Shown: in pieces, positions 1-64,000 of the stretch
Numbering within the stretch: position 1 is the first letter of the stretch
How the letters are laid out: each line of letters opens with the position of its first letter
NCBI RefSeq assembly: GCF_004402495.1
Contig: NZ_SOFH01000008.1
Location: 62,001 to 126,000, forward strand
Length of the DNA: 64,000 nucleotides
Origin: Cryobacterium sp. HLT2-28
Lineage (GTDB): Bacteria > Actinomycetota > Actinomycetes > Actinomycetales > Microbacteriaceae
Direction of reading: 5' to 3'
Position numbers and translations under genes: made by a program
Notes under the pieces: model-generated
What the model was told of the DNA's origin: nothing
The model's database searches: none
Seen by the model: only the letters and a program-made list of their open reading frames with translations

Positions 1-21
1 CGCCGCAGGCATTCGCTGATC

Positions 22-38
22 GGCAAGCTTATCTTGCC
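22..38 (-). terminator. Possible stem-loop downstream of pepA
   Basis: GGCAAG and CTTGCC form a 6-bp stem around a 5-nt loop, 13 bp past the pepA stop. There is no T-run, so it is only a weak terminator candidate. The first 50 bases of the window hold nothing else that I can recognise. Confidence 0.25.
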
Positions 39-50
39 TCCTCGACTGTA

Positions 51-1547
51 CTACGGGCGTGAAAAGTCCTCGGCCAGTCGAAGCAACGCTCGGAGCGAAA
101 TCCCGGTCGGTCCGACCCCCGTGAACCCGAACGCACTGCCCGTGTTGTGGGCCGGGCCGGCGATGTCCAGGTGCGCCCACGGGATCTTCACCGCGTCATC
201 GCCCTCGCCGCGGGTACCGATGAACTCACGGAGGAAGACGCCGGCCAGCAGCATTCCGCCCGCGGCGCTGCCGATCTTCGCGTTCGCGATGTCCGCGACA
301 TCCGAGTTGAGCAGGGGACGGAGCTCATCCGGCAGCGGCATCGGCCAGGACTGTTCGCCGACGGCCTTGCCCGCTTCTAGGACCCTGGCGACCATGGTGT
401 CCTCGCCCATCACCGCGTAGTACCGGGTGCCGAGGGCGACGATGGCGGCCCCGGTCAGGGTGGCCACGTCGATGATGGCGTCCGGCGCTTCTTCGCCCGC
501 GGCGACGAGGCCGTCCGCGAGCACCAGGCGGCCTTCGGCGTCGGTGTTGAGGACTTCAACGGTCTGGCCGCCGCGGATCCGGAGCACGTCGTTGGGCCGG
601 ATCGCCGATCCGGACGGCATGTTCTCGGCGATGCAGAGCCACGCGGTGACCTTCAGGTCGAGCCTGAGCCGGGCCGCGGCCAGCGTGGCCGCCAGGACGG
701 TGGCCGCCCCGGTCATGTCGTACTTCATGCCCACCATCGATGCCGGCGGCTTCAGCGAGAGTCCGCCGGTGTCGAAGGTGATGCCCTTGCCGACGAGGGC
801 GAGGTGCCTGGTCGCGCCGGCCGGCGAGTAGGTGACCTTGACCAGGCGCGGCGGACGGGTCGAGCCCTGGCCGACGCCGGCGATCCCGCCGAAGCCGTCA
901 GCGACGAGTTCATCCTCGTTCCACACCCGCACCTCGATCGGCAGGCCGGGCTGGGCGTCGACCGCTTCGACGGCGAGCCGGGCGAGGGACTCCGGGTAGA
1001 GATCTGACGGGGGAGTGTTGACGAGGTCCTTGATCAGGCTCACCGCGTCAGCGACGATACCGACACGCGTGGGGACGTCGCCCAGGTCCAGCCCGGTGTG
1101 CACGACGATCTCCTCGGCGGGGAGCTTGGTGGCGGCCAGGGAGCTGTGCCGGTAGGTCGTGAACGAGTACGCGCCGAGCGCCGCGCCCTCGAGGATGGCT
1201 TCGGCATCCTCCGCAGTCGTGGCCGGGAACGCGAACGCGACGGAGGATACCCCGGTGAGCTGGCGGACTGCGGATCCGGCCGCGTGGCGGAGGGCGTCGA
1301 CCGTCGGCTCCTGTCCGATTCCGATGATGGCGATGCTGCGGGCCGCACCCACCGAGGCAGGCAGACGCACGAGCTGGTCGCGGCCGCCGGTGACGCCGAG
1401 GGAAGCGAGCTGCGCCGACAGGCCCGCGAAGGCAGGGTCGGCGAACAATACGCCGGTGTCGCCGGAGGAGGTCGCCCCGAGGATCAGGACGTCGACCTCG
1501 GAGTCGATTGCGGGCTGTGCGGACACGGAAAGGCGGGGAACGGTCAT
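51..1547 (-). CDS. pepA: Leucyl aminopeptidase (peptidase M17)
   Basis: This is a cytosolic two-metal aminopeptidase that removes N-terminal residues from peptides. The 498-residue protein has the usual length and a variable N-terminal domain before the catalytic domain (from about residue 170). The M17 signature NTDAEGRL is at residues 334-341. The expected metal ligands are Lys254, Asp259, Asp277, Asp336 and Glu338, with the same spacing as in E. coli PepA, and Arg340 lies in the active site. The ATG at 1547 sits 6 bp after a TAGCAT box, which suggests a leaderless mRNA, although AAGGG just before it could also act as a ribosome site. It is divergent from the PAC2 gene. Confidence 0.95.
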   Translation of the reverse strand: MTVPRLSVSAQPAIDSEVDVLILGATSSGDTGVLFADPAFAGLSAQLASLGVTGGRDQLVRLPASVGAARSIAIIGIGQEPTVDALRHAAGSAVRQLTGVSSVAFAFPATTAEDAEAILEGAALGAYSFTTYRHSSLAATKLPAEEIVVHTGLDLGDVPTRVGIVADAVSLIKDLVNTPPSDLYPESLARLAVEAVDAQPGLPIEVRVWNEDELVADGFGGIAGVGQGSTRPPRLVKVTYSPAGATRHLALVGKGITFDTGGLSLKPPASMVGMKYDMTGAATVLAATLAAARLRLDLKVTAWLCIAENMPSGSAIRPNDVLRIRGGQTVEVLNTDAEGRLVLADGLVAAGEEAPDAIIDVATLTGAAIVALGTRYYAVMGEDTMVARVLEAGKAVGEQSWPMPLPDELRPLLNSDVADIANAKIGSAAGGMLLAGVFLREFIGTRGEGDDAVKIPWAHLDIAGPAHNTGSAFGFTGVGPTGISLRALLRLAEDFSRP

Positions 1548-1553
1548 CCCTTG

Positions 1554-1559
1554 ATGCTA
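1554..1559 (-). promoter_or_regulatory. Predicted -10 box of pepA
   Basis: TAGCAT on the minus strand, then 6 nt, then the pepA ATG. Transcription would begin at or next to the start codon. No good -35 was seen. Confidence 0.4.
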
Positions 1560-1629
1560 CGGGGCAGCCTGTTCGCTCTCGGCACCACGGCGCGGCGGTC
1601 GATTCCTTCGACGCACGGATATTGGCGTT

Positions 1630-1635
1630 TAGAGT
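1630..1635 (+). promoter_or_regulatory. Predicted -10 box of PAC2 gene
   Basis: TAGAGT followed by 7 nt and ATG at 1643. There is no ribosome-binding site, which fits a leaderless mRNA. Confidence 0.45.
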
Positions 1636-1642
1636 TAAAGGC

Positions 1643-2566
1643 ATGCGCGATCCTGGTGACCTTTACGAGCTGACCGCGGACGCCGAGCGCGTCCCGGAGG
1701 GCCTGCACCTGGTCGCGGGGCTGACCGGCTTCGCGGATGCCGGTGGCGCGGTCTCGCAATTCACGGAGTACTTGCGCAACACCCTCGACCATTCGGTGAT
1801 CGCCGCGTTCGACGCCGATGTCCTCCTCGATTACCGGGCGCGCCGCCCGATCATCTACTTCGACCAGGACCACCTCACCGACTACCAGCCGGCCACCCTC
1901 CGGCTCTACCTGGCCCGGGACGAGATCGGGCAGCAGTTCCTGCTCCTGGCCGGCTTCGAGCCCGATTTCCGTTGGGATCAGTTCACGGCGGCGGTGCTCG
2001 AATTGGTGCGGCGTTTCAAGGTGTCCTCGACCACCTGGGTGCACGCGATCCCGATGCCGGTGCCGCACACCCGACCGATCGGCGTCACCGTGAGCGGTAA
2101 CCGTTCGGACCTGATCGAGAGCATGTCCGTCTGGAGGCCGCACACCCAGGTGCCGGCCAATGCCCTCCACCTGGTCGAGTTCCGGCTGCAGGAGAGCGGG
2201 GCCTCTGTCGTCGGCTTCGTCCTGCTGGTGCCGCACTACCTGGCGGACACCGAGTTCCCGGCCACGGCCCTCTCCGCCCTCGAGAGTACGAGCGCCGCGA
2301 CCGGCCTTATCTTCCCGTCGGATCAGCTCAGGGAACAGAACCGCGATTTCGTGGGGCGCATCGACGAGCAGGTGCACGACAACCCCGAACTCGCGAAACT
2401 CGTCGGCACGCTCGAAGAGCGCTACGACGCGTACATGGAGGGAAGCACCCTGCGGTCGCCGCTGACCGACGAGGCAGGCGAGCTCCCCAGCGCGGACGAG
2501 ATCGCCGCCGAGCTGGAGAACTTCCTGGCGACCCGCCGCAGCCGGGACGAGGGCCCGCCAGCCTGA
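1643..2566 (+). CDS. PAC2 family protein (proteasome assembly chaperone-like)
   Basis: The 307-residue protein has the PAC2 pattern GLTGFADAGGAVSQ near residue 30, corresponding to the GWNDAG-type motif in the second copy at 50897. It also has PHTRPI and the usual acidic C-terminal helix. In eukaryotes PAC2 proteins assist proteasome assembly; the bacterial role is not established. A much longer in-frame ORF reaches back to 1508, but the ATG at 1643 lies 7 nt after a TAGAGT -10 box and begins the conserved sequence. It is one of two PAC2 paralogues here, with no proteasome gene seen in the window. Confidence 0.85.
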   Translation: MRDPGDLYELTADAERVPEGLHLVAGLTGFADAGGAVSQFTEYLRNTLDHSVIAAFDADVLLDYRARRPIIYFDQDHLTDYQPATLRLYLARDEIGQQFLLLAGFEPDFRWDQFTAAVLELVRRFKVSSTTWVHAIPMPVPHTRPIGVTVSGNRSDLIESMSVWRPHTQVPANALHLVEFRLQESGASVVGFVLLVPHYLADTEFPATALSALESTSAATGLIFPSDQLREQNRDFVGRIDEQVHDNPELAKLVGTLEERYDAYMEGSTLRSPLTDEAGELPSADEIAAELENFLATRRSRDEGPPA

Positions 2567-2611
2567 GCGGCGCCGGCCGGAGCGCCTGAACGTTCCAGAG
2601 CCCCGCGCGAG

Positions 2612-2617
2612 TAAGTT
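2612..2617 (+). promoter_or_regulatory. Predicted -10 box of MFS gene
   Basis: TAAGTT, 7 nt, then ATG at 2625. This fits a leaderless mRNA, although AGGGG in the gap could also act as a short ribosome site. Confidence 0.4.
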
Positions 2618-2624
2618 AGGGGCA

Positions 2625-3959
2625 ATGAACTCGCGTCGCTCCTGGTTGATCTTCTCCATCGGGTCGTTCGCGTACCTGTCCGCCGTGCTGCAACGTTCCT
2701 CGCTGGGCGTTGCCGGGGTCGCGGCGACGGAACGCTTCGGCGGCTCGGCCGCCGTGCTCTCCAGCCTCGCGGTCGTGCAGCTTGTCGTCTACGCCGCCGC
2801 CCAGGTTCCGGTGGGCGTGCTGATCGACCGCTACGGTCCCCGGGTGCTCGTCATCTCCGGCACCGCGCTGATGGTCGGCGGGCAGCTCACCCTGGCCTTC
2901 GCGCCGACGATCGGCGTCGCCGTGGTCGGCCGGATCCTCGTCGGGGCCGGGGACGCGACGATCTTCATCTCCATGATCCGGCTGATCGGCTCCTGGTTCA
3001 CCGGCCGGAGCGTTCCGCAGCTCTCCCAGTGGCTGGGCAATATCGGCCAGCTGGGCCAGGTCATGTCTGCGGTGCCTCTGGCCTGGGTGCTGCACACCTG
3101 GGGCTGGACGGCCGCGTTCGTGTCAGCGGCATCCGTTGCTCTCGTGGCGCTCGTCGTGGTGATCGTCGTCGTGCAGGACCGGCCGGCCGGCGTTCCGGCG
3201 GAGGATCGTCCGGCCAGCTGGGCTGCCGCGCTCGCCCTGCTGAAGCACAGTTTCAAACGACCGGGAACCCAGCTGGGATTCTGGTCCCACTATGTGACCC
3301 AGTCCTCGGGAACCGTTTTCAGCCTTCTCTGGGGTTTCCCGTTCATGGTCTACGGCCTCGGCTATGACCCGTCCCTCGCGGCCGGGATGCTGATGGTCCT
3401 GGTCGGGGCGGGCGTGATCGCCGGACCCATCCTCGGAATCCTGACGGCCCGCTACCCGCTGCGGCGCAGCAACATTGTTCTCGCCGTGGTCGCGCTGATG
3501 TTCACGGCGTGGGCACTCGTCCTGCTCTGGCCGGCGACGCCCCCGATGTGGCTGGTGATCGTGTTGCTGGTCGCCCTGGGCATCGGCGGACCGGGTTCGC
3601 TGATCGGTTTCGATTTCGCCCGCACCTTCAATCCGCAGCGGAGCCACGGCTCCGCCAACGGAGTCGTCAACGTGGGCGGGTTCACCGCGAGCTTCGTGAT
3701 GGTGTACCTGGTCGGCCTGTTGCTCGACCTTCAGGACGGGTGGCGTGTCGCCGCCGGCGCAGCCAGCGACCTGTACTCGCTCGACTCGTTCCGGGTGGCG
3801 TTCTCCGTGCAGTTCCTGGTCGTCGGACTGGGGGTGGTCTTCCTGCTGCGGGCCAGGGCGCGCACGCGCCGGCAGCTCTCCGACGACGAGGGGATCGAAG
3901 TCGCCCCGATCTGGGTGGCGGCGGCCCGCGCGTGGCGCCGGCGGCGGCGGCCGGAATAG
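2625..3959 (+). CDS. Major facilitator superfamily permease
   Basis: This 444-residue inner-membrane protein has about 12 hydrophobic segments in two halves, separated by a charged loop near residues 185-210. The MFS motif A is visible as [10 protein letters not shown] at about residues 64-73, between the second and third helices. The substrate cannot be told from the sequence; the overall pattern suits an organic-anion or sugar-type transporter. It stands alone after the PAC2 gene, and a 230-bp gap separates it from the sigma-factor gene. Family is secure, substrate unknown. Confidence 0.85.
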
Positions 3960-3997
3960 GATGCGCCTGGCTTGCCTCATACACAAAGCATGCAATA

Positions 3998-4045
3998 ATT
4001 GTCAATAGGGCCCGTTCTGGTCCTGGGAGTATCGACAATCTTGTC
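3998..4045. promoter_or_regulatory. GACAA/TTGTC half-site cluster upstream of sigA
   Basis: ATTGTCAATA (3998-4007) and TATCGACAAT (4030-4039) form an imperfect inverted repeat. GACAA-TC-TTGTC (4034-4045) is a perfect one. They lie just upstream of the sigA promoter and could bind a regulator; none can be named. Confidence 0.3.
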
Positions 4046-4064
4046 GTTGCGATTAGCCCGGGAC

Positions 4065-4093
4065 TTGACATGGGTCCTAGTACTGCCCAAAAT
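4065..4093 (+). promoter_or_regulatory. Promoter of principal sigma factor gene
   Basis: A perfect TTGACA -35 (4065-4070), a 17-bp spacer and CAAAAT (4088-4093) as -10. Transcription would start near 4100, leaving a leader of about 90 nt before sigA. Confidence 0.6.
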
Positions 4094-4189
4094 CCACACT
4101 GCCCAGGTGTTGGACCGGCCAGCTCCACTTCGGCCGTTTCGACCCGGCAGCGCCGCCGGCGACAGCGCCACGGCATGAGAGGTGTTCGA

Positions 4190-5557
<1,368 letters not shown>

Positions 5558-5565
5558 GCGGCCGC

Positions 5566-6834
5566 GTGCGCTACGCACCGGCGATCCTCGTCGGCAGGGT
5601 TGTTCGGGTCCTGGCGAGATGGCGGAAACCGGGCGGGGGATCAGCGGTCCCCGGTCTCGTCGTCAACACCATCGCTCCGGGATTCCTGTCCCGCACCCTG
5701 AACGGCTTCCCCGGCGGACTGGTCATCGTGACCGGCTCGAGCGGCAAGTCCACCACCACGAAGATGCTGGTTGCCGCTCTCCGGGCGCACGGCCTGGGCG
5801 TGTTCACGAACGAGTCGACGGCCAACATCAGCCAGGGGCTCACCTCGGCGCTGCTTGAGCAGGCCAGCCTGGCCGGCCGGATCAGCGGCGACGTGGCCGT
5901 GCTGGAAATGGATGAAGGGCACGGCGCCCTGATCTCCGGGTCGCTGAAGCCCCGCGTCGTCGCGCTGACGAACGTGATGGTCGACCAGATCGATCGCTTC
6001 CACGATTCCGAGATGGTCGCGGCCATGCTCGGCAAGATCGCGTCCCGGGCCACCGGAACCGTCGTGGTGAATGCCGACGACCAGCACCTGGTGGACCTCG
6101 CTTCGCGCCTCGAGGGAGCCGTGGCCGTGTCCCGCTACGGCGTGTCCGCCGACGTCCTCGCGGCGAACCCGCGCGGGCTCGGCTACAGCGTGACGGCCGG
6201 CAACCGCCTCTCCCCCGCGGAGGGGATGCTCCTCACCACGGTCGACGGCCGCGACGCCACCGTGCTGGTGGACGGTGCCAGCTACGACCTGGGCCTACCC
6301 GCCCGCGGAACGCACTATGCCGTCGATGCGCTGACCGCCCTCAGCACCGCCCAGGCGGTCCTCGGCGAGCGTTTCGACCCTGCCGTGGCGGTCGCGGCCA
6401 TCTCGGCGATCCCGCCCGTTTTCGGCCGGGGCGAGATCGTCACGGTACGCGGCCGGAAGGTCGAATTCGTGCTCGTGCAAAACCCCGCGAGCTTCCAGCT
6501 CAACGTGGACAGCCTCGCGGCCGGAACCGACCAGATCCTGATCGCGATCGGTTCGGATGTCCGTGACCCGTCCTACTTCTGGCCGGTCGACACGTCCGGG
6601 CTTGGCCGGGTTCTCTTCGCCTCCGGCTCGAAGGCGCTGGAAATCGCCCTGCAGCTTGCCTACGACGACGTCGCCGTCGAGCGGATCGAGCCCGACCTCG
6701 GCCGCGCCCTCGACGAATTCCTCGCTCTCCCTGACCCGCGGATCGGACTGAAAACCATCATCTTCTCGGCCGACTCCATGCGCCGCACCCGCGCCCACCT
6801 CGGGCTCGTCTCCAACAAGGCAGGGCGGGAGTGA
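5566..6834 (+). CDS. murT: MurT-like Mur ligase subunit (DUF1727), no zinc ribbon
   Basis: MurT activates the alpha-carboxyl of D-Glu in lipid II so that GatD-derived ammonia can make D-isoglutamine. This 422-residue protein has the ATP P-loop TGSSGKSTTT (56-65), the Mur-ligase stretch TNVMVDQIDRF, and DPSYFWPVD, whose Asp334 matches the catalytic Asp of MurT. It contains no cysteine, so the four-Cys zinc ribbon of firmicute MurT is missing. The GTG at 5566 lies 8 bp after sigA and gives the normal N-terminus. Its stop overlaps the gatD start (TGATG), so the two are coupled. Because the partner lacks its nucleophile, the substrate may be a bridge amino acid instead of ammonia (inference). Confidence 0.85.
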   Translation: MRYAPAILVGRVVRVLARWRKPGGGSAVPGLVVNTIAPGFLSRTLNGFPGGLVIVTGSSGKSTTTKMLVAALRAHGLGVFTNESTANISQGLTSALLEQASLAGRISGDVAVLEMDEGHGALISGSLKPRVVALTNVMVDQIDRFHDSEMVAAMLGKIASRATGTVVVNADDQHLVDLASRLEGAVAVSRYGVSADVLAANPRGLGYSVTAGNRLSPAEGMLLTTVDGRDATVLVDGASYDLGLPARGTHYAVDALTALSTAQAVLGERFDPAVAVAAISAIPPVFGRGEIVTVRGRKVEFVLVQNPASFQLNVDSLAAGTDQILIAIGSDVRDPSYFWPVDTSGLGRVLFASGSKALEIALQLAYDDVAVERIEPDLGRALDEFLALPDPRIGLKTIIFSADSMRRTRAHLGLVSNKAGRE

Positions 6835-7574
6835 TGCGAGCGCTCACCATCGTCTCCGTCCTGCCCGAACTCCTCGGCACGAACGGCGACGCCGCGAACG
6901 CCCGGGTGCTCGCCCAGCGCGCCCGTTGGGCCGGTGTCGACGCCGAAATCATTCCGGTGCGCACGGCCGCCGATCTGCCCGAGCAGATCGACCTCGTCGT
7001 GATCGGTTCAGGCTCCGACACCGAGCTGGTCGCGGTGCGCGACATCCTCGCCACGATGACGGAGCAACTCCGCGCCTGGTGCACGGCGGGAATCCCCATC
7101 CTCGCCGTCGGCACCGGATGGGAACTGCTCAGCTGGGGCATCGAGCTCGGTGACGGCACCGTCGTCGAGGGCCTCGGAATCGTCACGGGCCGCGCGGTTC
7201 CCCGGTCCGCACGGGTGACGGACGATCTCATCGTCGACTCCCGTTTCGGCAGACTGGTCGGCTTCGAGAACCACGCCCGCGACTACGTCGGCGGCGAGGC
7301 GTCACCACTCGGCCGGGTTCGATCCGGAACGGGAAACGGCGCTGCCCGTGGCGAAACCGGTGTGGAGGGCCTCGTCATGGGGAACCTCGTCTGCACCCAC
7401 CTGCACGGACCGGTGCTGGCGCGGAACCCTTCCCTCGCCGACCACCTGCTCAGCACGGCCCTGGCGCGCGCCGGCGCGGAGTACGTTCCGGGTGCACGAG
7501 CCGTCGCAGTCGACGAGACAGCGAAAGCCGGGCGCAATCAGCTTGCCGTGGCGTTGGGCCTCACCGCGGAGTAA
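6834..7574 (+). CDS. gatD: GatD-like class I amidotransferase, catalytic Cys replaced by Gly
   Basis: GatD is the glutaminase of the MurT/GatD lipid II isoglutaminyl synthase. The 247-residue fold is recognisable: GSGSDTEL, EGLGIVTG, VGFENHARD and CTHLHGPVL match the family, with the catalytic His as His191. The nucleophile elbow, normally ICGGYQ, reads VGTGWE (residues 92-97): Gly93 stands where the catalytic Cys should be. The only cysteines (Cys83 and Cys187) are not in the elbow. The protein is thus predicted to be unable to hydrolyse glutamine by the usual mechanism. The ATG at 6834 overlaps the murT stop by one base. The fold assignment is firm; the changed function is inference. Confidence 0.85.
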   Translation: MRALTIVSVLPELLGTNGDAANARVLAQRARWAGVDAEIIPVRTAADLPEQIDLVVIGSGSDTELVAVRDILATMTEQLRAWCTAGIPILAVGTGWELLSWGIELGDGTVVEGLGIVTGRAVPRSARVTDDLIVDSRFGRLVGFENHARDYVGGEASPLGRVRSGTGNGAARGETGVEGLVMGNLVCTHLHGPVLARNPSLADHLLSTALARAGAEYVPGARAVAVDETAKAGRNQLAVALGLTAE

Positions 7575-7622
7575 CCTCCCGCGGGTGGTTCGGCCCCCGG
7601 AACGCAGGCCCCCGGATATGGG

Positions 7623-7657
7623 AACGGCGCGGAACGACCGAGGTCGTCCGCGCCGTT
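7623..7657. terminator. Bidirectional stem-loop between gatD and DUF7455 gene
   Basis: AACGGCGCGG-A-ACGACC pairs with GGTCGT-CCGCGCCGTT, a 16-bp stem with one bulged A and a 2-nt loop. It lies between convergent genes. No T-run follows. Confidence 0.6.
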
Positions 7658-7693
7658 GACCGCGCGTCGAAAAGGACGGGTAGTCGAACTGGA

Positions 7694-7945
7694 CTAGGAG
7701 CGCTGGTCCTCGAGAAGTCGGCTCGACTCGTCGTGCCAGCTCTCGGCGATCGCCGCGAGCTTCTCCTGGTGCTTGCGGCCGTGGTGGGCGCAGAACATCA
7801 GTTCGCTGTTGTTGACGACGACTCGGATGTAGGCCTGGGCGCCGCACGCATCGCAGCGGTCGGCCGCGGTGAGCTGGTGAGGGGCGCTCTGCCCGTCGAC
7901 GGAACTTTGGTCGATGGCACCATTTCCGGTTGCGATCTGGGACAT
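7694..7945 (-). CDS. DUF7455-type small zinc-ribbon-like protein
   Basis: This 83-residue protein is of a type conserved next to sigA and topoisomerase genes in actinobacteria. It has CDACG near residue 31 and CAHH near residue 52, a Cys/His set that suits one zinc ion. The C-terminus is a short charged helix. The ATG at 7945 has a strong GGAGG ribosome site. It is convergent with gatD and divergent from parE. Function unknown. Confidence 0.8.
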   Translation of the reverse strand: MSQIATGNGAIDQSSVDGQSAPHQLTAADRCDACGAQAYIRVVVNNSELMFCAHHGRKHQEKLAAIAESWHDESSRLLEDQRS

Positions 7946-7960
7946 GTTTTCCTCCTCCAG

Positions 7961-7981
7961 ACTGATACCAAGTGATACCAA
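7961..7981. repeat. Tandem TGATACCAA repeat upstream of DUF7455 gene
   Basis: TGATACCAA occurs at 7963-7971 and again at 7973-7981, a 10-bp period, next to TTAAAT on the minus strand, which could be the -10 of the DUF7455 gene. A helical-period repeat at a promoter suggests a regulator site. Confidence 0.35.
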
Positions 7982-8104
7982 TTTAACCTGTGCTCCATGT
8001 AAACACGGTCCGCCCCGGTTTACGACTCCGTTTGGTTGCATTTCGCTCACCGCGTAGACGTTCTGGGCAGGGTGTTGCTGGGGAGCCAGGCGCGTTCCGG
8101 TCGG

Positions 8105-8110
8105 TATTCT
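8105..8110 (+). promoter_or_regulatory. Predicted -10 box of parE
   Basis: TATTCT ends 8 nt before the parE GTG. No ribosome site precedes the start, so a leaderless mRNA is likely. Confidence 0.4.
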
Positions 8111-8118
8111 TGACAGTT

Positions 8119-10200
8119 GTGAGCTCTTCAGACTATTCCGCACGCCACCTGTCGGTCCTCGAGGGGCTCGAGGCGGTTCGCAAGCGCCCCGGCATGTACA
8201 TCGGTTCGACCGACTCGCGCGGTCTGATGCACTGCCTCTGGGAAATCATCGACAACTCGGTCGACGAGGCGCTGGGCGGATTCGGTTCCCGGATCGACAT
8301 CGTCCTGCACCCGGACGAGAGCGTCGAGGTCAGGGACACCGCCCGCGGCGTTCCGGTGGACATCGAGCCCAAGACCGGCCTGACCGGGGTTGAGGTGGTC
8401 TTCACCAAGCTGCACGCCGGCGGAAAGTTCGGCAGCGGATCGTATGCCGCCTCCGGCGGCCTGCACGGCGTCGGCGCATCCGTCGTGAACGCCCTGTCCG
8501 AGCGACTCGACGTAGAGGTCGACCGTGACGGCAAGACCTGGGCGATGTCGTTCCACCGCGGCGAACCCGGGATCTTTGCGGATACAGGGGAGAAGAGCCC
8601 CGACGCGCCCTTCACCCCGTTCGAGAAGCAGAGCGAACTCCGCGTGATCGGCAAGGTCAAGCGCGGGGTCACCGGTACCCGGGTGCGCTACTGGGCCGAC
8701 CGGCAGATCTTCACCAGGGGAGCCGCCTTCCAGACTGAGGAGCTCCTCGACCGGGCCAGGCAGACCGCGTTCCTCGTTCCCGGCCTCGCCATCGACATCG
8801 ACGACCGGCGCAGCGCCGAAGCGGTACACGAGTCGTTCCAGTTCGAGGGCGGCATTTCCGAGTTCGTCGACCACCTCGCAACCGACACCCCCATCACCGA
8901 CACCTGGCGGCTGTCCGGGAACGGCAGCTTCACCGAGACCGTCCCTGTCCTGACCGACAAGGGCGCCATGGTGCCGACCGAACTGACCCGGGACTGCGCC
9001 GTCGACATCGCCCTGCGCTGGGGCACGGGCTACGACACCGTCGTCCGCAGCTTCGTGAACATCATCGCCACGCCGAAGGGCGGCACCCATCAGGCCGGCT
9101 TCGACGCCGGGCTGCTGAAATTCCTGCGGTCCCAGGTGGAGTTGAACGCCCGCCGCCTCAAGATGGGTTCCGACAAGCTGGAGAAGGACGACGTGATGGC
9201 CGGCCTGACCGCCGTGCTGAACGTGCGGCTCCCCGAACCACAATTCGAGGGCCAGACCAAGGAGGTCCTGGGCACACCGGCCGTGCGCGCCATCGTCGCC
9301 AACGTCGTCGCCCAGGCCATGAACGAGCGTTTCATCTCCACGAAGCGTGACGACAAGACCCAGGCGGCGGTCGTGCTGGACAAGATCGTCGCCGAGATGA
9401 AGTCCCGCATTTCCGCGCGGGCCCACAAGGAAACCCAGCGGCGCAAGAACGCGCTCGAGAGCTCGTCGCTGCCGGCGAAGCTGGTCGACTGCCGCAGCAA
9501 CGACGTGACCACGAGCGAGCTGTTCATCGTCGAAGGTGACTCTGCGCTCGGCACCGCGAAGCTCGCCAGGGACAGCGAGCACCAGGCTCTCCTGCCGATC
9601 CGGGGCAAGATCCTCAACGTGCAGAAGGCCTCGGTGTCCGACATGCTCTCCAACCTGGAGTGCGCGTCGATCATCCAGGTCATCGGCGCCGGCTCCGGGC
9701 GCAGCTTCGACCTGTCGGCCGCCCGGTACGGCAAGGTCATCATCATGAGTGACGCGGATGTCGACGGCGCCCACATCCGCACCCTCCTGCTGACCCTCTT
9801 CTTCCGGTACATGCGGCCGATGATCACCGAGGGCCGAGTCTTCGCGGCGGTGCCCCCGCTGCACCGGGTGGTCGTGATGAACCCGGGCAGCAAGCCGAAC
9901 GAGACCATCTACACCTATTCGGAGCCCGAACTGCACAGCGTGCTCGCCGGGTTGAAGAAGAGCGGCAAGCGTTACCAGGACCCGATCCAGCGGTACAAGG
10001 GGCTCGGCGAGATGGATGCCGACCAGCTCGCCACCACGACCATGGAACGCGCGCACCGCACCCTCCGCCGGGTCAGGGTGGCCGACGCGGAGATGGCAGG
10101 AAAGGTATTCGAACTCCTGATGGGCAACGACGTCGCCCCACGCAAGGAATTCATCATCGACAGCTCGGACAAGCTCAGCCGCGACCGGATCGACGTCTAA
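8119..10200 (+). CDS. parE: Type IIA topoisomerase subunit B (topoisomerase IV ParE type)
   Basis: This ATPase subunit of a type II topoisomerase acts with ParC (11015-13501) in chromosome decatenation. The 693-residue protein has the GHKL ATPase domain with EIIDNSVDE (42-50). The next ATP motif reads DTARG where DNGRG or DDGRG is common. The TOPRIM domain follows with IVEGDSALG and DADVDGAHI, and the C-terminus has QRYKGLGEM. The GTG at 8119 begins the conserved sequence; the longer frame upstream is not coding. Its position beside sigA matches parE in Streptomyces, which supports ParE over GyrB. The 3' end overlaps the convergent SDR by 3 bp. Confidence 0.9.
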   Translation: MSSSDYSARHLSVLEGLEAVRKRPGMYIGSTDSRGLMHCLWEIIDNSVDEALGGFGSRIDIVLHPDESVEVRDTARGVPVDIEPKTGLTGVEVVFTKLHAGGKFGSGSYAASGGLHGVGASVVNALSERLDVEVDRDGKTWAMSFHRGEPGIFADTGEKSPDAPFTPFEKQSELRVIGKVKRGVTGTRVRYWADRQIFTRGAAFQTEELLDRARQTAFLVPGLAIDIDDRRSAEAVHESFQFEGGISEFVDHLATDTPITDTWRLSGNGSFTETVPVLTDKGAMVPTELTRDCAVDIALRWGTGYDTVVRSFVNIIATPKGGTHQAGFDAGLLKFLRSQVELNARRLKMGSDKLEKDDVMAGLTAVLNVRLPEPQFEGQTKEVLGTPAVRAIVANVVAQAMNERFISTKRDDKTQAAVVLDKIVAEMKSRISARAHKETQRRKNALESSSLPAKLVDCRSNDVTTSELFIVEGDSALGTAKLARDSEHQALLPIRGKILNVQKASVSDMLSNLECASIIQVIGAGSGRSFDLSAARYGKVIIMSDADVDGAHIRTLLLTLFFRYMRPMITEGRVFAAVPPLHRVVVMNPGSKPNETIYTYSEPELHSVLAGLKKSGKRYQDPIQRYKGLGEMDADQLATTTMERAHRTLRRVRVADAEMAGKVFELLMGNDVAPRKEFIIDSSDKLSRDRIDV

Positions 10201-10937
10201 CCATCGGTATCCGCCCCCTCCGCGGACGGGCTCACCGCCGGAACGGAGAAGGCCGTGCTCGGCAGGTCGGCCTCGTCGGCCATGATCGCGGCAACGATGC
10301 GCCGGGCGACCAGGTCGGGCGCGTGACCGGCGGGCAGCCGTGGCGCCGTTCCGGCGATCGGGTGCCCGGATAGTCCGGTCTCGGTGTGGCCCGGCCGGGC
10401 GTCGAGAATGCGGATGCCGCTCCGGCGCAGCTCCCGGCCGGCGGCCTTGTCGAAGGCCGCAAGGGCTGCCTTCGAGGCGGAGTACGCCGCCAGGTTAGCG
10501 GTCGGGCTTTCGCTCACGACCCCGCTCAGCGTCACCACGAAGGGGCTTCGCCCCGCCGCTGCCGACTCGGCCAGGGCCGCGCGGGCGGCCCGCAGCAACC
10601 GGATCGGGGCCAGCGTGTTCACGGCGAACAGCCGTTCCAGGGTCGGATCGGTCACCTCGGTCGCCGCCCCGAAGGCGACGACGCCGGCGGCGTTCACGAT
10701 GCCGTCGAGGCGGCCGTCGACGGCGATCGCGCCGGCGACCAGGGCGACGATGTCGGCCGGGACGGCCAGGTCGGCGGTGACGATCGTCCCGGGAAGGTCA
10801 AGGGTCTCGAGGCTGCCCCTGTCCCGCCCGCTGAGGATCAGTCGCGCGCCCTGGTCGGCGAGCAGCCGGGCGATGTCACGGCCGAGGCCCCCTGAGGCGC
10901 CGACGACGAGGATGGATGCGTCACGAAGCTGGGTCAT
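10197..10937 (-). CDS. Short-chain dehydrogenase/reductase
   Basis: This 246-residue classical SDR has the Rossmann cofactor motif GASGGLG (13-19), the NAAG motif (about 82-85), and the catalytic Ser in TLSG followed by YSASK. The substrate is unknown. It lies downstream of parC on the same strand behind two stem-loops and overlaps the parE stop by 3 bp tail to tail. Confidence 0.88.
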   Translation of the reverse strand: MTQLRDASILVVGASGGLGRDIARLLADQGARLILSGRDRGSLETLDLPGTIVTADLAVPADIVALVAGAIAVDGRLDGIVNAAGVVAFGAATEVTDPTLERLFAVNTLAPIRLLRAARAALAESAAAGRSPFVVTLSGVVSESPTANLAAYSASKAALAAFDKAAGRELRRSGIRILDARPGHTETGLSGHPIAGTAPRLPAGHAPDLVARRIVAAIMADEADLPSTAFSVPAVSPSAEGADTDG

Positions 10938-10949
10938 GCCGCCACCTTA

Positions 10950-11011
10950 GCCGGGCTTCCTGCCCGGCCGGTCCACCGGGGCGGCCCCGCGGCAAGCAGC
11001 GGGTGCCGCGG
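10950..11011 (-). terminator. Two stem-loops between parC and SDR
   Basis: GCCGGGC-N5-GCCCGGC (10950-10968) and CCGCGGCA-N9-TGCCGCGG (10987-11011) lie in the 77-bp gap. Either could end parC transcription; neither has a T-run. Confidence 0.4.
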
Positions 11012-11014
11012 CGG

Positions 11015-13501
11015 TCAGCCGTTCTGTGTGCCGATCTGGGCGCCGATCGATCCGACCACGGCGTCCAGCATCGTGCCGGAGGCGTCGCGGCGGGAGCCGG
11101 ATTCGGGGAGAGAACGAGGAGCCCCATCGGGGCCGACGGCGCGGGCCGGGAGCGGCCCGACCCAGGCCACGGACACGGTGTCCTCGCCTTTGAGGAAGCG
11201 GTGGGATCGCACGCCCCCGGTGGCGCGGCCCTTCGCCGGGTACTCGGCGAAGTCGGACAGTTTGGCGCTGCCGGGATCCGTTCCGGCGAGCGTCTGGCTG
11301 CCGGTGGCGATCGTGGCGACCACGGCGGACTCGGCCGCCTCCGGCGCCAGGCTCGTGAACCAGACCACCTGGGTGTCGGGGGCGAGCTTGATCCCGGCCA
11401 TGCCGCCGGCCGTGCGCCCCTGCGGGCGCACCGAGCCGGCCGGGAAACGCAGCAGCTGGGAGTCGGAGGCGATGAAGACGAGTTCGTCGGCCTCGGAACC
11501 CTGTGCGGCGCCGACGACGACATCCTTCGGTTTCAACGCGATGATCTCGAAGTCGGGCCGGTTCGCCCAATCGCCTGGGGTCACGCGTTTCACGATGCCG
11601 GAGCGCGTGCCGAGCGCGATCGCCCGGTCGGAGTCGAGGGAGACCAGGGCGAGCACCTTCTCCTCCTTGTTCGGCAGGGCAAGGTAATCCCCGATGCGCA
11701 CGCCCGCCGCGAGCTGGATCGAGGTCGGCGGCATCACGGGCAGGTCGACGGGGGAGAACCGGATGAGGCGGCCCAGGCTGGTCACGGCGCCGACCTCGGT
11801 GCGGCTGGTGGTGTCCAGGCTGGACAGGATTGCGTCGTGCTTGCTGCGGCGCTGTGCCGGGACGATCCGCTCGTTCAACGGTTCGTCGGCGGAGGGAAGG
11901 TCGACCCGGGCGATCCGGCCGGTCGTGCTGAGGTAGAGCCGGGTCGGGGTGTCGGTGACCTCGAGGATCGCGGCCGTGCGTTTCGCGGCGGCCCCGGCGA
12001 TGCTCGGCCGGGCCTCGGTGAGCACGGTTCGCCGGGGGGTGCCGAATCGTTCGGCCACGGTGGCGAGCTCGTCGGAGACGAGGGTGCGGATGGCCTGCTT
12101 GCTGCCGAGCAGCTTCTCGAGGGCGGCGATGTCCGCGAGCAGCTGGTCGCGTTCCGTCTCCAGCTCGATCCGCGAGAACCGGGTCAGCCGCCGCAGCCGA
12201 AGCTCGAGGATGTACTCGGCCTGGATCTGGCTCAGGTCGAACACGTCGATCAGGCGGGTGCGAGCCTGGTCGCTGTCGTCGCTGGCGCGGATCACCTGGA
12301 TGACCTCGTCGATGTCGAGGATGGCCACGAGCAGACCCTCAACGAGGTGCAGGCGTTCCTTGCGGCGTGCCAGCCGGTACGCCGACCGCCGGGTGACCAC
12401 CTCGATCCGGTGGCCGACGTAGACCATGAGCAGTTCGCGCAGACCCAGGGTCTGCGGGCCGCCGTCGACGAGGGCGACGGCGTTGATGTTGAACGAGTCC
12501 TCGAGCGGGGTGACCCGGTAGAGCTGCTCCAGCACGGCCTCCGGGCTGAACCCGGTCTTGATGCCGATGACGAGGCGGAGTCCCCTGGTGCGGTCGGTGA
12601 GGTCGGTGACGTCGGAGATCCCGCTGAGCTTCTTCGAGTTCACCCCGTCCTTGATCTTCTCGATGACCCGCTCCGGGCCGACGAGGTAGGGCAGCTCGGT
12701 GACGACCAGCCCCGCCTTGCGGGCGGTGATCGCCTCGACGGAGACGCGTGCCCTGGTCTTGAAACTGCCCCGGCCGGTGGCGTAGGCATCTTTGATCCCG
12801 GCCAGGCCGACGATGGTTCCTCCGGTGGGCAGGTCGGGACCCGGCACGAACTCCATCAGGTCCTCGAGGGTGGCGTCCGGGTGCGCCAGGAGGTGCCGGG
12901 CGGCGCCCACCACCTCGATCAGGTTGTGCGGCGCCATATTCGTCGCCATCCCGACGGCGATGCCGCTCGCTCCGTTGACCAGCAGGTTCGGGTACGCCGC
13001 CGGCAGCACGTCGGGTTGGGTGAGCTGATTGTCGTAGTTGGGCACGAAGTCCACGACGTCCTCATCGAGGTTCTCCGTCATGGCCAGGGCCGGGGCGGCC
13101 AGGCGCGCCTCGGTGTAGCGGGGCGCGGCCGGGCCGTCGTCGAGCGAACCGAAGTTGCCGTGCCCGTCGATCAGGGGCACCCGCAGGGTGAACGCCTGAG
13201 CCATCCGCACCAGGGCGTCGTAGATAGCCGTGTCGCCGTGGGGGTGCAACTTGCCCATCACCTCGCCGACGACCCGCGCGCTCTTGACATGGCCGCGGTC
13301 CGGACGCAGTCCCATTTCGCTCATCTGGTAGAGGATGCGGCGCTGCACGGGCTTGAGCCCGTCCCGTGCGTCGGGGAGCGCACGGGAGTAGATCACCGAG
13401 TACGCATACTCGAGGAAGGACCCCTGCATCTCCGTCGACACGTCGACGTCTTCGATGCGCTCGGTGAAATCGGCGGGCGGCGTGCTGTTTGAACGGCTCA
13501 T
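11015..13501 (-). CDS. parC: Type IIA topoisomerase subunit A (topoisomerase IV ParC type)
   Basis: This DNA-cleaving subunit partners ParE. The 828-residue protein has the breakage-reunion domain with [10 protein letters not shown] (86-95), the quinolone-resistance region where Thr91 matches GyrA Ser83, and the catalytic Tyr129 in [10 protein letters not shown] beta-propeller C-terminal domain follows. The GyrA box is degenerate (QRRSKHD), which argues for ParC over GyrA. It is divergent from the phosphatase gene at 13594. Confidence 0.9.
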
Positions 13502-13593
13502 TCGTGAATTCTGTTGAGGCGTGCTGGCCTGGGGCAGGCACTTTCGGGTGGGCGCTGGAACGTGCGGCCTGGGTCTATGTCAGAATTGGCCGG

Positions 13594-14736
13594 ATGCCCC
13601 CCATGCTACCGGCCCGCCAATTCAGTGCCCTGCGGCTTGCCGACGTTCTGACAAGTTCCCTGTCCTCGATCCTCGACCGGCCCAATGCCCTGGGCCTGGG
13701 GTCGGCCGGCCGGACCGTCGTGGTGCTGGCCGACGGGCTCGGGGTCGGCCAGCTCCGGGCGCGCGCCGGGCATGCGCGCTTCCTGTGCTCCCACCTCACG
13801 AAGGCGGGCGTGCTCGACGGCGTCTTCCCTGCCACGACGGCCGCCGGGATCGCCACCCTCACGACCGGTGTCGAGCCGGGGCGACATGGCCTGGTCGGCT
13901 ACCGCGTGCGCGACGAGGCCAGGGACCGGGTCGTGAACCAGCTGACCGGTTGGGACGACGACATGGATCCGGCACGGTGGCAAAGGGAACGCACGGTCTT
14001 CGAGCGCGCCGCCGACGACGGGGTGCCCAGTTTCGCGATCGGGCCCAAGCGCTACACGGCGTCCGGTTTCACCCTGGCCGTGCTCCGCGGCGCCCGCTAC
14101 GTGCCCGCGGAGACCCTGGCAGACCGATTCGCGGCCGCCCGCACGCTGCTCGACTCCGAACCGAGGGCACTTGTCTACCTGTATGTCCCCGAACTGGACA
14201 TGGCCGCCCACGCGCACGGCTGGGAGTCCGCCCGGTGGCTGGCCGAACTGGAGGCACTCGACGCCGCGGTGGCGAGGTTCGCCGCCGGCCTCAGACGGGA
14301 CGAGGGGCTGCTGCTTACCGCCGATCACGGCGTCGTCGATGTCCCGGCAACCCGGCATGTTCTTTTCGACACCGTTCCCGAGCTCGTCGGGGGAGTGCGC
14401 CACATCGGAGGAGACCCCCGATGCGTCCAGCTCTACCTGGAACCGGAGCGCGCCGATGAGGCGCCGGCCCTGGCCGAATCCTGGCGGGAAACCGAGGGCG
14501 ACCGTGCCTGGGTGTTCACCCGGGCCGAGGCCGTCGAGGCTGGCCTCTTCGGCGAGGTAGCGCCGGAGGTGCTTCCGCGGATCGGAGACGTCATCGTCGC
14601 CGCCCGCAAACTGGTCGCCTATTACGACTCACGCGAACCGAACCAGTCGGCTCGCCAGATGATCGGCCAGCACGGGTCGCTCACCGACGAGGAACTCCGG
14701 GTCCCGTTGATCCGGTTCGGCGCGCACTCGGCCTGA
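13594..14736 (+). CDS. Alkaline phosphatase superfamily enzyme (nucleotide pyrophosphatase-like)
   Basis: This is a 380-residue phosphodiesterase or phosphatase of the alkaline-phosphatase fold. Visible metal-site motifs are ADGLGVG (about residue 43), the nucleophile Thr in FPATTAAGIATLTTG (about 78-92), DMAAHAHGW (about 205) and TADHG (about 246). No signal peptide is obvious, so it probably acts in the cytosol. The ATG at 13594 opens the conserved part; a second ATG at 13603 is possible. The same neighbour lies next to parC in several actinobacteria, but its substrate is not known to me. Confidence 0.82.
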   Translation: MPPMLPARQFSALRLADVLTSSLSSILDRPNALGLGSAGRTVVVLADGLGVGQLRARAGHARFLCSHLTKAGVLDGVFPATTAAGIATLTTGVEPGRHGLVGYRVRDEARDRVVNQLTGWDDDMDPARWQRERTVFERAADDGVPSFAIGPKRYTASGFTLAVLRGARYVPAETLADRFAAARTLLDSEPRALVYLYVPELDMAAHAHGWESARWLAELEALDAAVARFAAGLRRDEGLLLTADHGVVDVPATRHVLFDTVPELVGGVRHIGGDPRCVQLYLEPERADEAPALAESWRETEGDRAWVFTRAEAVEAGLFGEVAPEVLPRIGDVIVAARKLVAYYDSREPNQSARQMIGQHGSLTDEELRVPLIRFGAHSA

Positions 14737-14782
14737 GGCCGGCACCTGCCGGACCGGGCATGAGCCCGACCCGACACGGTAC

Positions 14783-15379
14783 TCAGGCGGGGTACTGGCC
14801 GCGCTTCACCTGCGGCTTGGGCAGGCGCATCGGACGGAGCTGCAGCGCGCGCATGGCCGCGTACCAACGGACCCGTTCGGCCTTGGGCTCGCCGAACTTC
14901 GCCTTCACCTTGCGGGTGAGCGTGAAACCCAGGATGACGCAGTCGACCACCGCGACGAGGAAGAAGGCCCACAGCGCCAGGATGCCGTAGGTCTGCACCA
15001 TCGGGTCGGGGAAGAACGTCAGCAGGATGACGAGGAACATCACCGGGATCATGAATTCGCCGATGTTGAAACGGGCGTCGACGTAGTCGCGGACGAAGCG
15101 CTTCTGCGGCCCGCGTTCGCGCTGCGGAAGGAACCTGTCGTCACCGGCGGCCATGCCGACACGGGCGCGGTCCCTGGCCTCGGCCGCCTTGCCTCTGGCC
15201 TGCTTGGCCGCGAGCTTGCGGTCGTCGGGCACCAGCGGGCGCTTGTTCAGCGCCTCCTGCTGCTTGCGGCTGGGCGTCGCTTGCCCCTTGCCGGACAGGT
15301 GACCGGCCGCGAGGCGGGCTTTCGTCTCCTCCACGGTCTCCATGGGGGGTTGTGCGTCTGGGTTCACAGGCTTAGCCAC
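14783..15379 (-). CDS. DUF3043 membrane protein
   Basis: This protein of about 198 residues has a basic, charged N-terminal half with KQQEALNKRP, two transmembrane helices (about residues 110-155), and a basic tail, as in the actinobacterial DUF3043 family. Function unknown. I chose the GTG at 15379 because AAGGA lies 6 nt upstream; an ATG at 15394 is possible if the mRNA starts very close to it. The gene is convergent with the phosphatase and divergent from the M20 gene, with overlapping -10 boxes. Confidence 0.82.
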   Translation of the reverse strand: MAKPVNPDAQPPMETVEETKARLAAGHLSGKGQATPSRKQQEALNKRPLVPDDRKLAAKQARGKAAEARDRARVGMAAGDDRFLPQRERGPQKRFVRDYVDARFNIGEFMIPVMFLVILLTFFPDPMVQTYGILALWAFFLVAVVDCVILGFTLTRKVKAKFGEPKAERVRWYAAMRALQLRPMRLPKPQVKRGQYPA

Positions 15380-15404
15380 ATCAGTTCCTTGCATTTGGTT
15401 GGCT

Positions 15405-15412
15405 TAAGATTA
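15405..15412. promoter_or_regulatory. Overlapping divergent -10 boxes
   Basis: TAAGAT (15405-15410, plus strand) is 6 nt before the M20 ATG. TAATCT (15407-15412, minus strand) serves the DUF3043 gene. The two hexamers share four base pairs, so only one polymerase can open the site at a time. Confidence 0.45.
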
Positions 15413-15416
15413 CCCG

Positions 15417-16847
15417 ATGACCGATATTCCAGAAACAGAACCGAATTCGTCGACAACGGCCGCGGACGGCATCCGGGCGGCCGTTGAGCGGGGCCTGCCG
15501 TCGACGATCGCGGACCTCTGCGCGCTCGTTCGGGTCCCGTCGGTGTCGTGGGATGCCTTCGACCGTGGCCAGGTGGCCCGCAGCGCCGAGATGGTGGCGG
15601 AACTGGCGCGCGGTTTGGGCGTGTTCGAGACCGTCGAGGTGAAGCAGGCCGGCATCCCGGGCGGCTCGGAACTGGGCCAGCCGGCGGTGCTTGCCACCCG
15701 GGCTGCCCGGAACGGCCGGCCGACGGTGCTGCTCTACGCGCACCACGACGTGCAGCCTCCCGGCAACGATGGGGACTGGGAAACGCTGCCCTTCGAACCG
15801 ACAGTGCGCGGGGACCGTCTCTACGGACGCGGAGCCGCCGACGACAAGGCGGGCGTGATGGCCCATATCGCGTCGATCCGCGCCCTCGTCGAAGCGGTAG
15901 GACCCGATTTCGACCTCGGCCTCGCCCTCTTCATCGAGGGGGAGGAGGAGTTCGGCAGCCGGTCCTTCGCCACCTTCCTGGAGGAGAACCGGGAGGCGTT
16001 GCGCGCCGACGCCATCGTGGTCGCCGACTCGAACAACTGGGACATCGACACTCCGGCGCTGACGATCGCGCTGCGCGGCAACGTCACATTCAGGCTCACC
16101 GTCCGCACCCTCGACCACGCGTCGCACTCCGGCATGTTCGGCGGCGCCGTCCCCGACGCGATGATGGCCACGGTCCGTCTTCTGGGCACCCTGTACGCCG
16201 CCGACGGATCGGTGGCGGTCGCCGGGCTGACCAGCCACGACACGGCCACCCCCGAGTACTCGGAGGCCCAGCTGCGCCAGGAGACCGGGCTGGCCGCAGG
16301 AGTGAGTCCGATCGGCCACGGCTCCGTTCTCAGCCGGATCTGGTCGCAGCCGGCGATCACGATCACCGGCATCGACGCGCCGACCGTCGCCAACGCCTCC
16401 AACACCCTGTCGCCTGTGATCTCGGTTCGACTGAGCACCCGGATCGCCCCCGGCCAGCCCGCAGCGGATGCCTTCGCCGCCCTCGAGACCCATCTGCGCG
16501 AAAACGCCCCGTTCGGCGCGCAGATCGACATCGACGACGTCGACACGGGGGAAGCCTTCCTCGTCGACACGAGCGGCTGGGCCGTCACCGAGACCCGGCA
16601 CGCCATGGAAGAGGCCTGGGGGCGCGCGCCGGTCGACATCGGCGTCGGCGGCTCGATCCCGTTCATCGCGGACCTCGTGCGGGTCTTCCCCGAAGCCCAG
16701 ATCCTGGTCACCGGCGTCGAGGACCCCGATTCACGCGCGCACAGCCCCAATGAGTCACTCCACCTCGGAGTGTTCAAACGGGCGGTCCTCGCAGAGGCCT
16801 TCCTGCTCGGCCGGCTCAACCGGAGGGTCCAGCCGGCGGCTTCCTGA
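15417..16847 (+). CDS. M20 family dipeptidase
   Basis: This is a cytosolic di-zinc peptidase that cleaves dipeptides or related amides. The 476-residue protein has the metal motif YAHHDVQP (about 106-113), GRGAADDKAG (about 139-148), the catalytic Glu motif IEGEEEFGS (about 175-183), and a late His in SRAHSPNES. The dimerisation domain lies in the middle. The ATG follows a TAAGAT box by 6 nt, so the mRNA is probably leaderless. Confidence 0.9.
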   Translation: MTDIPETEPNSSTTAADGIRAAVERGLPSTIADLCALVRVPSVSWDAFDRGQVARSAEMVAELARGLGVFETVEVKQAGIPGGSELGQPAVLATRAARNGRPTVLLYAHHDVQPPGNDGDWETLPFEPTVRGDRLYGRGAADDKAGVMAHIASIRALVEAVGPDFDLGLALFIEGEEEFGSRSFATFLEENREALRADAIVVADSNNWDIDTPALTIALRGNVTFRLTVRTLDHASHSGMFGGAVPDAMMATVRLLGTLYAADGSVAVAGLTSHDTATPEYSEAQLRQETGLAAGVSPIGHGSVLSRIWSQPAITITGIDAPTVANASNTLSPVISVRLSTRIAPGQPAADAFAALETHLRENAPFGAQIDIDDVDTGEAFLVDTSGWAVTETRHAMEEAWGRAPVDIGVGGSIPFIADLVRVFPEAQILVTGVEDPDSRAHSPNESLHLGVFKRAVLAEAFLLGRLNRRVQPAAS

Positions 16848-16910
16848 CCCGCTCGGCCAAGTCGACGTCCGGATCGGGAATTCCGAGGGTGGTTTCACCG
16901 TTTCGCTGGG

Positions 16911-16916
16911 TAGAAT
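16911..16916 (+). promoter_or_regulatory. Predicted -10 box of erpA-type gene
   Basis: TAGAAT at 16911-16916 predicts a start near 16923 and a leader of about 100 nt before the Fe-S gene. No strong -35 was seen. Confidence 0.4.
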
Positions 16917-17021
16917 CACGGTGGCAACCCGTAGGAGCCGGCCCAGGCCGGCTGCGCGGCGCCACCGATTGACAGCAGCGACGTGACGGGACCGTACCGA
17001 CGCGAGATTAAGAGGAGCAGC

Positions 17022-17381
17022 ATGACCGACACCATCGCCCAAACCGGCACCGCAGCGCACGGCGTGGGCCTCAGCGCCACCGCCGCCCAGAAAGTCCGCA
17101 GCCTGCTCGCCCAGGAAGGCCGCGAGGACCTGCGGCTGCGCGTCGCAGTGCAGCCCGGAGGCTGTTCGGGCCTGATCTACCAGCTCTACTTCGACGAGCG
17201 TGTGCTCGAGGGTGACGCGCTCGTCGACTTCGACGGGGTTGAGGTTGTCGTCGACAAGATGAGCGTGCCCTATCTCGACGGAGCGTCCATCGACTTCGAA
17301 GACACCATTGCGAAGCAGGGGTTCACGATCGACAATCCGAACGCCGGCGGAAGCTGCGCCTGCGGAGACTCCTTCAGCTGA
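17022..17381 (+). CDS. erpA: A-type iron-sulfur cluster carrier (HesB/IscA/ErpA family)
   Basis: This 119-residue protein carries Fe-S clusters to client proteins. The three conserved Cys are in QPGGCSGLIY (about residue 46) and in GGSCACGDSF near the C-terminus. The usual motif is CGC and here it is CAC, an acceptable variant. The ATG at 17022 has AGGAG 6 nt upstream. It lies just before ctaC, as in other actinobacteria, where it may serve Fe-S proteins such as the Rieske subunit. Confidence 0.9.
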   Translation: MTDTIAQTGTAAHGVGLSATAAQKVRSLLAQEGREDLRLRVAVQPGGCSGLIYQLYFDERVLEGDALVDFDGVEVVVDKMSVPYLDGASIDFEDTIAKQGFTIDNPNAGGSCACGDSFS

Positions 17382-17406
17382 TCCGCAGCGGCTGAGCGCC
17401 GTCCCT

Positions 17407-17436
17407 GTCCGAACACACCAGGTCCGAACACACCAG
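17407..17436. repeat. Perfect 15-bp tandem duplication
   Basis: GTCCGAACACACCAG occurs twice in direct succession (17407-17421, 17422-17436), followed by a small CCAGG-CA-CCTGG palindrome. It lies between erpA and ctaC. It could be a slippage product or a double regulator site. The rest of the 233-bp gap shows only a possible TAGGCT -10. Confidence 0.6.
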
Positions 17437-17614
17437 GCACCTGGCGTGTCGCGGTTCGGCGGAGGGTCGGCGCCCGCGAATACTGTGACTGGAGGCGAAT
17501 TCGTTATCCACCCGGCCGCGTTGGTGCACATCCGGAGCCGTCTCTCGCAGTAGGCTGGGAATCGAGAAATGCACTTCCAGTGAAGTGTCGTCGAGTCTTT
17601 CCGAAAGGTTACTG

Positions 17615-18502
17615 GTGCGCAAAAACCATCGTTTCCGATGGGCTGCTATTCCGATTGCAGCGTCGTTGGCCATTGTTCTGGCGGGGTGCACCCAAGCCCA
17701 GCTTCACGGCTTCCTCCCCGGCTTCGAAGAGGGTCAGCCGGCGGTGACCAACCAGACCGACCGTATCGGCGGGTTGTGGACGACGTCCTGGCTCGTGCTG
17801 CTCGTGGTCGGCCTGATCACCTGGGGTCTCACGATCTGGACGGTCGTCGTCTACCGCCGTCGCAAGGGCCAGACCGGCCTGCCGGTCCAGCTCCGTTACA
17901 ACATGCCGATCGAGATCTTCTACACGGTCGTGCCCCTCATCCTCGTGCTGGGATTCTTTGCCTTCACCGCGCGTGACCAGGCCGCGATCGAGGCGCGCTT
18001 CGAGTCGCCCGACGTGAAGATCGAGGTCATCGGCAAGCAGTGGGCCTGGGACTTCAACTACGTCAACGAAGACGTCTTCTCCGCCGGCATCCAGGGCCAG
18101 CCCGACCTCAACGGTCCCAAGGGCTCGCTTGTCGAGTCCGAGATCCCCACCCTGGTGCTCCCCGTCGGCAAGAAGATCGAACTGGCGCTCGAGTCCCGCG
18201 ACGTCATCCACTCCTTCTGGGTCATCGACTTCCTCTACAAAAAGGACATGATCCCCGACAAGACCAACTACATGTCGGTCATCCCCGAACGAATCGGCAC
18301 GTACTCGGGCAAGTGCGCAGAACTGTGCGGCGAGTACCACTCCCTGATGCTGTTCAAGGTCAAGGTAGTCTCCGAGTCCGACTACGACGCATACATCCAG
18401 TCGCTGCGGGTCGCCGGCAATGAAGGCCAGCTCGACAACGGCTACAAGCGCAATCAAAATCTTCCGGGCACGACCGCCCCGACGGTTCAGGAGGGCAACT
18501 AG
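17615..18502 (+). CDS. ctaC: Cytochrome c oxidase subunit II
   Basis: This is the CuA-bearing subunit of the aa3 oxidase. The 295-residue protein starts with a lipoprotein signal ending in the lipobox LAGC (Cys25), then has two transmembrane helices and the periplasmic cupredoxin domain. CuA ligands are visible in HSFWVIDF and in CAELCGEYHSLM. The GTG at 17615 follows AAAGG and opens the signal peptide. A gap of 3 bp separates it from ctaD. In actinobacteria this oxidase forms a supercomplex with the bc1 complex encoded at 21625-25181. Confidence 0.93.
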   Translation: MRKNHRFRWAAIPIAASLAIVLAGCTQAQLHGFLPGFEEGQPAVTNQTDRIGGLWTTSWLVLLVVGLITWGLTIWTVVVYRRRKGQTGLPVQLRYNMPIEIFYTVVPLILVLGFFAFTARDQAAIEARFESPDVKIEVIGKQWAWDFNYVNEDVFSAGIQGQPDLNGPKGSLVESEIPTLVLPVGKKIELALESRDVIHSFWVIDFLYKKDMIPDKTNYMSVIPERIGTYSGKCAELCGEYHSLMLFKVKVVSESDYDAYIQSLRVAGNEGQLDNGYKRNQNLPGTTAPTVQEGN

Positions 18503-18505
18503 GCC

Positions 18506-20242
18506 ATGAGTACCACCACTGCTCCCACCGCCCCCACCGCACCGGCCGCACCTCGGCGCGTGTCCGGCGTCGACCGCAAGGGCAACGTCCTGGTGCGGTG
18601 GATCACCTCCACCGACCACAAGGTCATCGGGTACATGTACCTGATCACCTCCTTCGTCTACTTCTGCCTCGCCGGCGTGATGGCCCTGGTGATCCGGGCC
18701 CAACTGTTCGAGCCCGGCCTGCAGGTCGTGCAGACGAAAGAGCAGTACAACCAGCTCTTCACCATGCACGGCACGATCATGCTGCTGATGTTCGCGACGC
18801 CGTTGTTCTTCGGATTCGCGAACTCCCTGATGCCGCTCCAGATCGGCGCGCCCGATGTGGCGTTCCCACGGCTCAACGCGTTCTCCTTCTGGGCGTTCTT
18901 CTTCGGCAGCCTCATCGCAGTCGGCGGGTTCCTCACCCCGCAGGGAGCGGCATCCTTCGGCTGGTTCGCCTACCAACCGCTGGCGAGCACGACCTTCTCG
19001 CCCGGGGTCGGCGGCAACCTGTGGATGGTCGGGCTGGGACTGTCCGGATTCGGCACCATTCTCGGCGCCGTGAACTTCATCACCACGATCATCACCATGC
19101 GCGCGCCCGGCATGACCATGTTCCGGATGCCGATCTTCACCTGGAACACGATGGTCACCTCCATCCTCGTGCTGATGGCCTTCCCGGTGCTCGCCGCCGC
19201 GCTCCTCGCCGCCGCCTCCGACCGGATCTTCCTCTCCCACATCTACGACCCGGCCAACGGCGGCGCCATCCTCTGGCAGCACCTGTTCTGGTTCTTCGGC
19301 CACCCCGAGGTGTACATCATCGCGCTGCCGTTCTTCGGCATCGTGTCCGAGGTGTTCCCGGTCTTCAGCCGCAAGCCGATCTTCGGTTACAAGACCCTGA
19401 TCTACGCGACCATCTCCATCGCGGCACTGTCCGTCGCGGTCTGGGCGCACCACATGTACGTCACCGGTTCCGTTCTGCTGCCGTTCTTCTCCCTGATGAC
19501 CATGCTCATCGCGGTACCGACCGGGGTGAAGATCTTCAACTGGATCGGCACCATGTGGCGCGGGTCGCTGACCTTCGAGACTCCGATGCTCTGGGCCCTC
19601 GGGTTCCTCGTCACGTTCACCTTCGGTGGGCTGACCGGTGTCATCCTCGCGTCACCGCCGCTGGACTTCCACGTCTCCGACACCTACTTCGTCGTGGCGC
19701 ACTTCCACTACGTTATCTTCGGCACCGTCGTCTTCGCCATGTTCAGTGGCTTCTACTTCTGGTGGCCCAAGTGGACCGGCAAGATGCTCAACGAGAGCCT
19801 GGGCAAGTGGCACTTCTGGCTCCTCTTCATCGGCTTCCACACCACCTTCCTCGTGCAGCACTGGCTCGGCGTCGTCGGGATGCCCCGACGGTACGCGTCG
19901 TACTCGCCCGAAGACGGCTTCACCTGGATGAACCAGCTGTCGACGATCGGCGCGATGATCCTCGCCGTCTCGATGATCCCGTTCTTCCTGAACGTGTACA
20001 TCACGGCGCGGAAGGCTCCGCTGGTCACCGTGAACGACCCGTGGGGCTTCGGCGCCTCGCTCGAGTGGGCGACGTCATGCCCGCCGCCGAGGCACAACTT
20101 CACCTCGATCCCACGGATCCGCTCCGAGCGTCCCGCCTTCGACCTGAACCACCCCGAGGTGGCCATGGCCGTCGGCATCGGCCCCGGCAAGGACGCCCCG
20201 GATGCCCCCACGTATGACGCAGCTTCGAACAAGGTGAAATAA
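18506..20242 (+). CDS. ctaD: Cytochrome c oxidase subunit I
   Basis: This is the catalytic haem-copper subunit of the aa3 oxidase, which reduces oxygen and pumps protons. The 578-residue protein has 12 transmembrane helices. Visible motifs are TMHGTIM (haem a ligand His), [10 protein letters not shown] with the His-Tyr cross-link pair, AHHMY for CuB, and VAHFHYV with the haem a3 and haem a histidines. AGGAGGG lies about 10 nt before the ATG. It is second in ctaC-ctaD-ctaF. Confidence 0.97.
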
Positions 20243-20665
20243 ATGAGAGCCAACGTCAACCTGCTCTGGATCCTCGCCGGCTTCTTCACCGTCGTCACCA
20301 CCGCCTACGTCGTGTGGGGTCTGCTCGACCCCAAGCAGCACAGCGTCGAGTGGGCCGGCACCTTCGCCCTCGGACTCTGCGCCGTGTTCACCAGCTTCGT
20401 CGCGTTCTACCTCAGCCGGGTGCACGGCGCCCAGGGCGGGGAACTGCCCGAAGACCGGCTGGACTCCAACATCGACGACGGCGACCCCGAGGTCGGCTTC
20501 TTCAGCCCGTGGAGCTGGTGGCCGATCCTGCTCGCCGGCAGTGCCGCCCTGTTGTTCCTCGGCCTGGCCGTTGGCGTCTGGATCTCCATCATCGCCCTGG
20601 GGCTGGGAGTCATCTGCCTCGTCGGCTGGGTCTACGAGTACTACCGGGGCATGTTCGCCCGCTAG
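20243..20665 (+). CDS. ctaF: Cytochrome c oxidase subunit IV (actinobacterial CtaF)
   Basis: This 140-residue membrane protein has four hydrophobic helices and the conserved YLSRVHG and FFSPWSWWP stretches of actinobacterial oxidase subunit IV. It is a structural part of the bc1-aa3 supercomplex. Its ATG follows the ctaD stop directly, so translation is coupled. Confidence 0.93.
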   Translation: MRANVNLLWILAGFFTVVTTAYVVWGLLDPKQHSVEWAGTFALGLCAVFTSFVAFYLSRVHGAQGGELPEDRLDSNIDDGDPEVGFFSPWSWWPILLAGSAALLFLGLAVGVWISIIALGLGVICLVGWVYEYYRGMFAR

Positions 20666-20699
20666 AACCCATCCCACGGCCGTTCACGGCCATCCGCTA

Positions 20700-20730
20700 C
20701 GGCGCCCGCGACAGAGTCCGGGCGCCGTTT
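20700..20730 (+). terminator. Terminator of ctaCDF operon
   Basis: CGGCGCCCG (20700-20708) and CGGGCGCCG (20719-20727) form a 9-bp stem with a 10-nt loop, followed by TTT. It may also serve the convergent methyltransferase gene. Confidence 0.65.
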
Positions 20731-20766
20731 GCGTACCCTGACGTCGGCGCAGGCGCGGAGCGCGGG

Positions 20767-21594
20767 TCAGTCGCGGCGGCGGAACCCGAGCAGTTCGAAG
20801 GCAGCGGTCACGGGGCGATCGGCGTGCGGCTCCTGGGCGAGGGTGGCGGCATCCGTGTGGTGGGCCGACGGCCCCATTCCGACCAGGCTGGTCACCTGGT
20901 GGGGGTCGAGTGTGAGCAACTCGGACGACGTCCGCTGGGATTCGAGGATGAAGTGCACGTCGAGGGACGCAACCAGTTCGGCTGACTTGTTCGCCTGCAC
21001 CCCGAGAGCGAGCCCGGCAGCGCGGAGCTCCTGCAGATGCGTCTCCTGCGGCACGACGACGACCAGGCGACCGCCGCGGCGGAGCACGCGGTGGAATTCG
21101 GAGGGATTGCGCGGCGCGAAGACGTTGAGGATGACGTCGACGACGCCGTCCCGCACCGGCAACGGCGCCCAGACATCCGCCACCAGGCCGTCGATCCGGT
21201 CGTCGCCGGCGATGGTGCGAGCGACGGCGACCGGGGAGAGGTCCATGCCGAGGGCCCGGGCGCCGTCCAGCTTGGCGAGCACGCCGAGCAGGTAGTAGCC
21301 GGTGCCGCAGCCGGCGTCGAGGACAGCGAGCGGGTTCTCCTGGCCAACCAGTTCGGCGAGGCTATCGCGGAGGGGCTCGTACCAGCCGGCGGCGAGGAAG
21401 GCGTCGCGAGCATCGAGCATGGCCGCGCTGTCGCCGATCAGGCGCCGGGAGCCGCCGGCCAGCGAGACGTAGCCTCGCTTGTTCGCGTCATAGGCGTGGC
21501 CGGTGGGGCAGCGCAGGACGAGCGCCCCGCCGGGCGCGAGGGGAAGAAAACAGATCGGGCACCGAAGCCACTCCGACAGGGTCTGGAGGGACAT
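20767..21594 (-). CDS. RlmA-like rRNA guanine methyltransferase
   Basis: The 275-residue protein starts with a zinc-binding module (CPIC near residue 12, then CPTGH near residue 29), followed by a SAM-binding domain with VLDAGCGTGYYL (about 91-102) and NVFAPRNPSEF. This matches the RlmA/TlrB family that methylates a guanine in 23S rRNA. It lies 30 bp behind qcrB on the same strand, so it may be read from the ctaE-qcr operon; a link to respiration is not apparent. Confidence 0.82.
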   Translation of the reverse strand: MSLQTLSEWLRCPICFLPLAPGGALVLRCPTGHAYDANKRGYVSLAGGSRRLIGDSAAMLDARDAFLAAGWYEPLRDSLAELVGQENPLAVLDAGCGTGYYLLGVLAKLDGARALGMDLSPVAVARTIAGDDRIDGLVADVWAPLPVRDGVVDVILNVFAPRNPSEFHRVLRRGGRLVVVVPQETHLQELRAAGLALGVQANKSAELVASLDVHFILESQRTSSELLTLDPHQVTSLVGMGPSAHHTDAATLAQEPHADRPVTAAFELLGFRRRD

Positions 21595-21624
21595 CGATGC
21601 CCGATCTGTTGTTGAGGCAGGTGC

Positions 21625-23244
21625 CTAGTGGTGGTCGCCGTGGGACTGTTCGAGTTCCGTGTTGCCGACTGGTTCGATCCGGTCCTCGAAGAACCAGCGG
21701 GACATGCCGGCACGCAGCTTCTGCCCGGTGGTGATCTTGCCCTGGGCGTTCGGGCGGATCATCAGCGGCTTGTAGTCGGAGTAGCTGACCAGCTTCCAGC
21801 GCTCGTACTCGTCGATCGGCTGGTGCACCTCGATGTATTCGCCGCCGGGAAGGCGCACGATCCGACCGGACTCGTAGCCGTGCAGCACGATCTCACGATC
21901 CTTCTTCTGCAACGCCAGGCAGACCCGCTTGGCGACGAAGAACGCGATGAACGGTCCCACGATCGTGAGGAACTGCATCGTGTGGATGACGCCCTCCATC
22001 GTGACCGAGAAGTGCGTCGCGATGATGTCGGAGGAGGCGGTGGCCCACAGGGCGGCGTAGAAGGTGACGCCGGCCGCGCCGATGGCGGTGCGGGTCGGGG
22101 CGTTCCGCGGGCGATCGAGGATGTGGTGCTCGCGCTTGTCCCCGGTCACCCAGGCCTCGATGAACGGGTAGATGAGCACCACGAGGATGAACAACCCGAG
22201 AGAGACCAGGGGAATCAGGATGTTGAACGAGAACGTGCGGTCGAGCCAGACGAATTCGAGTCCCGGCGGGATCAGGCGCAGCGCCCCATCGGCGAATCCG
22301 ATGTACCAGTCCGGCTGGGTTCCCGCGGAGACGGGGGAGGGGTCGTATGGACCGTAGTTCCAGATCGGGTTGATCGTGAACAATGAGGCCATCAGCATCA
22401 CGACGCCGAAGACGATGAAGAAGAAGCCACCGGCCTTGGCCGCGTAGACCGGGAGGACCGGGTAGCCGACCACATTCTGGTTCGTGCGCCCTGCACCGGG
22501 GTACTGGGTGTGCTTGTGGACCACGACGAACAGGAGGTGCATCGCGATCAGCGCGACGATGATCGCCGGCAGGAGGAGAATGTGCAGCGAGTACAAGCGC
22601 CCGACGATGGCCTCGCCCGGGAATTCACCGCCGAAGAGCAGGTAGGAGATCCAGGTGCCGACGAGCGGGATGCCCTTGACCATCCCGTCGATGATGCGGA
22701 GGCCGTTGCCCGAGAGCAGGTCGTCGGGAAGGGAGTACCCGGTGAATCCTTCGGCCATGGCGAGGATGAAGAGGATGAAGCCGATCACCCAGTTCAGTTC
22801 GCGCGGCTTGCGGAACGCGCCGGTGAAGTAGATCCGGAGCATGTGCAGGCCGATGGCCGCGACGAAGAGCAGCGCGGCCCAGTGGTGGACCTGGCGCATC
22901 AGCAGCCCGCCACGGATGTCGAAGGAGATGTCGAGTGACGACGACATCGCCGCGGACATCTCCACGCCCTTCAACGGGACGTAGGACCCGTCGTACTGGA
23001 CGGGAGCCATGGACGCGCTGAAGAAGAACGTCAGGAACGATCCGGACAGCAGGATGATGACGAAGCTGTACAGCGCCACCTCGCCGAGCAGGAAGGACCA
23101 GTGGTCCGGGAAGATCTTCCGGCCGAGTTCCTTGACCGCCGTCGAGATGCTGGTGCGCTCGTCGATGTAGTTGGCGGCGACGGCCGTCAGGCCGCCGGAC
23201 TTCTTGGTTTCGACCAGCTCAGTGGTCGTAGTTGTAGTGCTCAA
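21625..23244 (-). CDS. qcrB: Cytochrome bc1 complex cytochrome b subunit
   Basis: This is the quinol-oxidising cytochrome b subunit. The 539-residue protein has the b-type helices with the histidine pairs in QVHHWAALLFV/GLHMLR and YSLHILLLP/AMHLLFV, and the actinobacterial extended C-terminus. The start codon is TTG, overlapping the qcrA stop as TTGA, with GGGAG upstream; no in-frame ATG or GTG exists nearby. Respiratory supercomplex partner of CtaC-D-E-F. Confidence 0.95.
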   Translation of the reverse strand: MSTTTTTTELVETKKSGGLTAVAANYIDERTSISTAVKELGRKIFPDHWSFLLGEVALYSFVIILLSGSFLTFFFSASMAPVQYDGSYVPLKGVEMSAAMSSSLDISFDIRGGLLMRQVHHWAALLFVAAIGLHMLRIYFTGAFRKPRELNWVIGFILFILAMAEGFTGYSLPDDLLSGNGLRIIDGMVKGIPLVGTWISYLLFGGEFPGEAIVGRLYSLHILLLPAIIVALIAMHLLFVVVHKHTQYPGAGRTNQNVVGYPVLPVYAAKAGGFFFIVFGVVMLMASLFTINPIWNYGPYDPSPVSAGTQPDWYIGFADGALRLIPPGLEFVWLDRTFSFNILIPLVSLGLFILVVLIYPFIEAWVTGDKREHHILDRPRNAPTRTAIGAAGVTFYAALWATASSDIIATHFSVTMEGVIHTMQFLTIVGPFIAFFVAKRVCLALQKKDREIVLHGYESGRIVRLPGGEYIEVHQPIDEYERWKLVSYSDYKPLMIRPNAQGKITTGQKLRAGMSRWFFEDRIEPVGNTELEQSHGDHH

Positions 23245-24314
23245 TGCCGCTCCCAGAAGCTCGGTCCGACGGGTTCAGTGAAATCGCTCTGTGCAATGAG
23301 GTAACCCTCTGAGTCTACCGCGATGGGCAGTTGGGGCAGGGGGCGCTTGGCCGGTCCGAAGATGACCTCACAGTGGTTCGACACGTCGAACTGAGACTGG
23401 TGACAGGGGCAGAGGAGGTGGTGGGTCTGCTGCTCGTACAGCGCCACCGGGCAGCCGACGTGGGTGCAGATCTTCGAGTAGGCGACGATCCCGTCATACG
23501 ACCAGCCCTTGCGTTCGGGCAGTTCGTTGAGGTCCTCAGGCTTGAGCCGCATCAGCAGGACGGCGGCCTTGCCCTTTTCTTCCAGCTTGCCGTGCTCCAG
23601 ATCCTGGAGCCCTTCCGGGATCACGTGGAAGGCGGAGCCCAGGGTGATGTCGGATGCCTTGATCGGCGTGCCGGTCGGGTCGAGGGCGAGACGCGTGCCC
23701 TTCTTCCACATCGTGTGGCTGAGAAGTGCTGCCGGGTTGTCGTCCTGCGGGCCGAGGCCGCGGAACAGCACGACCGCAGGAAGGGGGAACGCGATGAGTG
23801 CACCGATCAGGCTGTTGCGGATCAGGGTGCGTCGACCGATGCCGGATTCTTCGCCGGCTTCCTGGAATATCTCGACGGCCCGTGATCGGGTCTCCTCCGA
23901 GCCGCGAACGGGGTGGCGTTCGTCGATGCCCTCATGGTCGAACATCAGGGCCTTGCCCCAGTGCACGGCGCCGATGCCGATCGCCATCAGCGCCAGGGTG
24001 AGGCCAAGACCGATGAAGAGGTTGTTGGTGCGAACGGAACCCGGGTCCTCCGGGACGATCGGGAACGCCATGTATGCCGCGATGGCGAAGACGCTGCCCA
24101 CGATCGACAGGTAGAACAGCGTGTACACGGTGCGCTCGGCCCGGCGCTCGGCGCTCGGGTCAAGATCGGTCACGCGAGGGCGGTGCGGCGGGAGGCCCGG
24201 GTTGCCCACGGCGTCCCGCACGACGACGGCGGTGCCTGCGGGAGCTCCTTCATGCCCGACGCCCGACGAGTCAGCAGCGGCCAGGTCCTTTCCGCTGTTA
24301 TCGTCCTTGGCCAT
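23241..24314 (-). CDS. qcrA: Cytochrome bc1 complex Rieske iron-sulfur subunit
   Basis: The 357-residue protein has a cytosolic acidic N-terminus, three transmembrane helices (the actinobacterial form), and a C-terminal Rieske domain. The 2Fe-2S ligands are in CTHVGC and CPCHQS. AAGGAG precedes the ATG. It overlaps qcrB by 4 bp. Confidence 0.95.
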   Translation of the reverse strand: MAKDDNSGKDLAAADSSGVGHEGAPAGTAVVVRDAVGNPGLPPHRPRVTDLDPSAERRAERTVYTLFYLSIVGSVFAIAAYMAFPIVPEDPGSVRTNNLFIGLGLTLALMAIGIGAVHWGKALMFDHEGIDERHPVRGSEETRSRAVEIFQEAGEESGIGRRTLIRNSLIGALIAFPLPAVVLFRGLGPQDDNPAALLSHTMWKKGTRLALDPTGTPIKASDITLGSAFHVIPEGLQDLEHGKLEEKGKAAVLLMRLKPEDLNELPERKGWSYDGIVAYSKICTHVGCPVALYEQQTHHLLCPCHQSQFDVSNHCEVIFGPAKRPLPQLPIAVDSEGYLIAQSDFTEPVGPSFWERH

Positions 24315-24368
24315 TGTTCTCCTTCATCGGCATTTTCATATACAAGTTGTTCGAGACCGGATGACCGG

Positions 24369-25181
24369 TCAGTTTGATCTCGCCGTGATCCACACGGTCA
24401 GGGCGACGATCGTCCCGAGGCCGAAGATCCAGAGGAACAGGCCTTCAGAGACCGGTCCGAGCGAGCCGAGCGCGTAGCCACCGGGAGAAGGGTTGTTCTC
24501 GAGGTACTTGAGGTAGGTGATGATGTCGCGCTTGCTCTCGGGGGAGATGTTCATCTCGTTGAAGACCGGCATGCTCTGCGGGCCGGTGACCATGGCCTCG
24601 TAGATGTGCTTGGACGTGACGCCCTCGAGCGACGGAGCGAACTTGCCCTCCGTCAGCGCTCCACCGGCGCCGGCCACGTTGTGGCACATCGCGCAGTTGA
24701 TCCGGAAGAGCTCGGCGCCGTTGGCGGCGTCGCCCTTCTCATCGAGGAGGTTGGCTTCAGGCAGCCCGGGGCCGGGCGCGAGCGAGGACACATAGGCGGC
24801 GAGGGTGGCGATCTGCTCATCCGTGAACTGGACGGCCTTCTTCTGTGCCTGCGGCCCATTCATCTGCATCGGCATCCGACCGGTGCCGACCTGGAAGTCC
24901 ACCGCTGCGGCTCCGACGCCGATCAGGCTCGGACCGCTGCCGGTGCCCTGCGCGGCCAGGCCGTGGCAGGTGGCGCAGTTCGCGGCGAAGAGCTTCTTGC
25001 CCTCACCGATCGTCTGCTGGGACGTGGCGCTGGTTTCGGCGCTGGCCGTGCTCGTGCTGAACGCGGCGTACGCTCCGCCCGTGAAGAGGAGGCCGATCGC
25101 GATGAGGGCGACGCTGGACAGAGGATGGCGGCGGCCGGCCTTGCGCCCGCCCGGGCTCTTGAGCTTCTTGATCGTGGTCAT
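24369..25181 (-). CDS. qcrC: Cytochrome bc1 complex di-haem cytochrome c subunit
   Basis: The 270-residue protein has a signal or anchor helix, two c-type haem motifs (CATCH and CAMCH) and a C-terminal anchor helix. The fused di-haem subunit replaces a soluble cytochrome c in actinobacteria and passes electrons directly to CuA of CtaC. The ATG at 25181 opens the basic N-terminus; the upstream in-frame extension lacks support. It lies 25 bp after ctaE. Confidence 0.93.
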   Translation of the reverse strand: MTTIKKLKSPGGRKAGRRHPLSSVALIAIGLLFTGGAYAAFSTSTASAETSATSQQTIGEGKKLFAANCATCHGLAAQGTGSGPSLIGVGAAAVDFQVGTGRMPMQMNGPQAQKKAVQFTDEQIATLAAYVSSLAPGPGLPEANLLDEKGDAANGAELFRINCAMCHNVAGAGGALTEGKFAPSLEGVTSKHIYEAMVTGPQSMPVFNEMNISPESKRDIITYLKYLENNPSPGGYALGSLGPVSEGLFLWIFGLGTIVALTVWITARSN

Positions 25182-25206
25182 TTGTGCGTTTTCCACTTTC
25201 GACTGT

Positions 25207-25836
25207 CTACTTGAGAACGTAAATGACGAGGAACAGGCCGATCCAGACGACATCGACGAAGTGCCAGTAGTAGGACACGACGATGGCGCTGGTTGCCTCC
25301 TTGTGGCCGAAGTTCTTGACCGCGAAGCCGCGGCCGATCACGAGCAGGAAGGCCAGGAGACCGGCGGTGACGTGGATGCCGTGGAACCCGGTGGTGAGGT
25401 AGAACGCGGATCCGTACGCGTTGCTGGAAAGGGCGATGCCCTCCGACACGAGCGTGGCGTATTCGAAGATCTGGCCGGAGACAAAGATCGCACCCAGGGC
25501 GTAGGTGAGGAAGAACCACTCGACCATGCCCCACTGGCTCGGCTTCCAGCCCGTGGACCTCGCCTGCAGACGTTCGGCCGCGAACACGCCGAACTGGCAG
25601 GTCACGGAGGACGTCACCAGGATGAGCGTGTTCACCAGCGCGTAGGAGAAATTGTGCTTCTCCGTCTCGAACTGCCACAACTCCGGCGACGTCGACCGGA
25701 GGGTGAAGTAGATCGCGAAGAGGCCGGCGAAGAACATCACCTCGCTGCCGAGCCAGACGATTGTGCCCACAGCCACGCTGTTAGGCCGATTAACCACGGG
25801 CGCTGTGGCTGAATAAGTAATTGAAGGGCTCGTCAC
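25207..25836 (-). CDS. ctaE: Cytochrome c oxidase subunit III
   Basis: The 209-residue protein has five transmembrane helices and the subunit III signatures WLGSEVMFF and GFHGIHV. It heads the ctaE-qcrCAB transcript. The GTG at 25836 lies 6 nt after CATAAT and gives the standard N-terminus; an ATG at 25896 would add 20 unusual residues. Divergent from trpD, as in mycobacteria. Confidence 0.93.
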
Positions 25837-25842
25837 TATTCC

Positions 25843-25848
25843 ATTATG
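25843..25848 (-). promoter_or_regulatory. Predicted -10 box of ctaE-qcrCAB
   Basis: CATAAT on the minus strand (5 of 6 consensus), 6 nt before the ctaE GTG, fits a leaderless mRNA for the respiratory operon. Confidence 0.45.
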
Positions 25849-25969
25849 GCCGATATTCGACGGGGTTTCGCTCAACCGGGCTTGCCTGTCGATCAAAATC
25901 CGGAATGACCACCCGATTGGAACAAAGACGCCCCCGGAGCACCAATTCGGGTGGTCGGCGGATCTCGCT

Positions 25970-25975
25970 TAAGAT
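25970..25975 (+). promoter_or_regulatory. Predicted -10 box of trpD
   Basis: TAAGAT, 6 nt, then the trpD ATG at 25982; no ribosome site. Same hexamer and spacing as before the M20 gene at 15417. Confidence 0.45.
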
Positions 25976-25981
25976 CGTTCC

Positions 25982-27034
25982 ATGCTTGAATTCCAGTCCT
26001 GGCCCAACGTGATCAGCGCCCTTCTCGCCGGCGAGGATCTGAGCGTCTCCGACGCGGCGTGGAGCATGGAACAGGTGATGCTCGGGGAGGCCACTCCAGC
26101 GCAGCTCGCGGGATTCCTCGTGGCTCTGCGGGCCAAGGGTGAAACGGTCGACGAAATCGTCGGTTTCCGCGACGCGATCCTCGAGCACGCGGTACCGTTG
26201 GCCGTGAACCCGATGGCCCTCGACATCGTCGGAACGGGCGGGGACCGCTTCGGCACCGTGAACATTTCGACCATGGCCTCCATCGTCTGCGCCGGGGCCG
26301 GGGTGCCGGTGATCAAGCACGGCAACCGGGCGGCCAGTTCCGCGTCAGGCTCCTCAGACGTGCTCGCGGCGCTCGGAATCGACCTGACTCTCTCACCCGA
26401 CAAAGTCGCAGCCATCCTTGACTCCGCGGGAATCACTTTCGCCTACGCCGCGGCGTTCCACCCGGGATTCCGCCACGCGGCGACCGCCCGGAAGGAACTG
26501 GGCATCCCCACGGTGTTCAACTACCTCGGCCCGCTCTGCAACCCGGCGCGCCCGGAGGCGTCCGCCGTCGGTGTCGCCAGCCTGGACCGGGTTCCGCTGA
26601 TCGTCGGCGTCTTCCAGACCCGGGGCGCAACGGCCCTCGTCTTCCGTGGGGATGACGGCCTCGACGAGCTCACCACGACCGGCCACAGTCACGTGTGGGA
26701 AGTCTCGCGCGGGCTCGTCACCGAACACGACATCGATCCCCGGGAACTGGGAATCAAACGCGCGAAGATCAGCGAATTGGTCGGCGGCGACGCCGAGCAC
26801 AACGCCGTCGTCGTTCACCGGATGCTCTCCGGCCAGGACGACGCGGTGCGGGACATCGTCCTGCTCAACGCCGCGGCCGGCCTGGTTGCCTTCGACCTCG
26901 CCAACGACCCCGCTCAGGCCCAGGTGAATATCCTCGATCGATTCCGCACGAAAATGGCCGTGGCCGCGGAGACCGTCGACTCCGGTGCAGCCACGGCCAA
27001 ACTCGCCCAGTGGGTGGCGGCCAGCCGGGTCTGA
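25982..27034 (+). CDS. trpD: Anthranilate phosphoribosyltransferase
   Basis: This enzyme transfers phosphoribose from PRPP to anthranilate in tryptophan synthesis. The 350-residue protein has the PRPP loop GTGGDRFGTVNIST (about 82-95) and KHGNRAASSASGSSD (about 110-124), both diagnostic. It stands alone, away from other trp genes, next to ctaE as is common in actinobacteria. Confidence 0.95.
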   Translation: MLEFQSWPNVISALLAGEDLSVSDAAWSMEQVMLGEATPAQLAGFLVALRAKGETVDEIVGFRDAILEHAVPLAVNPMALDIVGTGGDRFGTVNISTMASIVCAGAGVPVIKHGNRAASSASGSSDVLAALGIDLTLSPDKVAAILDSAGITFAYAAAFHPGFRHAATARKELGIPTVFNYLGPLCNPARPEASAVGVASLDRVPLIVGVFQTRGATALVFRGDDGLDELTTTGHSHVWEVSRGLVTEHDIDPRELGIKRAKISELVGGDAEHNAVVVHRMLSGQDDAVRDIVLLNAAAGLVAFDLANDPAQAQVNILDRFRTKMAVAAETVDSGAATAKLAQWVAASRV

Positions 27035-27076
27035 CCCGGCCGAACGCCACCCGCCGGCTGCCGATGACCAGCCGGG

Positions 27077-28591
27077 CTAGACGACGTCCTCGTCAACCCA
27101 GCCGAAGGTCTTGGTGACGGCCTTCTTCCAGTTGCGCAGCTGCCGGTTCTTTTCCTCCTCGCTCATCTGGGGTGTCCACCGGCTGTCTTCCTGCCAGTTC
27201 GCGCGCAGCTCGTCGAGGCTGCCCCAGAAGCCGACCGCGAGGCCGGCCGCGTAGGCCGCGCCGAGCGCGGTGGTCTCCGCGACGACGGGGCGCACGACCG
27301 GCACCCCGAGGATGTCGGCCTGGAACTGCATCAGGGTGTTGTTGGCGATCATGCCACCGTCCACCTTGATCTCGGTCAGCGGCACCCCGGAGTCCGCGTT
27401 GACCGCGTCCAGCACCTCCCGGGTTTGGAACGCCGTCGCCTCGAGCGCGGCACGGGCGATGTGGCCCTTGTTCACGAACCGGGTCAGGCCGACCAGGGCG
27501 CCGCGGGCATCCGAGCGCCAGTACGGGGCGAACAGGCCGGAGAACGCCGGCACGAAGTAGGCGCCGCCATTGTCGTCCACGGTCTTGGCCAGGGTCTCGA
27601 TCTCCTCGGAGCTGCTGATCATGCCGAGGTTGTCGCGCAGCCACTGCACGAGCGCGCCGGTGACTGCGATCGACCCCTCCAAGGCGTAGTGGGGCGCGTC
27701 GGTGCCGAGCTTGTAGCCCAGCGTCGTGAGCAGCCCGTTCTTGGAGTGGACGATCTCGGTGCCGGTGTTGAAGATGAGGAAGTTACCGGTGCCGTAGGTG
27801 TTCTTCGCCTCGCCCTGGTCGAACGCGGCCTGGCCGAAGGTCGCGGCCTGCTGGTCGCCGAGGATGCCCGCGATCGGCACCTCCCGGAGCAGGCTGTGCT
27901 CATTGACGATGCCGTAGACCTCGGAGGAGGAGCGGATCTCGGGCAGCATCGACTTGGGCACGTCGAACGCGGCGAGGATGTCGTCGTCCCACTGAAGGGT
28001 CTCCAGGTCCATGAACATGGTGCGGCTGGCGTTGGTGACGTCGGTGGCGTGCACGCCGCCCTCGAGCCCGCCGGTCAGGTTCCAGAGCACCCACGAGTCG
28101 GTCGTTCCGAACATCAGCTGGCCGGCGTCGGCCTTGGCCCGGGCACCCTCGACGTTCTCGAGGATCCAGACGATCTTGGTGCCGGAGAAGTAGGTCGCCA
28201 GCGGGAGGCCGACCTTGGCCTTGAACCGTTCGACGCCGCCGTCGGCGGCGAGCCGGTCGACGATGGGCTGGGTGCGGGTGTCCTGCCAGACGATGGCGTT
28301 GTAGACGGGCAGGCCGGTGGTGCGGTCCCAGATCACGGCGGTCTCGCGCTGGTTGGTGATGCCTACGGCGGCGATGTCGTGGCGGGTCAGGTTGGCCTTG
28401 GACAGGGCCTGGCCGATGACCTCACGGGTGTTGTTCCAGATCTCCATCGGGTCGTGCTCGACCCAGCCGGCCTGGGGGAAGATCTGGGCGTGCTCGAGCT
28501 GGCCGGTCGAGACGATCGACCCCGCCTTGTCGAAGATGATCGCGCGGGAACTCGTCGTTCCCTGGTCGATCGCGATTACGTACTGAGCCAT
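27077..28591 (-). CDS. glpK: Glycerol kinase
   Basis: This enzyme phosphorylates glycerol to glycerol 3-phosphate. The 504-residue FGGY kinase has [10 protein letters not shown] (9-18) and the late motif [10 protein letters not shown]. It lies behind glpF (84-bp gap containing a terminator), so uptake and phosphorylation are linked. AAGGAG lies 7 nt before the ATG. Confidence 0.96.
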
Positions 28592-28630
28592 GGATAACTC
28601 CTTATTGTGTGGCGCGTTGATGGGTGACGC

Positions 28631-28665
28631 AAAAAGAGGGGCCGATCCAGAGACTGAATCGGCCC
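28631..28665 (-). terminator. Intrinsic terminator between glpF and glpK
   Basis: On the minus strand GGGCCGAT-N11-ATCGGCCC is followed by CTC and five T. It lies in the gap between glpF and glpK and would cut glpK expression relative to glpF. Confidence 0.7.
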
Positions 28666-28675
28666 GTTCCGTGAG

Positions 28676-29440
28676 TTAGGTGAGGAGCGGCAGGAGGGCG
28701 AAGGACGCCCAGCCGGCGAGCAGCCCGCCGATGATCGGGCCGACGACCGGAACCCACGAGTAGGCCCAGTCCGACGAGCCCTTGCCCTTGATCGGCAGCA
28801 GGAAATGAGCGATCCGGGGTCCGAGGTCACGGGCCGGGTTGATCGCATATCCCGTCGGCCCACCGAGCGAGGTGCCGATGACGATGACGAGAATGGCGAC
28901 GGGCAGGGCGCCGAGGGCGGCGAGGCCGCCGCTCTCACCCTGGCGTCCGCCGCCGAACGCGATCACCACGAACACCAGCACGAACGTGCCGATGATCTCG
29001 GTGACGAGGTTCCAGCCGTAGGAACGGATGGCCGGGCCCGTCGAGAACACACCCAGCTTGTTGGCCGGGTTGGGCTCCTGGTCGAAGTGCTGCTTGTAGG
29101 CGAGCCAACAGGCCACGGCGCCGAGGAACGCGCCCAGCATCTGGCCGGCGATGTAGACCAGCACCGAGAGGAAGCTGACGGTGACGCCCGAGCCGAACTC
29201 GGTCGCGCCGGAGGCCACCAGGCCGAGTGTGACGGCAGGGTTCAGGTGGGCGCCGGAGTTGTAGGCGACGGTGACACCCGCATAGACGGCAAAACCCCAG
29301 CCGATCGTCACCATGAGGAAGCCGCCGCCGAGTCCCTTGTTCTTGGCCAGGGCTACGTTGGCGACGACTCCGGTACCGAGGAGGACGAGCATCGCTGTGC
29401 CCACGACCTCCGACAAAAACACGACTCCAATATTGTCCAC
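28676..29440 (-). CDS. glpF: Glycerol facilitator / aquaglyceroporin
   Basis: This 254-residue MIP-family channel has six transmembrane helices and both NPA half-helices: HLNPAVT and INPARDLGPR. The Asp after the second NPAR is typical of glycerol-conducting members. It starts with GTG at 29440 behind AAGGAAGG. First gene of glpF-glpK, divergent from dhaKLM. Confidence 0.95.
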   Translation of the reverse strand: MDNIGVVFLSEVVGTAMLVLLGTGVVANVALAKNKGLGGGFLMVTIGWGFAVYAGVTVAYNSGAHLNPAVTLGLVASGATEFGSGVTVSFLSVLVYIAGQMLGAFLGAVACWLAYKQHFDQEPNPANKLGVFSTGPAIRSYGWNLVTEIIGTFVLVFVVIAFGGGRQGESGGLAALGALPVAILVIVIGTSLGGPTGYAINPARDLGPRIAHFLLPIKGKGSSDWAYSWVPVVGPIIGGLLAGWASFALLPLLT

Positions 29441-29503
29441 TGTGACCTTCCTTGGTGAGGCTGGAGATACCAGACGATCCCCTCGCGGTGAGCGGTTGGC
29501 AAC

Positions 29504-29591
29504 ACCATAGCGCGGTGGATTCGGGAGTGGAATAGGCAGGTGGCCGTGCCATTATCTGCCCCTTACCCGCGACCGCGGCAGCGCGTAAGTT
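29504..29591. promoter_or_regulatory. Divergent promoter region of glpFK and dhaKLM
   Basis: TATGGT (29504-29509, minus strand) could be the glpF -10 with a leader of about 60 nt. TAAGTT (29586-29591, plus strand) with TTACCC 17 bp upstream could serve dhaK with a leader near 70 nt. Both are weak calls in a 225-bp gap with no gene. Confidence 0.3.
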
Positions 29592-29665
29592 GGGGGCGAA
29601 CCTGCAAAACACACGCCGCGACCCGAATGCCGCGTCGTTTCGCCAACTCGATCGAAGGAAGAGTC

Positions 29666-30667
29666 ATGAAAAAGCTCGTCAATGATCCGAAGAATGTCGT
29701 CAATGAGGCCGTCGCCGGGTTCGGGGCCGCCCACGCCGATCTCGTTCGGGTCTCCGCCGATCCCATCTTCATCGTGCGCAAGGACGCCCCGGTCGCCGGG
29801 AAGGTCGGGATCGTCAGCGGCGGCGGCAGCGGCCACGAGCCGATGCACGGAGGATTCGTCGGGCCGGGCATGCTGGACGCTGCTGTTCCCGGCCCGGTGT
29901 TCACCTCGCCGACTCCCGACCCGATCCTTGCCGCGACCAAGGCGGTCGACGGGGGAGCAGGCGTGCTCCACATCGTGAAGAACTACACCGGTGACGTGCT
30001 CAATTTTGAGACCGCCGCCGATCTCGCGGCCGCGGACGGCGTCGAGGTGCGCTCCGTGCTCGTCAACGACGACGTCGCGGTGAAGGACTCGCTCTACACC
30101 GCCGGTCGCCGGGGCGTCGCCGGGACCGTGCTCGTCGAGAAGATCGCCGGTGCCGCTGCCGACCGCGGTGACGACCTCGAATCGGTTGCACTCGTGGCAG
30201 AACGGGTCATCGGGCAGGTGCGCTCGATGGGGGTGGCCCTCACCCCCTGCGTCGTGCCCCACGCCGGGCAGCCGAGCTTCACCCTGGCGGAGGACGAGAT
30301 CGAGATCGGCATCGGCATCCACGGGGAGCCGGGACGCGAGCGGATCAAGCTCGAACCTGCCGACGCCATCGTCGACCGCCTTCTCGGCCCGATCCTGGAC
30401 GACATCCCCTTCGTGGCCGGCGACAAGGTCCTGCTGCTCGTCAACGGCATGGGTGGAACGCCACAGGTCGAGCTGTACATCGTGTTCCGGCGGGCGGCCG
30501 AGGTTCTCGCCGAGCGGGGCATCGAGGTGACGCGCACCCTGGTCGGGAACTTCACGACCTCACTCGAAATGCAAGGCATGTCGATCACCGTCCTGAAACT
30601 CGACGACGAACTCACCACCCTGTGGGATGCGCCGGTGCAGACCGCGGCGCTACGGTGGGGACGGTAG
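29666..30667 (+). CDS. dhaK: Dihydroxyacetone kinase subunit DhaK
   Basis: This subunit binds dihydroxyacetone covalently for phosphotransfer from DhaL. The 333-residue protein has GGGSGHEP (about 51-58) and the substrate His219 in GIHGEPG. The ATG at 29666 follows GAAGGAAGAG; the longer upstream frame is not conserved. It heads dhaK-dhaL-dhaM and faces away from glpFK, so glycerol and dihydroxyacetone use are grouped. Confidence 0.95.
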
Positions 30668-30678
30668 AGGGAGATCAG

Positions 30679-31317
30679 ATGAAATTGGGTGCCACCTGGG
30701 CCAAGGCCTGGATCAGAAACAGCGCGGGCGTCATGAGCGAGCACCGGATCGAGTTGATCGACCTGGACCGCGAAATCGGCGATGGGGACCATGGCGAGAA
30801 CATGGATCGGGGTTTCCAGGCCGTTCTGGCCAAACTGGATGCTGTTCCTGCCGAGGCCCGCCCGGGTGACGTCCTCAAGATGGTGGCCACGACGCTCATC
30901 TCGACCGTGGGCGGGGCGGCCGGGCCGTTGTACGGCACGGCGTTCCTGAAGGCCGCGATCTCGATCGCCGACGAGACCGACCTGGACGGAGCCGCGCTCG
31001 TGACTCTCCTGACGGCCGCCAGGGATGGCATCGTGCTGCGCGGCAAGGCCGAATCCGGCGACAAGACGATGGTGGACGCCTGGACACCGGCGGTCGATGC
31101 CGCCGGTGCCGCCCACGCCGCCGGGGCCGACGACCTGGCCATCCTGCGGGCAGCGGCGGACGCCGCAGAGGCCGGAGCGCTGGCCACCGAACCGCTCGTC
31201 GCCCGCAAGGGTCGAGCGAGCTACCTGGGCGAGCGGGCCATCGGGCACCGCGACCCCGGCGCCCAGTCGTCCGCCCTCCTGTTGAGGGCCGCGGCCGACA
31301 CCGCCGCGGAGGCCTGA
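30679..31317 (+). CDS. dhaL: Dihydroxyacetone kinase ADP-binding subunit DhaL
   Basis: DhaL carries a tightly bound ADP that DhaM phosphorylates, then passes the phosphate to DhaK-bound dihydroxyacetone. The 212-residue helical protein has the Mg-nucleotide motif REIGDGDHGENM (about 31-42), GGAAGPLYG and GDKTMVDAW. AGGGAGA lies before the ATG. The gap to dhaK is 11 bp and to dhaM 2 bp. Confidence 0.95.
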   Translation: MKLGATWAKAWIRNSAGVMSEHRIELIDLDREIGDGDHGENMDRGFQAVLAKLDAVPAEARPGDVLKMVATTLISTVGGAAGPLYGTAFLKAAISIADETDLDGAALVTLLTAARDGIVLRGKAESGDKTMVDAWTPAVDAAGAAHAAGADDLAILRAAADAAEAGALATEPLVARKGRASYLGERAIGHRDPGAQSSALLLRAAADTAAEA

Positions 31318-31319
31318 GC

Positions 31320-32009
31320 GTGGCAGAAGCGCCCCGGGTGGGAGTGGTCTTCGTGTCCCACAGTGTGAAGATCGCCGAGGGCCTCGTCGAGCTGGCGGCC
31401 CAGATGGCCCCGCACACCGTCCTCGTCGCAGCCGGCGGCACAGACGAGGGTGGGATCGGCACCAGTTTCACGCTGGTGCTCGCGGGGATCGAACGGGCCG
31501 ATGCCGGGGCAGGCGTTGCGGTGCTCTGCGACCTCGGCTCGGCCATCCTCACCGCCGAGACCGCGCTCGACTTCCTCGACGAGGGCCTGCGGGCGCGCGT
31601 TCGAATCGTCGATGCGCCGATCGTCGAGGGGGGAGTGGCTGCGGCCGTGTCCGCGGAGGTCGGGGACAGCCTCGACGATGTGGTGCGAGCCGCCCGGTCG
31701 GCAGCCCCGGCATCCGCCGGATCGCCGCCCGTCGACACCTCGGCCGGCCCCGCCAGGGTGACCCGCACGGTCACCCTGACCAACAAGGACGGCCTGCACG
31801 CCAGGCCCGCCGCGGACTTCGTGAAACTGGCGAGCACGTTCGATGCCCGGGTCACGGTCAACGGCAAGGACGCCACGAGCCTGCTGGCGATCATGTCGCT
31901 CGGACTGATCAAGGGGAAGACGGCGGAGATCTCATCCGCAGACGCCCACGGTGCGGAGGCCGTTGAGGCGCTGGCGAACCTGCTGGCGTCCGGTTTCGGC
32001 GAGGAGTAG
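31320..32009 (+). CDS. dhaM: PTS phosphocarrier DhaM with fused HPr
   Basis: This protein phosphorylates the DhaL-bound ADP using PTS phosphate. The 229-residue protein has an EIIA-Man-type domain (1-125, phospho-His14 in FVSHS), a Ser/Pro/Ala linker (126-147), and an HPr domain with His160 in KDGLHARPAADF. The Enzyme I domain of E. coli DhaM is absent, so a separate Enzyme I must feed it. Starts with GTG. Confidence 0.93.
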   Translation: MAEAPRVGVVFVSHSVKIAEGLVELAAQMAPHTVLVAAGGTDEGGIGTSFTLVLAGIERADAGAGVAVLCDLGSAILTAETALDFLDEGLRARVRIVDAPIVEGGVAAAVSAEVGDSLDDVVRAARSAAPASAGSPPVDTSAGPARVTRTVTLTNKDGLHARPAADFVKLASTFDARVTVNGKDATSLLAIMSLGLIKGKTAEISSADAHGAEAVEALANLLASGFGEE

Positions 32010-32029
32010 TCCCAGCACGGCCATTATCA

Positions 32030-32047
32030 GACAAGCGCGGGCTTGTC
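32030..32047. promoter_or_regulatory. GACAAGC/GCTTGTC inverted repeat at promoter
   Basis: GACAAGC-GCGG-GCTTGTC is a perfect 7-bp inverted repeat, 10 bp before the TACGCT box at 32058, so it covers the -35 region. It may be an operator or the dhaM terminator; no T-run follows. Confidence 0.4.
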
Positions 32048-32057
32048 CAATCCGGCG

Positions 32058-32063
32058 TACGCT
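32058..32063 (+). promoter_or_regulatory. Predicted -10 box of small Cys protein gene
   Basis: TACGCT, 6 nt, then ATG at 32070. Confidence 0.4.
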
Positions 32064-32069
32064 GTCGCC

Positions 32070-32381
32070 ATGGTCCAGCACAACACGTCGCGGCGGCGCA
32101 CGCCGCCCGCCCATCTCTTCGACTGGGTCGACCACACCCTGCGGCCGATCGCGAGTCCGCCCCCGCCCGGCGCTTTCGATGCCGACGACGCGGTGGCCCT
32201 CACGAGCTGCCCGGTCTGCGGGCACGCCATGCGGGAACACACAATCGTCCATGCCGCCCATGACAGCATCCTCAACTGCCCCGTCGCGCATCCAGGAGCG
32301 TGGGACCGGGACGCGTTCGAGCCGGTCAATGAATTCGGGATGGTGACCCGCCGTCGCCCCGACCGGCCGCAGACGCAGTGA
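32070..32381 (+). CDS. Small Cys-containing hypothetical protein
   Basis: I do not recognise this 103-residue protein. It has a basic N-terminus, then CPVCGHAMREH and a single Cys in NCPVAHPG, a possible Cys3-His metal site. There is no signal peptide or membrane helix. The ATG at 32070 follows a -10 box by 6 nt; an in-frame ATG at 32043 overlaps the inverted repeat and is less likely. It stands alone after dhaM. Confidence 0.6.
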   Translation: MVQHNTSRRRTPPAHLFDWVDHTLRPIASPPPPGAFDADDAVALTSCPVCGHAMREHTIVHAAHDSILNCPVAHPGAWDRDAFEPVNEFGMVTRRRPDRPQTQ

Positions 32382-32659
32382 GGACGGGCGGCGCGAGTGG
32401 CGCTCGTGAGATTGTCGAATAGTGGGGGGATCGGCACTTTCGAACAGTCCATGTGGTCGGCTCGCGAGCGTCGGCTCGCCGTGCCACTTCTTCCGCTGAG
32501 ATGAAGGTCGGCCTGATGATTCGTGCGGTTCGGGCAACCGGTTGATGCTGCCCTTCTCACCCGCGCATTGCCGTCTGGGTGGCCATCCGGAGCGCCCTGC
32601 GCGACGATGGGGGAGCGGTCACGCACTCTTCGCCGGGTGACCGCGGCCCGCAGGTTCTC
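32382..32659. other. Non-coding gap without recognisable feature
   Basis: About 280 bp between the small Cys protein and the ArsR promoter. Reading frames on both strands give only low-complexity Arg/Pro-rich translations typical of shadows. I see no RNA gene, repeat or gene remnant. Confidence 0.5.
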
Positions 32660-32688
32660 TTGACAAATAATATTGTCGGTGGCAGGCT
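32660..32688 (+). promoter_or_regulatory. Promoter with built-in operator for arsR-type gene
   Basis: TTGACA (32660-32665), 17-bp spacer, CAGGCT (32683-32688), then 6 nt to the ATG. GACAA-ATAATA-TTGTC (32662-32677) is a perfect inverted repeat over the -35 and spacer, the expected position for repression by the encoded ArsR-type protein. Confidence 0.6.
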
Positions 32689-32694
32689 GCGGTC

Positions 32695-33387
32695 ATGTTG
32701 GATATCGCGGTGATCGACGGAGCCGGCGCGGCCGAAGCGTCCCTCGACCCGATCCGGAGCCGGATCCTCGCGGCACTGGGGGAGCCGGGTTCCGCCACGA
32801 CGCTCGCGGCACGAATCGGGCTTCCGCGCCAGAAAATCAATTACCACCTGCGCGAACTCGAGCGACACGGCCTCGTCGAGCTCGTCGAGGAACGACGCAA
32901 GGGCAACATGACCGAGCGGATCATGCAGGCGACCGCCGCGAGCTTCGTGATCTTGCCGAGCGCACTCGGGGGAGTCGCCCCCGACCCTGGCAGGGGAGTG
33001 GACCACTTCTCGGCCCGATGGATGCTGGCGGTGGCCGCTCGCCTGGTGCAGGACGTCGGCACCCTGATCGTCCGGTCCGGCCACGCCCGCCAGCCATTGC
33101 CCACGTTCACTCTCGACAGCGAGCTCCGCTTCGCCACGGCGCAGGATCGGGCCGCCTTCGCGGCGGAACTCGGCCGGAGCGTCGCCGACCTCGTCGAGCG
33201 CTACGACACGCCCGCGGCGCCCAATGGGCGCGCCTACCGGCTCGTGCTCGCCCTGCACCCGCGGATCACCGCCGACGGAACGGCCCGGCACATCGCCGGG
33301 CTGGACACGCCGGGCGCCGACGCGCCCTCGACCAGTACCCATCCGGGCGTCCGCCCGGTGGCAGCCACGACCCAGGAGGAGCACTGA
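32695..33387 (+). CDS. ArsR-family transcriptional regulator
   Basis: This 230-residue DNA-binding protein has a winged helix-turn-helix at about residues 16-75, with LAARIGLPRQKINYHL as recognition segment. A long C-terminal domain of unknown ligand follows. It has no Cys pair for metal sensing. It is coupled (2-bp gap) to an SRPBCC protein, the usual partner of this ArsR subgroup. An inverted repeat in its own promoter suggests autorepression. Confidence 0.85.
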   Translation: MLDIAVIDGAGAAEASLDPIRSRILAALGEPGSATTLAARIGLPRQKINYHLRELERHGLVELVEERRKGNMTERIMQATAASFVILPSALGGVAPDPGRGVDHFSARWMLAVAARLVQDVGTLIVRSGHARQPLPTFTLDSELRFATAQDRAAFAAELGRSVADLVERYDTPAAPNGRAYRLVLALHPRITADGTARHIAGLDTPGADAPSTSTHPGVRPVAATTQEEH

Positions 33388-33389
33388 CC

Positions 33390-34076
33390 ATGAGCAAGGA
33401 ATTCGAAATCGTCTGCGAGGGGGAGTTCCCGGGAACCCCGGAGCAGGTCTGGGACGCGGTGACGACGGAGACCGCGGCGTGGCTCTTTCCCACCGACGGG
33501 ATGCCCGGGGAGGACATCGTGTCCGAACGCCCGACGCACTACGTCAACCGGATGGAGGGCGCGGACGGCTGGTTCAACCAGCTCGAACAGGTCATCGAGC
33601 TTCGCCCGGAGGGTCGCTCGTTCCTGCGCTGGGTGCACAGCGGGGTTTTCACGGAGGACTGGGACACTCAGTACGACGGCGCCAGCGCGCACACCGCCTT
33701 CTACCTGCACACCCTGGCCGAGTACCTCGAGCACTTCGCCGGGCGGCCGGTCGTCTTCGCGTCGGTGGACGGGCCGGCCGCATCCGCCGCTCCCGGCGCC
33801 TTCGACCAAGTGAAGGCCGCCCTCGGGCTCGTCGCCGGTGCCGCGGCCGGGGACAGCGTGCCGGCGGCACTGCCGGGGATCGCCTCGGATACGGCGGTGG
33901 TCGACTTCTGGAACGACAACTTCGTCGGTATTCGTACGGGTGATGCGCTCTACCGGTTCTTCGGACGCAACGCGTTCGGGGCGCCGGTCGGCGTCACCGT
34001 GCACCATTTCGGCGCCGCCGACCCGACGGCGCTGCAGACGTCCTGGCAGGACTGGCTGGACCGGATCTTCGACTGA
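33390..34076 (+). CDS. SRPBCC (AHSA1-like) domain protein
   Basis: This 228-residue protein starts with an SRPBCC fold typical of AHSA1-like proteins: FPGTPEQVWDAVTTE near residues 13-27 and LRWVHSGVFTEDWD near 80-93. The fold binds hydrophobic ligands; this one is unknown. The second half (after about residue 135) repeats the hydrophobic pattern and may be a further helix-grip part. AGGAG precedes the ATG. Confidence 0.82.
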   Translation: MSKEFEIVCEGEFPGTPEQVWDAVTTETAAWLFPTDGMPGEDIVSERPTHYVNRMEGADGWFNQLEQVIELRPEGRSFLRWVHSGVFTEDWDTQYDGASAHTAFYLHTLAEYLEHFAGRPVVFASVDGPAASAAPGAFDQVKAALGLVAGAAAGDSVPAALPGIASDTAVVDFWNDNFVGIRTGDALYRFFGRNAFGAPVGVTVHHFGAADPTALQTSWQDWLDRIFD

Positions 34077-34160
34077 CCCGTCGCGCCCTCGGCTGGCGCT
34101 CCGCCGGACAAGTACTAGGGGAGTCCTATTCTGCAATTCCTGCAATAGATGACTTACTAG

Positions 34161-34189
34161 TTGACATAATGTGCATTATCGGTCATCTA
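34161..34189 (+). promoter_or_regulatory. Promoter with palindromic operator upstream of HdeD-like gene
   Basis: TTGACA (34161-34166) with CATCTA 17 bp on (34184-34189). The spacer holds ATAATG-TG-CATTAT (34166-34179), a perfect palindrome, flanked by TGAC and GTCA. A repressor bound here would block the promoter. The regulator is not known. Confidence 0.5.
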
Positions 34190-34351
34190 CCGAGAGGGGT
34201 CGAACGGGGTCTGGACGCTGTTCTCCGGTCCGGCTACCGTGTGCTGCAGCAGCGGCGATTGCCTCTGTGAACCGGCATGCCGACGATCCGGTACGAGCGT
34301 GCCCGGCTGCTCGCACGTTCGCACCACACCGACCCGATTGCGAGGAAAGTC

Positions 34352-34933
34352 ATGTCCAACGGCATCGCGACATTCGACCTGACGATCGATCCCAGGAATT
34401 TGAGCAAAAGTGAGCTTATCAGTGTGAGGGTGGCGATGGGCCTGGCCGGACTCGTCGCCGTCGCGCTGGGGATCATCGTCCTCGTCTGGCCGGCCGCGAC
34501 ATTGGCGATCGTCGCCGGCCTTTTCGGCCTCTACTTCCTGTTCGGGGGCGTCGCCCGGGTGGCCCGCGGCGTGTTCATGACCGGCGCCACCGGCGGCATC
34601 CGGGTACTCAACATCCTGCTCGGCGTGCTGCTGCTGGTCGCCGGGATCATCGCGATCAGGAATCCCCTGAACTCCCTCGCCGTGCTCGGAATGGTGATCG
34701 GCATCTCCTGGCTGGTCGAGGGTGTGGCCGCGCTGGTGGAGACCGCCCCGGACGCCAGCAAATGGTTCGGCACGCTGTTCGGGGCCATCAGCGTCGTCGC
34801 CGGGATCTCGATCCTTCTCTCACCGATCGACTCGCTGGCGGTGCTCGTGCTCGTGGGTGGTGTCTTCCTGGTGATCTCCGGCGTCAGCCAGGTCGTGATG
34901 GGCTTCACGTTCGGGCGTGGGGCGCGGGCCTGA
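34352..34933 (+). CDS. HdeD/DUF308 family membrane protein
   Basis: This 193-residue membrane protein has about six hydrophobic helices and the repeated NPLNSLAVL and SPIDSLAVL motifs of the HdeD (acid-resistance) family. Function in actinobacteria is not established. GAGGAAAG precedes the ATG at 34352; an in-frame ATG at 34277 lacks a ribosome site. Its 3' end overlaps the convergent S9 peptidase gene by 29 bp. Confidence 0.85.
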   Translation: MSNGIATFDLTIDPRNLSKSELISVRVAMGLAGLVAVALGIIVLVWPAATLAIVAGLFGLYFLFGGVARVARGVFMTGATGGIRVLNILLGVLLLVAGIIAIRNPLNSLAVLGMVIGISWLVEGVAALVETAPDASKWFGTLFGAISVVAGISILLSPIDSLAVLVLVGGVFLVISGVSQVVMGFTFGRGARA

Positions 34934-36965
34934 CCGGAAGGTACCGGTCCCACCAGTCGAGGATGAGTTCCAGCCGCTGCAGTCGATGCCGGGGAGTGCC
35001 GCCACGGCTGAGTTCATGGTCCTCGCCGGGGAAGATGGCCAGCTCAGCCGCCACTCCCCCGCGTTTCAGGGCGAAATAGTAACGTTCCGCCTGGGATAGC
35101 GGGCACCGCAGGTCCTGTTCGGAGTGAATCAGCAGGGTGGGCGTGGACACCCGGTCGACCAGTTCCTGCGGGCTCTGGGCGTTCCGGAGTGCCTGGGAGG
35201 GTCCGAGGTACTCCTCGACGAAGAAATCACCGACATCGGATGTGCCCAGGAACGTCTCGGGATCGAGGAAGGCACGCTCAACGATCGCCGCCGTGAACCT
35301 CTGGTCGTGTGCGGTCAGCCACGCGGCGAGGAAGCCGCCGTAGGAACCGCCCATCAGGCCCAGCCGCCCGGCATCAAGATTCGGTGCGTCGGCCAGGGCG
35401 CCGGCCAGGAAGTCGAGGACGTCTGAGCGGTCGACGGTGCCCAGACGCCGCCGGATCACCCGGCCGTGCGTCTGGCCGTAACCGGCCGAACCGCGTGGGT
35501 TGCAGGCCAGGACGGCATAGCCCGCGTCGACGAGGACCTGGGTCTCGTCGGATACCGCGACGGTCACCTGCGCGAAAGGCCCGCCGTGGATGATGAGCAC
35601 GACGGGGTGCGGCCCCGGACCGGGCGGGGTGGTCAGCCAGCCGTGCACCGGGTAGCCGTCCGCGGCGGGGACGGTGAGCTCCCGCGGACTCGCCAGCACG
35701 GTCTCCCGGAGGGCTGCCGAGAAGTCGGTCAGCCGTCGGGCGCGGACCGGTTCCACGAGCGCGAGGTCGCCCTCGGTCAGGGCGTCCTGGTAGGTCGCGA
35801 CGATGCGGCCCGCCCGGGCGTCGTGGCCGGTGACGACGACGTCGTTCCCGGTCAGCGTCGCCGTCGCGCCGTCGAGGGTGGTGCGCACCAGCTGGACCCG
35901 GCCGCGGGTGCGGTTGACGGCCAGGACGGCGCCGTCCTGGGTCAGGCTGAGTGCCGTACCGGTGTCGAGATCGTACTCGTCGGGGTCGGTCAGCCGCACC
36001 GGCTCACCCCGTCCGGGATCAACCCGGTAGAGCGAGCCGCTGCGGGCGACGAAGTCGCGGCCGTCGACGCCGACGGCCTGGGCCAGGAACACGACGGACC
36101 CGTCCGGGGCCCAGTCGACCTGGGCGATGCTCAGGTTCGCGGCCCACGACAGCATCGTCCGAGCCGGTGGCTCTGGCCCAGCGCCGACCGGGTCGAGCGT
36201 GATCACCAGCAGTTCCGAACGGAGGTCTTCGTCCCGGCCGGGGTGCCGGGCAGAAATCGTGAGCAGCGCCGTACCGTCCGGTGAGAAAGCGATGCCCGCG
36301 TGGTCGAAGTCCCCCGTGGTGAGCCGCCGCGGTGCGACTGCGCCGGGCGGCAGGGCGGGGCCGCCCGGCGCAGCCAGGGTCGGGGCATCCTCGGCGGATT
36401 CAGGGGTGGCCGGGACGGCCCCGGGGACCGGGTCCGCGCCGGGATCGGGCGCGGGCACCAGGAAGACGTGGGCGCGTCGGTCGGTCGTGTACCCGATCGC
36501 GTTGGCCCGGTAGTGCAACGTCGTGATGATCCTCGGCGGTTCGGCCTCGGCGGCTAGACCCGGGACGGTGCCCAGCCGGCCGGGCTCCGGCACACGGGCG
36601 ATATACGCCAGGGCTGCCGAGCCCGGCCGCCAGCGGAAGTCGGTGACGCCCAGGACCTCGGCGGTGGCCTGCACCGGCTCACCACCCGTTGCGGCCACCA
36701 CGTGCAGCTGGGCCGGAGCGCCCGGGCCGCTGCGCAGGAAGGCCAGCAGCCGACCGTCCGGCGAGAACCGGGGAGCGGAATCCCGGTGGCCACGGGTCAG
36801 GAGACGCGGCTGGGGCTTCCCTTGCAGGGAAACGGTCCACAACTGCCCGACGTAGTCATCGGCGGAGAACTCCGGCCGGATGACGGACACGACCGCCCGG
36901 CCACCCTCCGGGTGGATGGTCGGGTCGGACACCGATTTGAGGAGCGGAAGGTCGGAAGCCTTCAT
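34905..36965 (-). CDS. S9 family prolyl oligopeptidase-like peptidase
   Basis: This 686-residue serine peptidase has an N-terminal beta-propeller (to about residue 420, with PRFSPDGR-type blades) and a C-terminal alpha/beta-hydrolase domain. The nucleophile Ser is in GGSYGG, the Asp in HSEQDLRCP and the His in GEDHELS. An Ala/Pro/Gly-rich loop interrupts the propeller near residues 173-212. No signal peptide, so cytosolic. It lies 11 bp after an SDR gene. Confidence 0.92.
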   Translation of the reverse strand: MKASDLPLLKSVSDPTIHPEGGRAVVSVIRPEFSADDYVGQLWTVSLQGKPQPRLLTRGHRDSAPRFSPDGRLLAFLRSGPGAPAQLHVVAATGGEPVQATAEVLGVTDFRWRPGSAALAYIARVPEPGRLGTVPGLAAEAEPPRIITTLHYRANAIGYTTDRRAHVFLVPAPDPGADPVPGAVPATPESAEDAPTLAAPGGPALPPGAVAPRRLTTGDFDHAGIAFSPDGTALLTISARHPGRDEDLRSELLVITLDPVGAGPEPPARTMLSWAANLSIAQVDWAPDGSVVFLAQAVGVDGRDFVARSGSLYRVDPGRGEPVRLTDPDEYDLDTGTALSLTQDGAVLAVNRTRGRVQLVRTTLDGATATLTGNDVVVTGHDARAGRIVATYQDALTEGDLALVEPVRARRLTDFSAALRETVLASPRELTVPAADGYPVHGWLTTPPGPGPHPVVLIIHGGPFAQVTVAVSDETQVLVDAGYAVLACNPRGSAGYGQTHGRVIRRRLGTVDRSDVLDFLAGALADAPNLDAGRLGLMGGSYGGFLAAWLTAHDQRFTAAIVERAFLDPETFLGTSDVGDFFVEEYLGPSQALRNAQSPQELVDRVSTPTLLIHSEQDLRCPLSQAERYYFALKRGGVAAELAIFPGEDHELSRGGTPRHRLQRLELILDWWDRYLPVRPAPHART

Positions 36966-36976
36966 CCCTGTGCTTT

Positions 36977-37741
36977 CTAGTCGGCGACCAGATCGGTCGT
37001 GTCGCCAACATAGCGCGTGTTGTCTGCCGGGATGGGCTCCACTGCGGCGAGGGCAACCTCGGCGGCGAACTCCTCCACGTTGTACAGACGCCCTGCCGCG
37101 TCCTTCCGGGCGTTCATGGTTCCCGGGCTGGCGCGTTCCAGCAGTGTGGCGGTCACAGTGCCTTCGATGATGTCGCCGGAGACGACGACGAAGCCGAGCC
37201 CGGCCTTGTCGAGTTCGGGAATCAGGGCGCGGAGGGCGTCCTCCCCCGCGCGCTTGCTGCGTGCGACCGGCACATACTCCGGCATGGTCTCCGCGGTGCC
37301 GAAGAAATGCGCCTGGTGGCTGGTGACGAACACGACGCGGGCGCCCTCGGCGAGCAGGGGCCGGGCGGTCGCCAGCAGGTTGAGCTGGGCATCCCGGTTG
37401 AGCTTCATCGCGTAGTCGTCGGCCATCCCGCTTTCCATGCCGCCGGAGGCATTCATGACGAGGATGTCGAGACCCCCGAATTCGCGGCGGATGGTGTCGA
37501 ACATCTTCGTGACGGCATCGGCGACGGTGAGGTCGGCGCCGATGGTGATGGCTGTGCCGCCCTGGGCGCGGATGGCGTCGGCGACCTTGATCGCACGGGC
37601 CTCTTTGTTGCGGAAGTTGATGGCGACGTTTGCGCCTGCCCCGGCGAAGTAACCGATGGTGGCCGCACCGACCCCTCGAGACGATCCGGTGACGAGCACA
37701 CGCTTGCCGTCAAGTGATCCTGCTGCAAGTGGATTGGTCAC
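36977..37741 (-). CDS. Short-chain dehydrogenase/reductase
   Basis: This 254-residue SDR has the cofactor motif TGSSRGVG (18-25) and NASGG. The catalytic Ser is in FVTSHQ. The Tyr motif is unusual: YVPVARSK, so Tyr and Lys are seven residues apart instead of four. GTG start at 37741 behind GAGGAG. Probably cotranscribed with the S9 peptidase; substrate unknown. Confidence 0.85.
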   Translation of the reverse strand: MTNPLAAGSLDGKRVLVTGSSRGVGAATIGYFAGAGANVAINFRNKEARAIKVADAIRAQGGTAITIGADLTVADAVTKMFDTIRREFGGLDILVMNASGGMESGMADDYAMKLNRDAQLNLLATARPLLAEGARVVFVTSHQAHFFGTAETMPEYVPVARSKRAGEDALRALIPELDKAGLGFVVVSGDIIEGTVTATLLERASPGTMNARKDAAGRLYNVEEFAAEVALAAVEPIPADNTRYVGDTTDLVAD

Positions 37742-37819
37742 GCGAACTCCTCAGATAACGAATTGGTCTGGCAGACGACCTTACCAAGAAGCCTCCGCTC
37801 CCCTGTCCGACGCACCTGC

Positions 37820-37825
37820 TAGTTT
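37820..37825 (+). promoter_or_regulatory. Predicted -10 box of nfeD-SPFH-GDPD cluster
   Basis: TAGTTT at 37820-37825 predicts transcription from about 37832. That places the AGGAGGG before ATG 37844 at the very 5' end and favours the second ATG at 37859, which has its own GGGAGGGG. Confidence 0.35.
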
Positions 37826-37843
37826 CGTTAGGAGGGAACAGAA

Positions 37844-38329
37844 ATGGGAGGGGACGCCATGGATGCGTTCGCAGCGGAATTCGCGTGGATCGTCTGGCTC
37901 GTGCTCGTCCTGCTCTTCGTCACCATCGAGATGGTGACGCTCGACCTCACCTTCCTGATGATGGCGGCCGGCAGCCTGGGCGCACTCGTCTCCGGCCTGC
38001 TCGGCGCGCCATGGTGGTTGCAGCTCGTGATCGCTGCCGTGCTGACGATCACCCTCCTGCTCGGCATCCGCCCGCCCCTGCTTCGGCTTCTCAAGCGCGG
38101 CGGCGACCCCGCCAAGACGAACGTGGACGCGCTGCTCGGCATCGACGGCCGGGTGGTCAGCTCCATCGGGGCCACCGGCGGCCAGGTTCGTCTCGCCAAC
38201 GGCGAGACCTGGACGGCACGCCTGTCCCCCGGCACGGATCGCGTCGTCGAACCCGGCGAACGAGTACTCGTCACAGCAATCGACGGGGCGACCGCAGTGG
38301 TCATCCCGGCGGAAAGGAACGTTCCATGA
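37844..38329 (+). CDS. NfeD-like membrane protein
   Basis: This 161-residue protein has two or three transmembrane helices (to about residue 85) and a C-terminal OB-fold domain (GIDGRVVSSIGATGGQVRL), the short NfeD1b type. NfeD proteins work with SPFH proteins in membrane microdomains, and the next gene is an SPFH protein overlapping by 4 bp. The ATG at 37844 has AGGAGGG; an in-frame ATG at 37859 is equally possible. Confidence 0.88.
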   Translation: MGGDAMDAFAAEFAWIVWLVLVLLFVTIEMVTLDLTFLMMAAGSLGALVSGLLGAPWWLQLVIAAVLTITLLLGIRPPLLRLLKRGGDPAKTNVDALLGIDGRVVSSIGATGGQVRLANGETWTARLSPGTDRVVEPGERVLVTAIDGATAVVIPAERNVP

Positions 38330-39300
38330 CCGATCCCGGCCAGATCATCGTGCAGGTGATTGTCTTCGTCGCAGTTGCGGCTCTCGTCCTGTTCGTCATC
38401 GTCACCCTCGCGAAGTCGATCCGCATCATCCCGCAAGCCAGCGCCGGCGTCGTGGAGCGTCTCGGCCGCTACCACAAGACGCTGATGCCGGGCCTGAACA
38501 TCCTCATCCCGTTCGTCGACCGGCTGCGGCCGCTGATCGACATGCGTGAGCAGGTCGTGTCGTTCCCGCCGCAGCCGGTGATCACGGAGGACAACCTCGT
38601 CGTCTCCATCGACACCGTCGTCTACTTCCAGGTGACGGATGCCCGGGCGGCCACCTATGAGATCGCCAACTATCTCGGAGCGGTCGAGCAGCTCACCACG
38701 ACCACCCTGCGTAACGTGGTCGGAGGACTGAACCTCGAAGAAGCCCTGACCAGCCGCGACAACATCAATGGGCAACTGCGCATCGTGCTCGACGAGGCCA
38801 CCGGCAAATGGGGAATCCGGGTCGGGCGGGTGGAATTGAAGGCGATTGATCCGCCCCACTCCATCCAGGACTCGATGGAGAAGCAGATGAGAGCCGAGCG
38901 TGACCGCCGAGCCCTCATCCTGACCGCCGAGGGAACCAAGCAGTCCGCGATCCTGACCGCGGAAGGCGCGCGCCAGGCCGCCATCCTCTCCGCGGAGGGT
39001 GACGCGAAGGCGGCCGTCCTGCGCGCGCAGGGTGAGGCCGAAGCCATCACGACCGTGTTCAAGGCGATCCACGACGGCGACCCCGACCCGAAGCTGCTGG
39101 CCTACCAGTACCTGCTGACCCTGCCCAAACTGGCCGAGGGAAGCGCGAACAAGCTCTGGATCGTGCCCAGCGAACTCACCGAGGCGATGAAGGGCGTCGG
39201 TCGCGCGTTCGGGCAGTCGCCCGTGCCCGGCTCTCACGCCGGTGCGGACGGCGCGGCCGAGGCGCAGGGCCCGGCGTCCCCCGCCGCACCGCTCGCTTAG
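38326..39300 (+). CDS. SPFH/band 7 domain protein (stomatin/QmcA-like)
   Basis: This 324-residue protein has one N-terminal transmembrane helix, an SPFH domain (about 30-190, with ERLGRYHKTLMPGLN and NLEEALTSRD) and an Ala/Glu-rich coiled coil (about 185-245) that mediates oligomers. The tail is Ala/Gly/Pro-rich. SPFH proteins build membrane scaffolds. Coupled to the NfeD gene. Confidence 0.92.
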   Translation: MTDPGQIIVQVIVFVAVAALVLFVIVTLAKSIRIIPQASAGVVERLGRYHKTLMPGLNILIPFVDRLRPLIDMREQVVSFPPQPVITEDNLVVSIDTVVYFQVTDARAATYEIANYLGAVEQLTTTTLRNVVGGLNLEEALTSRDNINGQLRIVLDEATGKWGIRVGRVELKAIDPPHSIQDSMEKQMRAERDRRALILTAEGTKQSAILTAEGARQAAILSAEGDAKAAVLRAQGEAEAITTVFKAIHDGDPDPKLLAYQYLLTLPKLAEGSANKLWIVPSELTEAMKGVGRAFGQSPVPGSHAGADGAAEAQGPASPAAPLA

Positions 39301-39309
39301 GCAGGCACC

Positions 39310-40074
39310 ATGCCTGGGGGCAGGGCATCCTGGTTCCTGGACGGTTCCGTGCCCCGCGTGTTCGCCCATCGGGGGCTGTCCCTGAACGCCCCCGAGAACA
39401 CCCTCCTGGCCTTCCGCCATGCCCTCCTCGCCGGCGCCACCCATCTCGAAACGGATGTCCGCGCCAGCGACGACGGCGTTGCGGTGCTCAGCCACGATGC
39501 GGATTTCGCCGTGCCGGGAGCGCGGATTCGGGTGAGCCGGCTCAGGATGGCCGAACTCCGACGGATCAACCTGGGCTGGGGGCAGCCATTCGCATCCCTC
39601 GCCGAGGCACTGGACGCGTTCCCGGACGCCCGCTTCAACCTCGACGTGAAATCGGATGCCGCGGTCGAGGCGGCGGTGGCCGCCGTCCTGGCGGCGAACG
39701 CCACGGACCGGGTGCTGATCACCTCCTTCTCCGAGGACCGCCGGGCACGCACTGTCCGTTCCCTTCCCGGGGTCGCCACCTCGGCGTCCTCCTTGCTCGT
39801 CGGCCGGGCGTTCGTGGCCGCCGAGCTCGGGCTCGGCGGCCAGGTGCGGCGCGCGGTGCTCGGCCTGTCCGCCATGCAGGTCCCGGAAACGGTCAGGTCC
39901 TTGCGGATCCTGACCCCGCGTTTCCTCCGGGCGATGCACGCCCTCGGCGTCGAGGTGCACGTGTGGACGGTCAATGAACCGGCGGCGATGCGCCGGCTCC
40001 TCGATGCCGGCGTCGACGGCCTGATCACCGACCGGAGCGACCTCGCGGTGGGCGTGATCGCCGACCGAAGCTGA
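39310..40074 (+). CDS. Glycerophosphodiester phosphodiesterase family protein
   Basis: This 254-residue TIM-barrel enzyme hydrolyses glycerophosphodiesters to glycerol 3-phosphate and an alcohol. Active-site motifs are AHRGLSLNAPENT (about 19-31), ETDVRASDDG (about 47-56) and the catalytic His in SHDADF. No signal peptide, so cytosolic. It follows the SPFH gene by 9 bp. Confidence 0.9.
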   Translation: MPGGRASWFLDGSVPRVFAHRGLSLNAPENTLLAFRHALLAGATHLETDVRASDDGVAVLSHDADFAVPGARIRVSRLRMAELRRINLGWGQPFASLAEALDAFPDARFNLDVKSDAAVEAAVAAVLAANATDRVLITSFSEDRRARTVRSLPGVATSASSLLVGRAFVAAELGLGGQVRRAVLGLSAMQVPETVRSLRILTPRFLRAMHALGVEVHVWTVNEPAAMRRLLDAGVDGLITDRSDLAVGVIADRS

Positions 40075-40100
40075 GAGTTACCACCGAGAATCGACGTAAC

Positions 40101-40128
40101 GGAAAGATAACGTCCAGCTTGATGGTTT
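40101..40128 (+). promoter_or_regulatory. Possible SigR/SigH-type promoter of rbpA
   Basis: GGAAAG, 18 nt, GTTT resembles the GGAA-N18-GTT pattern of the thiol-stress sigma factors known to drive rbpA in Streptomyces. The match is partial. A housekeeping promoter is not excluded. Confidence 0.3.
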
Positions 40129-40164
40129 AGAACTAAGAGTTGCATCGCGAGAGGAGACCACACA

Positions 40165-40530
40165 ATGGCGGATCGCAGTTTGCGTGGCATGAGGTTGGGC
40201 GCACAAAGCCTTCAAAGCGAAGAGGGCGTAACCTTTTCACCACGAGTCAGTCACACGTACCTGTGTGCAACGTGCGCGCGGGAGACGGTGATGATCTTCT
40301 CGGCGGAGGCTGAGGCCCCCGACGAGTGGGAGTGCCGCTTCTGCTCACAGACCGCCACCCGGCTGGTTGACTCCAAGCCGGTGATCGTGGACCACTCCGA
40401 CGAAAAGGTCCCGCGCACGCATTGGGACATGCTCCTCGAACGGCGCACCCGCGCCGAGCTCGAAGAACTTCTGGAAGAACGCCTGACCTTCCTGCGCGCC
40501 CGGAGGGGCCAGCAGAAGATCGGCGCTTAG
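40165..40530 (+). CDS. rbpA: RNA polymerase-binding protein RbpA
   Basis: RbpA binds RNA polymerase and the principal sigma factor and stabilises the open promoter complex. The 121-residue protein has the N-terminal tail (MADRSLRGMRLG), a zinc core with CATC and CRFC (about 34-58), the basic linker, and the C-terminal sigma-interaction helix TRAELEELLEERL. GAGGAG precedes the ATG. Its end overlaps the convergent lnt by 4 bp. Confidence 0.95.
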   Translation: MADRSLRGMRLGAQSLQSEEGVTFSPRVSHTYLCATCARETVMIFSAEAEAPDEWECRFCSQTATRLVDSKPVIVDHSDEKVPRTHWDMLLERRTRAELEELLEERLTFLRARRGQQKIGA

Positions 40531-42089
40531 CCCCTTCCAGCCTTTCCATCACTGCGCACCCGGCTTCGACGCCGGGTGCGCAGTGCGTTAAGCAGGCATA
40601 GGGCACAGCCGGCCAGTCCGAGCCCGGAGACGAACCACTCGAGTTCCCGGCCGCCGGACATCGCCGGTGTGACGGTGTCGCTGAGCGGCACGGTCTCGAC
40701 CATGGCACCCGGCGCCCAGGTCGGCAGCCGGTCAAGGGTCTCGCCATCCGGGGTGATGATCGCGCTGGTTCCGACGGTGGAGATGTTGACCACGGTGCGG
40801 CCCGCCTCGATCGCGCGGAGCCGGGCGATGGCGAGTTGCTGCACACTCTCATCGGTGTACCCGAAGTCGGCGTTGTTCGTCTGGGCGAGGATGACCTGCG
40901 CCTTCCCCGAGATCATCTCCTGGACCAGCTGGTCGTCTGCGATGTCGAAGCAGATGGCTATCCCCGCCCTGATGCCGTCGATGTCGAAGACATTCCCCTG
41001 GGTCCCGATCGCATAGTCCCGGGAGATGAGGTCGATCAACTCGGGCGCGAACGGACGCCAGAACGCGCGATCGGGCATGTACTCGGCGAACGGCACCGGG
41101 TGCACCTTGTCGTAGATGTCGACGGCACCTTCTCCGGCCTTCCAGAGCAGGGAACTGTTGTAGAACTTCCCGTCACGCTGGGTGATCGTGCCCGCGACGA
41201 TGGGTGCGCTCATGGCGGTGCCCAGGTAGTCCAGCACCTTCGCCGCGTCGGCGGAGCGGGTCGGATCGATGTCGCTCGCATTCTCCGGCCAGACGACGAA
41301 GTCGACCTTCTGGCCGATCAGGGGAAGCGTCGCCGAGGTGTGGTCGGCGAGGATCTGGCCGGGCGAGTACTGGGCGAACAGACCCGCATCCGACGCTCCC
41401 TGGACGGCGGCGATCCTGGCCGTTCCCGACGGAACGGTCGGCCACGCCGGCACCACGAGCAACAGGGCGACGGATGCCACGGCGATGCTCCACCGGGCGA
41501 GCGCGCCGACCTGCACCTCCCGCACCAGTTGAACGGCCAGGGTGCTCAGCCACACGATGAGGAAGGTCAGCCCCGACATGCCGACCCAGGCCACGAGGCC
41601 GTTGAACGGGCTCTCCGACTGGGAGATGGCTACCCGTCCCCAGGCGAAGCCGCCGTAGGGCCAGACGGCCGAAATCGCCTCGCGAGCGGTCCACAGGCCG
41701 GCGACGACGACCGGGACGACTCCGAGGCGCCCCGCGACGGTCGGCCACACCCGGGGGCCCACGTTGAGGACGACGCCGATCAGCGCGAGGCCGATACCGA
41801 AGAAAATGGATTCGAGACCGGCGAGGGCCAGCCAAGGCACCGGCCCCAGGTACAGGGTCAGCCAGCTGATATGGATCAGCCAGAAGGACAACCCCGCGAC
41901 CATGCCGATCAGCAGCCCGGCCCACGGCCCGCGCCCGAGCAGGGCCACCATCATCAGGGCCACCCCGAGCGGCGCGAGGACCCACCAGGACCGGTCGGGG
42001 AATCCCGCGTCGAGGATGCCCCCGGTCGCGGCGGCGAGCATGATGGCCGCTTGCAGCGGCAGTTGCCGCCGCGCGGTCCCGTGATTCAC
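40527..42089 (-). CDS. lnt: Apolipoprotein N-acyltransferase
   Basis: This enzyme adds the third acyl chain to the N-terminal Cys of lipoproteins, here such as CtaC and the FKBP protein. The 520-residue protein has about seven transmembrane helices and a C-terminal nitrilase domain with the Glu in VVWPENASD, Lys in YDKVHPVPF and Cys in ICFDI. The Arg-rich tail is encoded by a perfect 15-bp inverted repeat. It lies 9 bp behind helY. Confidence 0.92.
   Translation of the reverse strand: MNHGTARRQLPLQAAIMLAAATGGILDAGFPDRSWWVLAPLGVALMMVALLGRGPWAGLLIGMVAGLSFWLIHISWLTLYLGPVPWLALAGLESIFFGIGLALIGVVLNVGPRVWPTVAGRLGVVPVVVAGLWTAREAISAVWPYGGFAWGRVAISQSESPFNGLVAWVGMSGLTFLIVWLSTLAVQLVREVQVGALARWSIAVASVALLLVVPAWPTVPSGTARIAAVQGASDAGLFAQYSPGQILADHTSATLPLIGQKVDFVVWPENASDIDPTRSADAAKVLDYLGTAMSAPIVAGTITQRDGKFYNSSLLWKAGEGAVDIYDKVHPVPFAEYMPDRAFWRPFAPELIDLISRDYAIGTQGNVFDIDGIRAGIAICFDIADDQLVQEMISGKAQVILAQTNNADFGYTDESVQQLAIARLRAIEAGRTVVNISTVGTSAIITPDGETLDRLPTWAPGAMVETVPLSDTVTPAMSGGRELEWFVSGLGLAGCALCLLNALRTRRRSRVRSDGKAGRG
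40550..40585. terminator. 15-bp stem-loop inside lnt 3' end, terminating rbpA
   Basis: CACTGCGCACCCGGC (40550-40564) pairs perfectly with its complement at 40571-40585 around a 6-nt loop. It lies 20 bp past the rbpA stop and inside the lnt reading frame, where it encodes the Arg-rich tail. No T-run follows. Confidence 0.6.
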
Positions 42090-42098
42090 CCCAACAGC

Positions 42099-44543
42099 CT
42101 AAGCGACGGACGAATAGGCCACGATGCCGCGGCGGATCGCGTCCATGGCCTGCCGGGCGGTGCGCCCGACCGGCCCGTCGGCCACCACCGACAGCTGGTC
42201 GAGCAGGTCGATGGTCTGCTTGGTCCAGCGCACGAAGTCCCCGGCGGCCATCTCCGCCTCGTCCAGGACGTCGACGAGGGAACCGGCACGCGCCCATTTC
42301 CACATGGCCAGGCTGAGGCCGACCGCCAGCGGATTGCTGCCGGGGAGCTTGTTGTCCCGCTCGAGGTCGTCGAGACGGCTCCACAGCTCCTCGGTCTGGT
42401 CGAGGGCCGGCCGGAACGCTCCCTTCGGCAGGTAGCGTTCGTCGATCATCCCCTCGTCCCGGCGCGGCTCGAAGACCAGCGCGCACGCCATGGCGGCCAG
42501 GCCGGCCGGGTCCAGGTCGTTCCACAGGCCGCGGCGCAGCGACTCAGCAACGAGCAGGTCCCGGTCCGCGTAGATTCGCCGGAGGATCAGTCCGCTCTCG
42601 CTGAGTGTGACGGCGCCGTCCGCGTCCTCCAGCAGGTAGCCGTAGCCGAGGAGAACGTCGGTGACGCGGTCGAACACCCGCGCGACGGCGCCGGTGCGGG
42701 TCGTGATCTGCTGGGTGAGCGCATCCGTCTCCCGCTTCAGCTTCCACCAGCGTTGCGCCCACCTCGCGTGCTGCTCCCGGTCGGGGCAGCTGTGGCAGGG
42801 GTGCGCGCGCATGCGCTTGCGCAGGCTGGTCAGTTCACGCTGGCGCCGCTCCCGGGCGGCCCTGGCACCGGTCTCGCCGGTCACGCTCTCCCGCTCCACA
42901 TCGGTGAGTTTGCGTCGGATGGCGGAGTACTCGGTGAAGTCGCCCAGGTGGCACACCATCGACCCGGCGAAGCCGGCCAGGGATTCCTCCTGCTGGCGCA
43001 CCTTGCGGGCCATGTCGACGACGGCCCGGTCGGCCTGGAACTGGGCGAAGGATGACTCGAGCACGTCCCGGGTGCGCTCCCGCCCGAATTGGTCGATCAG
43101 GTTGACGGCCATGTTGTAGGTGGGCTTGAAGCTGGAGTTGAGCGGGTAGGTGCGCCGCGACGCCAGCGAGGCGACCGCCTGCGGGTCCAGGCCCGGGGCC
43201 CACTGGATGACAGAGTGGCCCTCCACGTCGATGCCGCGCCGGCCGGCGCGGCCGGTCAGCTGGGTGTACTCCCCCGGAGTGATCGGCACTCGGGCCTCGC
43301 CGTTGAACTTCTCGAGCTTGTCGAGGACCACGGTGCGGGCGGGCATGTTGATGCCGAGGGCCAGGGTCTCGGTGGCGAAGACGGCCTTGACGAGCTTCTT
43401 CTGGAAGAGCTCCTCGACGACCTCCTTGAAGGCCGGCAGCATCCCCGCGTGGTGCGCGGCGACGCCGCGTTCGAGGCCGTCGAGCCACTCGAAGTAGCCG
43501 AGCACGCCGAGGTCCTCGTCGAGCAGGGTGCGGCAGCGCTCGTCGACGATCTGACGGATCTCTTCGCGCTCCCGGGCATCCGTGAGCCTCACCCCGGCCC
43601 GCAGCACCTGGCGCACGGCCTGGTCGCAACCGACCCGGCTGAAGATGAAGAAGATCGCCGGCAGGAGGTGTTTGCCCTCGAGCAGCCGCACGATCTCGGA
43701 GCGATCCATGCGTCCGGCATCGAAGGAGGACTGCCGGGGATTCCGGTCGCGGTCACTCCCCCGCCGGCCGCCGCCTGACCGGACGGCCACCCCGCGGCCA
43801 CCGGCCTGCGCCTGCCGCACCAGCTCGGGGTTCACCTGATGGGTTCCGGCCGGGCCGGTGGAGTCGAACAGGTCGAGCATCTTGCTCTTGACGAGGACGT
43901 GCTGCTCGAGGGGCACCGGCCGTTCCTCGGAGACGATCACGTCGGTCTCTCCGCGCACGGCCTGGAGCCAGTCGCCGAATTCCTCGGCGTTGGAGACCGT
44001 TGCGCTCAGGGAGACCATCCGCACGTTCTGCGGGAGGTGGATGATGACTTCCTCCCAGACGGCCCCGCGGAACCTGTCGGCGAGGTAGTGCACCTCGTCC
44101 ATCACGACGAAGGCCAGGTTCGTGAGCAGGTCGGAGTCGGCGTAGAGCATGTTGCGCAGCACTTCGGTGGTCATCACCACGACGCGGGCCTGGGGGTTCA
44201 CGTTGGTGTCCCCGGTCAGCAGCCCGACTTGGTCAGCGCCGTATTCGGCGACCAGTTCCTGGAACTTCTGGTTGCTCAGTGCCTTCATCGGAGCCGTGTA
44301 GAAGACCTTCTGGGAGGTCCCCTGCATGGCCAGGTAGATCGCGAACTCCGCGATCAGGGTCTTGCCCGCGCCGGTCGGGGCCGCGACCAGCACGCTGTTG
44401 CCGGCCTCGAGCGAGGCGCAGGCGGCCAGCTGGAAGGCATCCAGTTCGAAACGGAGGCCGGCCCGGAAGGATTCGAGTTTCGGAGCCTTGGCGCGGGTTC
44501 TGGAGGCCGAGTAGCGTTCGGCCGGCGACTGCAGTGAGGTCAT
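42099..44543 (-). CDS. helY: DEAD/DEAH-box RNA helicase of Ski2/Mtr4 type (HelY)
   Basis: This 814-residue superfamily 2 helicase has Walker A APTGAGKT (about 53-60), motif Ia TAPMKALSNQ, motif II DEVHY (about 148), motif III SLSATVSN and motif VI QLTGRAGRRGID. A Gly/Arg-rich insert sits near residues 247-280, and a helical C-terminal domain has the CHSCPDREQH Cys/His cluster. HelY is an actinobacterial RNA helicase of the Mtr4 type. It lies between tatC and lnt on one strand. Confidence 0.93.
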   Translation of the reverse strand: MTSLQSPAERYSASRTRAKAPKLESFRAGLRFELDAFQLAACASLEAGNSVLVAAPTGAGKTLIAEFAIYLAMQGTSQKVFYTAPMKALSNQKFQELVAEYGADQVGLLTGDTNVNPQARVVVMTTEVLRNMLYADSDLLTNLAFVVMDEVHYLADRFRGAVWEEVIIHLPQNVRMVSLSATVSNAEEFGDWLQAVRGETDVIVSEERPVPLEQHVLVKSKMLDLFDSTGPAGTHQVNPELVRQAQAGGRGVAVRSGGGRRGSDRDRNPRQSSFDAGRMDRSEIVRLLEGKHLLPAIFFIFSRVGCDQAVRQVLRAGVRLTDAREREEIRQIVDERCRTLLDEDLGVLGYFEWLDGLERGVAAHHAGMLPAFKEVVEELFQKKLVKAVFATETLALGINMPARTVVLDKLEKFNGEARVPITPGEYTQLTGRAGRRGIDVEGHSVIQWAPGLDPQAVASLASRRTYPLNSSFKPTYNMAVNLIDQFGRERTRDVLESSFAQFQADRAVVDMARKVRQQEESLAGFAGSMVCHLGDFTEYSAIRRKLTDVERESVTGETGARAARERRQRELTSLRKRMRAHPCHSCPDREQHARWAQRWWKLKRETDALTQQITTRTGAVARVFDRVTDVLLGYGYLLEDADGAVTLSESGLILRRIYADRDLLVAESLRRGLWNDLDPAGLAAMACALVFEPRRDEGMIDERYLPKGAFRPALDQTEELWSRLDDLERDNKLPGSNPLAVGLSLAMWKWARAGSLVDVLDEAEMAAGDFVRWTKQTIDLLDQLSVVADGPVGRTARQAMDAIRRGIVAYSSVA

Positions 44544-44552
44544 CGGATGCGC

Positions 44553-45347
44553 CTAAAGCGCCAGCTCCTGTTCGAAGGCACGGTTGCGCCGGGCGGCGCG
44601 CCGGTCATGCAGGAAGGCGACACCGTAGGCGGCGAAGTAGAGCACCACCATCGGGATGGCCAGGAGGAACATCGACACCACGTCTGCGGCCGGGGTCGCG
44701 ATGGCGGTGAACAGGATGATCACGAGGATGGCCACCCGCCAGGACTTGATGATCGACTGGGCGCTGATGACGCCGGCGAAGTTGAGCAGCACGATGAACA
44801 CGGGCAGCACGAACGCCACCCCGATCGCGACGACGAGTTTCAACACGAAATCAAAGTAGCTCTGCGCGGTGACCAGGGCGGCGTCCTGGGCCGGCGCGAA
44901 GCTCGTCATCAGCTCGACCACGTGCGGAAGCACGTAGAAACCGGCGGCGCAGCCGGCGAGGAACAGGGGGACGGCGGTGAAGAAGAAGCCGAAGGTGTAC
45001 CGTTTCTCGGTGCGGGTGAGCCCGGGCACGAGGAAGGCGAAGACCTGGTAGAGCCACATCGGGCTTGAGACGACCAGGCCGACATAGAAGGAGATCTTCA
45101 GCTTGAGGTCGAAGGCGGAGGTGATGTCGGGGTAGTTGAGCTGGGCGCTGCGCTTCTGGGCGGTGGCGATCGTGTAGATCGGTTCGCGCAGGGCATCCCA
45201 GACGAAGTCGGACAGGAACCACCCGACGATGGCGCCGACCAGGATGCCGGCCGCCGCAAGGAAGAGACGCTTCCGCAGCTCGAGCAGGTGCTGCCCGAGC
45301 GACATCTTCCCGTCGGCGGCCTCGCGCCGAGGAGTGCGCCCTGGCAC
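44553..45347 (-). CDS. tatC: Twin-arginine translocase subunit TatC
   Basis: TatC recognises twin-arginine signal peptides. The 264-residue protein has six transmembrane helices and family motifs: LGQHLLELRKRL at the N-terminus, the Glu in FLVPGLTRTEKR, and the conserved F-V-L-P-V-F stretch in the fourth helix. GTG start at 45347, 5 bp after tatA; the ATG 14 codons further on is an alternative. Confidence 0.95.
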   Translation of the reverse strand: MPGRTPRREAADGKMSLGQHLLELRKRLFLAAAGILVGAIVGWFLSDFVWDALREPIYTIATAQKRSAQLNYPDITSAFDLKLKISFYVGLVVSSPMWLYQVFAFLVPGLTRTEKRYTFGFFFTAVPLFLAGCAAGFYVLPHVVELMTSFAPAQDAALVTAQSYFDFVLKLVVAIGVAFVLPVFIVLLNFAGVISAQSIIKSWRVAILVIILFTAIATPAADVVSMFLLAIPMVVLYFAAYGVAFLHDRRAARRNRAFEQELAL

Positions 45348-45352
45348 GTGGG

Positions 45353-45577
45353 TTATGACTTCGAGCTTGGGTCGGCGGGGCCGGCGGCCTTCGAGGAGTC
45401 GGTGCCCGTCGTTCCGGTGGTCTCGTCGTCCGGCTTGTCGCTCTTGATCTCACTCTTGAAGATCTTCATCGACTGGCCGAGGCTGCGTGCGAGAGCCGGA
45501 AGCTTGGGCGCGCCGAAGAGCAGGAGAACAATGACGAGGATGATCAGGAAATGCCATCCGGTCAGGTTGTTAAGCAT
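45353..45577 (-). CDS. tatA: Twin-arginine translocase subunit TatA
   Basis: TatA forms the variable translocation pore. This 74-residue protein has one N-terminal transmembrane helix preceded by GWHFLI, the FGAPKLPALARSLG hinge-amphipathic helix, and a charged Ser/Thr/Asp tail. The ATG at 45577 opens the standard N-terminus; the upstream frame overlaps the preceding gene. Confidence 0.93.
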   Translation of the reverse strand: MLNNLTGWHFLIILVIVLLLFGAPKLPALARSLGQSMKIFKSEIKSDKPDDETTGTTGTDSSKAAGPADPSSKS

Positions 45578-45914
45578 GGGAGTCCGTCCTCTGGTTGGAA
45601 GGGGCGTGCTGCAACAGTTTACCTCGGGCAACCAAGCGATCCCGACGGAGCTGGCGGCGGTGCCGGCGCTCGGCGCGCCCCAGTTCGACGGCGAGGAGAA
45701 CGTCGGCCGTCTCCTCGAACACGGCGGGCCGGAACCGCGGCCGCGGCGGGGCCTCCGGGGCGAGCTCGAGTCCCGCGACCTGCTCGGCGAGGGCTTCGAG
45801 CGCCTCCATCGTGCGCACGGCCTTTCGGAAGAGCACCTGGCCGAACCAGGCCAGCATCCCGAGCAGGACCAGGACCAGGCCGGTCCAGAGCAGGACCCAG
45901 CTCCACCAGGCCAT
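45570..45914 (-). CDS. Small membrane-anchored hypothetical protein
   Basis: This 114-residue protein has one N-terminal transmembrane helix (about residues 5-25) and a charged, Arg-rich C-terminal part that may be helical. It lies between pafC and tatA, overlapping tatA by 8 bp and starting 3 bp after pafC, so all are cotranscribed. I do not recognise a domain. Function unknown. Confidence 0.75.
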   Translation of the reverse strand: MAWWSWVLLWTGLVLVLLGMLAWFGQVLFRKAVRTMEALEALAEQVAGLELAPEAPPRPRFRPAVFEETADVLLAVELGRAERRHRRQLRRDRLVARGKLLQHAPSNQRTDSHA

Positions 45915-45917
45915 CGG

Positions 45918-46913
45918 CTATCCCTCCCTGTCGCCGGGGACGGCTTCGTCGTAGCGCGCCGCGCCCGCAGCGGCCCAGTCCCGGGTGAGTGCCCGCGCTT
46001 CGGGTGGTCCGATGACGGTGACCAGGCCGGACAGTCCGGCGACGATTCTCTTCAGCCCGTGGAAGTGGGCCACCCGGATGCTCTGCCGCACGAGTCCGTC
46101 CGCCGCGTCGGGGCCGGCGCTCTGCGGCGCGTAGTCGGCGAGGAGCGGCACCGCGGCGGCCGGCAGCTCCACGACGACCTCGAGGTCGGAGTCCGAACCC
46201 TGGAACAGGGTGTCGGGAAGGGAACCGGCGGACCCCGAGCCGGCGGGGACATCCGTGACCCGGAGGCCGCTCATCCGGTCGAGCCGGAAGGTGCGCATGG
46301 CGCCGCGCAGATGACACCAGCCGCGCAGATACCAGTCCCGGTCGACGGACTCGATCCGCATCGGATCGACGTGCCGCGCCTCGTGACCGCCCCGGGAACT
46401 CAGGTAGTCGAATTCGATCTGCACCCCGCGCGCCACTGCCGCCTTGATCAGTGCGATCGCTTCTCCGGGTTCGGTGCTGGACACCACCACCTGGCTGGGA
46501 GTCGCCGAGGCGCTGCGCGTGAGCTTGGCCATCAGCGAGGCGATGGCCTCGACGTCCGCGTTCTCGGGCAGCGACGACAGGTACTGCAGGCCGGCGATCA
46601 GCGCTGCGGCCTCTCGGGCGGAGAAGCGGGGTGAGTCGTCGATCGCCACCAGGTGGGTGAGCACGATGTTGTCGTTGGTCTCGAATTCATCCCAGTGGAT
46701 GTCGAACAGGTCGCCGTGCAGGTACTGCCGAGTCTCCCCGGGGATGCCCGACATCGCGATCAGGTTCACCGCGTCTCGTACGCGCTCCGGGGACACCCCG
46801 AAGTGTGCGGCGACCGTGCTCACACTGACGCTCTCGTGATCCATCAGGTACGGCACAAGCGACAGGAGGAAGGTCAGCTTGTCTGAGGCCCCAAGGGCAG
46901 GTCCGGCGTTCAC
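45918..46913 (-). CDS. pafC: WYL-domain transcriptional regulator PafC
   Basis: PafB and PafC together activate the LexA/RecA-independent DNA-damage response in mycobacteria. This 331-residue protein has an N-terminal winged helix (about 10-70, VSTVAAHFGVSPERVRD) and a WYL domain (about 150-215) with WYLRGWCHLRGAMRTFRLDR. GTG start overlaps the pafB stop by 4 bp. Confidence 0.9.
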   Translation of the reverse strand: MNAGPALGASDKLTFLLSLVPYLMDHESVSVSTVAAHFGVSPERVRDAVNLIAMSGIPGETRQYLHGDLFDIHWDEFETNDNIVLTHLVAIDDSPRFSAREAAALIAGLQYLSSLPENADVEAIASLMAKLTRSASATPSQVVVSSTEPGEAIALIKAAVARGVQIEFDYLSSRGGHEARHVDPMRIESVDRDWYLRGWCHLRGAMRTFRLDRMSGLRVTDVPAGSGSAGSLPDTLFQGSDSDLEVVVELPAAAVPLLADYAPQSAGPDAADGLVRQSIRVAHFHGLKRIVAGLSGLVTVIGPPEARALTRDWAAAGAARYDEAVPGDREG

Positions 46914-47962
46914 TCGGTGCCTTCCTTCTCGGCATCGGATTCCAGGAACGCATCGGCATGCGCGTCCCTCACCCGGATCAGCCGGGCCAGGACTGCGGTC
47001 CGGAGCGCGGACGGGGAGCGAACGAGCACCTCAGGGCCGTAGCCTGCGAGCTCATCGGCCAGGATGTCGAGGTCGGTGTAATGGAGTGCCACGGTCGATT
47101 CGCCTGGGTCTCGGCCCGGCTCGACGGCCTGGCGTTTGGAGAGCCGCACCGCCGCATCGCTGCCCGGCTCGACCGTGATCTCGGCCAGGTTCGCCCTCCA
47201 GAGGGCGTCGAGTTCGGCCAGGGCCTCCTGGCCTTTGCCTGCGCCGCCGGGCACGAACGTCGCCCCCGGCACGGTCACCACCGGGCCGACGATTCGGGAG
47301 AGGAGGAACGTGCGGGTGGCCTGGGCATCCTCGTCCGTGCCGAACAGGTGCCAGCGTCCCTCGTGGAGCACGACAGCCTGCGGGGCAACCCGGCGGCGGC
47401 GTGGCAGGCCCTCCCCCGGTTTCAGATATTGGAATGCGACGATCTGCCCACGGTCCATCGCCTTGCTCAGCGGTTCGAAGGACGCGTCCCGCACGCGCAG
47501 CGTCGGCGAGTAGCCGAGCACCGGGTCCGTCGAATCGATGCCGAGCGAGTTGAGTTTGGTCAGTGCCCGGCGTGATTCCCCGGACAGCGAACCCTCCCGC
47601 CAGACCGTGGCGGCAAGCTTCAGCAGCATGAGTTCGTCAGCGGAGAAGCTCACGTCGGCGGGCAGCTCGTACAGGCCCTTGGGAATCCGGTAGCGCAGGT
47701 GGTGGTTGCTGCCCGGGTCGTCGGGCGGCTCCACCGTTTCCAGCGGGATTCCCAGTTCCCGGATGTCGTCCTTGTCTCGCTCGAACTGCCGTTCAAGGCT
47801 GGCGTTGTCCCCACCGACGGCATAGCGCTGCCGGTAGCCCTGAACGGTGGAGAGGATCTCCGCCTTGGTCAGACCGATCTCGGTGGCGATGAGCGCCAGA
47901 ACGAGGCTGAACAGGCGTTCTTCGACCGAAACGCGGCTGGGCTTGTCGGGGATGGTGGACAC
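46910..47962 (-). CDS. pafB: WYL-domain transcriptional regulator PafB
   Basis: This 350-residue paralogue of PafC has an N-terminal winged helix (KAEILSTVQGYRQRY) and a WYL domain with HEGRWHLFGTDEDAQATRTF. Its GTG lies 6 nt after a TAGACT box, so the pafBC-tat-helY-lnt transcript may begin here without a leader. The Pup ligase gene pafA, the usual neighbour, is absent. Confidence 0.9.
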   Translation of the reverse strand: MSTIPDKPSRVSVEERLFSLVLALIATEIGLTKAEILSTVQGYRQRYAVGGDNASLERQFERDKDDIRELGIPLETVEPPDDPGSNHHLRYRIPKGLYELPADVSFSADELMLLKLAATVWREGSLSGESRRALTKLNSLGIDSTDPVLGYSPTLRVRDASFEPLSKAMDRGQIVAFQYLKPGEGLPRRRRVAPQAVVLHEGRWHLFGTDEDAQATRTFLLSRIVGPVVTVPGATFVPGGAGKGQEALAELDALWRANLAEITVEPGSDAAVRLSKRQAVEPGRDPGESTVALHYTDLDILADELAGYGPEVLVRSPSALRTAVLARLIRVRDAHADAFLESDAEKEGTE

Positions 47963-47968
47963 GGTGCG

Positions 47969-47974
47969 AGTCTA
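47969..47974 (-). promoter_or_regulatory. Predicted -10 box of pafBC
   Basis: TAGACT on the minus strand, 6 nt before the pafB GTG, in the 37-bp gap behind the FKBP gene. Confidence 0.45.
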
Positions 47975-47999
47975 GCGAACCGCCGCCTGCGCCTCCCGC

Positions 48000-48965
48000 C
48001 TAGCCGATCCCGAGGATGTCGGCGACGAAGACGAGCGTCGAGCCGGCCGGGATCGAGGCCTGGGCGGTGTCGCCGTAGCCCTGATCCGGAGGGATCACCG
48101 TGACGACCTGCGAGCCGACGGTCTGGCCGATGAGGGCCTTCGCGAACCCGGGGATGATGCCGCCCTGGGTTTTGGACCCGTCCGCGGCGATGAACTGCAC
48201 CGGTCCGCCCTTGGCCCAACTGGAGTCGAACACGGTCTTCTCGGACCAGAGCACGCCCGTGTAGTGCAGGGTCACCGTGTCGCCCTCGGCCACCTTCGGG
48301 CCGGAGCCCTTCTTGAGCACGCCGATCTGCTGTTTCTTCGGCGCGGCGCCGGAGGGGATGGTGATGCCTGGCGTGCCGTCCGCAGCGAGCACTACCCCGG
48401 GCAGGCCGTTCGCGACGGGCTGGTCCGTGCCGTTCGCCCGCGGCAGGTAGGACTTGACCACGTCGATGACGAAGACCAGGCTGTCGTCTTTGCCGACGCC
48501 GATCTGCGCGTTGCCGCCCTGGGGTCCGAATGCGTCGTCGGGCGAGACGACCACGGCGACCCGTGAACCGACCTGCGCGCACTGGAGGCCCTCGGCGAGG
48601 CCCTTGATCGTCTTGTCGTTGAGCACGAAGGTGGTGGCGCTGGAGGCGTCGTACTTACTCTCGGTGATGACCTTGCCCGAGGTGCCGTTGTAGACGGACA
48701 GTTCGATCTTGACCTGCTGTCCGGGGACGAGGCCGGCTTCGGTGCCGGGGAGGATCTCGCTGCGCTGGGTCGTCTTCGTCTTCAGCGGTGTCGGGAAGTC
48801 GACCGTGGGGGCGCTGCCGGCCTTGCCGGTGACTGTGACCAGCCTGGCGGCGGCGCCGTCCGTGACCGGAGACTGGCAGGACCCGGCGGAGGCTCCGGCG
48901 CTGCAACCGCTGAGGACGGTCATCAGCAGCGCTGCGGTTGCGACGAGTGCAGGAGCTCTACGCAC
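48000..48965 (-). CDS. FKBP-type peptidyl-prolyl isomerase lipoprotein
   Basis: This 321-residue protein has a lipoprotein signal with lipobox LSGC (Cys21), so it acts on the outer face of the membrane. Two FKBP domains follow: a degenerate one (about 80-175) and a complete one (about 210-320) with VTLHYTGVLWS, FDSSW, GIIPGFAKALIGQTVGS and IPPDQGYGD. It assists folding of exported proteins. GTG start. Confidence 0.9.
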   Translation of the reverse strand: MRRAPALVATAALLMTVLSGCSAGASAGSCQSPVTDGAAARLVTVTGKAGSAPTVDFPTPLKTKTTQRSEILPGTEAGLVPGQQVKIELSVYNGTSGKVITESKYDASSATTFVLNDKTIKGLAEGLQCAQVGSRVAVVVSPDDAFGPQGGNAQIGVGKDDSLVFVIDVVKSYLPRANGTDQPVANGLPGVVLAADGTPGITIPSGAAPKKQQIGVLKKGSGPKVAEGDTVTLHYTGVLWSEKTVFDSSWAKGGPVQFIAADGSKTQGGIIPGFAKALIGQTVGSQVVTVIPPDQGYGDTAQASIPAGSTLVFVADILGIG

Positions 48966-49066
48966 GGGTTCTCATTTCTCGGGGAAGTCCAAATGGTGCG
49001 GGGAATTGGGCGGCGAATCGAGGCCGGAGCCAATCCTAACCGGCGTCGGGCCGGCCGGACTTACAG

Positions 49067-50814
<1,748 letters not shown>

Positions 50815-50822
50815 GGAGTCCA

Positions 50823-50828
50823 AGTGTA
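50823..50828 (-). promoter_or_regulatory. Predicted -10 box of HAD-trmI
   Basis: TACACT on the minus strand, 8 nt before the HAD GTG. It lies 12 bp from the divergent box at 50841. Confidence 0.4.
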
Positions 50829-50840
50829 GAGGGCACGGCC

Positions 50841-50846
50841 TATCCT
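50841..50846 (+). promoter_or_regulatory. Predicted -10 box of leader ORF and PAC2 gene
   Basis: TATCCT, 6 nt, then ATG at 50853, the start of a 15-codon ORF that runs into the PAC2 gene. Confidence 0.45.
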
Positions 50847-50852
50847 TGACTG

Positions 50853-50900
50853 ATGGTGCGCCGGGTGGCGCGCCCCCGGGATCGAGGTTTCAGGCAGTGA
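50853..50900 (+). CDS. Leaderless Arg-rich micro-ORF coupled to PAC2 gene
   Basis: This 15-codon ORF encodes MVRRVARPRDRGFRQ, with six Arg. It begins 6 nt after a TATCCT box and ends in TGA overlapping the PAC2 start (GTGA). The spacing suits a leaderless start and translational coupling. It may act as a leader that senses Arg-tRNA or ribosome status, or may only deliver ribosomes. Not proven to be translated. Confidence 0.4.
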   Translation: MVRRVARPRDRGFRQ

Positions 50901-51850
50901 CAGACTCCAACGGATTCCTCAGCGAACGACTCCTAGTGGTGGCGTTCGAGGGCTGGAACGACGCGGGCGAGGCCGCCACCGGCGCGGTGGGCACCCTGAA
51001 GGGCCTGCTCGACGTGTCCCCCCTCGCGGAGATCGACCCCGAGACCTACTTCGACTACCAGTTCAACCGTCCGACCATCTCCACCGGCGAGGACGGCATC
51101 CGGGTGCTCGAGTGGCCGAGCGCGATCATGTACGGGCCGACCAGCCCCGGTGAGTCAGCCGTACCGCTGGCCGTCGATGCCCAGTTGCGGGTGAGCGGCA
51201 CGAACGCCGGGAACATCTACCTGCTCCTCGGCACGGAGCCCTCGCGCAGTTGGAAGAGCTTCGCGTCGGAGATCCTGGACGCGGCCCTGGCCGCGGACGT
51301 GGGCGGGATCGTGTTCCTCGGCGCGATGCTCGCGGACGTGCCGCACACCCGGCCGATCTCGATCTTCGTGTCCAGTGACAACCCGCAGGTTCGGGCCGAG
51401 CTGCAGATCGAACGCAGCTCCTACGAGGGCCCGGTCGGCATCCTCAGTGTGCTCGCGATCGCCGCCGAGGCGTTGGGCATCCCCACCCTGTCGATCTGGG
51501 CATCCGTGCCGCACTACGTGCACAATGCGCCGTCGCCCAAGGCCATACTGGCCCTGATCGACAAGCTCGAGGAGATCATCGATGTGGTCATCCCGCGGGG
51601 TGACCTCGTCAACGAGGCCGCGGAGTGGCAGAGCGGGATCGATGTGCTCGCGGGCGAGGACGAGGAGATGGCGGCGTACATCGCCCAGCTGGAGCAGGCC
51701 AGGGACACCGTCGATTCCCCGGAGGCCAGCGGCGAGGCGATCGCCCAGGAGTTCGAGAAGTACCTCCGCAAACGCGGCGACGGACGGGACGGCCGCGCGG
51801 ATGGTCGAGCCGACGGACGGCCGGGCCCCGAGGGACCCCGCCAGCCCTGA
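50897..51850 (+). CDS. PAC2 family protein (proteasome assembly chaperone-like)
   Basis: This 317-residue protein has the PAC2 motif VAFEGWNDAGEAATGA (about 15-30), PHTRPI and VPHYVHNAPSPKA. It corresponds in position to Rv2125 of M. tuberculosis, between mshC and trmI. GTG start at 50897 behind GAGG, overlapping the micro-ORF stop. The role without a proteasome is unknown. Second PAC2 copy in the window (the other is at 1643). Confidence 0.88.
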   Translation: MTDSNGFLSERLLVVAFEGWNDAGEAATGAVGTLKGLLDVSPLAEIDPETYFDYQFNRPTISTGEDGIRVLEWPSAIMYGPTSPGESAVPLAVDAQLRVSGTNAGNIYLLLGTEPSRSWKSFASEILDAALAADVGGIVFLGAMLADVPHTRPISIFVSSDNPQVRAELQIERSSYEGPVGILSVLAIAAEALGIPTLSIWASVPHYVHNAPSPKAILALIDKLEEIIDVVIPRGDLVNEAAEWQSGIDVLAGEDEEMAAYIAQLEQARDTVDSPEASGEAIAQEFEKYLRKRGDGRDGRADGRADGRPGPEGPRQP

Positions 51851-51923
51851 GCCGACGGCTGCCGGGCGGAGCCGGGGCGAGCCTGCAGGGCCAGGCCGGA
51901 GAAGTCAGGCCGGTGAAGTCAGG

Positions 51924-53207
51924 CTAGAGTGCCACGCCGAGCAGCGCGTCCACGGCCAGGGCCACCGATGCCGGATTGTCGACGGCCTCGGCGGCCGCGG
52001 CGGCGTCGAGCACAGCGAGGGCACCCGGGGTGTCGAGGTCGGCGACCAGCGCAGCACGGAGCTCGTCGATGACCGCGCGGGCATCCACCGGACCGGGTCG
52101 GGCTCCACTGCCGAAGGCGGCGGTCCACTTCGTCAGCCGGGTGGCCGCGGCGTCCAGGTGCGCGTCGGTCCATTCCCAGTCGCTGCGATAGTGCTGGGCG
52201 AGCAGGGCGAGCCGGATGGCCCGCGGGTCGACTCCGGCGGCTCGGAGCCGGGAGACGAGCACCAGATTGCCGAGGGACTTGCTCATCTTCTCGCCCTGGT
52301 AGGCGACCATTCCCGTGTGGCTGTACACCCCGGCGAGCGGATGCCCGGAGAGCGCCGCAGCGTGCCCGGCGCTCATGTCGTGGTGCGGGAAGACCAGATC
52401 GCTGCCGCCGCCCTGCACCGTGAAGTCCGTGCCGAGTTCCTTGAGCGCGATCACGGAGCATTCGATGTGCCAGCCGGGCCGCCCTGCGCCGACCGACGAC
52501 GGCCAGGACGGTTCGCCGGCCCGCGCGGCGCGCCAGAGCAGCGGGTCGAGCGGGTCTCGTTTGCCCGGGCGCTCGGGGTCTCCCCCACGCTCCGCCGACA
52601 GGGCGAGCATCTCGGGCCGGGCCAGGTTGCTCTCCTCGCCGAGGGTCCACGGTGCCAGGCGTTCCGCCGCCGCGATGTCGAAGTAGATGTCCGAACCGGC
52701 GGATCCGATCGTGCCGAACCTGGTGGTGTCGACAATGGAATCGCTGGTGGGTACCGCGTAGGCGATCCCGGCATCCCACAGCTGCGCCACGGCCGCCGCG
52801 ATCTCATCGATCACTTCGGTGACGGCGACGTAGTCGTTCGGCGGGATGATCGCCAGCGCCTCCATGTCGGCGCGGAAGAGTTCGACCTGGGACGCGGCGA
52901 GTTCGCGCCAGTCGACGCCGGTCGCGGTCGCGCGTTCGAGCAGCGGGTCGTCGACGTCGGTGACGTTCTGGGCGTAGTGCACCCGGTAGCCGGCGTCGAG
53001 CCAGACCCGCTGAAGCGTGTCGAAGGCCAGGTAGGTCGCCGCATGGCCGAGGTGGGTCGCGTCGTACGGGGTGATGCCGCAGACGTAGAGCCGGGCCGCA
53101 GCGGACGGTTTCGCTTCCACGAGGGTCTCCGTGGCCGTGTCGTACAGCCACGGTGCGCCCGACTGGCCGGGGAGTTGCGGGATCTCGGGTCGTTGCCAGG
53201 CGCGCAT
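51924..53207 (-). CDS. mshC: Cysteine:1D-myo-inositol 2-amino-2-deoxy-alpha-D-glucopyranoside ligase
   Basis: MshC ligates cysteine to GlcN-inositol in mycothiol synthesis. The 427-residue protein looks like a class I cysteinyl-tRNA synthetase without the anticodon domain: [15 protein letters not shown] with the HLGH signature (about 42-56), zinc ligands including WHIECS, and KMSKS (about 285). The ATG follows TAGGCT by 6 nt. Mycothiol probably serves the arsenate reductases at 59.5-61 kb. Confidence 0.93.
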
Positions 53208-53213
53208 TGAACC

Positions 53214-53219
53214 AGCCTA
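53214..53219 (-). promoter_or_regulatory. Predicted -10 box of mshC
   Basis: TAGGCT on the minus strand, 6 nt before the mshC ATG, squeezed into the 13-bp gap behind uppP. Confidence 0.4.
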
Positions 53220-53220
53220 A

Positions 53221-54075
53221 CTAGGCGGCGATGGTGTTGGTGGCCAGCAGGCCGAACAGGACGAGGCCGAGCGCGATCCGGTAGATCACGAACGGGAGGA
53301 AGCTGCGCTTGGAGATGTAGTTCATGAAGAACCCGATCACGAACAGGGCGACGACGAAGGCGATGACCGTGGCGACAAGGGTTTCGAACGGGCCGAAGAT
53401 CTCGGGGGTGCAATTGGTCGCGGCGGGGAGGCAGGGCTTCGCGATCGACTTGTACATCTGGTAGAAACCACTGCCCAGGACCGCGGGGATGGCGAGCAGG
53501 AAGGCATACCGGGCGGCGGCGCGCCGCTCGTAGCCCATGAACAGCCCGGCGGTGATCGTGCCGCCGGAGCGGGACACCCCGGGGATGAGTGCGAGGGCCT
53601 GGGCGAAACCGTAGACGACGCCGTGGCGGACGGTGATGTCCTTGAGCCGGCGCTTCTTGGCGCCGACGTAGTCGGCGATGCCGAGCAGGATGCCGAAGAC
53701 GATCAGCACGGTCGCGGTGATCCAGAGGTTGCGGAGCGAGGACTCGATCTGGTCCTGGAAGAGCAGCCCGAGAACGATGATCGGCAGGGAGCCGAAGATG
53801 ATCAGCCAGCCCATCCGGGCATCCGGGTCTGTGCGCGGCACCTTGCCGAGGAGTGAGCGGAACCACTGGCCGATGATGCGCACGATGTCGCGCCAGAAGA
53901 AGAGCACGACGGCGGCCTCGGTGCCGATCTGGATGATCGCGGTGAACCGCGACCCCGGGTCGGCCCCGGTGCCGAGGAACTCGCCCACGATGCGGATGTG
54001 GGCGCTCGAGGAGACCGGGAGGAACTCGGTCAGCCCCTGGACGAGGCCGAGGATGATCGCGTTGATGAGATTCAC
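53221..54075 (-). CDS. uppP: Undecaprenyl-diphosphatase
   Basis: UppP (BacA) recycles the undecaprenyl carrier lipid and gives bacitracin resistance. The 284-residue membrane protein has eight helices and the motifs [13 protein letters not shown] (about 14-26) and GVSRSGGTI (about 165-173). GTG start at 54075. Same order uppP-mshC as in other actinobacteria. Confidence 0.95.
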
Positions 54076-54093
54076 GTGCCGCTCGCTTCGCTG

Positions 54094-55419
54094 TCAGTAG
54101 TTCGAAAGCAGATCGGTCAGGACCTGCCTGCCAAACACTAACGCGTCGAGCGGGACCCGCTCGTCGACTCCGTGGAACATGGCCGGAAAATCAAGATCTG
54201 CTGGGAGTTTCAGCGGGGCGAACCCGTAGCCTTTGATGCCCAGTGTGCTGAGCGCTTTGTTGTCGGTTCCCGCGGAGAGCAGGTACGGCAGCACGGGCGC
54301 GCCCGGGTCGTGCCGACCGAGCGTATCGACGACGGCGTCGACCAGCGGTCCGCCGAACTCGGTTTCCAGGCCGATGTCGCGGTGCATGATGACGATTTCG
54401 ATGTCGGGCCCCACGAGCTCGGCCACCTCGGCCAGCACCTTGTCCTCGTCGCCGGGGAGGGTGCGGATGTCGATGAGCGCCTCCGCCCGGTCGGGGATGA
54501 CGTTGTGCTTATAGCCGGCGTGCAGAACAGTTGGATTCGTCGTGGTGCGCAGGCTGGCCTGGATGAAGCCGGACGCCGTGCCGGTGGCCAGGGCCAGTTC
54601 GTCGGGGCCGACGCGCTGCGGGTCGACGCCGAGCACCCTGGCCAGTTCGGCCAGCAGCGCGCTGGTGGTGTCGGTGAGCCGGATCGGCCATTCGCGCCTG
54701 CCCACCCTGGCCACGGCCTCGGCCAGCCGGGTGACCGCGTTGGCGTGGATCAGGCGGGATCCGTGGGCCGCCTCGCCGCGCGCGATGAGCTTGATCCAGA
54801 TGAGAGCTTTCTCACCCGTTTGCAGCAGATAGGCGCGCTGGCCGCCGAGGGTGATCGAGTAACCGCCGACCTCGCTGATCGCCTCTGTTGCCCCCGTGAA
54901 GAGTTCCGGATGCGTGTCGACCAGGTAGTGCGAACCGAGCACTCCCCCGGCCTCCTCGTCGGCGAAGAAGGCCACGACCAGGTCCCGGGCCGGCTGCCGG
55001 CCCGAACCGAGGATGTCCTGCAGTGCGGCGAGGATCATCGCGTCCATGTTCTTCATGTCCACGGCTCCGCGGCCCCAGAGCAGGCCGTCCTTGATGACGC
55101 CCTCGAACGGGTCCACCGACCACGCCTCAGGGTCGGCGGGGACGACGTCGAGATGACCGTGCACCACGAGGGCCCCCCGGCTCGAATCGCGACCGGGAAC
55201 ACGGGCGACGACACTCGTGCGGCCTGGTTCGGAGTCGAACAGCTGCGGGGCGAGGCCGAGGGCGCGGAGGTTGGCGGCGACGTACTCCGCGGCATCAGTC
55301 TCGCCGTTGGAACGGCCCTCCCCGTAGTTGGTCGTGTCGAAACGGATGAGGTCGCGGGCGATCTCGGCCGTCAGGTCCAGACGGGCGTCAGCCGGGGTGT
55401 TCTCAGCGGAGGAAAGCAT
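54094..55419 (-). CDS. M20/M25/M40 family metallopeptidase
   Basis: This 441-residue di-zinc peptidase or deacylase has VVHGHLDVVPAD (about 80-91), RGAVDMKNMDA (about 116-126), the catalytic Glu in FFADEEAGG, and a late MFHGVDERVP. The substrate may be a dipeptide or acyl amino acid. The ATG at 55419 follows TAGCGT by 7 nt; the longer frame upstream is unlikely. Confidence 0.9.
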   Translation of the reverse strand: MLSSAENTPADARLDLTAEIARDLIRFDTTNYGEGRSNGETDAAEYVAANLRALGLAPQLFDSEPGRTSVVARVPGRDSSRGALVVHGHLDVVPADPEAWSVDPFEGVIKDGLLWGRGAVDMKNMDAMILAALQDILGSGRQPARDLVVAFFADEEAGGVLGSHYLVDTHPELFTGATEAISEVGGYSITLGGQRAYLLQTGEKALIWIKLIARGEAAHGSRLIHANAVTRLAEAVARVGRREWPIRLTDTTSALLAELARVLGVDPQRVGPDELALATGTASGFIQASLRTTTNPTVLHAGYKHNVIPDRAEALIDIRTLPGDEDKVLAEVAELVGPDIEIVIMHRDIGLETEFGGPLVDAVVDTLGRHDPGAPVLPYLLSAGTDNKALSTLGIKGYGFAPLKLPADLDFPAMFHGVDERVPLDALVFGRQVLTDLLSNY

Positions 55420-55426
55420 GGCCTTC

Positions 55427-55432
55427 ACGCTA
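55427..55432 (-). promoter_or_regulatory. Predicted -10 box of M20 gene
   Basis: TAGCGT on the minus strand, 7 nt before the ATG at 55419. AAGG in the gap could also act as a ribosome site. Confidence 0.35.
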
Positions 55433-55535
55433 CCGGGCCGTGCCCGATACCGGGGACGGCGGGCGCGGCCTGAGGTCCCTGAAATCCGTGCTAGATTATC
55501 TATTCGGCGGCCGGACAACGGCAGCCGAAGCACCA

Positions 55536-55618
55536 GCCCGGGTGGCGGAATGGCAGACGCGCTAGCTTGAGGTGCTAGTGCCCTTATGGGCGTGGGGGTT
55601 CAAGTCCCCCCTCGGGCA
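55536..55618 (+). tRNA. tRNA-Leu (anticodon GAG)
   Basis: An 83-nt class II tRNA. The acceptor GCCCGGG pairs with CTCGGGC, discriminator A. The anticodon stem CTAGC/GCTAG encloses the loop TTGAGGT, giving anticodon GAG (55569-55571). A long variable arm and the T-arm GGGGG-TTCAAGT-CCCCC follow. CCA is not encoded. Confidence 0.95.
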
Positions 55619-55627
55619 CAGAGAGAG

Positions 55628-55645
55628 GTCCGGAGTATTCCGGAC
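55628..55645 (+). other. Small stem-loop after tRNA-Leu
   Basis: GTCCGGA-GTAT-TCCGGAC, a 7-bp stem with a 4-nt loop, between the tRNA and its terminator. It may help 3' processing. Confidence 0.45.
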
Positions 55646-55661
55646 TTCCGTTTGGGAAATA

Positions 55662-55698
55662 GGCCGGACAACCGATATCGGTTGTCCGGCCTTTTTTT
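55662..55698 (+). terminator. Rho-independent terminator of tRNA-Leu
   Basis: A perfect 30-bp palindrome (55662-55691, arms starting GGCCGGACAACCG, centre GATATC) followed by seven T. A very strong intrinsic terminator. Confidence 0.92.
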
Positions 55699-55788
55699 GC
55701 CCAAAACCAGGTGCCGAGACCCCTCGCGATCACCGAGTGCCACTCGTGTTCCATGATGAACGCCCGGGCAGGTGTGTTCCGCGGCGTT

Positions 55789-55813
55789 CGAGGTTCGAAT
55801 CCTGGCATCGGGT
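55789..55813 (+). other. tRNA 3'-end-like fragment
   Basis: CGAGG-TTCGAAT-CCTGG reads as a T-arm (one mismatch), followed by CATCGGG, like an acceptor 3' strand. No matching D-arm, anticodon arm or 5' acceptor lies upstream. It is not a copy of the tRNA-Leu end. It may be a remnant of an integration (att) site. Confidence 0.35.
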
Positions 55814-55826
55814 ATGAGCGCATACT
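55812..55826 (+). promoter_or_regulatory. -10 box with inverted repeat before SDR
   Basis: CATACT (55821-55826) is 6 nt before the ATG. GTATG-AGCG-CATAC (55812-55825) is an inverted repeat over it, a possible operator. Confidence 0.35.
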
Positions 55827-55832
55827 GGCGGG

Positions 55833-56594
55833 ATGCACACGGAACCAGGGGCACGCGGTCTAGCAGTCATTACCGGCGGGAGTCGTGGAATCGGTTCCGC
55901 CACCGCGATTGCGGCGGCACACGCCGGCTGGTCAGTGCTCCTCACCTATCAATACGATGAGCAAGCAGCCGTCAAAGTCGTCGAGACGATTCACGCCAGA
56001 GGCGGTCTCGCGTCCTTCATCCGCGCAGACATGGCGAACGAGCACGACATAGCGGCGATATTCGAGGCCGCAGACAGGCTCGGCACGGTCACGGCGTTCG
56101 TCGCCAACGCCGGACTCGCAGCCTCGCAGTCGAGAGTCGATGAGCTCACCGCTTCACGCATAAGAGAACTACTCGCGGTCAACGTAGTGGGCCCCGTCCT
56201 AGGCTGCGGCCATGCAGTGCGGCGGATGTCCACTCTTCATGGCGGTGCGGGTGGCAGCATCGTCTTGGTCTCCTCAACGGCCAGTCGGCTGGGGGCACCA
56301 GGTGAGTACGTGGACTACGCCGCATCGAAAGGGGCAATCGACACTCTCGGCATTGGTTTGTCACGTGAAGTCGCAGATGAGGGCGTCCGCGTGAACGTCG
56401 TTCGGCCCGGAGTCATCGACACGGAAATGCACGGACGAAACGGTCGCCCGGACCGGGCGACGGACATGGCCCACACCATTCCGATGAAGCGAGCCGGACA
56501 TCCTGCGGAAGTCGCTGCTGCGATCGTCTGGCTACTCGGCGACGACGCAAGCTACTGCACCGGAAGCATTCTGGACATAGCGGGAGGCCGCTAG
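55833..56594 (+). CDS. FabG-like short-chain dehydrogenase/reductase
   Basis: This 253-residue SDR has TGGSRGIG (14-21), NAGLA, the catalytic Ser in LVSSTAS, and YAASK, with the C-terminal GSILDIAGGR typical of FabG-like enzymes. Substrate unknown. It uses more A/T-ending and rare codons (such as ATA and AGA) than its left-hand neighbours, which fits acquisition beside the tRNA. Confidence 0.9.
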   Translation: MHTEPGARGLAVITGGSRGIGSATAIAAAHAGWSVLLTYQYDEQAAVKVVETIHARGGLASFIRADMANEHDIAAIFEAADRLGTVTAFVANAGLAASQSRVDELTASRIRELLAVNVVGPVLGCGHAVRRMSTLHGGAGGSIVLVSSTASRLGAPGEYVDYAASKGAIDTLGIGLSREVADEGVRVNVVRPGVIDTEMHGRNGRPDRATDMAHTIPMKRAGHPAEVAAAIVWLLGDDASYCTGSILDIAGGR

Positions 56595-56698
56595 ACCAGG
56601 TGCGGATTGCTTCTGTCAGTCGCTCTCGTAGAGATCCCGATCAAAGGGTGACTTCTGACCTTTGATTCGGGTGGGAATGGCGGCGGTCCCTCTCCCGC

Positions 56699-56704
56699 TA
56701 GCCT
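56699..56704 (+). promoter_or_regulatory. Predicted -10 box of DUF2332 gene
   Basis: TAGCCT, 7 nt, then ATG at 56712. Confidence 0.4.
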
Positions 56705-56711
56705 TGGGGGC

Positions 56712-57689
56712 ATGGATGCTGTTGCCGACTACTACGGTCGCTTTGCGGCGCTCGAAGCCCGCGGCAGCTCAGCCATCTTCGAAGACTGGGCTCTGGGAAT
56801 TGCCGGGGACGTGGAGGTTCGATCCCTCATCGCACACCTGCCCCGACCCAAGCAGCAAGCCAATCTCGTCTTCGCCGCCTCCCGATCCAAGGGGGCACCC
56901 CTTGCCGAATATGACGTGTTCCGGGAGTGGTTGCTGTCGAGGTGGGCCGAGGTGGTTCCAGTGGTTCTGGCTCGGTCGACCCAAACGAATGAGGCCGCCA
57001 GGTGTGCGACCCTGCTCCCGCATATTGCCTCCATCAGCGGCCCGGTTGCCCTGCTCGAGGTGGGTGCTTCAGCCGGCCTGTGTCTTTACCCCGATCGCTA
57101 CAGCTACCGGTATCACTCCGCCGGCACCCTTCACAAGGTCGACCCGAAGGATGGCCCGAGCTCCGTCGTCCTCGACTGCGACCTGAGAGGAGCGCTTGAC
57201 GTGCCAATCCGATTGCCGGATGTGTTCTGGCGAGGTGGAGTGGACCTCAACCCGATCGATGTCACCGATATCGACAGCCTTAACTGGCTCGAAGCATTGG
57301 TCTGGCCCGAACATGATGAGCGCCGAGCTCGACTCCGTGCGGCGGCGCGAATCGTTGCCCAGGATCCTCCTCTGCTGGTGGCCGGTGATTTGAACGCCGA
57401 GGTGGCCAACCGTGCGGCACAGGCACCTGACGACGCCACCCTCGTGGTCTTCCACAGTGCGGTCCTGGCCTACCTCGAGGTGGAGGACCGCGACCGCTTC
57501 GTCGACCAGGTGTCAGCCCTCGATGCCGTTTGGTTGAGCAATGAGGGCGTAGCCGTGCTCCCCGAACTGGCTGCGCAACTCCCCACTGGGATCGCGGTGA
57601 ACGGCGATTTTGTGCTCGCGAAGAACGGCGTTCCGGTGGCGCTCACCGCACGGCACGGCCAGTACTACCGTGCGCTCCCTACGACATAG
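56712..57689 (+). CDS. DUF2332 family protein
   Basis: This 325-residue protein matches DUF2332: YYGRFAALEARGSSAIFEDW at the N-terminus, then LLEVGASAGLCLYPDRYSYRY (about 116-136), which looks like a SAM-binding motif I, and VVFHSAVLAYL. A methyltransferase-like fold is plausible, but the family has no known function. It stands alone. Confidence 0.85.
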   Translation: MDAVADYYGRFAALEARGSSAIFEDWALGIAGDVEVRSLIAHLPRPKQQANLVFAASRSKGAPLAEYDVFREWLLSRWAEVVPVVLARSTQTNEAARCATLLPHIASISGPVALLEVGASAGLCLYPDRYSYRYHSAGTLHKVDPKDGPSSVVLDCDLRGALDVPIRLPDVFWRGGVDLNPIDVTDIDSLNWLEALVWPEHDERRARLRAAARIVAQDPPLLVAGDLNAEVANRAAQAPDDATLVVFHSAVLAYLEVEDRDRFVDQVSALDAVWLSNEGVAVLPELAAQLPTGIAVNGDFVLAKNGVPVALTARHGQYYRALPTT

Positions 57690-57710
57690 CGCCACTCTGC
57701 GCTGTGGCGC
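57689..57710 (+). terminator. Stem-loop after DUF2332 gene
   Basis: GCGCCAC-N8-GTGGCGC starts on the last base of the stop codon. A 7-bp stem with no T-run. Weak terminator candidate. Confidence 0.35.
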
Positions 57711-57718
57711 GCGAATGC

Positions 57719-57724
57719 TAACAT
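57719..57724 (+). promoter_or_regulatory. Possible -10 box upstream of reductase gene
   Basis: TAACAT predicts transcription near 57731, leaving a leader of about 120 nt that contains the small ORF at 57803. Confidence 0.3.
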
Positions 57725-57802
57725 CGGCCTGTCGGCCGGCCGGCTCTGCGGCGCAGCCGCGGGACGGGTGTCAGCCGTCAACGCTGGAGAGGTTCACCGC
57801 TC

Positions 57803-57856
57803 ATGCCCGAATTCATCCACATCACCCGCTCTCAGCCCCGGGACGACCGGCCATGA
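57803..57856 (+). CDS. Micro-ORF overlapping the reductase start
   Basis: This 17-codon ORF (MPEFIHITRSQPRDDRP) has GGAGAGG 10 nt upstream and ends in TGA overlapping the next ATG (ATGA). It may be a coupled leader peptide. Not proven to be translated. Confidence 0.3.
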   Translation: MPEFIHITRSQPRDDRP

Positions 57857-58320
57857 TTCGTGAAGACTCCCTACGGCGCATGTACGCCGGCGGCCGCCCG
57901 AACCGGTGGGCGCGTTTTCTGAACCGGATCAGCTCGATGGTGTTCTCGCTCGGCATCGTCGGCCACGGCGCTGTGAGCATCGAGACTGTCAACCCGAAGT
58001 CGCGCACCCTGCTCACCCTGCCGCTCGTGATCGCCCGCTTTGACGGGAATGAGTACGCGGTCTCGATGCTGGGACAGGGTTCACGATGGGTGCGCAATGT
58101 GCGGGCCGCGAACGGAAACGCCGTCATCCACGCGGGGCGCAGGCGACCGGTGCTGCTTGACGAGGTGCGAGCGGATGCTCGCGCGCCGATTCTCAAGGCC
58201 TACCTGGCGCAGGCTCCCGGGGCCCGGCCGCACATTCCGGTCGATCAGTCGGAGCCGGTCGCGGCGTTCGAGGCCATTGCAGCCGACTTCCCGGTGTTCC
58301 AGATCCGCGATGCCGAGTGA
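57853..58320 (+). CDS. Deazaflavin-dependent nitroreductase family protein
   Basis: This 155-residue protein resembles the F420/FMN-binding split-barrel (DDN) family of actinobacteria: GHGAVSIETVNPKSRTLLTLPL, then GQGSRWVRNVRAANGNAVI and DEVRADARAPILKAYL. Such proteins reduce or bind small molecules with F420. The substrate is unknown. The start at 57853 overlaps the stop of the small ORF at 57803. Confidence 0.8.
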   Translation: MIREDSLRRMYAGGRPNRWARFLNRISSMVFSLGIVGHGAVSIETVNPKSRTLLTLPLVIARFDGNEYAVSMLGQGSRWVRNVRAANGNAVIHAGRRRPVLLDEVRADARAPILKAYLAQAPGARPHIPVDQSEPVAAFEAIAADFPVFQIRDAE

Positions 58321-58423
58321 GCGCTCACCCGGCGCCCCCGAGTTGCCTTCGCGACGTTGCTCGCAGCAGACTAGAGGTACCGGATCGCTACTGAGTCTTC
58401 CGCCCGCGGCTGAGGAGCTCCCC

Positions 58424-59428
58424 ATGACTGAACCCAACGACGCACGCGTCGGCCTCTACATCGACTTCGACAACATCGTCATCTCTCGCTATCAGCAGTT
58501 GCACGGGCGCAACGCCTTCCAGCGCGACGGCATCCGCGATTTCGACAAGTCCAGCCGGGATGCCGACCCTGAGATCGCGGCGAAGCTCGCCGCCGCGACA
58601 GTCGACTTCAACGCCATCATCGACTTTGCCGCATCATTCGGCACCCTGGTCGTCAACCGCGCATACGCCGACTGGTCGGTTCCCGTCAATGCGAGCTACC
58701 AGCGCCAGCTCATGTCCCGGGCGGTGGACCTGACCCAGTTGTTCACCACGACCACCCGGGGAACCAAGAACGGGGCCGACATCCGTCTGGCCGTCGACGT
58801 GGTCGAAGACCTCTTCCGACTGCCGGACCTCACCCACGTGATCATTATCGCCGGGGACTCCGACTACATCGCCCTCGCCCAGAAGTCGAAGCGCCTCGGC
58901 CGTTTCGTGGTCGGCATCGGTGTCGCGGGGTCGACGAGCACCTCGCTTGCGGCCGCGTGCGACGAGTTCGAGGACTACTCCTCGCTGCCCGGAGTCGACA
59001 AGTCCGCCGCCGAGGCAGTGGAGAGGCCCAAGGCGACCAGGAAGGCCGCTGAACCCGCCGAAACGGCACCAGAACCGACACCCAGCAAGGCCCGCAAGCT
59101 CACGACGATTCCCATGTTCTCGCACACCGAGGATGCGCAGTTCGACGAGCCGGAGACCGGCGACGACATCGACCCGCAGACACAGGCGACGGAGCTCCTC
59201 GTGCGCGCGCTGAAGATCGGTCACGCCAAGGCCGACGCCGACGAGTGGCTCAACACGGGCACGATCAAGAACCAGATGCGCCGGATGGACCCCGCCTTCA
59301 ACGAAAAGCCGCTCGGCTTCCGTTCCTTCACCGATTTCCTCGCCTCGCGCGGCGATCTGGCCGAGCTGCAGGAGGACGGCCCTCAGCGGCTCATCCGGCT
59401 GCGTCCTGAGGCAGAAAGTCGACGCTAG
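58424..59428 (+). CDS. NYN domain ribonuclease-like protein with LOTUS/OST-HTH domain
   Basis: This 334-residue protein has an N-terminal NYN (PIN-like) domain (about 1-185) with acidic metal-site motifs YIDFDNI (9-15), DIRLAVDVVEDL and IIAGDSDYIALA. A disordered Pro/Ala/Glu linker (about 190-250) leads to a C-terminal OST-HTH/LOTUS-like domain (about 255-330). This architecture suggests an RNA-binding endonuclease. GAGGAG precedes the ATG. Target unknown. Confidence 0.85.
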   Translation: MTEPNDARVGLYIDFDNIVISRYQQLHGRNAFQRDGIRDFDKSSRDADPEIAAKLAAATVDFNAIIDFAASFGTLVVNRAYADWSVPVNASYQRQLMSRAVDLTQLFTTTTRGTKNGADIRLAVDVVEDLFRLPDLTHVIIIAGDSDYIALAQKSKRLGRFVVGIGVAGSTSTSLAAACDEFEDYSSLPGVDKSAAEAVERPKATRKAAEPAETAPEPTPSKARKLTTIPMFSHTEDAQFDEPETGDDIDPQTQATELLVRALKIGHAKADADEWLNTGTIKNQMRRMDPAFNEKPLGFRSFTDFLASRGDLAELQEDGPQRLIRLRPEAESRR

Positions 59429-59499
59429 GCCTCGATTCGGCACGATTGAGGGCGCCGATCGCGCCACCCTCGAACCCGGTCGGCGCAAACAGCCCCGAT

Positions 59500-59505
59500 T
59501 AGACT
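59500..59505 (+). promoter_or_regulatory. Predicted -10 box of arsR-arsC fusion gene
   Basis: TAGACT, 7 nt, then ATG at 59513; same hexamer as before pafB. Confidence 0.4.
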
Positions 59506-59512
59506 CACCAGC

Positions 59513-60484
59513 ATGCCCATTCCCGCTCGCGACGTCGACGGCCGGCTCGCCGCGTCACGGGTGGCGGGCGGGGATGCCGCACAGGGCATCGCCCGTCGGC
59601 TGAAGGTCCTGGCCGACCCGACCCGGGTGCGACTGCTCGGCCTGGTCGTCGACAGTCCCGGTGGGCGCGCTCTCGTCGGCCGGCTCGCCACCGAACTCGG
59701 TCTCCGACAGCCGACCGTCAGCCACCACATGCGAGTCATGGTCGACGAGGGCCTCCTGGAGCGCGAGAAGGACGGCCGGGTGGTCTGGTATTCCATCGCC
59801 CCGGGCCGGCAGGCAGAGGTAGCCGAGGTGCTGCTCGCGGACGGGGGCGCGGAGCCAGTTCCGCCGGCACCCGCAGTGCTGCACCGCATCGCCGACGACC
59901 TCGCAGTCCGATTCCGCGGGGTGTTCTCGCCGGAGACGATTGACCGCTACGTCACAGAGAGCTACGCCCTTCTGGCCGAGCGGGCCCGCCTCACCCGCTT
60001 TCTGCCGTCGCTCACCAGCAGATTCGCCGGCGACCGACTCCAAGCCCTCGCCGCCGTTGAGAACCGGGTCACCGACGACGCGCCCGAGATATTGTTCGTC
60101 TGCGTGCAGAACGCCGGGCGTTCCCAGATGGCGTCGGCGATCCTTCGATCCCTGGCCGGGGAGCAGGTGCGCGTGCGGACCGCCGGTTCCCAGCCGTCGG
60201 AGTTCGTGAACCCGCTCGTGGTTCGCGCGCTGGACGAGATCGGCATTCCCCTCGCGGGCGAGTACCCCAAGCCGCTCACCGACGAGGTCATCCGCGCCGC
60301 CGACTACGTGATCACCATGGGTTGCGGAGACGCGTGCCCGGTCTACCCGGGTCGGCGCTACCTGGACTGGGACCTGGCCGACCCCGTCGGACTCCCCCTG
60401 TCCGGCGTGCGGGCCGTTCGCGACGACATCAGTCTGCGCGTCCGGGGCCTGTTGGCCGAGATCCAACGGAGGGCGCCAGACTGA
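59513..60484 (+). CDS. ArsR-ArsC fusion: regulator domain plus arsenate reductase
   Basis: The 323-residue protein joins an ArsR winged helix (about 20-100, LGLRQPTVSHHMRVM), a helical domain (about 120-185, FRGVFSPETIDRYVTESYALL) and a low-molecular-weight phosphatase-type ArsC (190-323) with the P-loop Cys197 in CVQNAGRSQ and Cys271/Cys275 in CGDAC. The ArsR part contains no cysteine, so it lacks the usual arsenite-binding pair. It may sense through the ArsC domain. Upstream of a stand-alone arsC. Confidence 0.9.
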   Translation: MPIPARDVDGRLAASRVAGGDAAQGIARRLKVLADPTRVRLLGLVVDSPGGRALVGRLATELGLRQPTVSHHMRVMVDEGLLEREKDGRVVWYSIAPGRQAEVAEVLLADGGAEPVPPAPAVLHRIADDLAVRFRGVFSPETIDRYVTESYALLAERARLTRFLPSLTSRFAGDRLQALAAVENRVTDDAPEILFVCVQNAGRSQMASAILRSLAGEQVRVRTAGSQPSEFVNPLVVRALDEIGIPLAGEYPKPLTDEVIRAADYVITMGCGDACPVYPGRRYLDWDLADPVGLPLSGVRAVRDDISLRVRGLLAEIQRRAPD

Positions 60485-60520
60485 ACGGCAGCTGAACCTT
60501 CCGTCCCGCGGTGCGCGATC

Positions 60521-60540
60521 CATAGATGCTCGTCTATGCT
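60521..60540 (+). promoter_or_regulatory. ArsR-type operator on the arsC promoter
   Basis: CATAGA-TGCTCG-TCTATG (60521-60538) is a perfect 6-bp inverted repeat. It overlaps a TATGCT -10 (60535-60540), so a bound regulator would block arsC transcription. Confidence 0.5.
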
Positions 60541-60570
60541 TTTAGTCATCTCCGACCGAAGGACTCACCC

Positions 60571-60987
60571 ATGACCGACAAGCCCACTGTTCTCTTCGTC
60601 TGTGTCCACAACGCCGGCCGCTCGCAGATGGCAGCCGGCTACATGACCGCCCTGTCCCAGGGCCGGGTCGAGGTGCTCTCCGCCGGGTCAGCGCCCAAGG
60701 ACCAGATCAATCCCGTCGCGATCGAGGCCATGGCCGAGGAGGGTATCGACATCGCCCATAACGTGCCGAAGATCCTCACCACCAAGGCCGTCAAGGAATC
60801 GGATGTCGTGATCACCATGGGCTGCGGCGACACCTGCCCGATCTTCCCGGGCAAGCGCTACGAGGACTGGGAACTCGCCGACCCGGCCGGCCAGGGCATC
60901 GAGTCCGTGCGCCCGATCCGCGACGAGATCAAGGCGCGCATCCAAGCGCTGCTCGCCGAGATCCTCCCTGTCCTGCCCGCAGACTGA
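60571..60987 (+). CDS. arsC: Arsenate reductase (LMW-phosphatase family)
   Basis: ArsC reduces arsenate to arsenite. The 138-residue protein has Cys11 in the P-loop CVHNAGRSQ and CGDTC near residue 90, and the Asp of ADPAGQG. In actinobacteria such enzymes use mycothiol/mycoredoxin or thioredoxin; mshC is in the same window. GAAGGA precedes the ATG. No arsenite efflux gene (acr3/arsB) is seen nearby. Confidence 0.93.
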   Translation: MTDKPTVLFVCVHNAGRSQMAAGYMTALSQGRVEVLSAGSAPKDQINPVAIEAMAEEGIDIAHNVPKILTTKAVKESDVVITMGCGDTCPIFPGKRYEDWELADPAGQGIESVRPIRDEIKARIQALLAEILPVLPAD

Positions 60988-61032
60988 CCGCATTAGTGCA
61001 TGACTGATATCAACGGAATATGAGTCAGGCCC

Positions 61033-61842
61033 TTATGTCGTCGCCGGGCCCAGCCGGATCAGCATCACCACAAAAGCCACCAGTGCCCAGCTGGCGAAAC
61101 TGCCCACGAGAAAATACTCGGCCTTCGAGCCGCCCGGGTCTCTCGATATCTCGGGAAAGCGGATGATGCCTTTCGCCGCGACGATCGCCGCTATCGCCGT
61201 GAATGCTCCCGCGAGCACGAGGGCGAGCAGGAAGACGCGCTCGAGCGGGCCGATGAAGCGGCCTCCCTTCAGCTCGACGACGACCTCTGTCGGCGCGTCG
61301 GCAGCGGAAGAGCGCGATGGAGGCCGCCGCCAGGACCGGCCACGTGTGCCCGGGCGACTGGCCGCGGACGGGGCGGGGGCGACGCTCGTCGACCTCTCGC
61401 CGTGCAGCGCGAGCCGTACGATGACGTTTGACGTCTCGATCAGGAAGAGTGCTCCGCCCACGACGAGGGCGAATGAGGTGAACGACACCGCGTGGAGTGA
61501 CGCATAGGGCAGCGCGGCGTACCAGCCGGGGAGCAAGCCGCTGGGTCGGGAGAGCTCCGGACCCCAGACGAACGCGACGATCGCGGTCGCCGCCAACACC
61601 CCCACTGCCCAGAATCCGGCACGGTGACTGCCGTCCGACTCGCCCGTGGAGATCAGCCAGCCGATGACCGCGACCACTGCGATGAGCGACCACCACCACT
61701 CCTGGCCGCTGCCGGTCGCTGCGAGCACGAACGACGCGATGCCCACCGATGCCGCGAGCCACAGGCGTCGCCTGCTTCCCGAACGGGCTCGCGCAAGATC
61801 GGCGACACCGAGGGATCCGAGGAGGGCGGCGAGCAGGATCAC
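61033..61842 (-). CDS. Membrane protein paired with SatD
   Basis: The 269-residue protein has about four or five hydrophobic helices in the first 145 residues, a Ser/Pro/Arg-rich loop, then GRFIGPLERVFLLALVLAG and IRFPEISRD...KAEYFLVGSFASW, which resembles the C-terminal part of DUF3307-type proteins usually found beside SatD. GTG start overlaps the satD stop by 4 bp, so the two are coupled. Function unknown. Confidence 0.7.
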   Translation of the reverse strand: MILLAALLGSLGVADLARARSGSRRRLWLAASVGIASFVLAATGSGQEWWWSLIAVVAVIGWLISTGESDGSHRAGFWAVGVLAATAIVAFVWGPELSRPSGLLPGWYAALPYASLHAVSFTSFALVVGGALFLIETSNVIVRLALHGERSTSVAPAPSAASRPGTRGRSWRRPPSRSSAADAPTEVVVELKGGRFIGPLERVFLLALVLAGAFTAIAAIVAAKGIIRFPEISRDPGGSKAEYFLVGSFASWALVAFVVMLIRLGPATT

Positions 61843-62489
61843 CGCTCGACCTCCAGTAGAAGGGCTTCACTCGCCAGGAGTGCGTTGGCTCCATTGCGGT
61901 TCAGGTTCTGAGACACCGCCGACTGGGTGATCCCTTCCTGCTCGGCGAGGTCGCCCTGCGTCGCGCCGAGCAGGTGACCCAGCAGCAGCCGGCGGGCGCG
62001 CGGGTTCATCGACCCGACGATGTGGTCGCGTGCAAGAAGGTAGGCGTTCACGAGAGCCTCGTCGGGAGTTCCGGTCTCTGAGGCCGCACGAAACCAGGTG
62101 CGCACAAAGCTGAGTTTCGAGTACTCATGTCGTCGCGCCTCATCGATTGCCTCCCTCGCGGACCACCACGCGGAACCATCCTGCACCAGACCAGCGACAC
62201 CGGAGCCGATCGTGGTCACCTCGCCTCTGCCGATGCCGAAGCGGCAGTCCACGCCGTCGGGCAGGCAGAGCCGAGAGAGGAGGGTCGCCCGGGTCGCGTC
62301 TCCGAGGGAGGAGTACACGGCCTGGAATTCGTCGCCGATCGTAGCCGCGAGCGGCTGGCGTGCCGCGATGATCCCGTTGACCCGGCCGAAGGCATCCTGA
62401 ATCTCCTGTTGCAGCGCACGCCGGTCATCGTGCGAGCGAGACTTCGAGACGTCGACGATCACGGCCCATGAATCGGATGCGGTGTTCAT
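61839..62489 (-). CDS. SatD family protein
   Basis: The 216-residue protein starts WAVIVDVSKSR, then GDEFQAVYSS and RFGIGRGEV, like SatD-family proteins, whose fold recalls nucleotide cyclase/GGDEF-type domains. A C-terminal helix-turn-helix is visible (ATQGDLAEQEGITQSAVSQN, about 173-192), so it may be a DNA-binding sensor. Twin inverted repeats lie directly upstream. It is coupled to a membrane protein. The ATG at 62489 is the better start. Confidence 0.75.
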   Translation of the reverse strand: MNTASDSWAVIVDVSKSRSHDDRRALQQEIQDAFGRVNGIIAARQPLAATIGDEFQAVYSSLGDATRATLLSRLCLPDGVDCRFGIGRGEVTTIGSGVAGLVQDGSAWWSAREAIDEARRHEYSKLSFVRTWFRAASETGTPDEALVNAYLLARDHIVGSMNPRARRLLLGHLLGATQGDLAEQEGITQSAVSQNLNRNGANALLASEALLLEVER

Positions 62490-62492
62490 AGC

Positions 62493-62537
62493 ATAAGCGT
62501 ATACCTTATTCTCAGTTTTTATAAGACTGCGACTTAT
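62493..62537. promoter_or_regulatory. Twin ATAAG-N7-CTTAT sites upstream of satD
   Basis: ATAAG-N7-CTTAT occurs at 62493-62509 and again at 62521-62537, 28 bp apart. The first also has a GTATAC centre. They cover the expected satD promoter and are probably autoregulatory operators. Confidence 0.6.
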
Positions 62538-62657
62538 GCAAAACGCACTGCGCACTGGGCATCACCGGGGATTCGGCCGACACGAACGTCCGCGACACTC
62601 CTATTCGGCGTCGCGGGCCCGCGCCGACTTGGGCGAAGGCACGCTGCTCCGGGGCGC

Positions 62658-63476
62658 TCAAGCCCGCACCTCGCGAGCCTCGTCCACCGACAGCTCCCTG
62701 ACGGCGAACGAGTCGTCGTCTGCGAACGACTTCATCCGGGCGATCCGGTAGATGATCAGGCCGTAGAGCACCTTGGCGAGGATGTCGGCGATCGAGTAGC
62801 CGAGCTGTTTCCCGACCCAGGCATCCGCCCCGTCGAGACCAAGCAACGGCAGGAGGTAGGCGATCGGGTAGACGCCCCAGGTCAGGAGGAGGAGCAGGCG
62901 GAGCTGGCTGATAGTCCTGCGCACGCTCGCCGGCTGACGGTCTAGCGAGCGGGTCAACTCGACGAAGAGCACGTACAGAATGTACGCGAACGGGATGGTG
63001 GAGAGCAGGCCGAACAGGCCGCGAAGACCGTTGTCCCCGGTGATCTCACCGGGGTACCCGAGCGCGATCATCAGGGCCGATGCCGGGATGAGTCGGGTGA
63101 GGAGACTCGTCTGCACTCGACGGGCAAGGGCGAGCACTGCGATCAGTTCGAGGAGGAGCAGCGGCACGGTCAGCAGCCAGTCGACATAGCGGTAGCCCTC
63201 GTTGAAGCCGGCGCCGGCGACCTGCAGGTAGTCCCCGCGCCCGCCGACGGCGTCTGTCACGAAGGCGGCCTTGAACGAGTCGAAGATGCGGAAGTAGTGG
63301 TACGCGGCAATGCCGCAGACGATCGCCGCCACGGTCATCGCCTGCCGGTACCTCGGCAGCACGCGGGTGAGGCTGACCAGCATGAAGATCGACGCGAAGA
63401 GCTGCGCCGCGATCACGAGGGAGAAGATGTTGTAGACGGTGTCGTACTGGGACTGGGTCAGCGAATCGGGTATCAC
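62658..63476 (-). CDS. Xanthorhodopsin-like light-driven proton pump
   Basis: This 272-residue, seven-helix microbial rhodopsin has the proton-pump triad Asp99-Thr103-Glu110 in YVDWLLTVPLLLLE, the retinal Schiff-base Lys235 with Asp231 in DILAK, and Leu107 at the colour-tuning position (green-absorbing type). His60 in AAYHYFRIF matches the His that pairs with the proton acceptor in xanthorhodopsin. Gly156 sits where bacteriorhodopsin has Trp138, opening space for a carotenoid antenna. GTG start with GGAGG 5 nt upstream. No retinal or carotenoid gene is in the window. Confidence 0.93.
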   Translation of the reverse strand: MIPDSLTQSQYDTVYNIFSLVIAAQLFASIFMLVSLTRVLPRYRQAMTVAAIVCGIAAYHYFRIFDSFKAAFVTDAVGGRGDYLQVAGAGFNEGYRYVDWLLTVPLLLLELIAVLALARRVQTSLLTRLIPASALMIALGYPGEITGDNGLRGLFGLLSTIPFAYILYVLFVELTRSLDRQPASVRRTISQLRLLLLLTWGVYPIAYLLPLLGLDGADAWVGKQLGYSIADILAKVLYGLIIYRIARMKSFADDDSFAVRELSVDEAREVRA

Positions 63477-63684
63477 GGTGTCCTCCGGGTAGCGAAACGA
63501 TCGTCGAGCGGCGCGGTGTGAACTCGTCCTCAGCGAATCGGATTGAGTGAGATCTACGTCTCTTGTGACAACTAGTTCTCGATCCGTTGCCCTCTTGGAT
63601 GCACCCCCTCACACATCGAAGAGCTCCCGACCCGCCAGGGTCTCCAGTCCGACGACGTTGCGGCGGGGTCCTGGAGCTGCCAGC

Positions 63685-64000
63685 ATGAACTCGATGACCA
63701 GCTCCGCGGAATACCTCCAGGCCTACGATGACCAGCTTCGAACCGACGCGGAAACGCCCGGCGCCCTCAGCGTCACCCGGCTGGGCCCGTTGCGCCTCGT
63801 GACGTTCGCCGGCGGTCGCGGCTTTGTCACCTACCGGGATCTCGGCCCGGCAGACGGCTCGCTGGCCGAGCTGGTCGCGGGTGCCCTCGATCACTACCGT
63901 GCGGACCCACAGATCACCCGCGTCGAATGGAAGACCCGGGGCCACGACCACGCGCCCGGATTGCACGGAATACTGCTGCAGAACGGGTTCGAGCCGGAGG
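63685..64000 (+). CDS. GNAT-family N-acetyltransferase-like protein (cut at window end)
   Basis: The first 105 residues are visible; the frame runs off the window. It has LGPLRLVTFAGGRGFVTYRDL and ITRVEWKTRGHDHAPGLH, like the N-terminal half of GNAT-type acetyltransferases where the acetyl-CoA domain comes later. ATG at 63685, with another at 63694. It diverges from the rhodopsin gene across a 208-bp gap with no clear feature. Confidence 0.6.
   Translation, partial: MNSMTSSAEYLQAYDDQLRTDAETPGALSVTRLGPLRLVTFAGGRGFVTYRDLGPADGSLAELVAGALDHYRADPQITRVEWKTRGHDHAPGLHGILLQNGFEPE

Follow-up and report, generated by a model that had tools for sequence, protein, structure and literature searches.

The closest described system to the locus examined here is the MurT/GatD isoglutaminyl synthase of S. 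aureus, S. pneumoniae and mycobacteria; more distantly relevant are CofE-type enzymes (PF01996), which couple amino acids to carboxylates via an acyl phosphate and whose CofE/F420 ligase fold is unrelated to MurT/GatD. In type-B cell walls the cross-bridge is carried on the alpha-carboxyl of D-Glu, and we know of no described family of ligases that builds it. A search of the open-licence literature, by title or abstract start, likewise found no Cys-less GatD, type-B bridge ligase or Microbacteriaceae CofE-type wall ligase. As reported, S. aureus MurT alone is inactive (PMC3266927), and the GatD replacements C94G and C94S abolish glutamine-dependent amidation of lipid II (PMC6113224, PMC3266927). 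In related Mur ligases the Asn equivalent to Asn85 contacts the carboxylate of the acceptor, and N85A inactivates S. pneumoniae MurT/GatD (PMC6085368). The diamino acid of the Microbacterium wall differs by species, being D-Orn, L-Lys or Dab (PMC10757982), a switch that counts in favor of the proposal made below.

The window, i.e. the whole stretch of 64,000 nucleotides analysed, carries a murT-like Mur ligase gene on its forward strand (positions 5566 to 6834, 422 aa; Mur_ligase_M, 57.4 bits), the product of which matched MurT_C at 24.2 bits as a protein and at 27.3 bits in the genome search (cut-off 25). It is followed on the same strand by a 246-aa gatD-like gene without nucleophile Cys (6834 to 7574; PF07685, 56.4 bits), which starts with an ATG at 6834 and whose stop ends at 7574. 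The murT stop (6832 to 6834) and the gatD start share one base, which bears out the open reading frame and the coupling to murT put forward in an earlier, sequence-only reading. To the left, the pair is bordered by an rpoD-like primary sigma factor ORF (3509 to 5557, forward strand; named by sequence reading, and its true gene start may differ), whose stop ends 8 bases ahead of the murT start. The right border is a small ORF of the DUF7455 kind on the reverse strand (7694 to 8143), the name being taken over from a relative with such an ORF in the corresponding position; its start is uncertain and its upstream part possibly non-coding. Next after this slot comes a gyrB/parE-like topoisomerase subunit ORF (7990 to 10200, forward strand), again named by sequence reading and with its true start probably inside the ORF.

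When the window GatD was aligned to that of S. aureus, its elbow read ILAVGTGWELL, and Cys94 fell on Gly93 (codon GGC, 7110 to 7112, forward strand), as the sequence-only reading had proposed. The same reading held that the rest of the fold is kept, with which the motifs VGFENH and THLHGP, the retained equivalents of S. aureus Arg128 and His189 (the latter His191 here, codon CAC, 7404 to 7406, forward strand) and an AlphaFold2 model all agree; the model has a mean pLDDT of 86.4 and matches GatD of S. aureus, as a chain in 5n9m, 6gs2 and 6h5e, at TM 0.80-0.82. Its description of ICGGYQ as the normal GatD elbow is right for S. aureus but not for actinobacteria, in which the Cys-containing elbows examined are mostly [IV]CG[LM]YQ or [IV]CA..Q. 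Against the NCBIfam equivalogs, the window GatD reached 112 bits (cut-off 450) and 82 bits (cut-off 400), and the window MurT 78 and 72 bits against 800, these being scores of the window pair alone.

The changes in GatD extend well beyond the nucleophile. The lid Tyr17, the oxyanion Gly60, Gln98 and Tyr187 are invariant in 137/137 Cys-containing GatDs, whereas among 101 Cys-less sequences they are kept in 0, 5, 29 and 2, respectively. Similarly, the gate Arg135 of MurT (S. pneumoniae numbering), replaced by Val139 in the window, occurs in 39/39 Cys-containing pairs vs 0/99 Cys-less ones. Because these pocket and gate residues changed along with the Cys, the donor half appears to have been rebuilt as a whole. 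Arg128 is nonetheless retained in 93 of the 101 Cys-less GatDs and His189 in 68. Judged by its residues, the glutaminase site is lost in the window GatD and its Cys-less relatives. The ligase half, on the other hand, looks intact from its conserved positions: the window MurT has no Cys4 zinc ribbon but retains the ligase-site P-loop, Asn and Glu, and the P-loop Gly-Lys, Asn85, Glu108 and Asp349 are all invariant across 99/99 Cys-less MurTs. A separate lineage, THN, differs at both subunits, with His189 lost from GatD (6/6) and Asn in place of Asp349 in MurT (6/6).

Within a sample of 149 Microbacteriaceae genomes, the Cys-less pair is present in 93. The elbow reading covered all 115 genomes that gave a GatD match, 90 of which have only the Cys-less kind, 3 both the Cys-less and the Cys-containing kind, 14 only the Cys-containing kind, 6 THN and 2 FGTS. 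As for the remaining 34/149 genomes, no real MurT is present in 27, the best E values (1e-13 or weaker than 1e-23) being on a par with those of other Mur ligases. G029 reads as THN and G103 was placed there by score only, G005 looks broken, G035 is interrupted by a contig end, and in G011, G087 and G143 the MurT match has stops inside it or close by and GatD is recognised in part. At the Cys site, the 124 unique family GatDs comprise 101 with G/A/N/S/T, 6 with His and 17 with Cys; the 101 include two FGTS sequences, L110 and L116 as second copies in their genomes, and four sequences from an order search, and a 33.5-bit match (L293) was left out as no GatD. At one family locus, GatD is 94% identical to that of Leucobacter tardus, which supports the assignment of the family to Microbacteriaceae.

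The loss of the Cys was not seen outside the family, where type-A species with amidated D-Glu might also have shown it: all 125 GatDs read there (106 unique plus 19 more) carry the Cys. This is a count of sequences only; 64 of them were retrieved with a profile that itself contains the Cys, and other outside matches were read in part. In the GatD tree, one branch with local support of 0.989 separates 107 sequences without Cys from 77 with it, and a smaller run gave a single change at the Cys site. Selection on the Cys-less pair is purifying, since dN/dS in 12 pairs lies at 0.05-0.24 (GatD) and 0.01-0.13 (MurT), GatD evolving faster than MurT. Chance or sequencing error as the cause of the missing Cys is thus ruled out by the 93 genomes, the single GatD split and the purifying selection.

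The Cys-less pair is a locus separate from the Cys-containing pair, located between rpoD and parE. The end of RpoD lies upstream in 94/101 Cys-less loci and 6/6 THN loci vs 0/137 Cys-containing loci, although the flank upstream of MurT was short in 59 of these 137, flanks of 1.5-1.8 kb showing little there, and reached up to 3 kb in the 78 named Cys-containing loci. This slot has another occupant: of the 27 family genomes that lack a real MurT, 21 have a strong CofE-like gene, vs 0 of the 122 in which MurT is present (Fisher 1.5e-20, kinship not corrected for). This gene is placed as follows. It lies inside the slot in 20/20 readable genomes and adjoins rpoD in 19, another ORF separating the two in G018. 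Its neighbor is mostly an ATP-grasp ligase, the slot company including ATPgrasp_ST and, in some slots only, alanine racemase and MurJ. Both slot kinds occur within each of eight genera. The exclusion between MurT and CofE is near-complete, with three soft exceptions: G049 and G112, where a diverged CofE (158-160 bits) adjoins the Cys-less MurT-GatD, and G134, where the Cys-less pair occurs together with a diverged CofE-like gene (131 bits) that lies beside murJ on a different contig. In six of the 149 genomes, MurT and a strong CofE are both missing. Two scanned slot proteins matched PF01996 at 50.4 and 47.6 bits (cut-off 25), and since slot CofE-like proteins reach just 28-30 bits against the 180.65-bit cut-off of the F420 biosynthesis equivalog, they are no ordinary CofE. 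A search with the CofE-like profile returned no solved structure at E 0.01. Exchange with a ligase family that adds amino acids, in a slot also holding murJ and alanine racemase, favors an amino-acid ligase over decay. What is new here is this pairing of observations, i.e. the Cys-less pair as a separate rpoD-parE locus and its exchange with a CofE-type ligase.

The sequence-only reading had gone on to propose that the pair became a bridge-adding ligase, with Cys mapping to type-A and Gly to type-B walls. The map is broken by Leucobacter, which combines a reported type-B wall with a Cys-containing pair and in which no slot ligase was found. Type B has been reported for L. celer subsp. astrifaciens CBX151 and for L. 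chironomi DSM 19883, and these two have the Cys in GatD (L209, L208), each with a single real GatD and no CofE-like match found; across 13 named Leucobacter genomes, these two included, neither a Cys-less pair nor a CofE-like match was detected, and the slot is empty in the two genomes of the genus in which it was read. Relocation of the slot system was considered for G012 (Leucobacter genus) and G047 and rejected: the weak ATP-grasp matches there adjoin a glycerophosphotransferase and for that reason look like surface-glycopolymer genes. Moreover, because 27/149 family genomes have no real MurT, the Cys-less pair cannot be the sole type-B bridge enzyme. The sequence-only interpretation is therefore supported in part. 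The bridge-ligase idea itself fared better than the map, its favorable points being the missing glutaminase site, the seemingly intact ligase half, the commonness of the pair in Microbacteriaceae and its interchangeability with CofE. Leucobacter, the six genomes with neither ligase and the three exceptions to exclusion count against it.

We propose that the window pair is a paralogous, glutaminase-free MurT-GatD. Its MurT would still bind ATP and the stem-peptide carboxylate and form an acyl phosphate, as the invariant residues suggest, while GatD would no longer cleave glutamine and may be retained in an activating role and to line an opened-up passage leading into MurT, one that GatD Tyr17 blocks and MurT Arg135 flanks in the amidotransferase. 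The large retention of His189 and Asp349 counts against this proposal, as a pure scaffold would not need them. The attacking amine would be a free cytoplasmic amino compound and not glutamine-derived ammonia, the likeliest being the amino acid with which the type-B cross-bridge begins at the D-Glu alpha-carboxyl. Three occupants of the slot would replace one another: the pair described here, another Cys-less MurT-GatD lineage, and a CofE-type ligase that mostly comes with an ATP-grasp ligase and at times with alanine racemase or MurJ. Substrate, donor and bridge role are thus predictions from sequence, and we regard this explanation taken whole as having an even chance of being right; the window pair is a good candidate for one builder of Microbacteriaceae cross-links. 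A broader version, which we put forward more tentatively and rate somewhat below even, is that the slot is a cassette locus for type-B bridge ligases, where at least three systems have been swapped even inside genera, the choice setting the bridge, which would have one residue with MurT-GatD alone and two with CofE plus ATP-grasp, and where the window MurT-GatD became an amino-acid ligase by glutaminase loss. The findings yield a short list of candidate genes for the type-B bridge at a single chromosomal position, with related bacteria supplying natural exchanges, and the locus would illustrate how an amidotransferase may turn into an amino-acid ligase by losing its glutaminase site and retaining the partner.

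The pair might instead be an ammonia-only amidotransferase, making D-isoglutamine from free NH3. The natural window protein bears the same Cys-to-Gly replacement as engineered S. aureus GatD C94G, which together with MurT loses glutamine-dependent amidation but keeps the NH3-dependent activity at pH 8.5 (PMC3266927); as MurT alone is inactive, a dead GatD is still needed there. Against this alternative, NH3 is not used by the S. aureus enzyme at pH 7.5 (PMC3266927). A CofE domain fused to AsnB-type amidotransferase domains outside Microbacteriaceae also points to ammonia-based amide formation for that domain, whereas the slot CofE form is a free-standing ligase with no attached glutaminase. 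Since the type-B alpha-carboxyl carries the bridge and the pocket and gate are altered at many places besides the Cys, we consider this alternative unlikely. Another possibility is accessory decoration: the slot ligases would attach an amino acid to D-Glu, or to some other wall carboxylate, separately from the cross-bridge. Partial dispensability would fit (6/149 genomes with neither ligase, 14/149 with only a Cys-containing pair), as would Leucobacter with its type-B wall and the presence of ATPgrasp_ST in an apparent surface-glycopolymer cluster as well; the occurrence of alanine racemase and murJ in some of the slots nevertheless points to core peptidoglycan precursors, and the acceptor residue of MurT is unchanged, which makes decoration a rather unlikely account. 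A regulatory complex, with GatD as an amino-acid sensor controlling a wall-synthesis MurT, could explain why Arg128, reported to bind glutamine in S. aureus (PMC5871853), and His189 are so often kept, but it is improbable given the THN lineage, which has lost His189 and Asp349, and the occupation of the same slot by a CofE ligase without any GatD. Least probable of all is a relic decaying since type-B walls stopped amidating D-Glu, to which the faster evolution of GatD, the three partly recognised GatDs and the 27 genomes without real MurT would lend themselves, but against which stand the low dN/dS, the presence of the pair in 93/149 genomes and the coincidence of MurT absence with the other ligase in 21/27.

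Returning to the reading of the pair as a glutaminase-free bridge ligase, it shares with the MurT/GatD synthase adjacent Mur ligase and GATase_3-fold subunits encoded by overlapping genes, the ATP and acceptor residues of MurT, and the GatD fold with, in the window, Arg128 and His189. It differs in lacking the nucleophile Cys, the MurT gate Arg135 and the zinc ribbon, in the disappearance of Tyr17, Gly60 and Tyr187 from nearly all sequences, in its chromosomal locus and, for the window pair, in scores far below the NCBIfam equivalog cut-offs. The engineered C94G protein resembles the window GatD in its nucleophile replacement and is still needed as MurT partner; unlike in the window, the rest of its pocket is intact, and it is active only with NH3/NH4Cl at pH 8.5. 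CofE, the F420-0:gamma-glutamyl ligase, is linked to the pair through the slot it occupies in other family members, in a form far below the F420 equivalog cut-off, and a CofE-like gene also lies in the qim operon of S. pyogenes, a wall-modification operon in which it has no assigned role (PMC13059722). Finally, pseudomurein archaea likewise have a MurT-type ligase without a working glutaminase partner (PMC11915815), but GatD is absent there, whereas in the Cys-less pair it is kept and conserved.

The window encodes a MurT-like Mur ligase (5566-6834, + strand; Pfam Mur_ligase_M) and a GatD-like protein (6834-7574, + strand; Pfam GATase_3), whose reading frames share one base. Their closest solved structures are the MurT and GatD chains of S. 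aureus, S. pneumoniae, and S. pyogenes. Against a MurT_C cut-off of 25 bits, the MurT-like protein scores 24.2 bits (27.3 bits in the genome search), and it lacks the Cys4 zinc ribbon, which is reported to be confined to a subset of bacteria (PMC6113224). The sequence-only reading had described a murT-coupled GatD homologue that lost its catalytic cysteine while keeping its fold, and both points hold: Gly93 aligns with S. aureus Cys94, and, besides the GATase_3 match, an AlphaFold2 model (pLDDT 86.4, pTM 0.88) superposes on S. aureus GatD with a TM-score of 0.80-0.82.

With this GatD as query, a match was obtained in 115 of the 149 Microbacteriaceae genomes, and the elbow was read in all 115. 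The family assignment rests on one of its loci, which shares 94% identity with Leucobacter tardus GatD. GatDs without the nucleophile at the Cys94 site ("Cys-less") occur in 93 of these genomes, three of which (G050, G060, G113) also encode a Cys-containing GatD; 14 encode Cys-containing GatD only, six a THN elbow, and two an FGTS elbow. Across 101 unique Cys-less sequences, a set that takes in the FGTS sequences and four from an order-level search, the site is occupied by Gly (74), Ala (17), Asn (4), Ser (4), or Thr (2). Beyond the family, the Cys was kept in every GatD read (106 unique sequences and 19 more, 64 of them retrieved with a Cys-containing profile). The THN loci (L141, L143-L147, L339) form another lineage of Cys-less MurT-GatD, likewise lying between rpoD and parE, with His at the Cys site, Ile or Leu replacing GatD His189, and Asn replacing MurT Asp349; among six THN MurTs examined, both zinc-ribbon CxxC pairs are kept in five and one in L145. 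Separately, three small genomes of one genus (G011, G087, G143) show a MurT match of 400-435 bits with stops in or near it and a GatD recognised only in part, and seven records titled Candidatus Saccharibacteria or Saccharimonadia (L236, L240, L244, L253, L267, L270, L276) contain Cys-containing GatDs with 54-59% identity to that of a Leucobacter-like genome.

The end of RpoD lies directly upstream of 94 of 101 Cys-less and 6 of 6 THN loci and of no Cys-containing pair (0/17 in the family, 0/14 in Leucobacter, 0/106 elsewhere), in a comparison limited by flank length, loci with 1.5-1.8 kb flanks showing little upstream of MurT. From its position, the Cys-less pair is a paralogue, or an old transfer, in the slot running from rpoD to DUF7455-parE rather than an in-place mutant of the amidotransferase gene. 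In a GatD tree covering 184 loci, the 107 non-Cys and the 77 Cys-containing sequences fell on opposite sides without exception, and a smaller IQ-TREE run likewise gave one change at the Cys site. In the MurT tree, 99 Cys-less MurTs formed one group (support 0.909), with eight THN/FGTS MurTs outside it, on the Cys-containing side. Given these different placements, the Cys may have been lost twice, or THN may reflect a chimera or a long-branch effect. Estimates of dN/dS were 0.05-0.24 (GatD) and 0.01-0.13 (MurT) for 12 close Cys-less locus pairs, and 0.10-0.22 and 0.04-0.26, respectively, for five Cys-containing pairs.

Nine residues are invariant in 137 unique Cys-containing GatDs, and among the 101 Cys-less GatDs they are retained as follows: Tyr17 in 0, Gly60 in 5, Cys94 in 0 (by definition), Gln98 in 29, Arg128 in 93, Asn148 in 82, His149 in 72, Tyr187 in 2, and His189 in 68. 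Since S. aureus GatD C94A, H189A, and R128A are reported to have no glutaminase activity (PMC5871853), and C94G and C94S to give no glutamine-derived amidation (PMC6113224, PMC3266927), glutamine-dependent activity would not be expected of the Cys-less pairs. On the MurT side, all 99 Cys-less pairs keep the P-loop, acceptor Asn85, Glu108, and Asp349, whereas gate residue Arg135 is present in 39 of 39 Cys-containing and 0 of 99 Cys-less pairs. GatD Tyr30, equivalent to S. aureus Tyr17, is described as one of the residues that bar the way into MurT, and Arg135 as lying beside the MurT opening, which it closes in one of two models (PMC6085368). As both are absent from Cys-less pairs, we infer that the route through the GatD site to MurT is more open and would fit a free amine larger than ammonia.

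A MurT profile search found no real MurT in 27 of the 149 family genomes, and we inspected the rpoD-parE interval of each (a contig end truncates that of G040). Twenty slots contain a gene of ~235 aa, adjoining rpoD in 19 and separated from it by one other ORF in G018. Its product belongs to the PF01996 F420_ligase (CofE) family (50.4 and 47.6 bits in the two proteins scanned; cut-off 25) and scores far under the F420 equivalog cut-offs. Slots with such a CofE-like gene near the rpoD end are L305-L314, L317, L318, L321, L323, L325-L328, L330, L333, and L369-L374. The gene is mostly accompanied by ATPgrasp_ST, in the opposite orientation as a rule, in some cases by alanine racemase (four full-length by Pfam, one more in another scan), and in L314 by a MurJ above its equivalog cut-off; the arrangement resembles a peptidoglycan cassette. 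Among MurT-less genomes, the slot is empty in G017, G047, G057, and G110; in G108, which also lacks CofE, it contains an amino-acid ABC transporter (L324, 635-2994), and that of G045 has the same size. Two clusters combining a glycerophosphotransferase, two ATPgrasp_ST proteins, and a nucleotidyltransferase (L335, 5362-13265, in G012; L336, 5615-10750, in G047) are probably surface glycopolymer genes.

Strong CofE-like genes (over 380 bits) were detected in 21 of 149 family genomes, namely 21 of 27 without MurT vs. 0 of 122 with it (Fisher 1.5e-20, uncorrected for kinship). Similarly, six of six further genomes from two genera, without a GatD match in the order search, encode a strong CofE between rpoD and parE, and none was found in five sister genomes carrying the pair. 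Both kinds occur within each of eight genera (g7, g9, g54, g55, g71, g73, g77, g78; five CofE and three MurT genomes in g78), which suggests that slot content was swapped repeatedly. A strong ATP-grasp is present in 24 genomes (19/21 CofE, 4/8 THN, with one of the eight assigned by score, and 1/93 Cys-less). A diverged CofE adjoining MurT-GatD in G049 and G112 (in the latter rpoD-CofE-MurT-GatD-parE, L337 1-6900, with an FGTS elbow) connects both kinds of ligase with a single pathway. The exclusion is partly broken in G134, with a Cys-less pair and, on another contig beside murJ, a diverged CofE-like gene (131 bits).

Among 198 genomes searched in the order, 16 from outside the family encode a CofE-like domain (161-206 bits) in frames of ~800-1000 aa, and none of these is among the genomes matched in a one-sequence GatD search. 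In other Micrococcales families (L356, L358-L368), this domain forms the C-terminus of long proteins; of five scanned, three have AsnB domains (GATase_7 and Asn_synthase), one a partial glutaminase domain, and one nothing known. At the AsnB glutaminase start, 12 long proteins show MCG in six, the N-terminal Cys replaced by Ser in two (L356, L362), and no recognisable domain start in four. The CofE-like domain thus seems to stand in for MurT/GatD outside the family too, often with a glutaminase attached, which the Microbacteriaceae form lacks. That two unrelated ligases, neither paired with a functional glutaminase, share a family and a slot is what most strongly hints at an amine donor other than glutamine there.

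The best explanation, to which we give an even chance, is that the pair is an amino-acid-using ligase for the type-B bridge: MurT would activate the stem carboxylate with ATP, a cytoplasmic amino compound would be the nucleophile, and GatD would be a required, non-hydrolytic partner. This role for GatD follows a reported S. aureus precedent, in which the complex with GatD C94G lost glutamine use and kept NH3 use at pH 8.5, and MurT alone was inactive (PMC3266927). That precedent equally supports free NH3 as the amine donor, which we nevertheless regard as improbable. Three points favour an amino-acid donor: amino acids are what the interchangeable CofE family adds, type-B walls carry the bridge on the alpha-carboxyl, and peptidoglycan genes are among the slot neighbours. 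It is also favoured by the wall diamino acid, reported to vary within Microbacterium (PMC10757982) as the slot does inside genera; g78 is, at a guess, this genus.

However, mapping Cys to type A and Gly to type B walls, as the sequence-only reading implied, fails: type-B walls are reported for Leucobacter chironomi and L. celer subsp. astrifaciens (PMC4511665, PMC4804768), and the same strains each have one real GatD, with the Cys (L208, L209). Searches of both strains gave no CofE-like match, and the slot is empty in G012 and G088, which share the Leucobacter genus code. The Leucobacter bridge must be made by other means, or the slot enzymes must do something else; this, and the absence of any candidate from six genomes, limits our confidence in the bridge-ligase explanation. 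Searches of open-licence papers, judged by titles and the opening of abstracts, yielded no description of a Cys-less GatD, a type-B bridge ligase, or a CofE-type wall ligase in Microbacteriaceae. In one report, murTgatD is called universally present in Actinobacteria (PMC6085368), which the 27 of 149 family genomes without MurT contradict.
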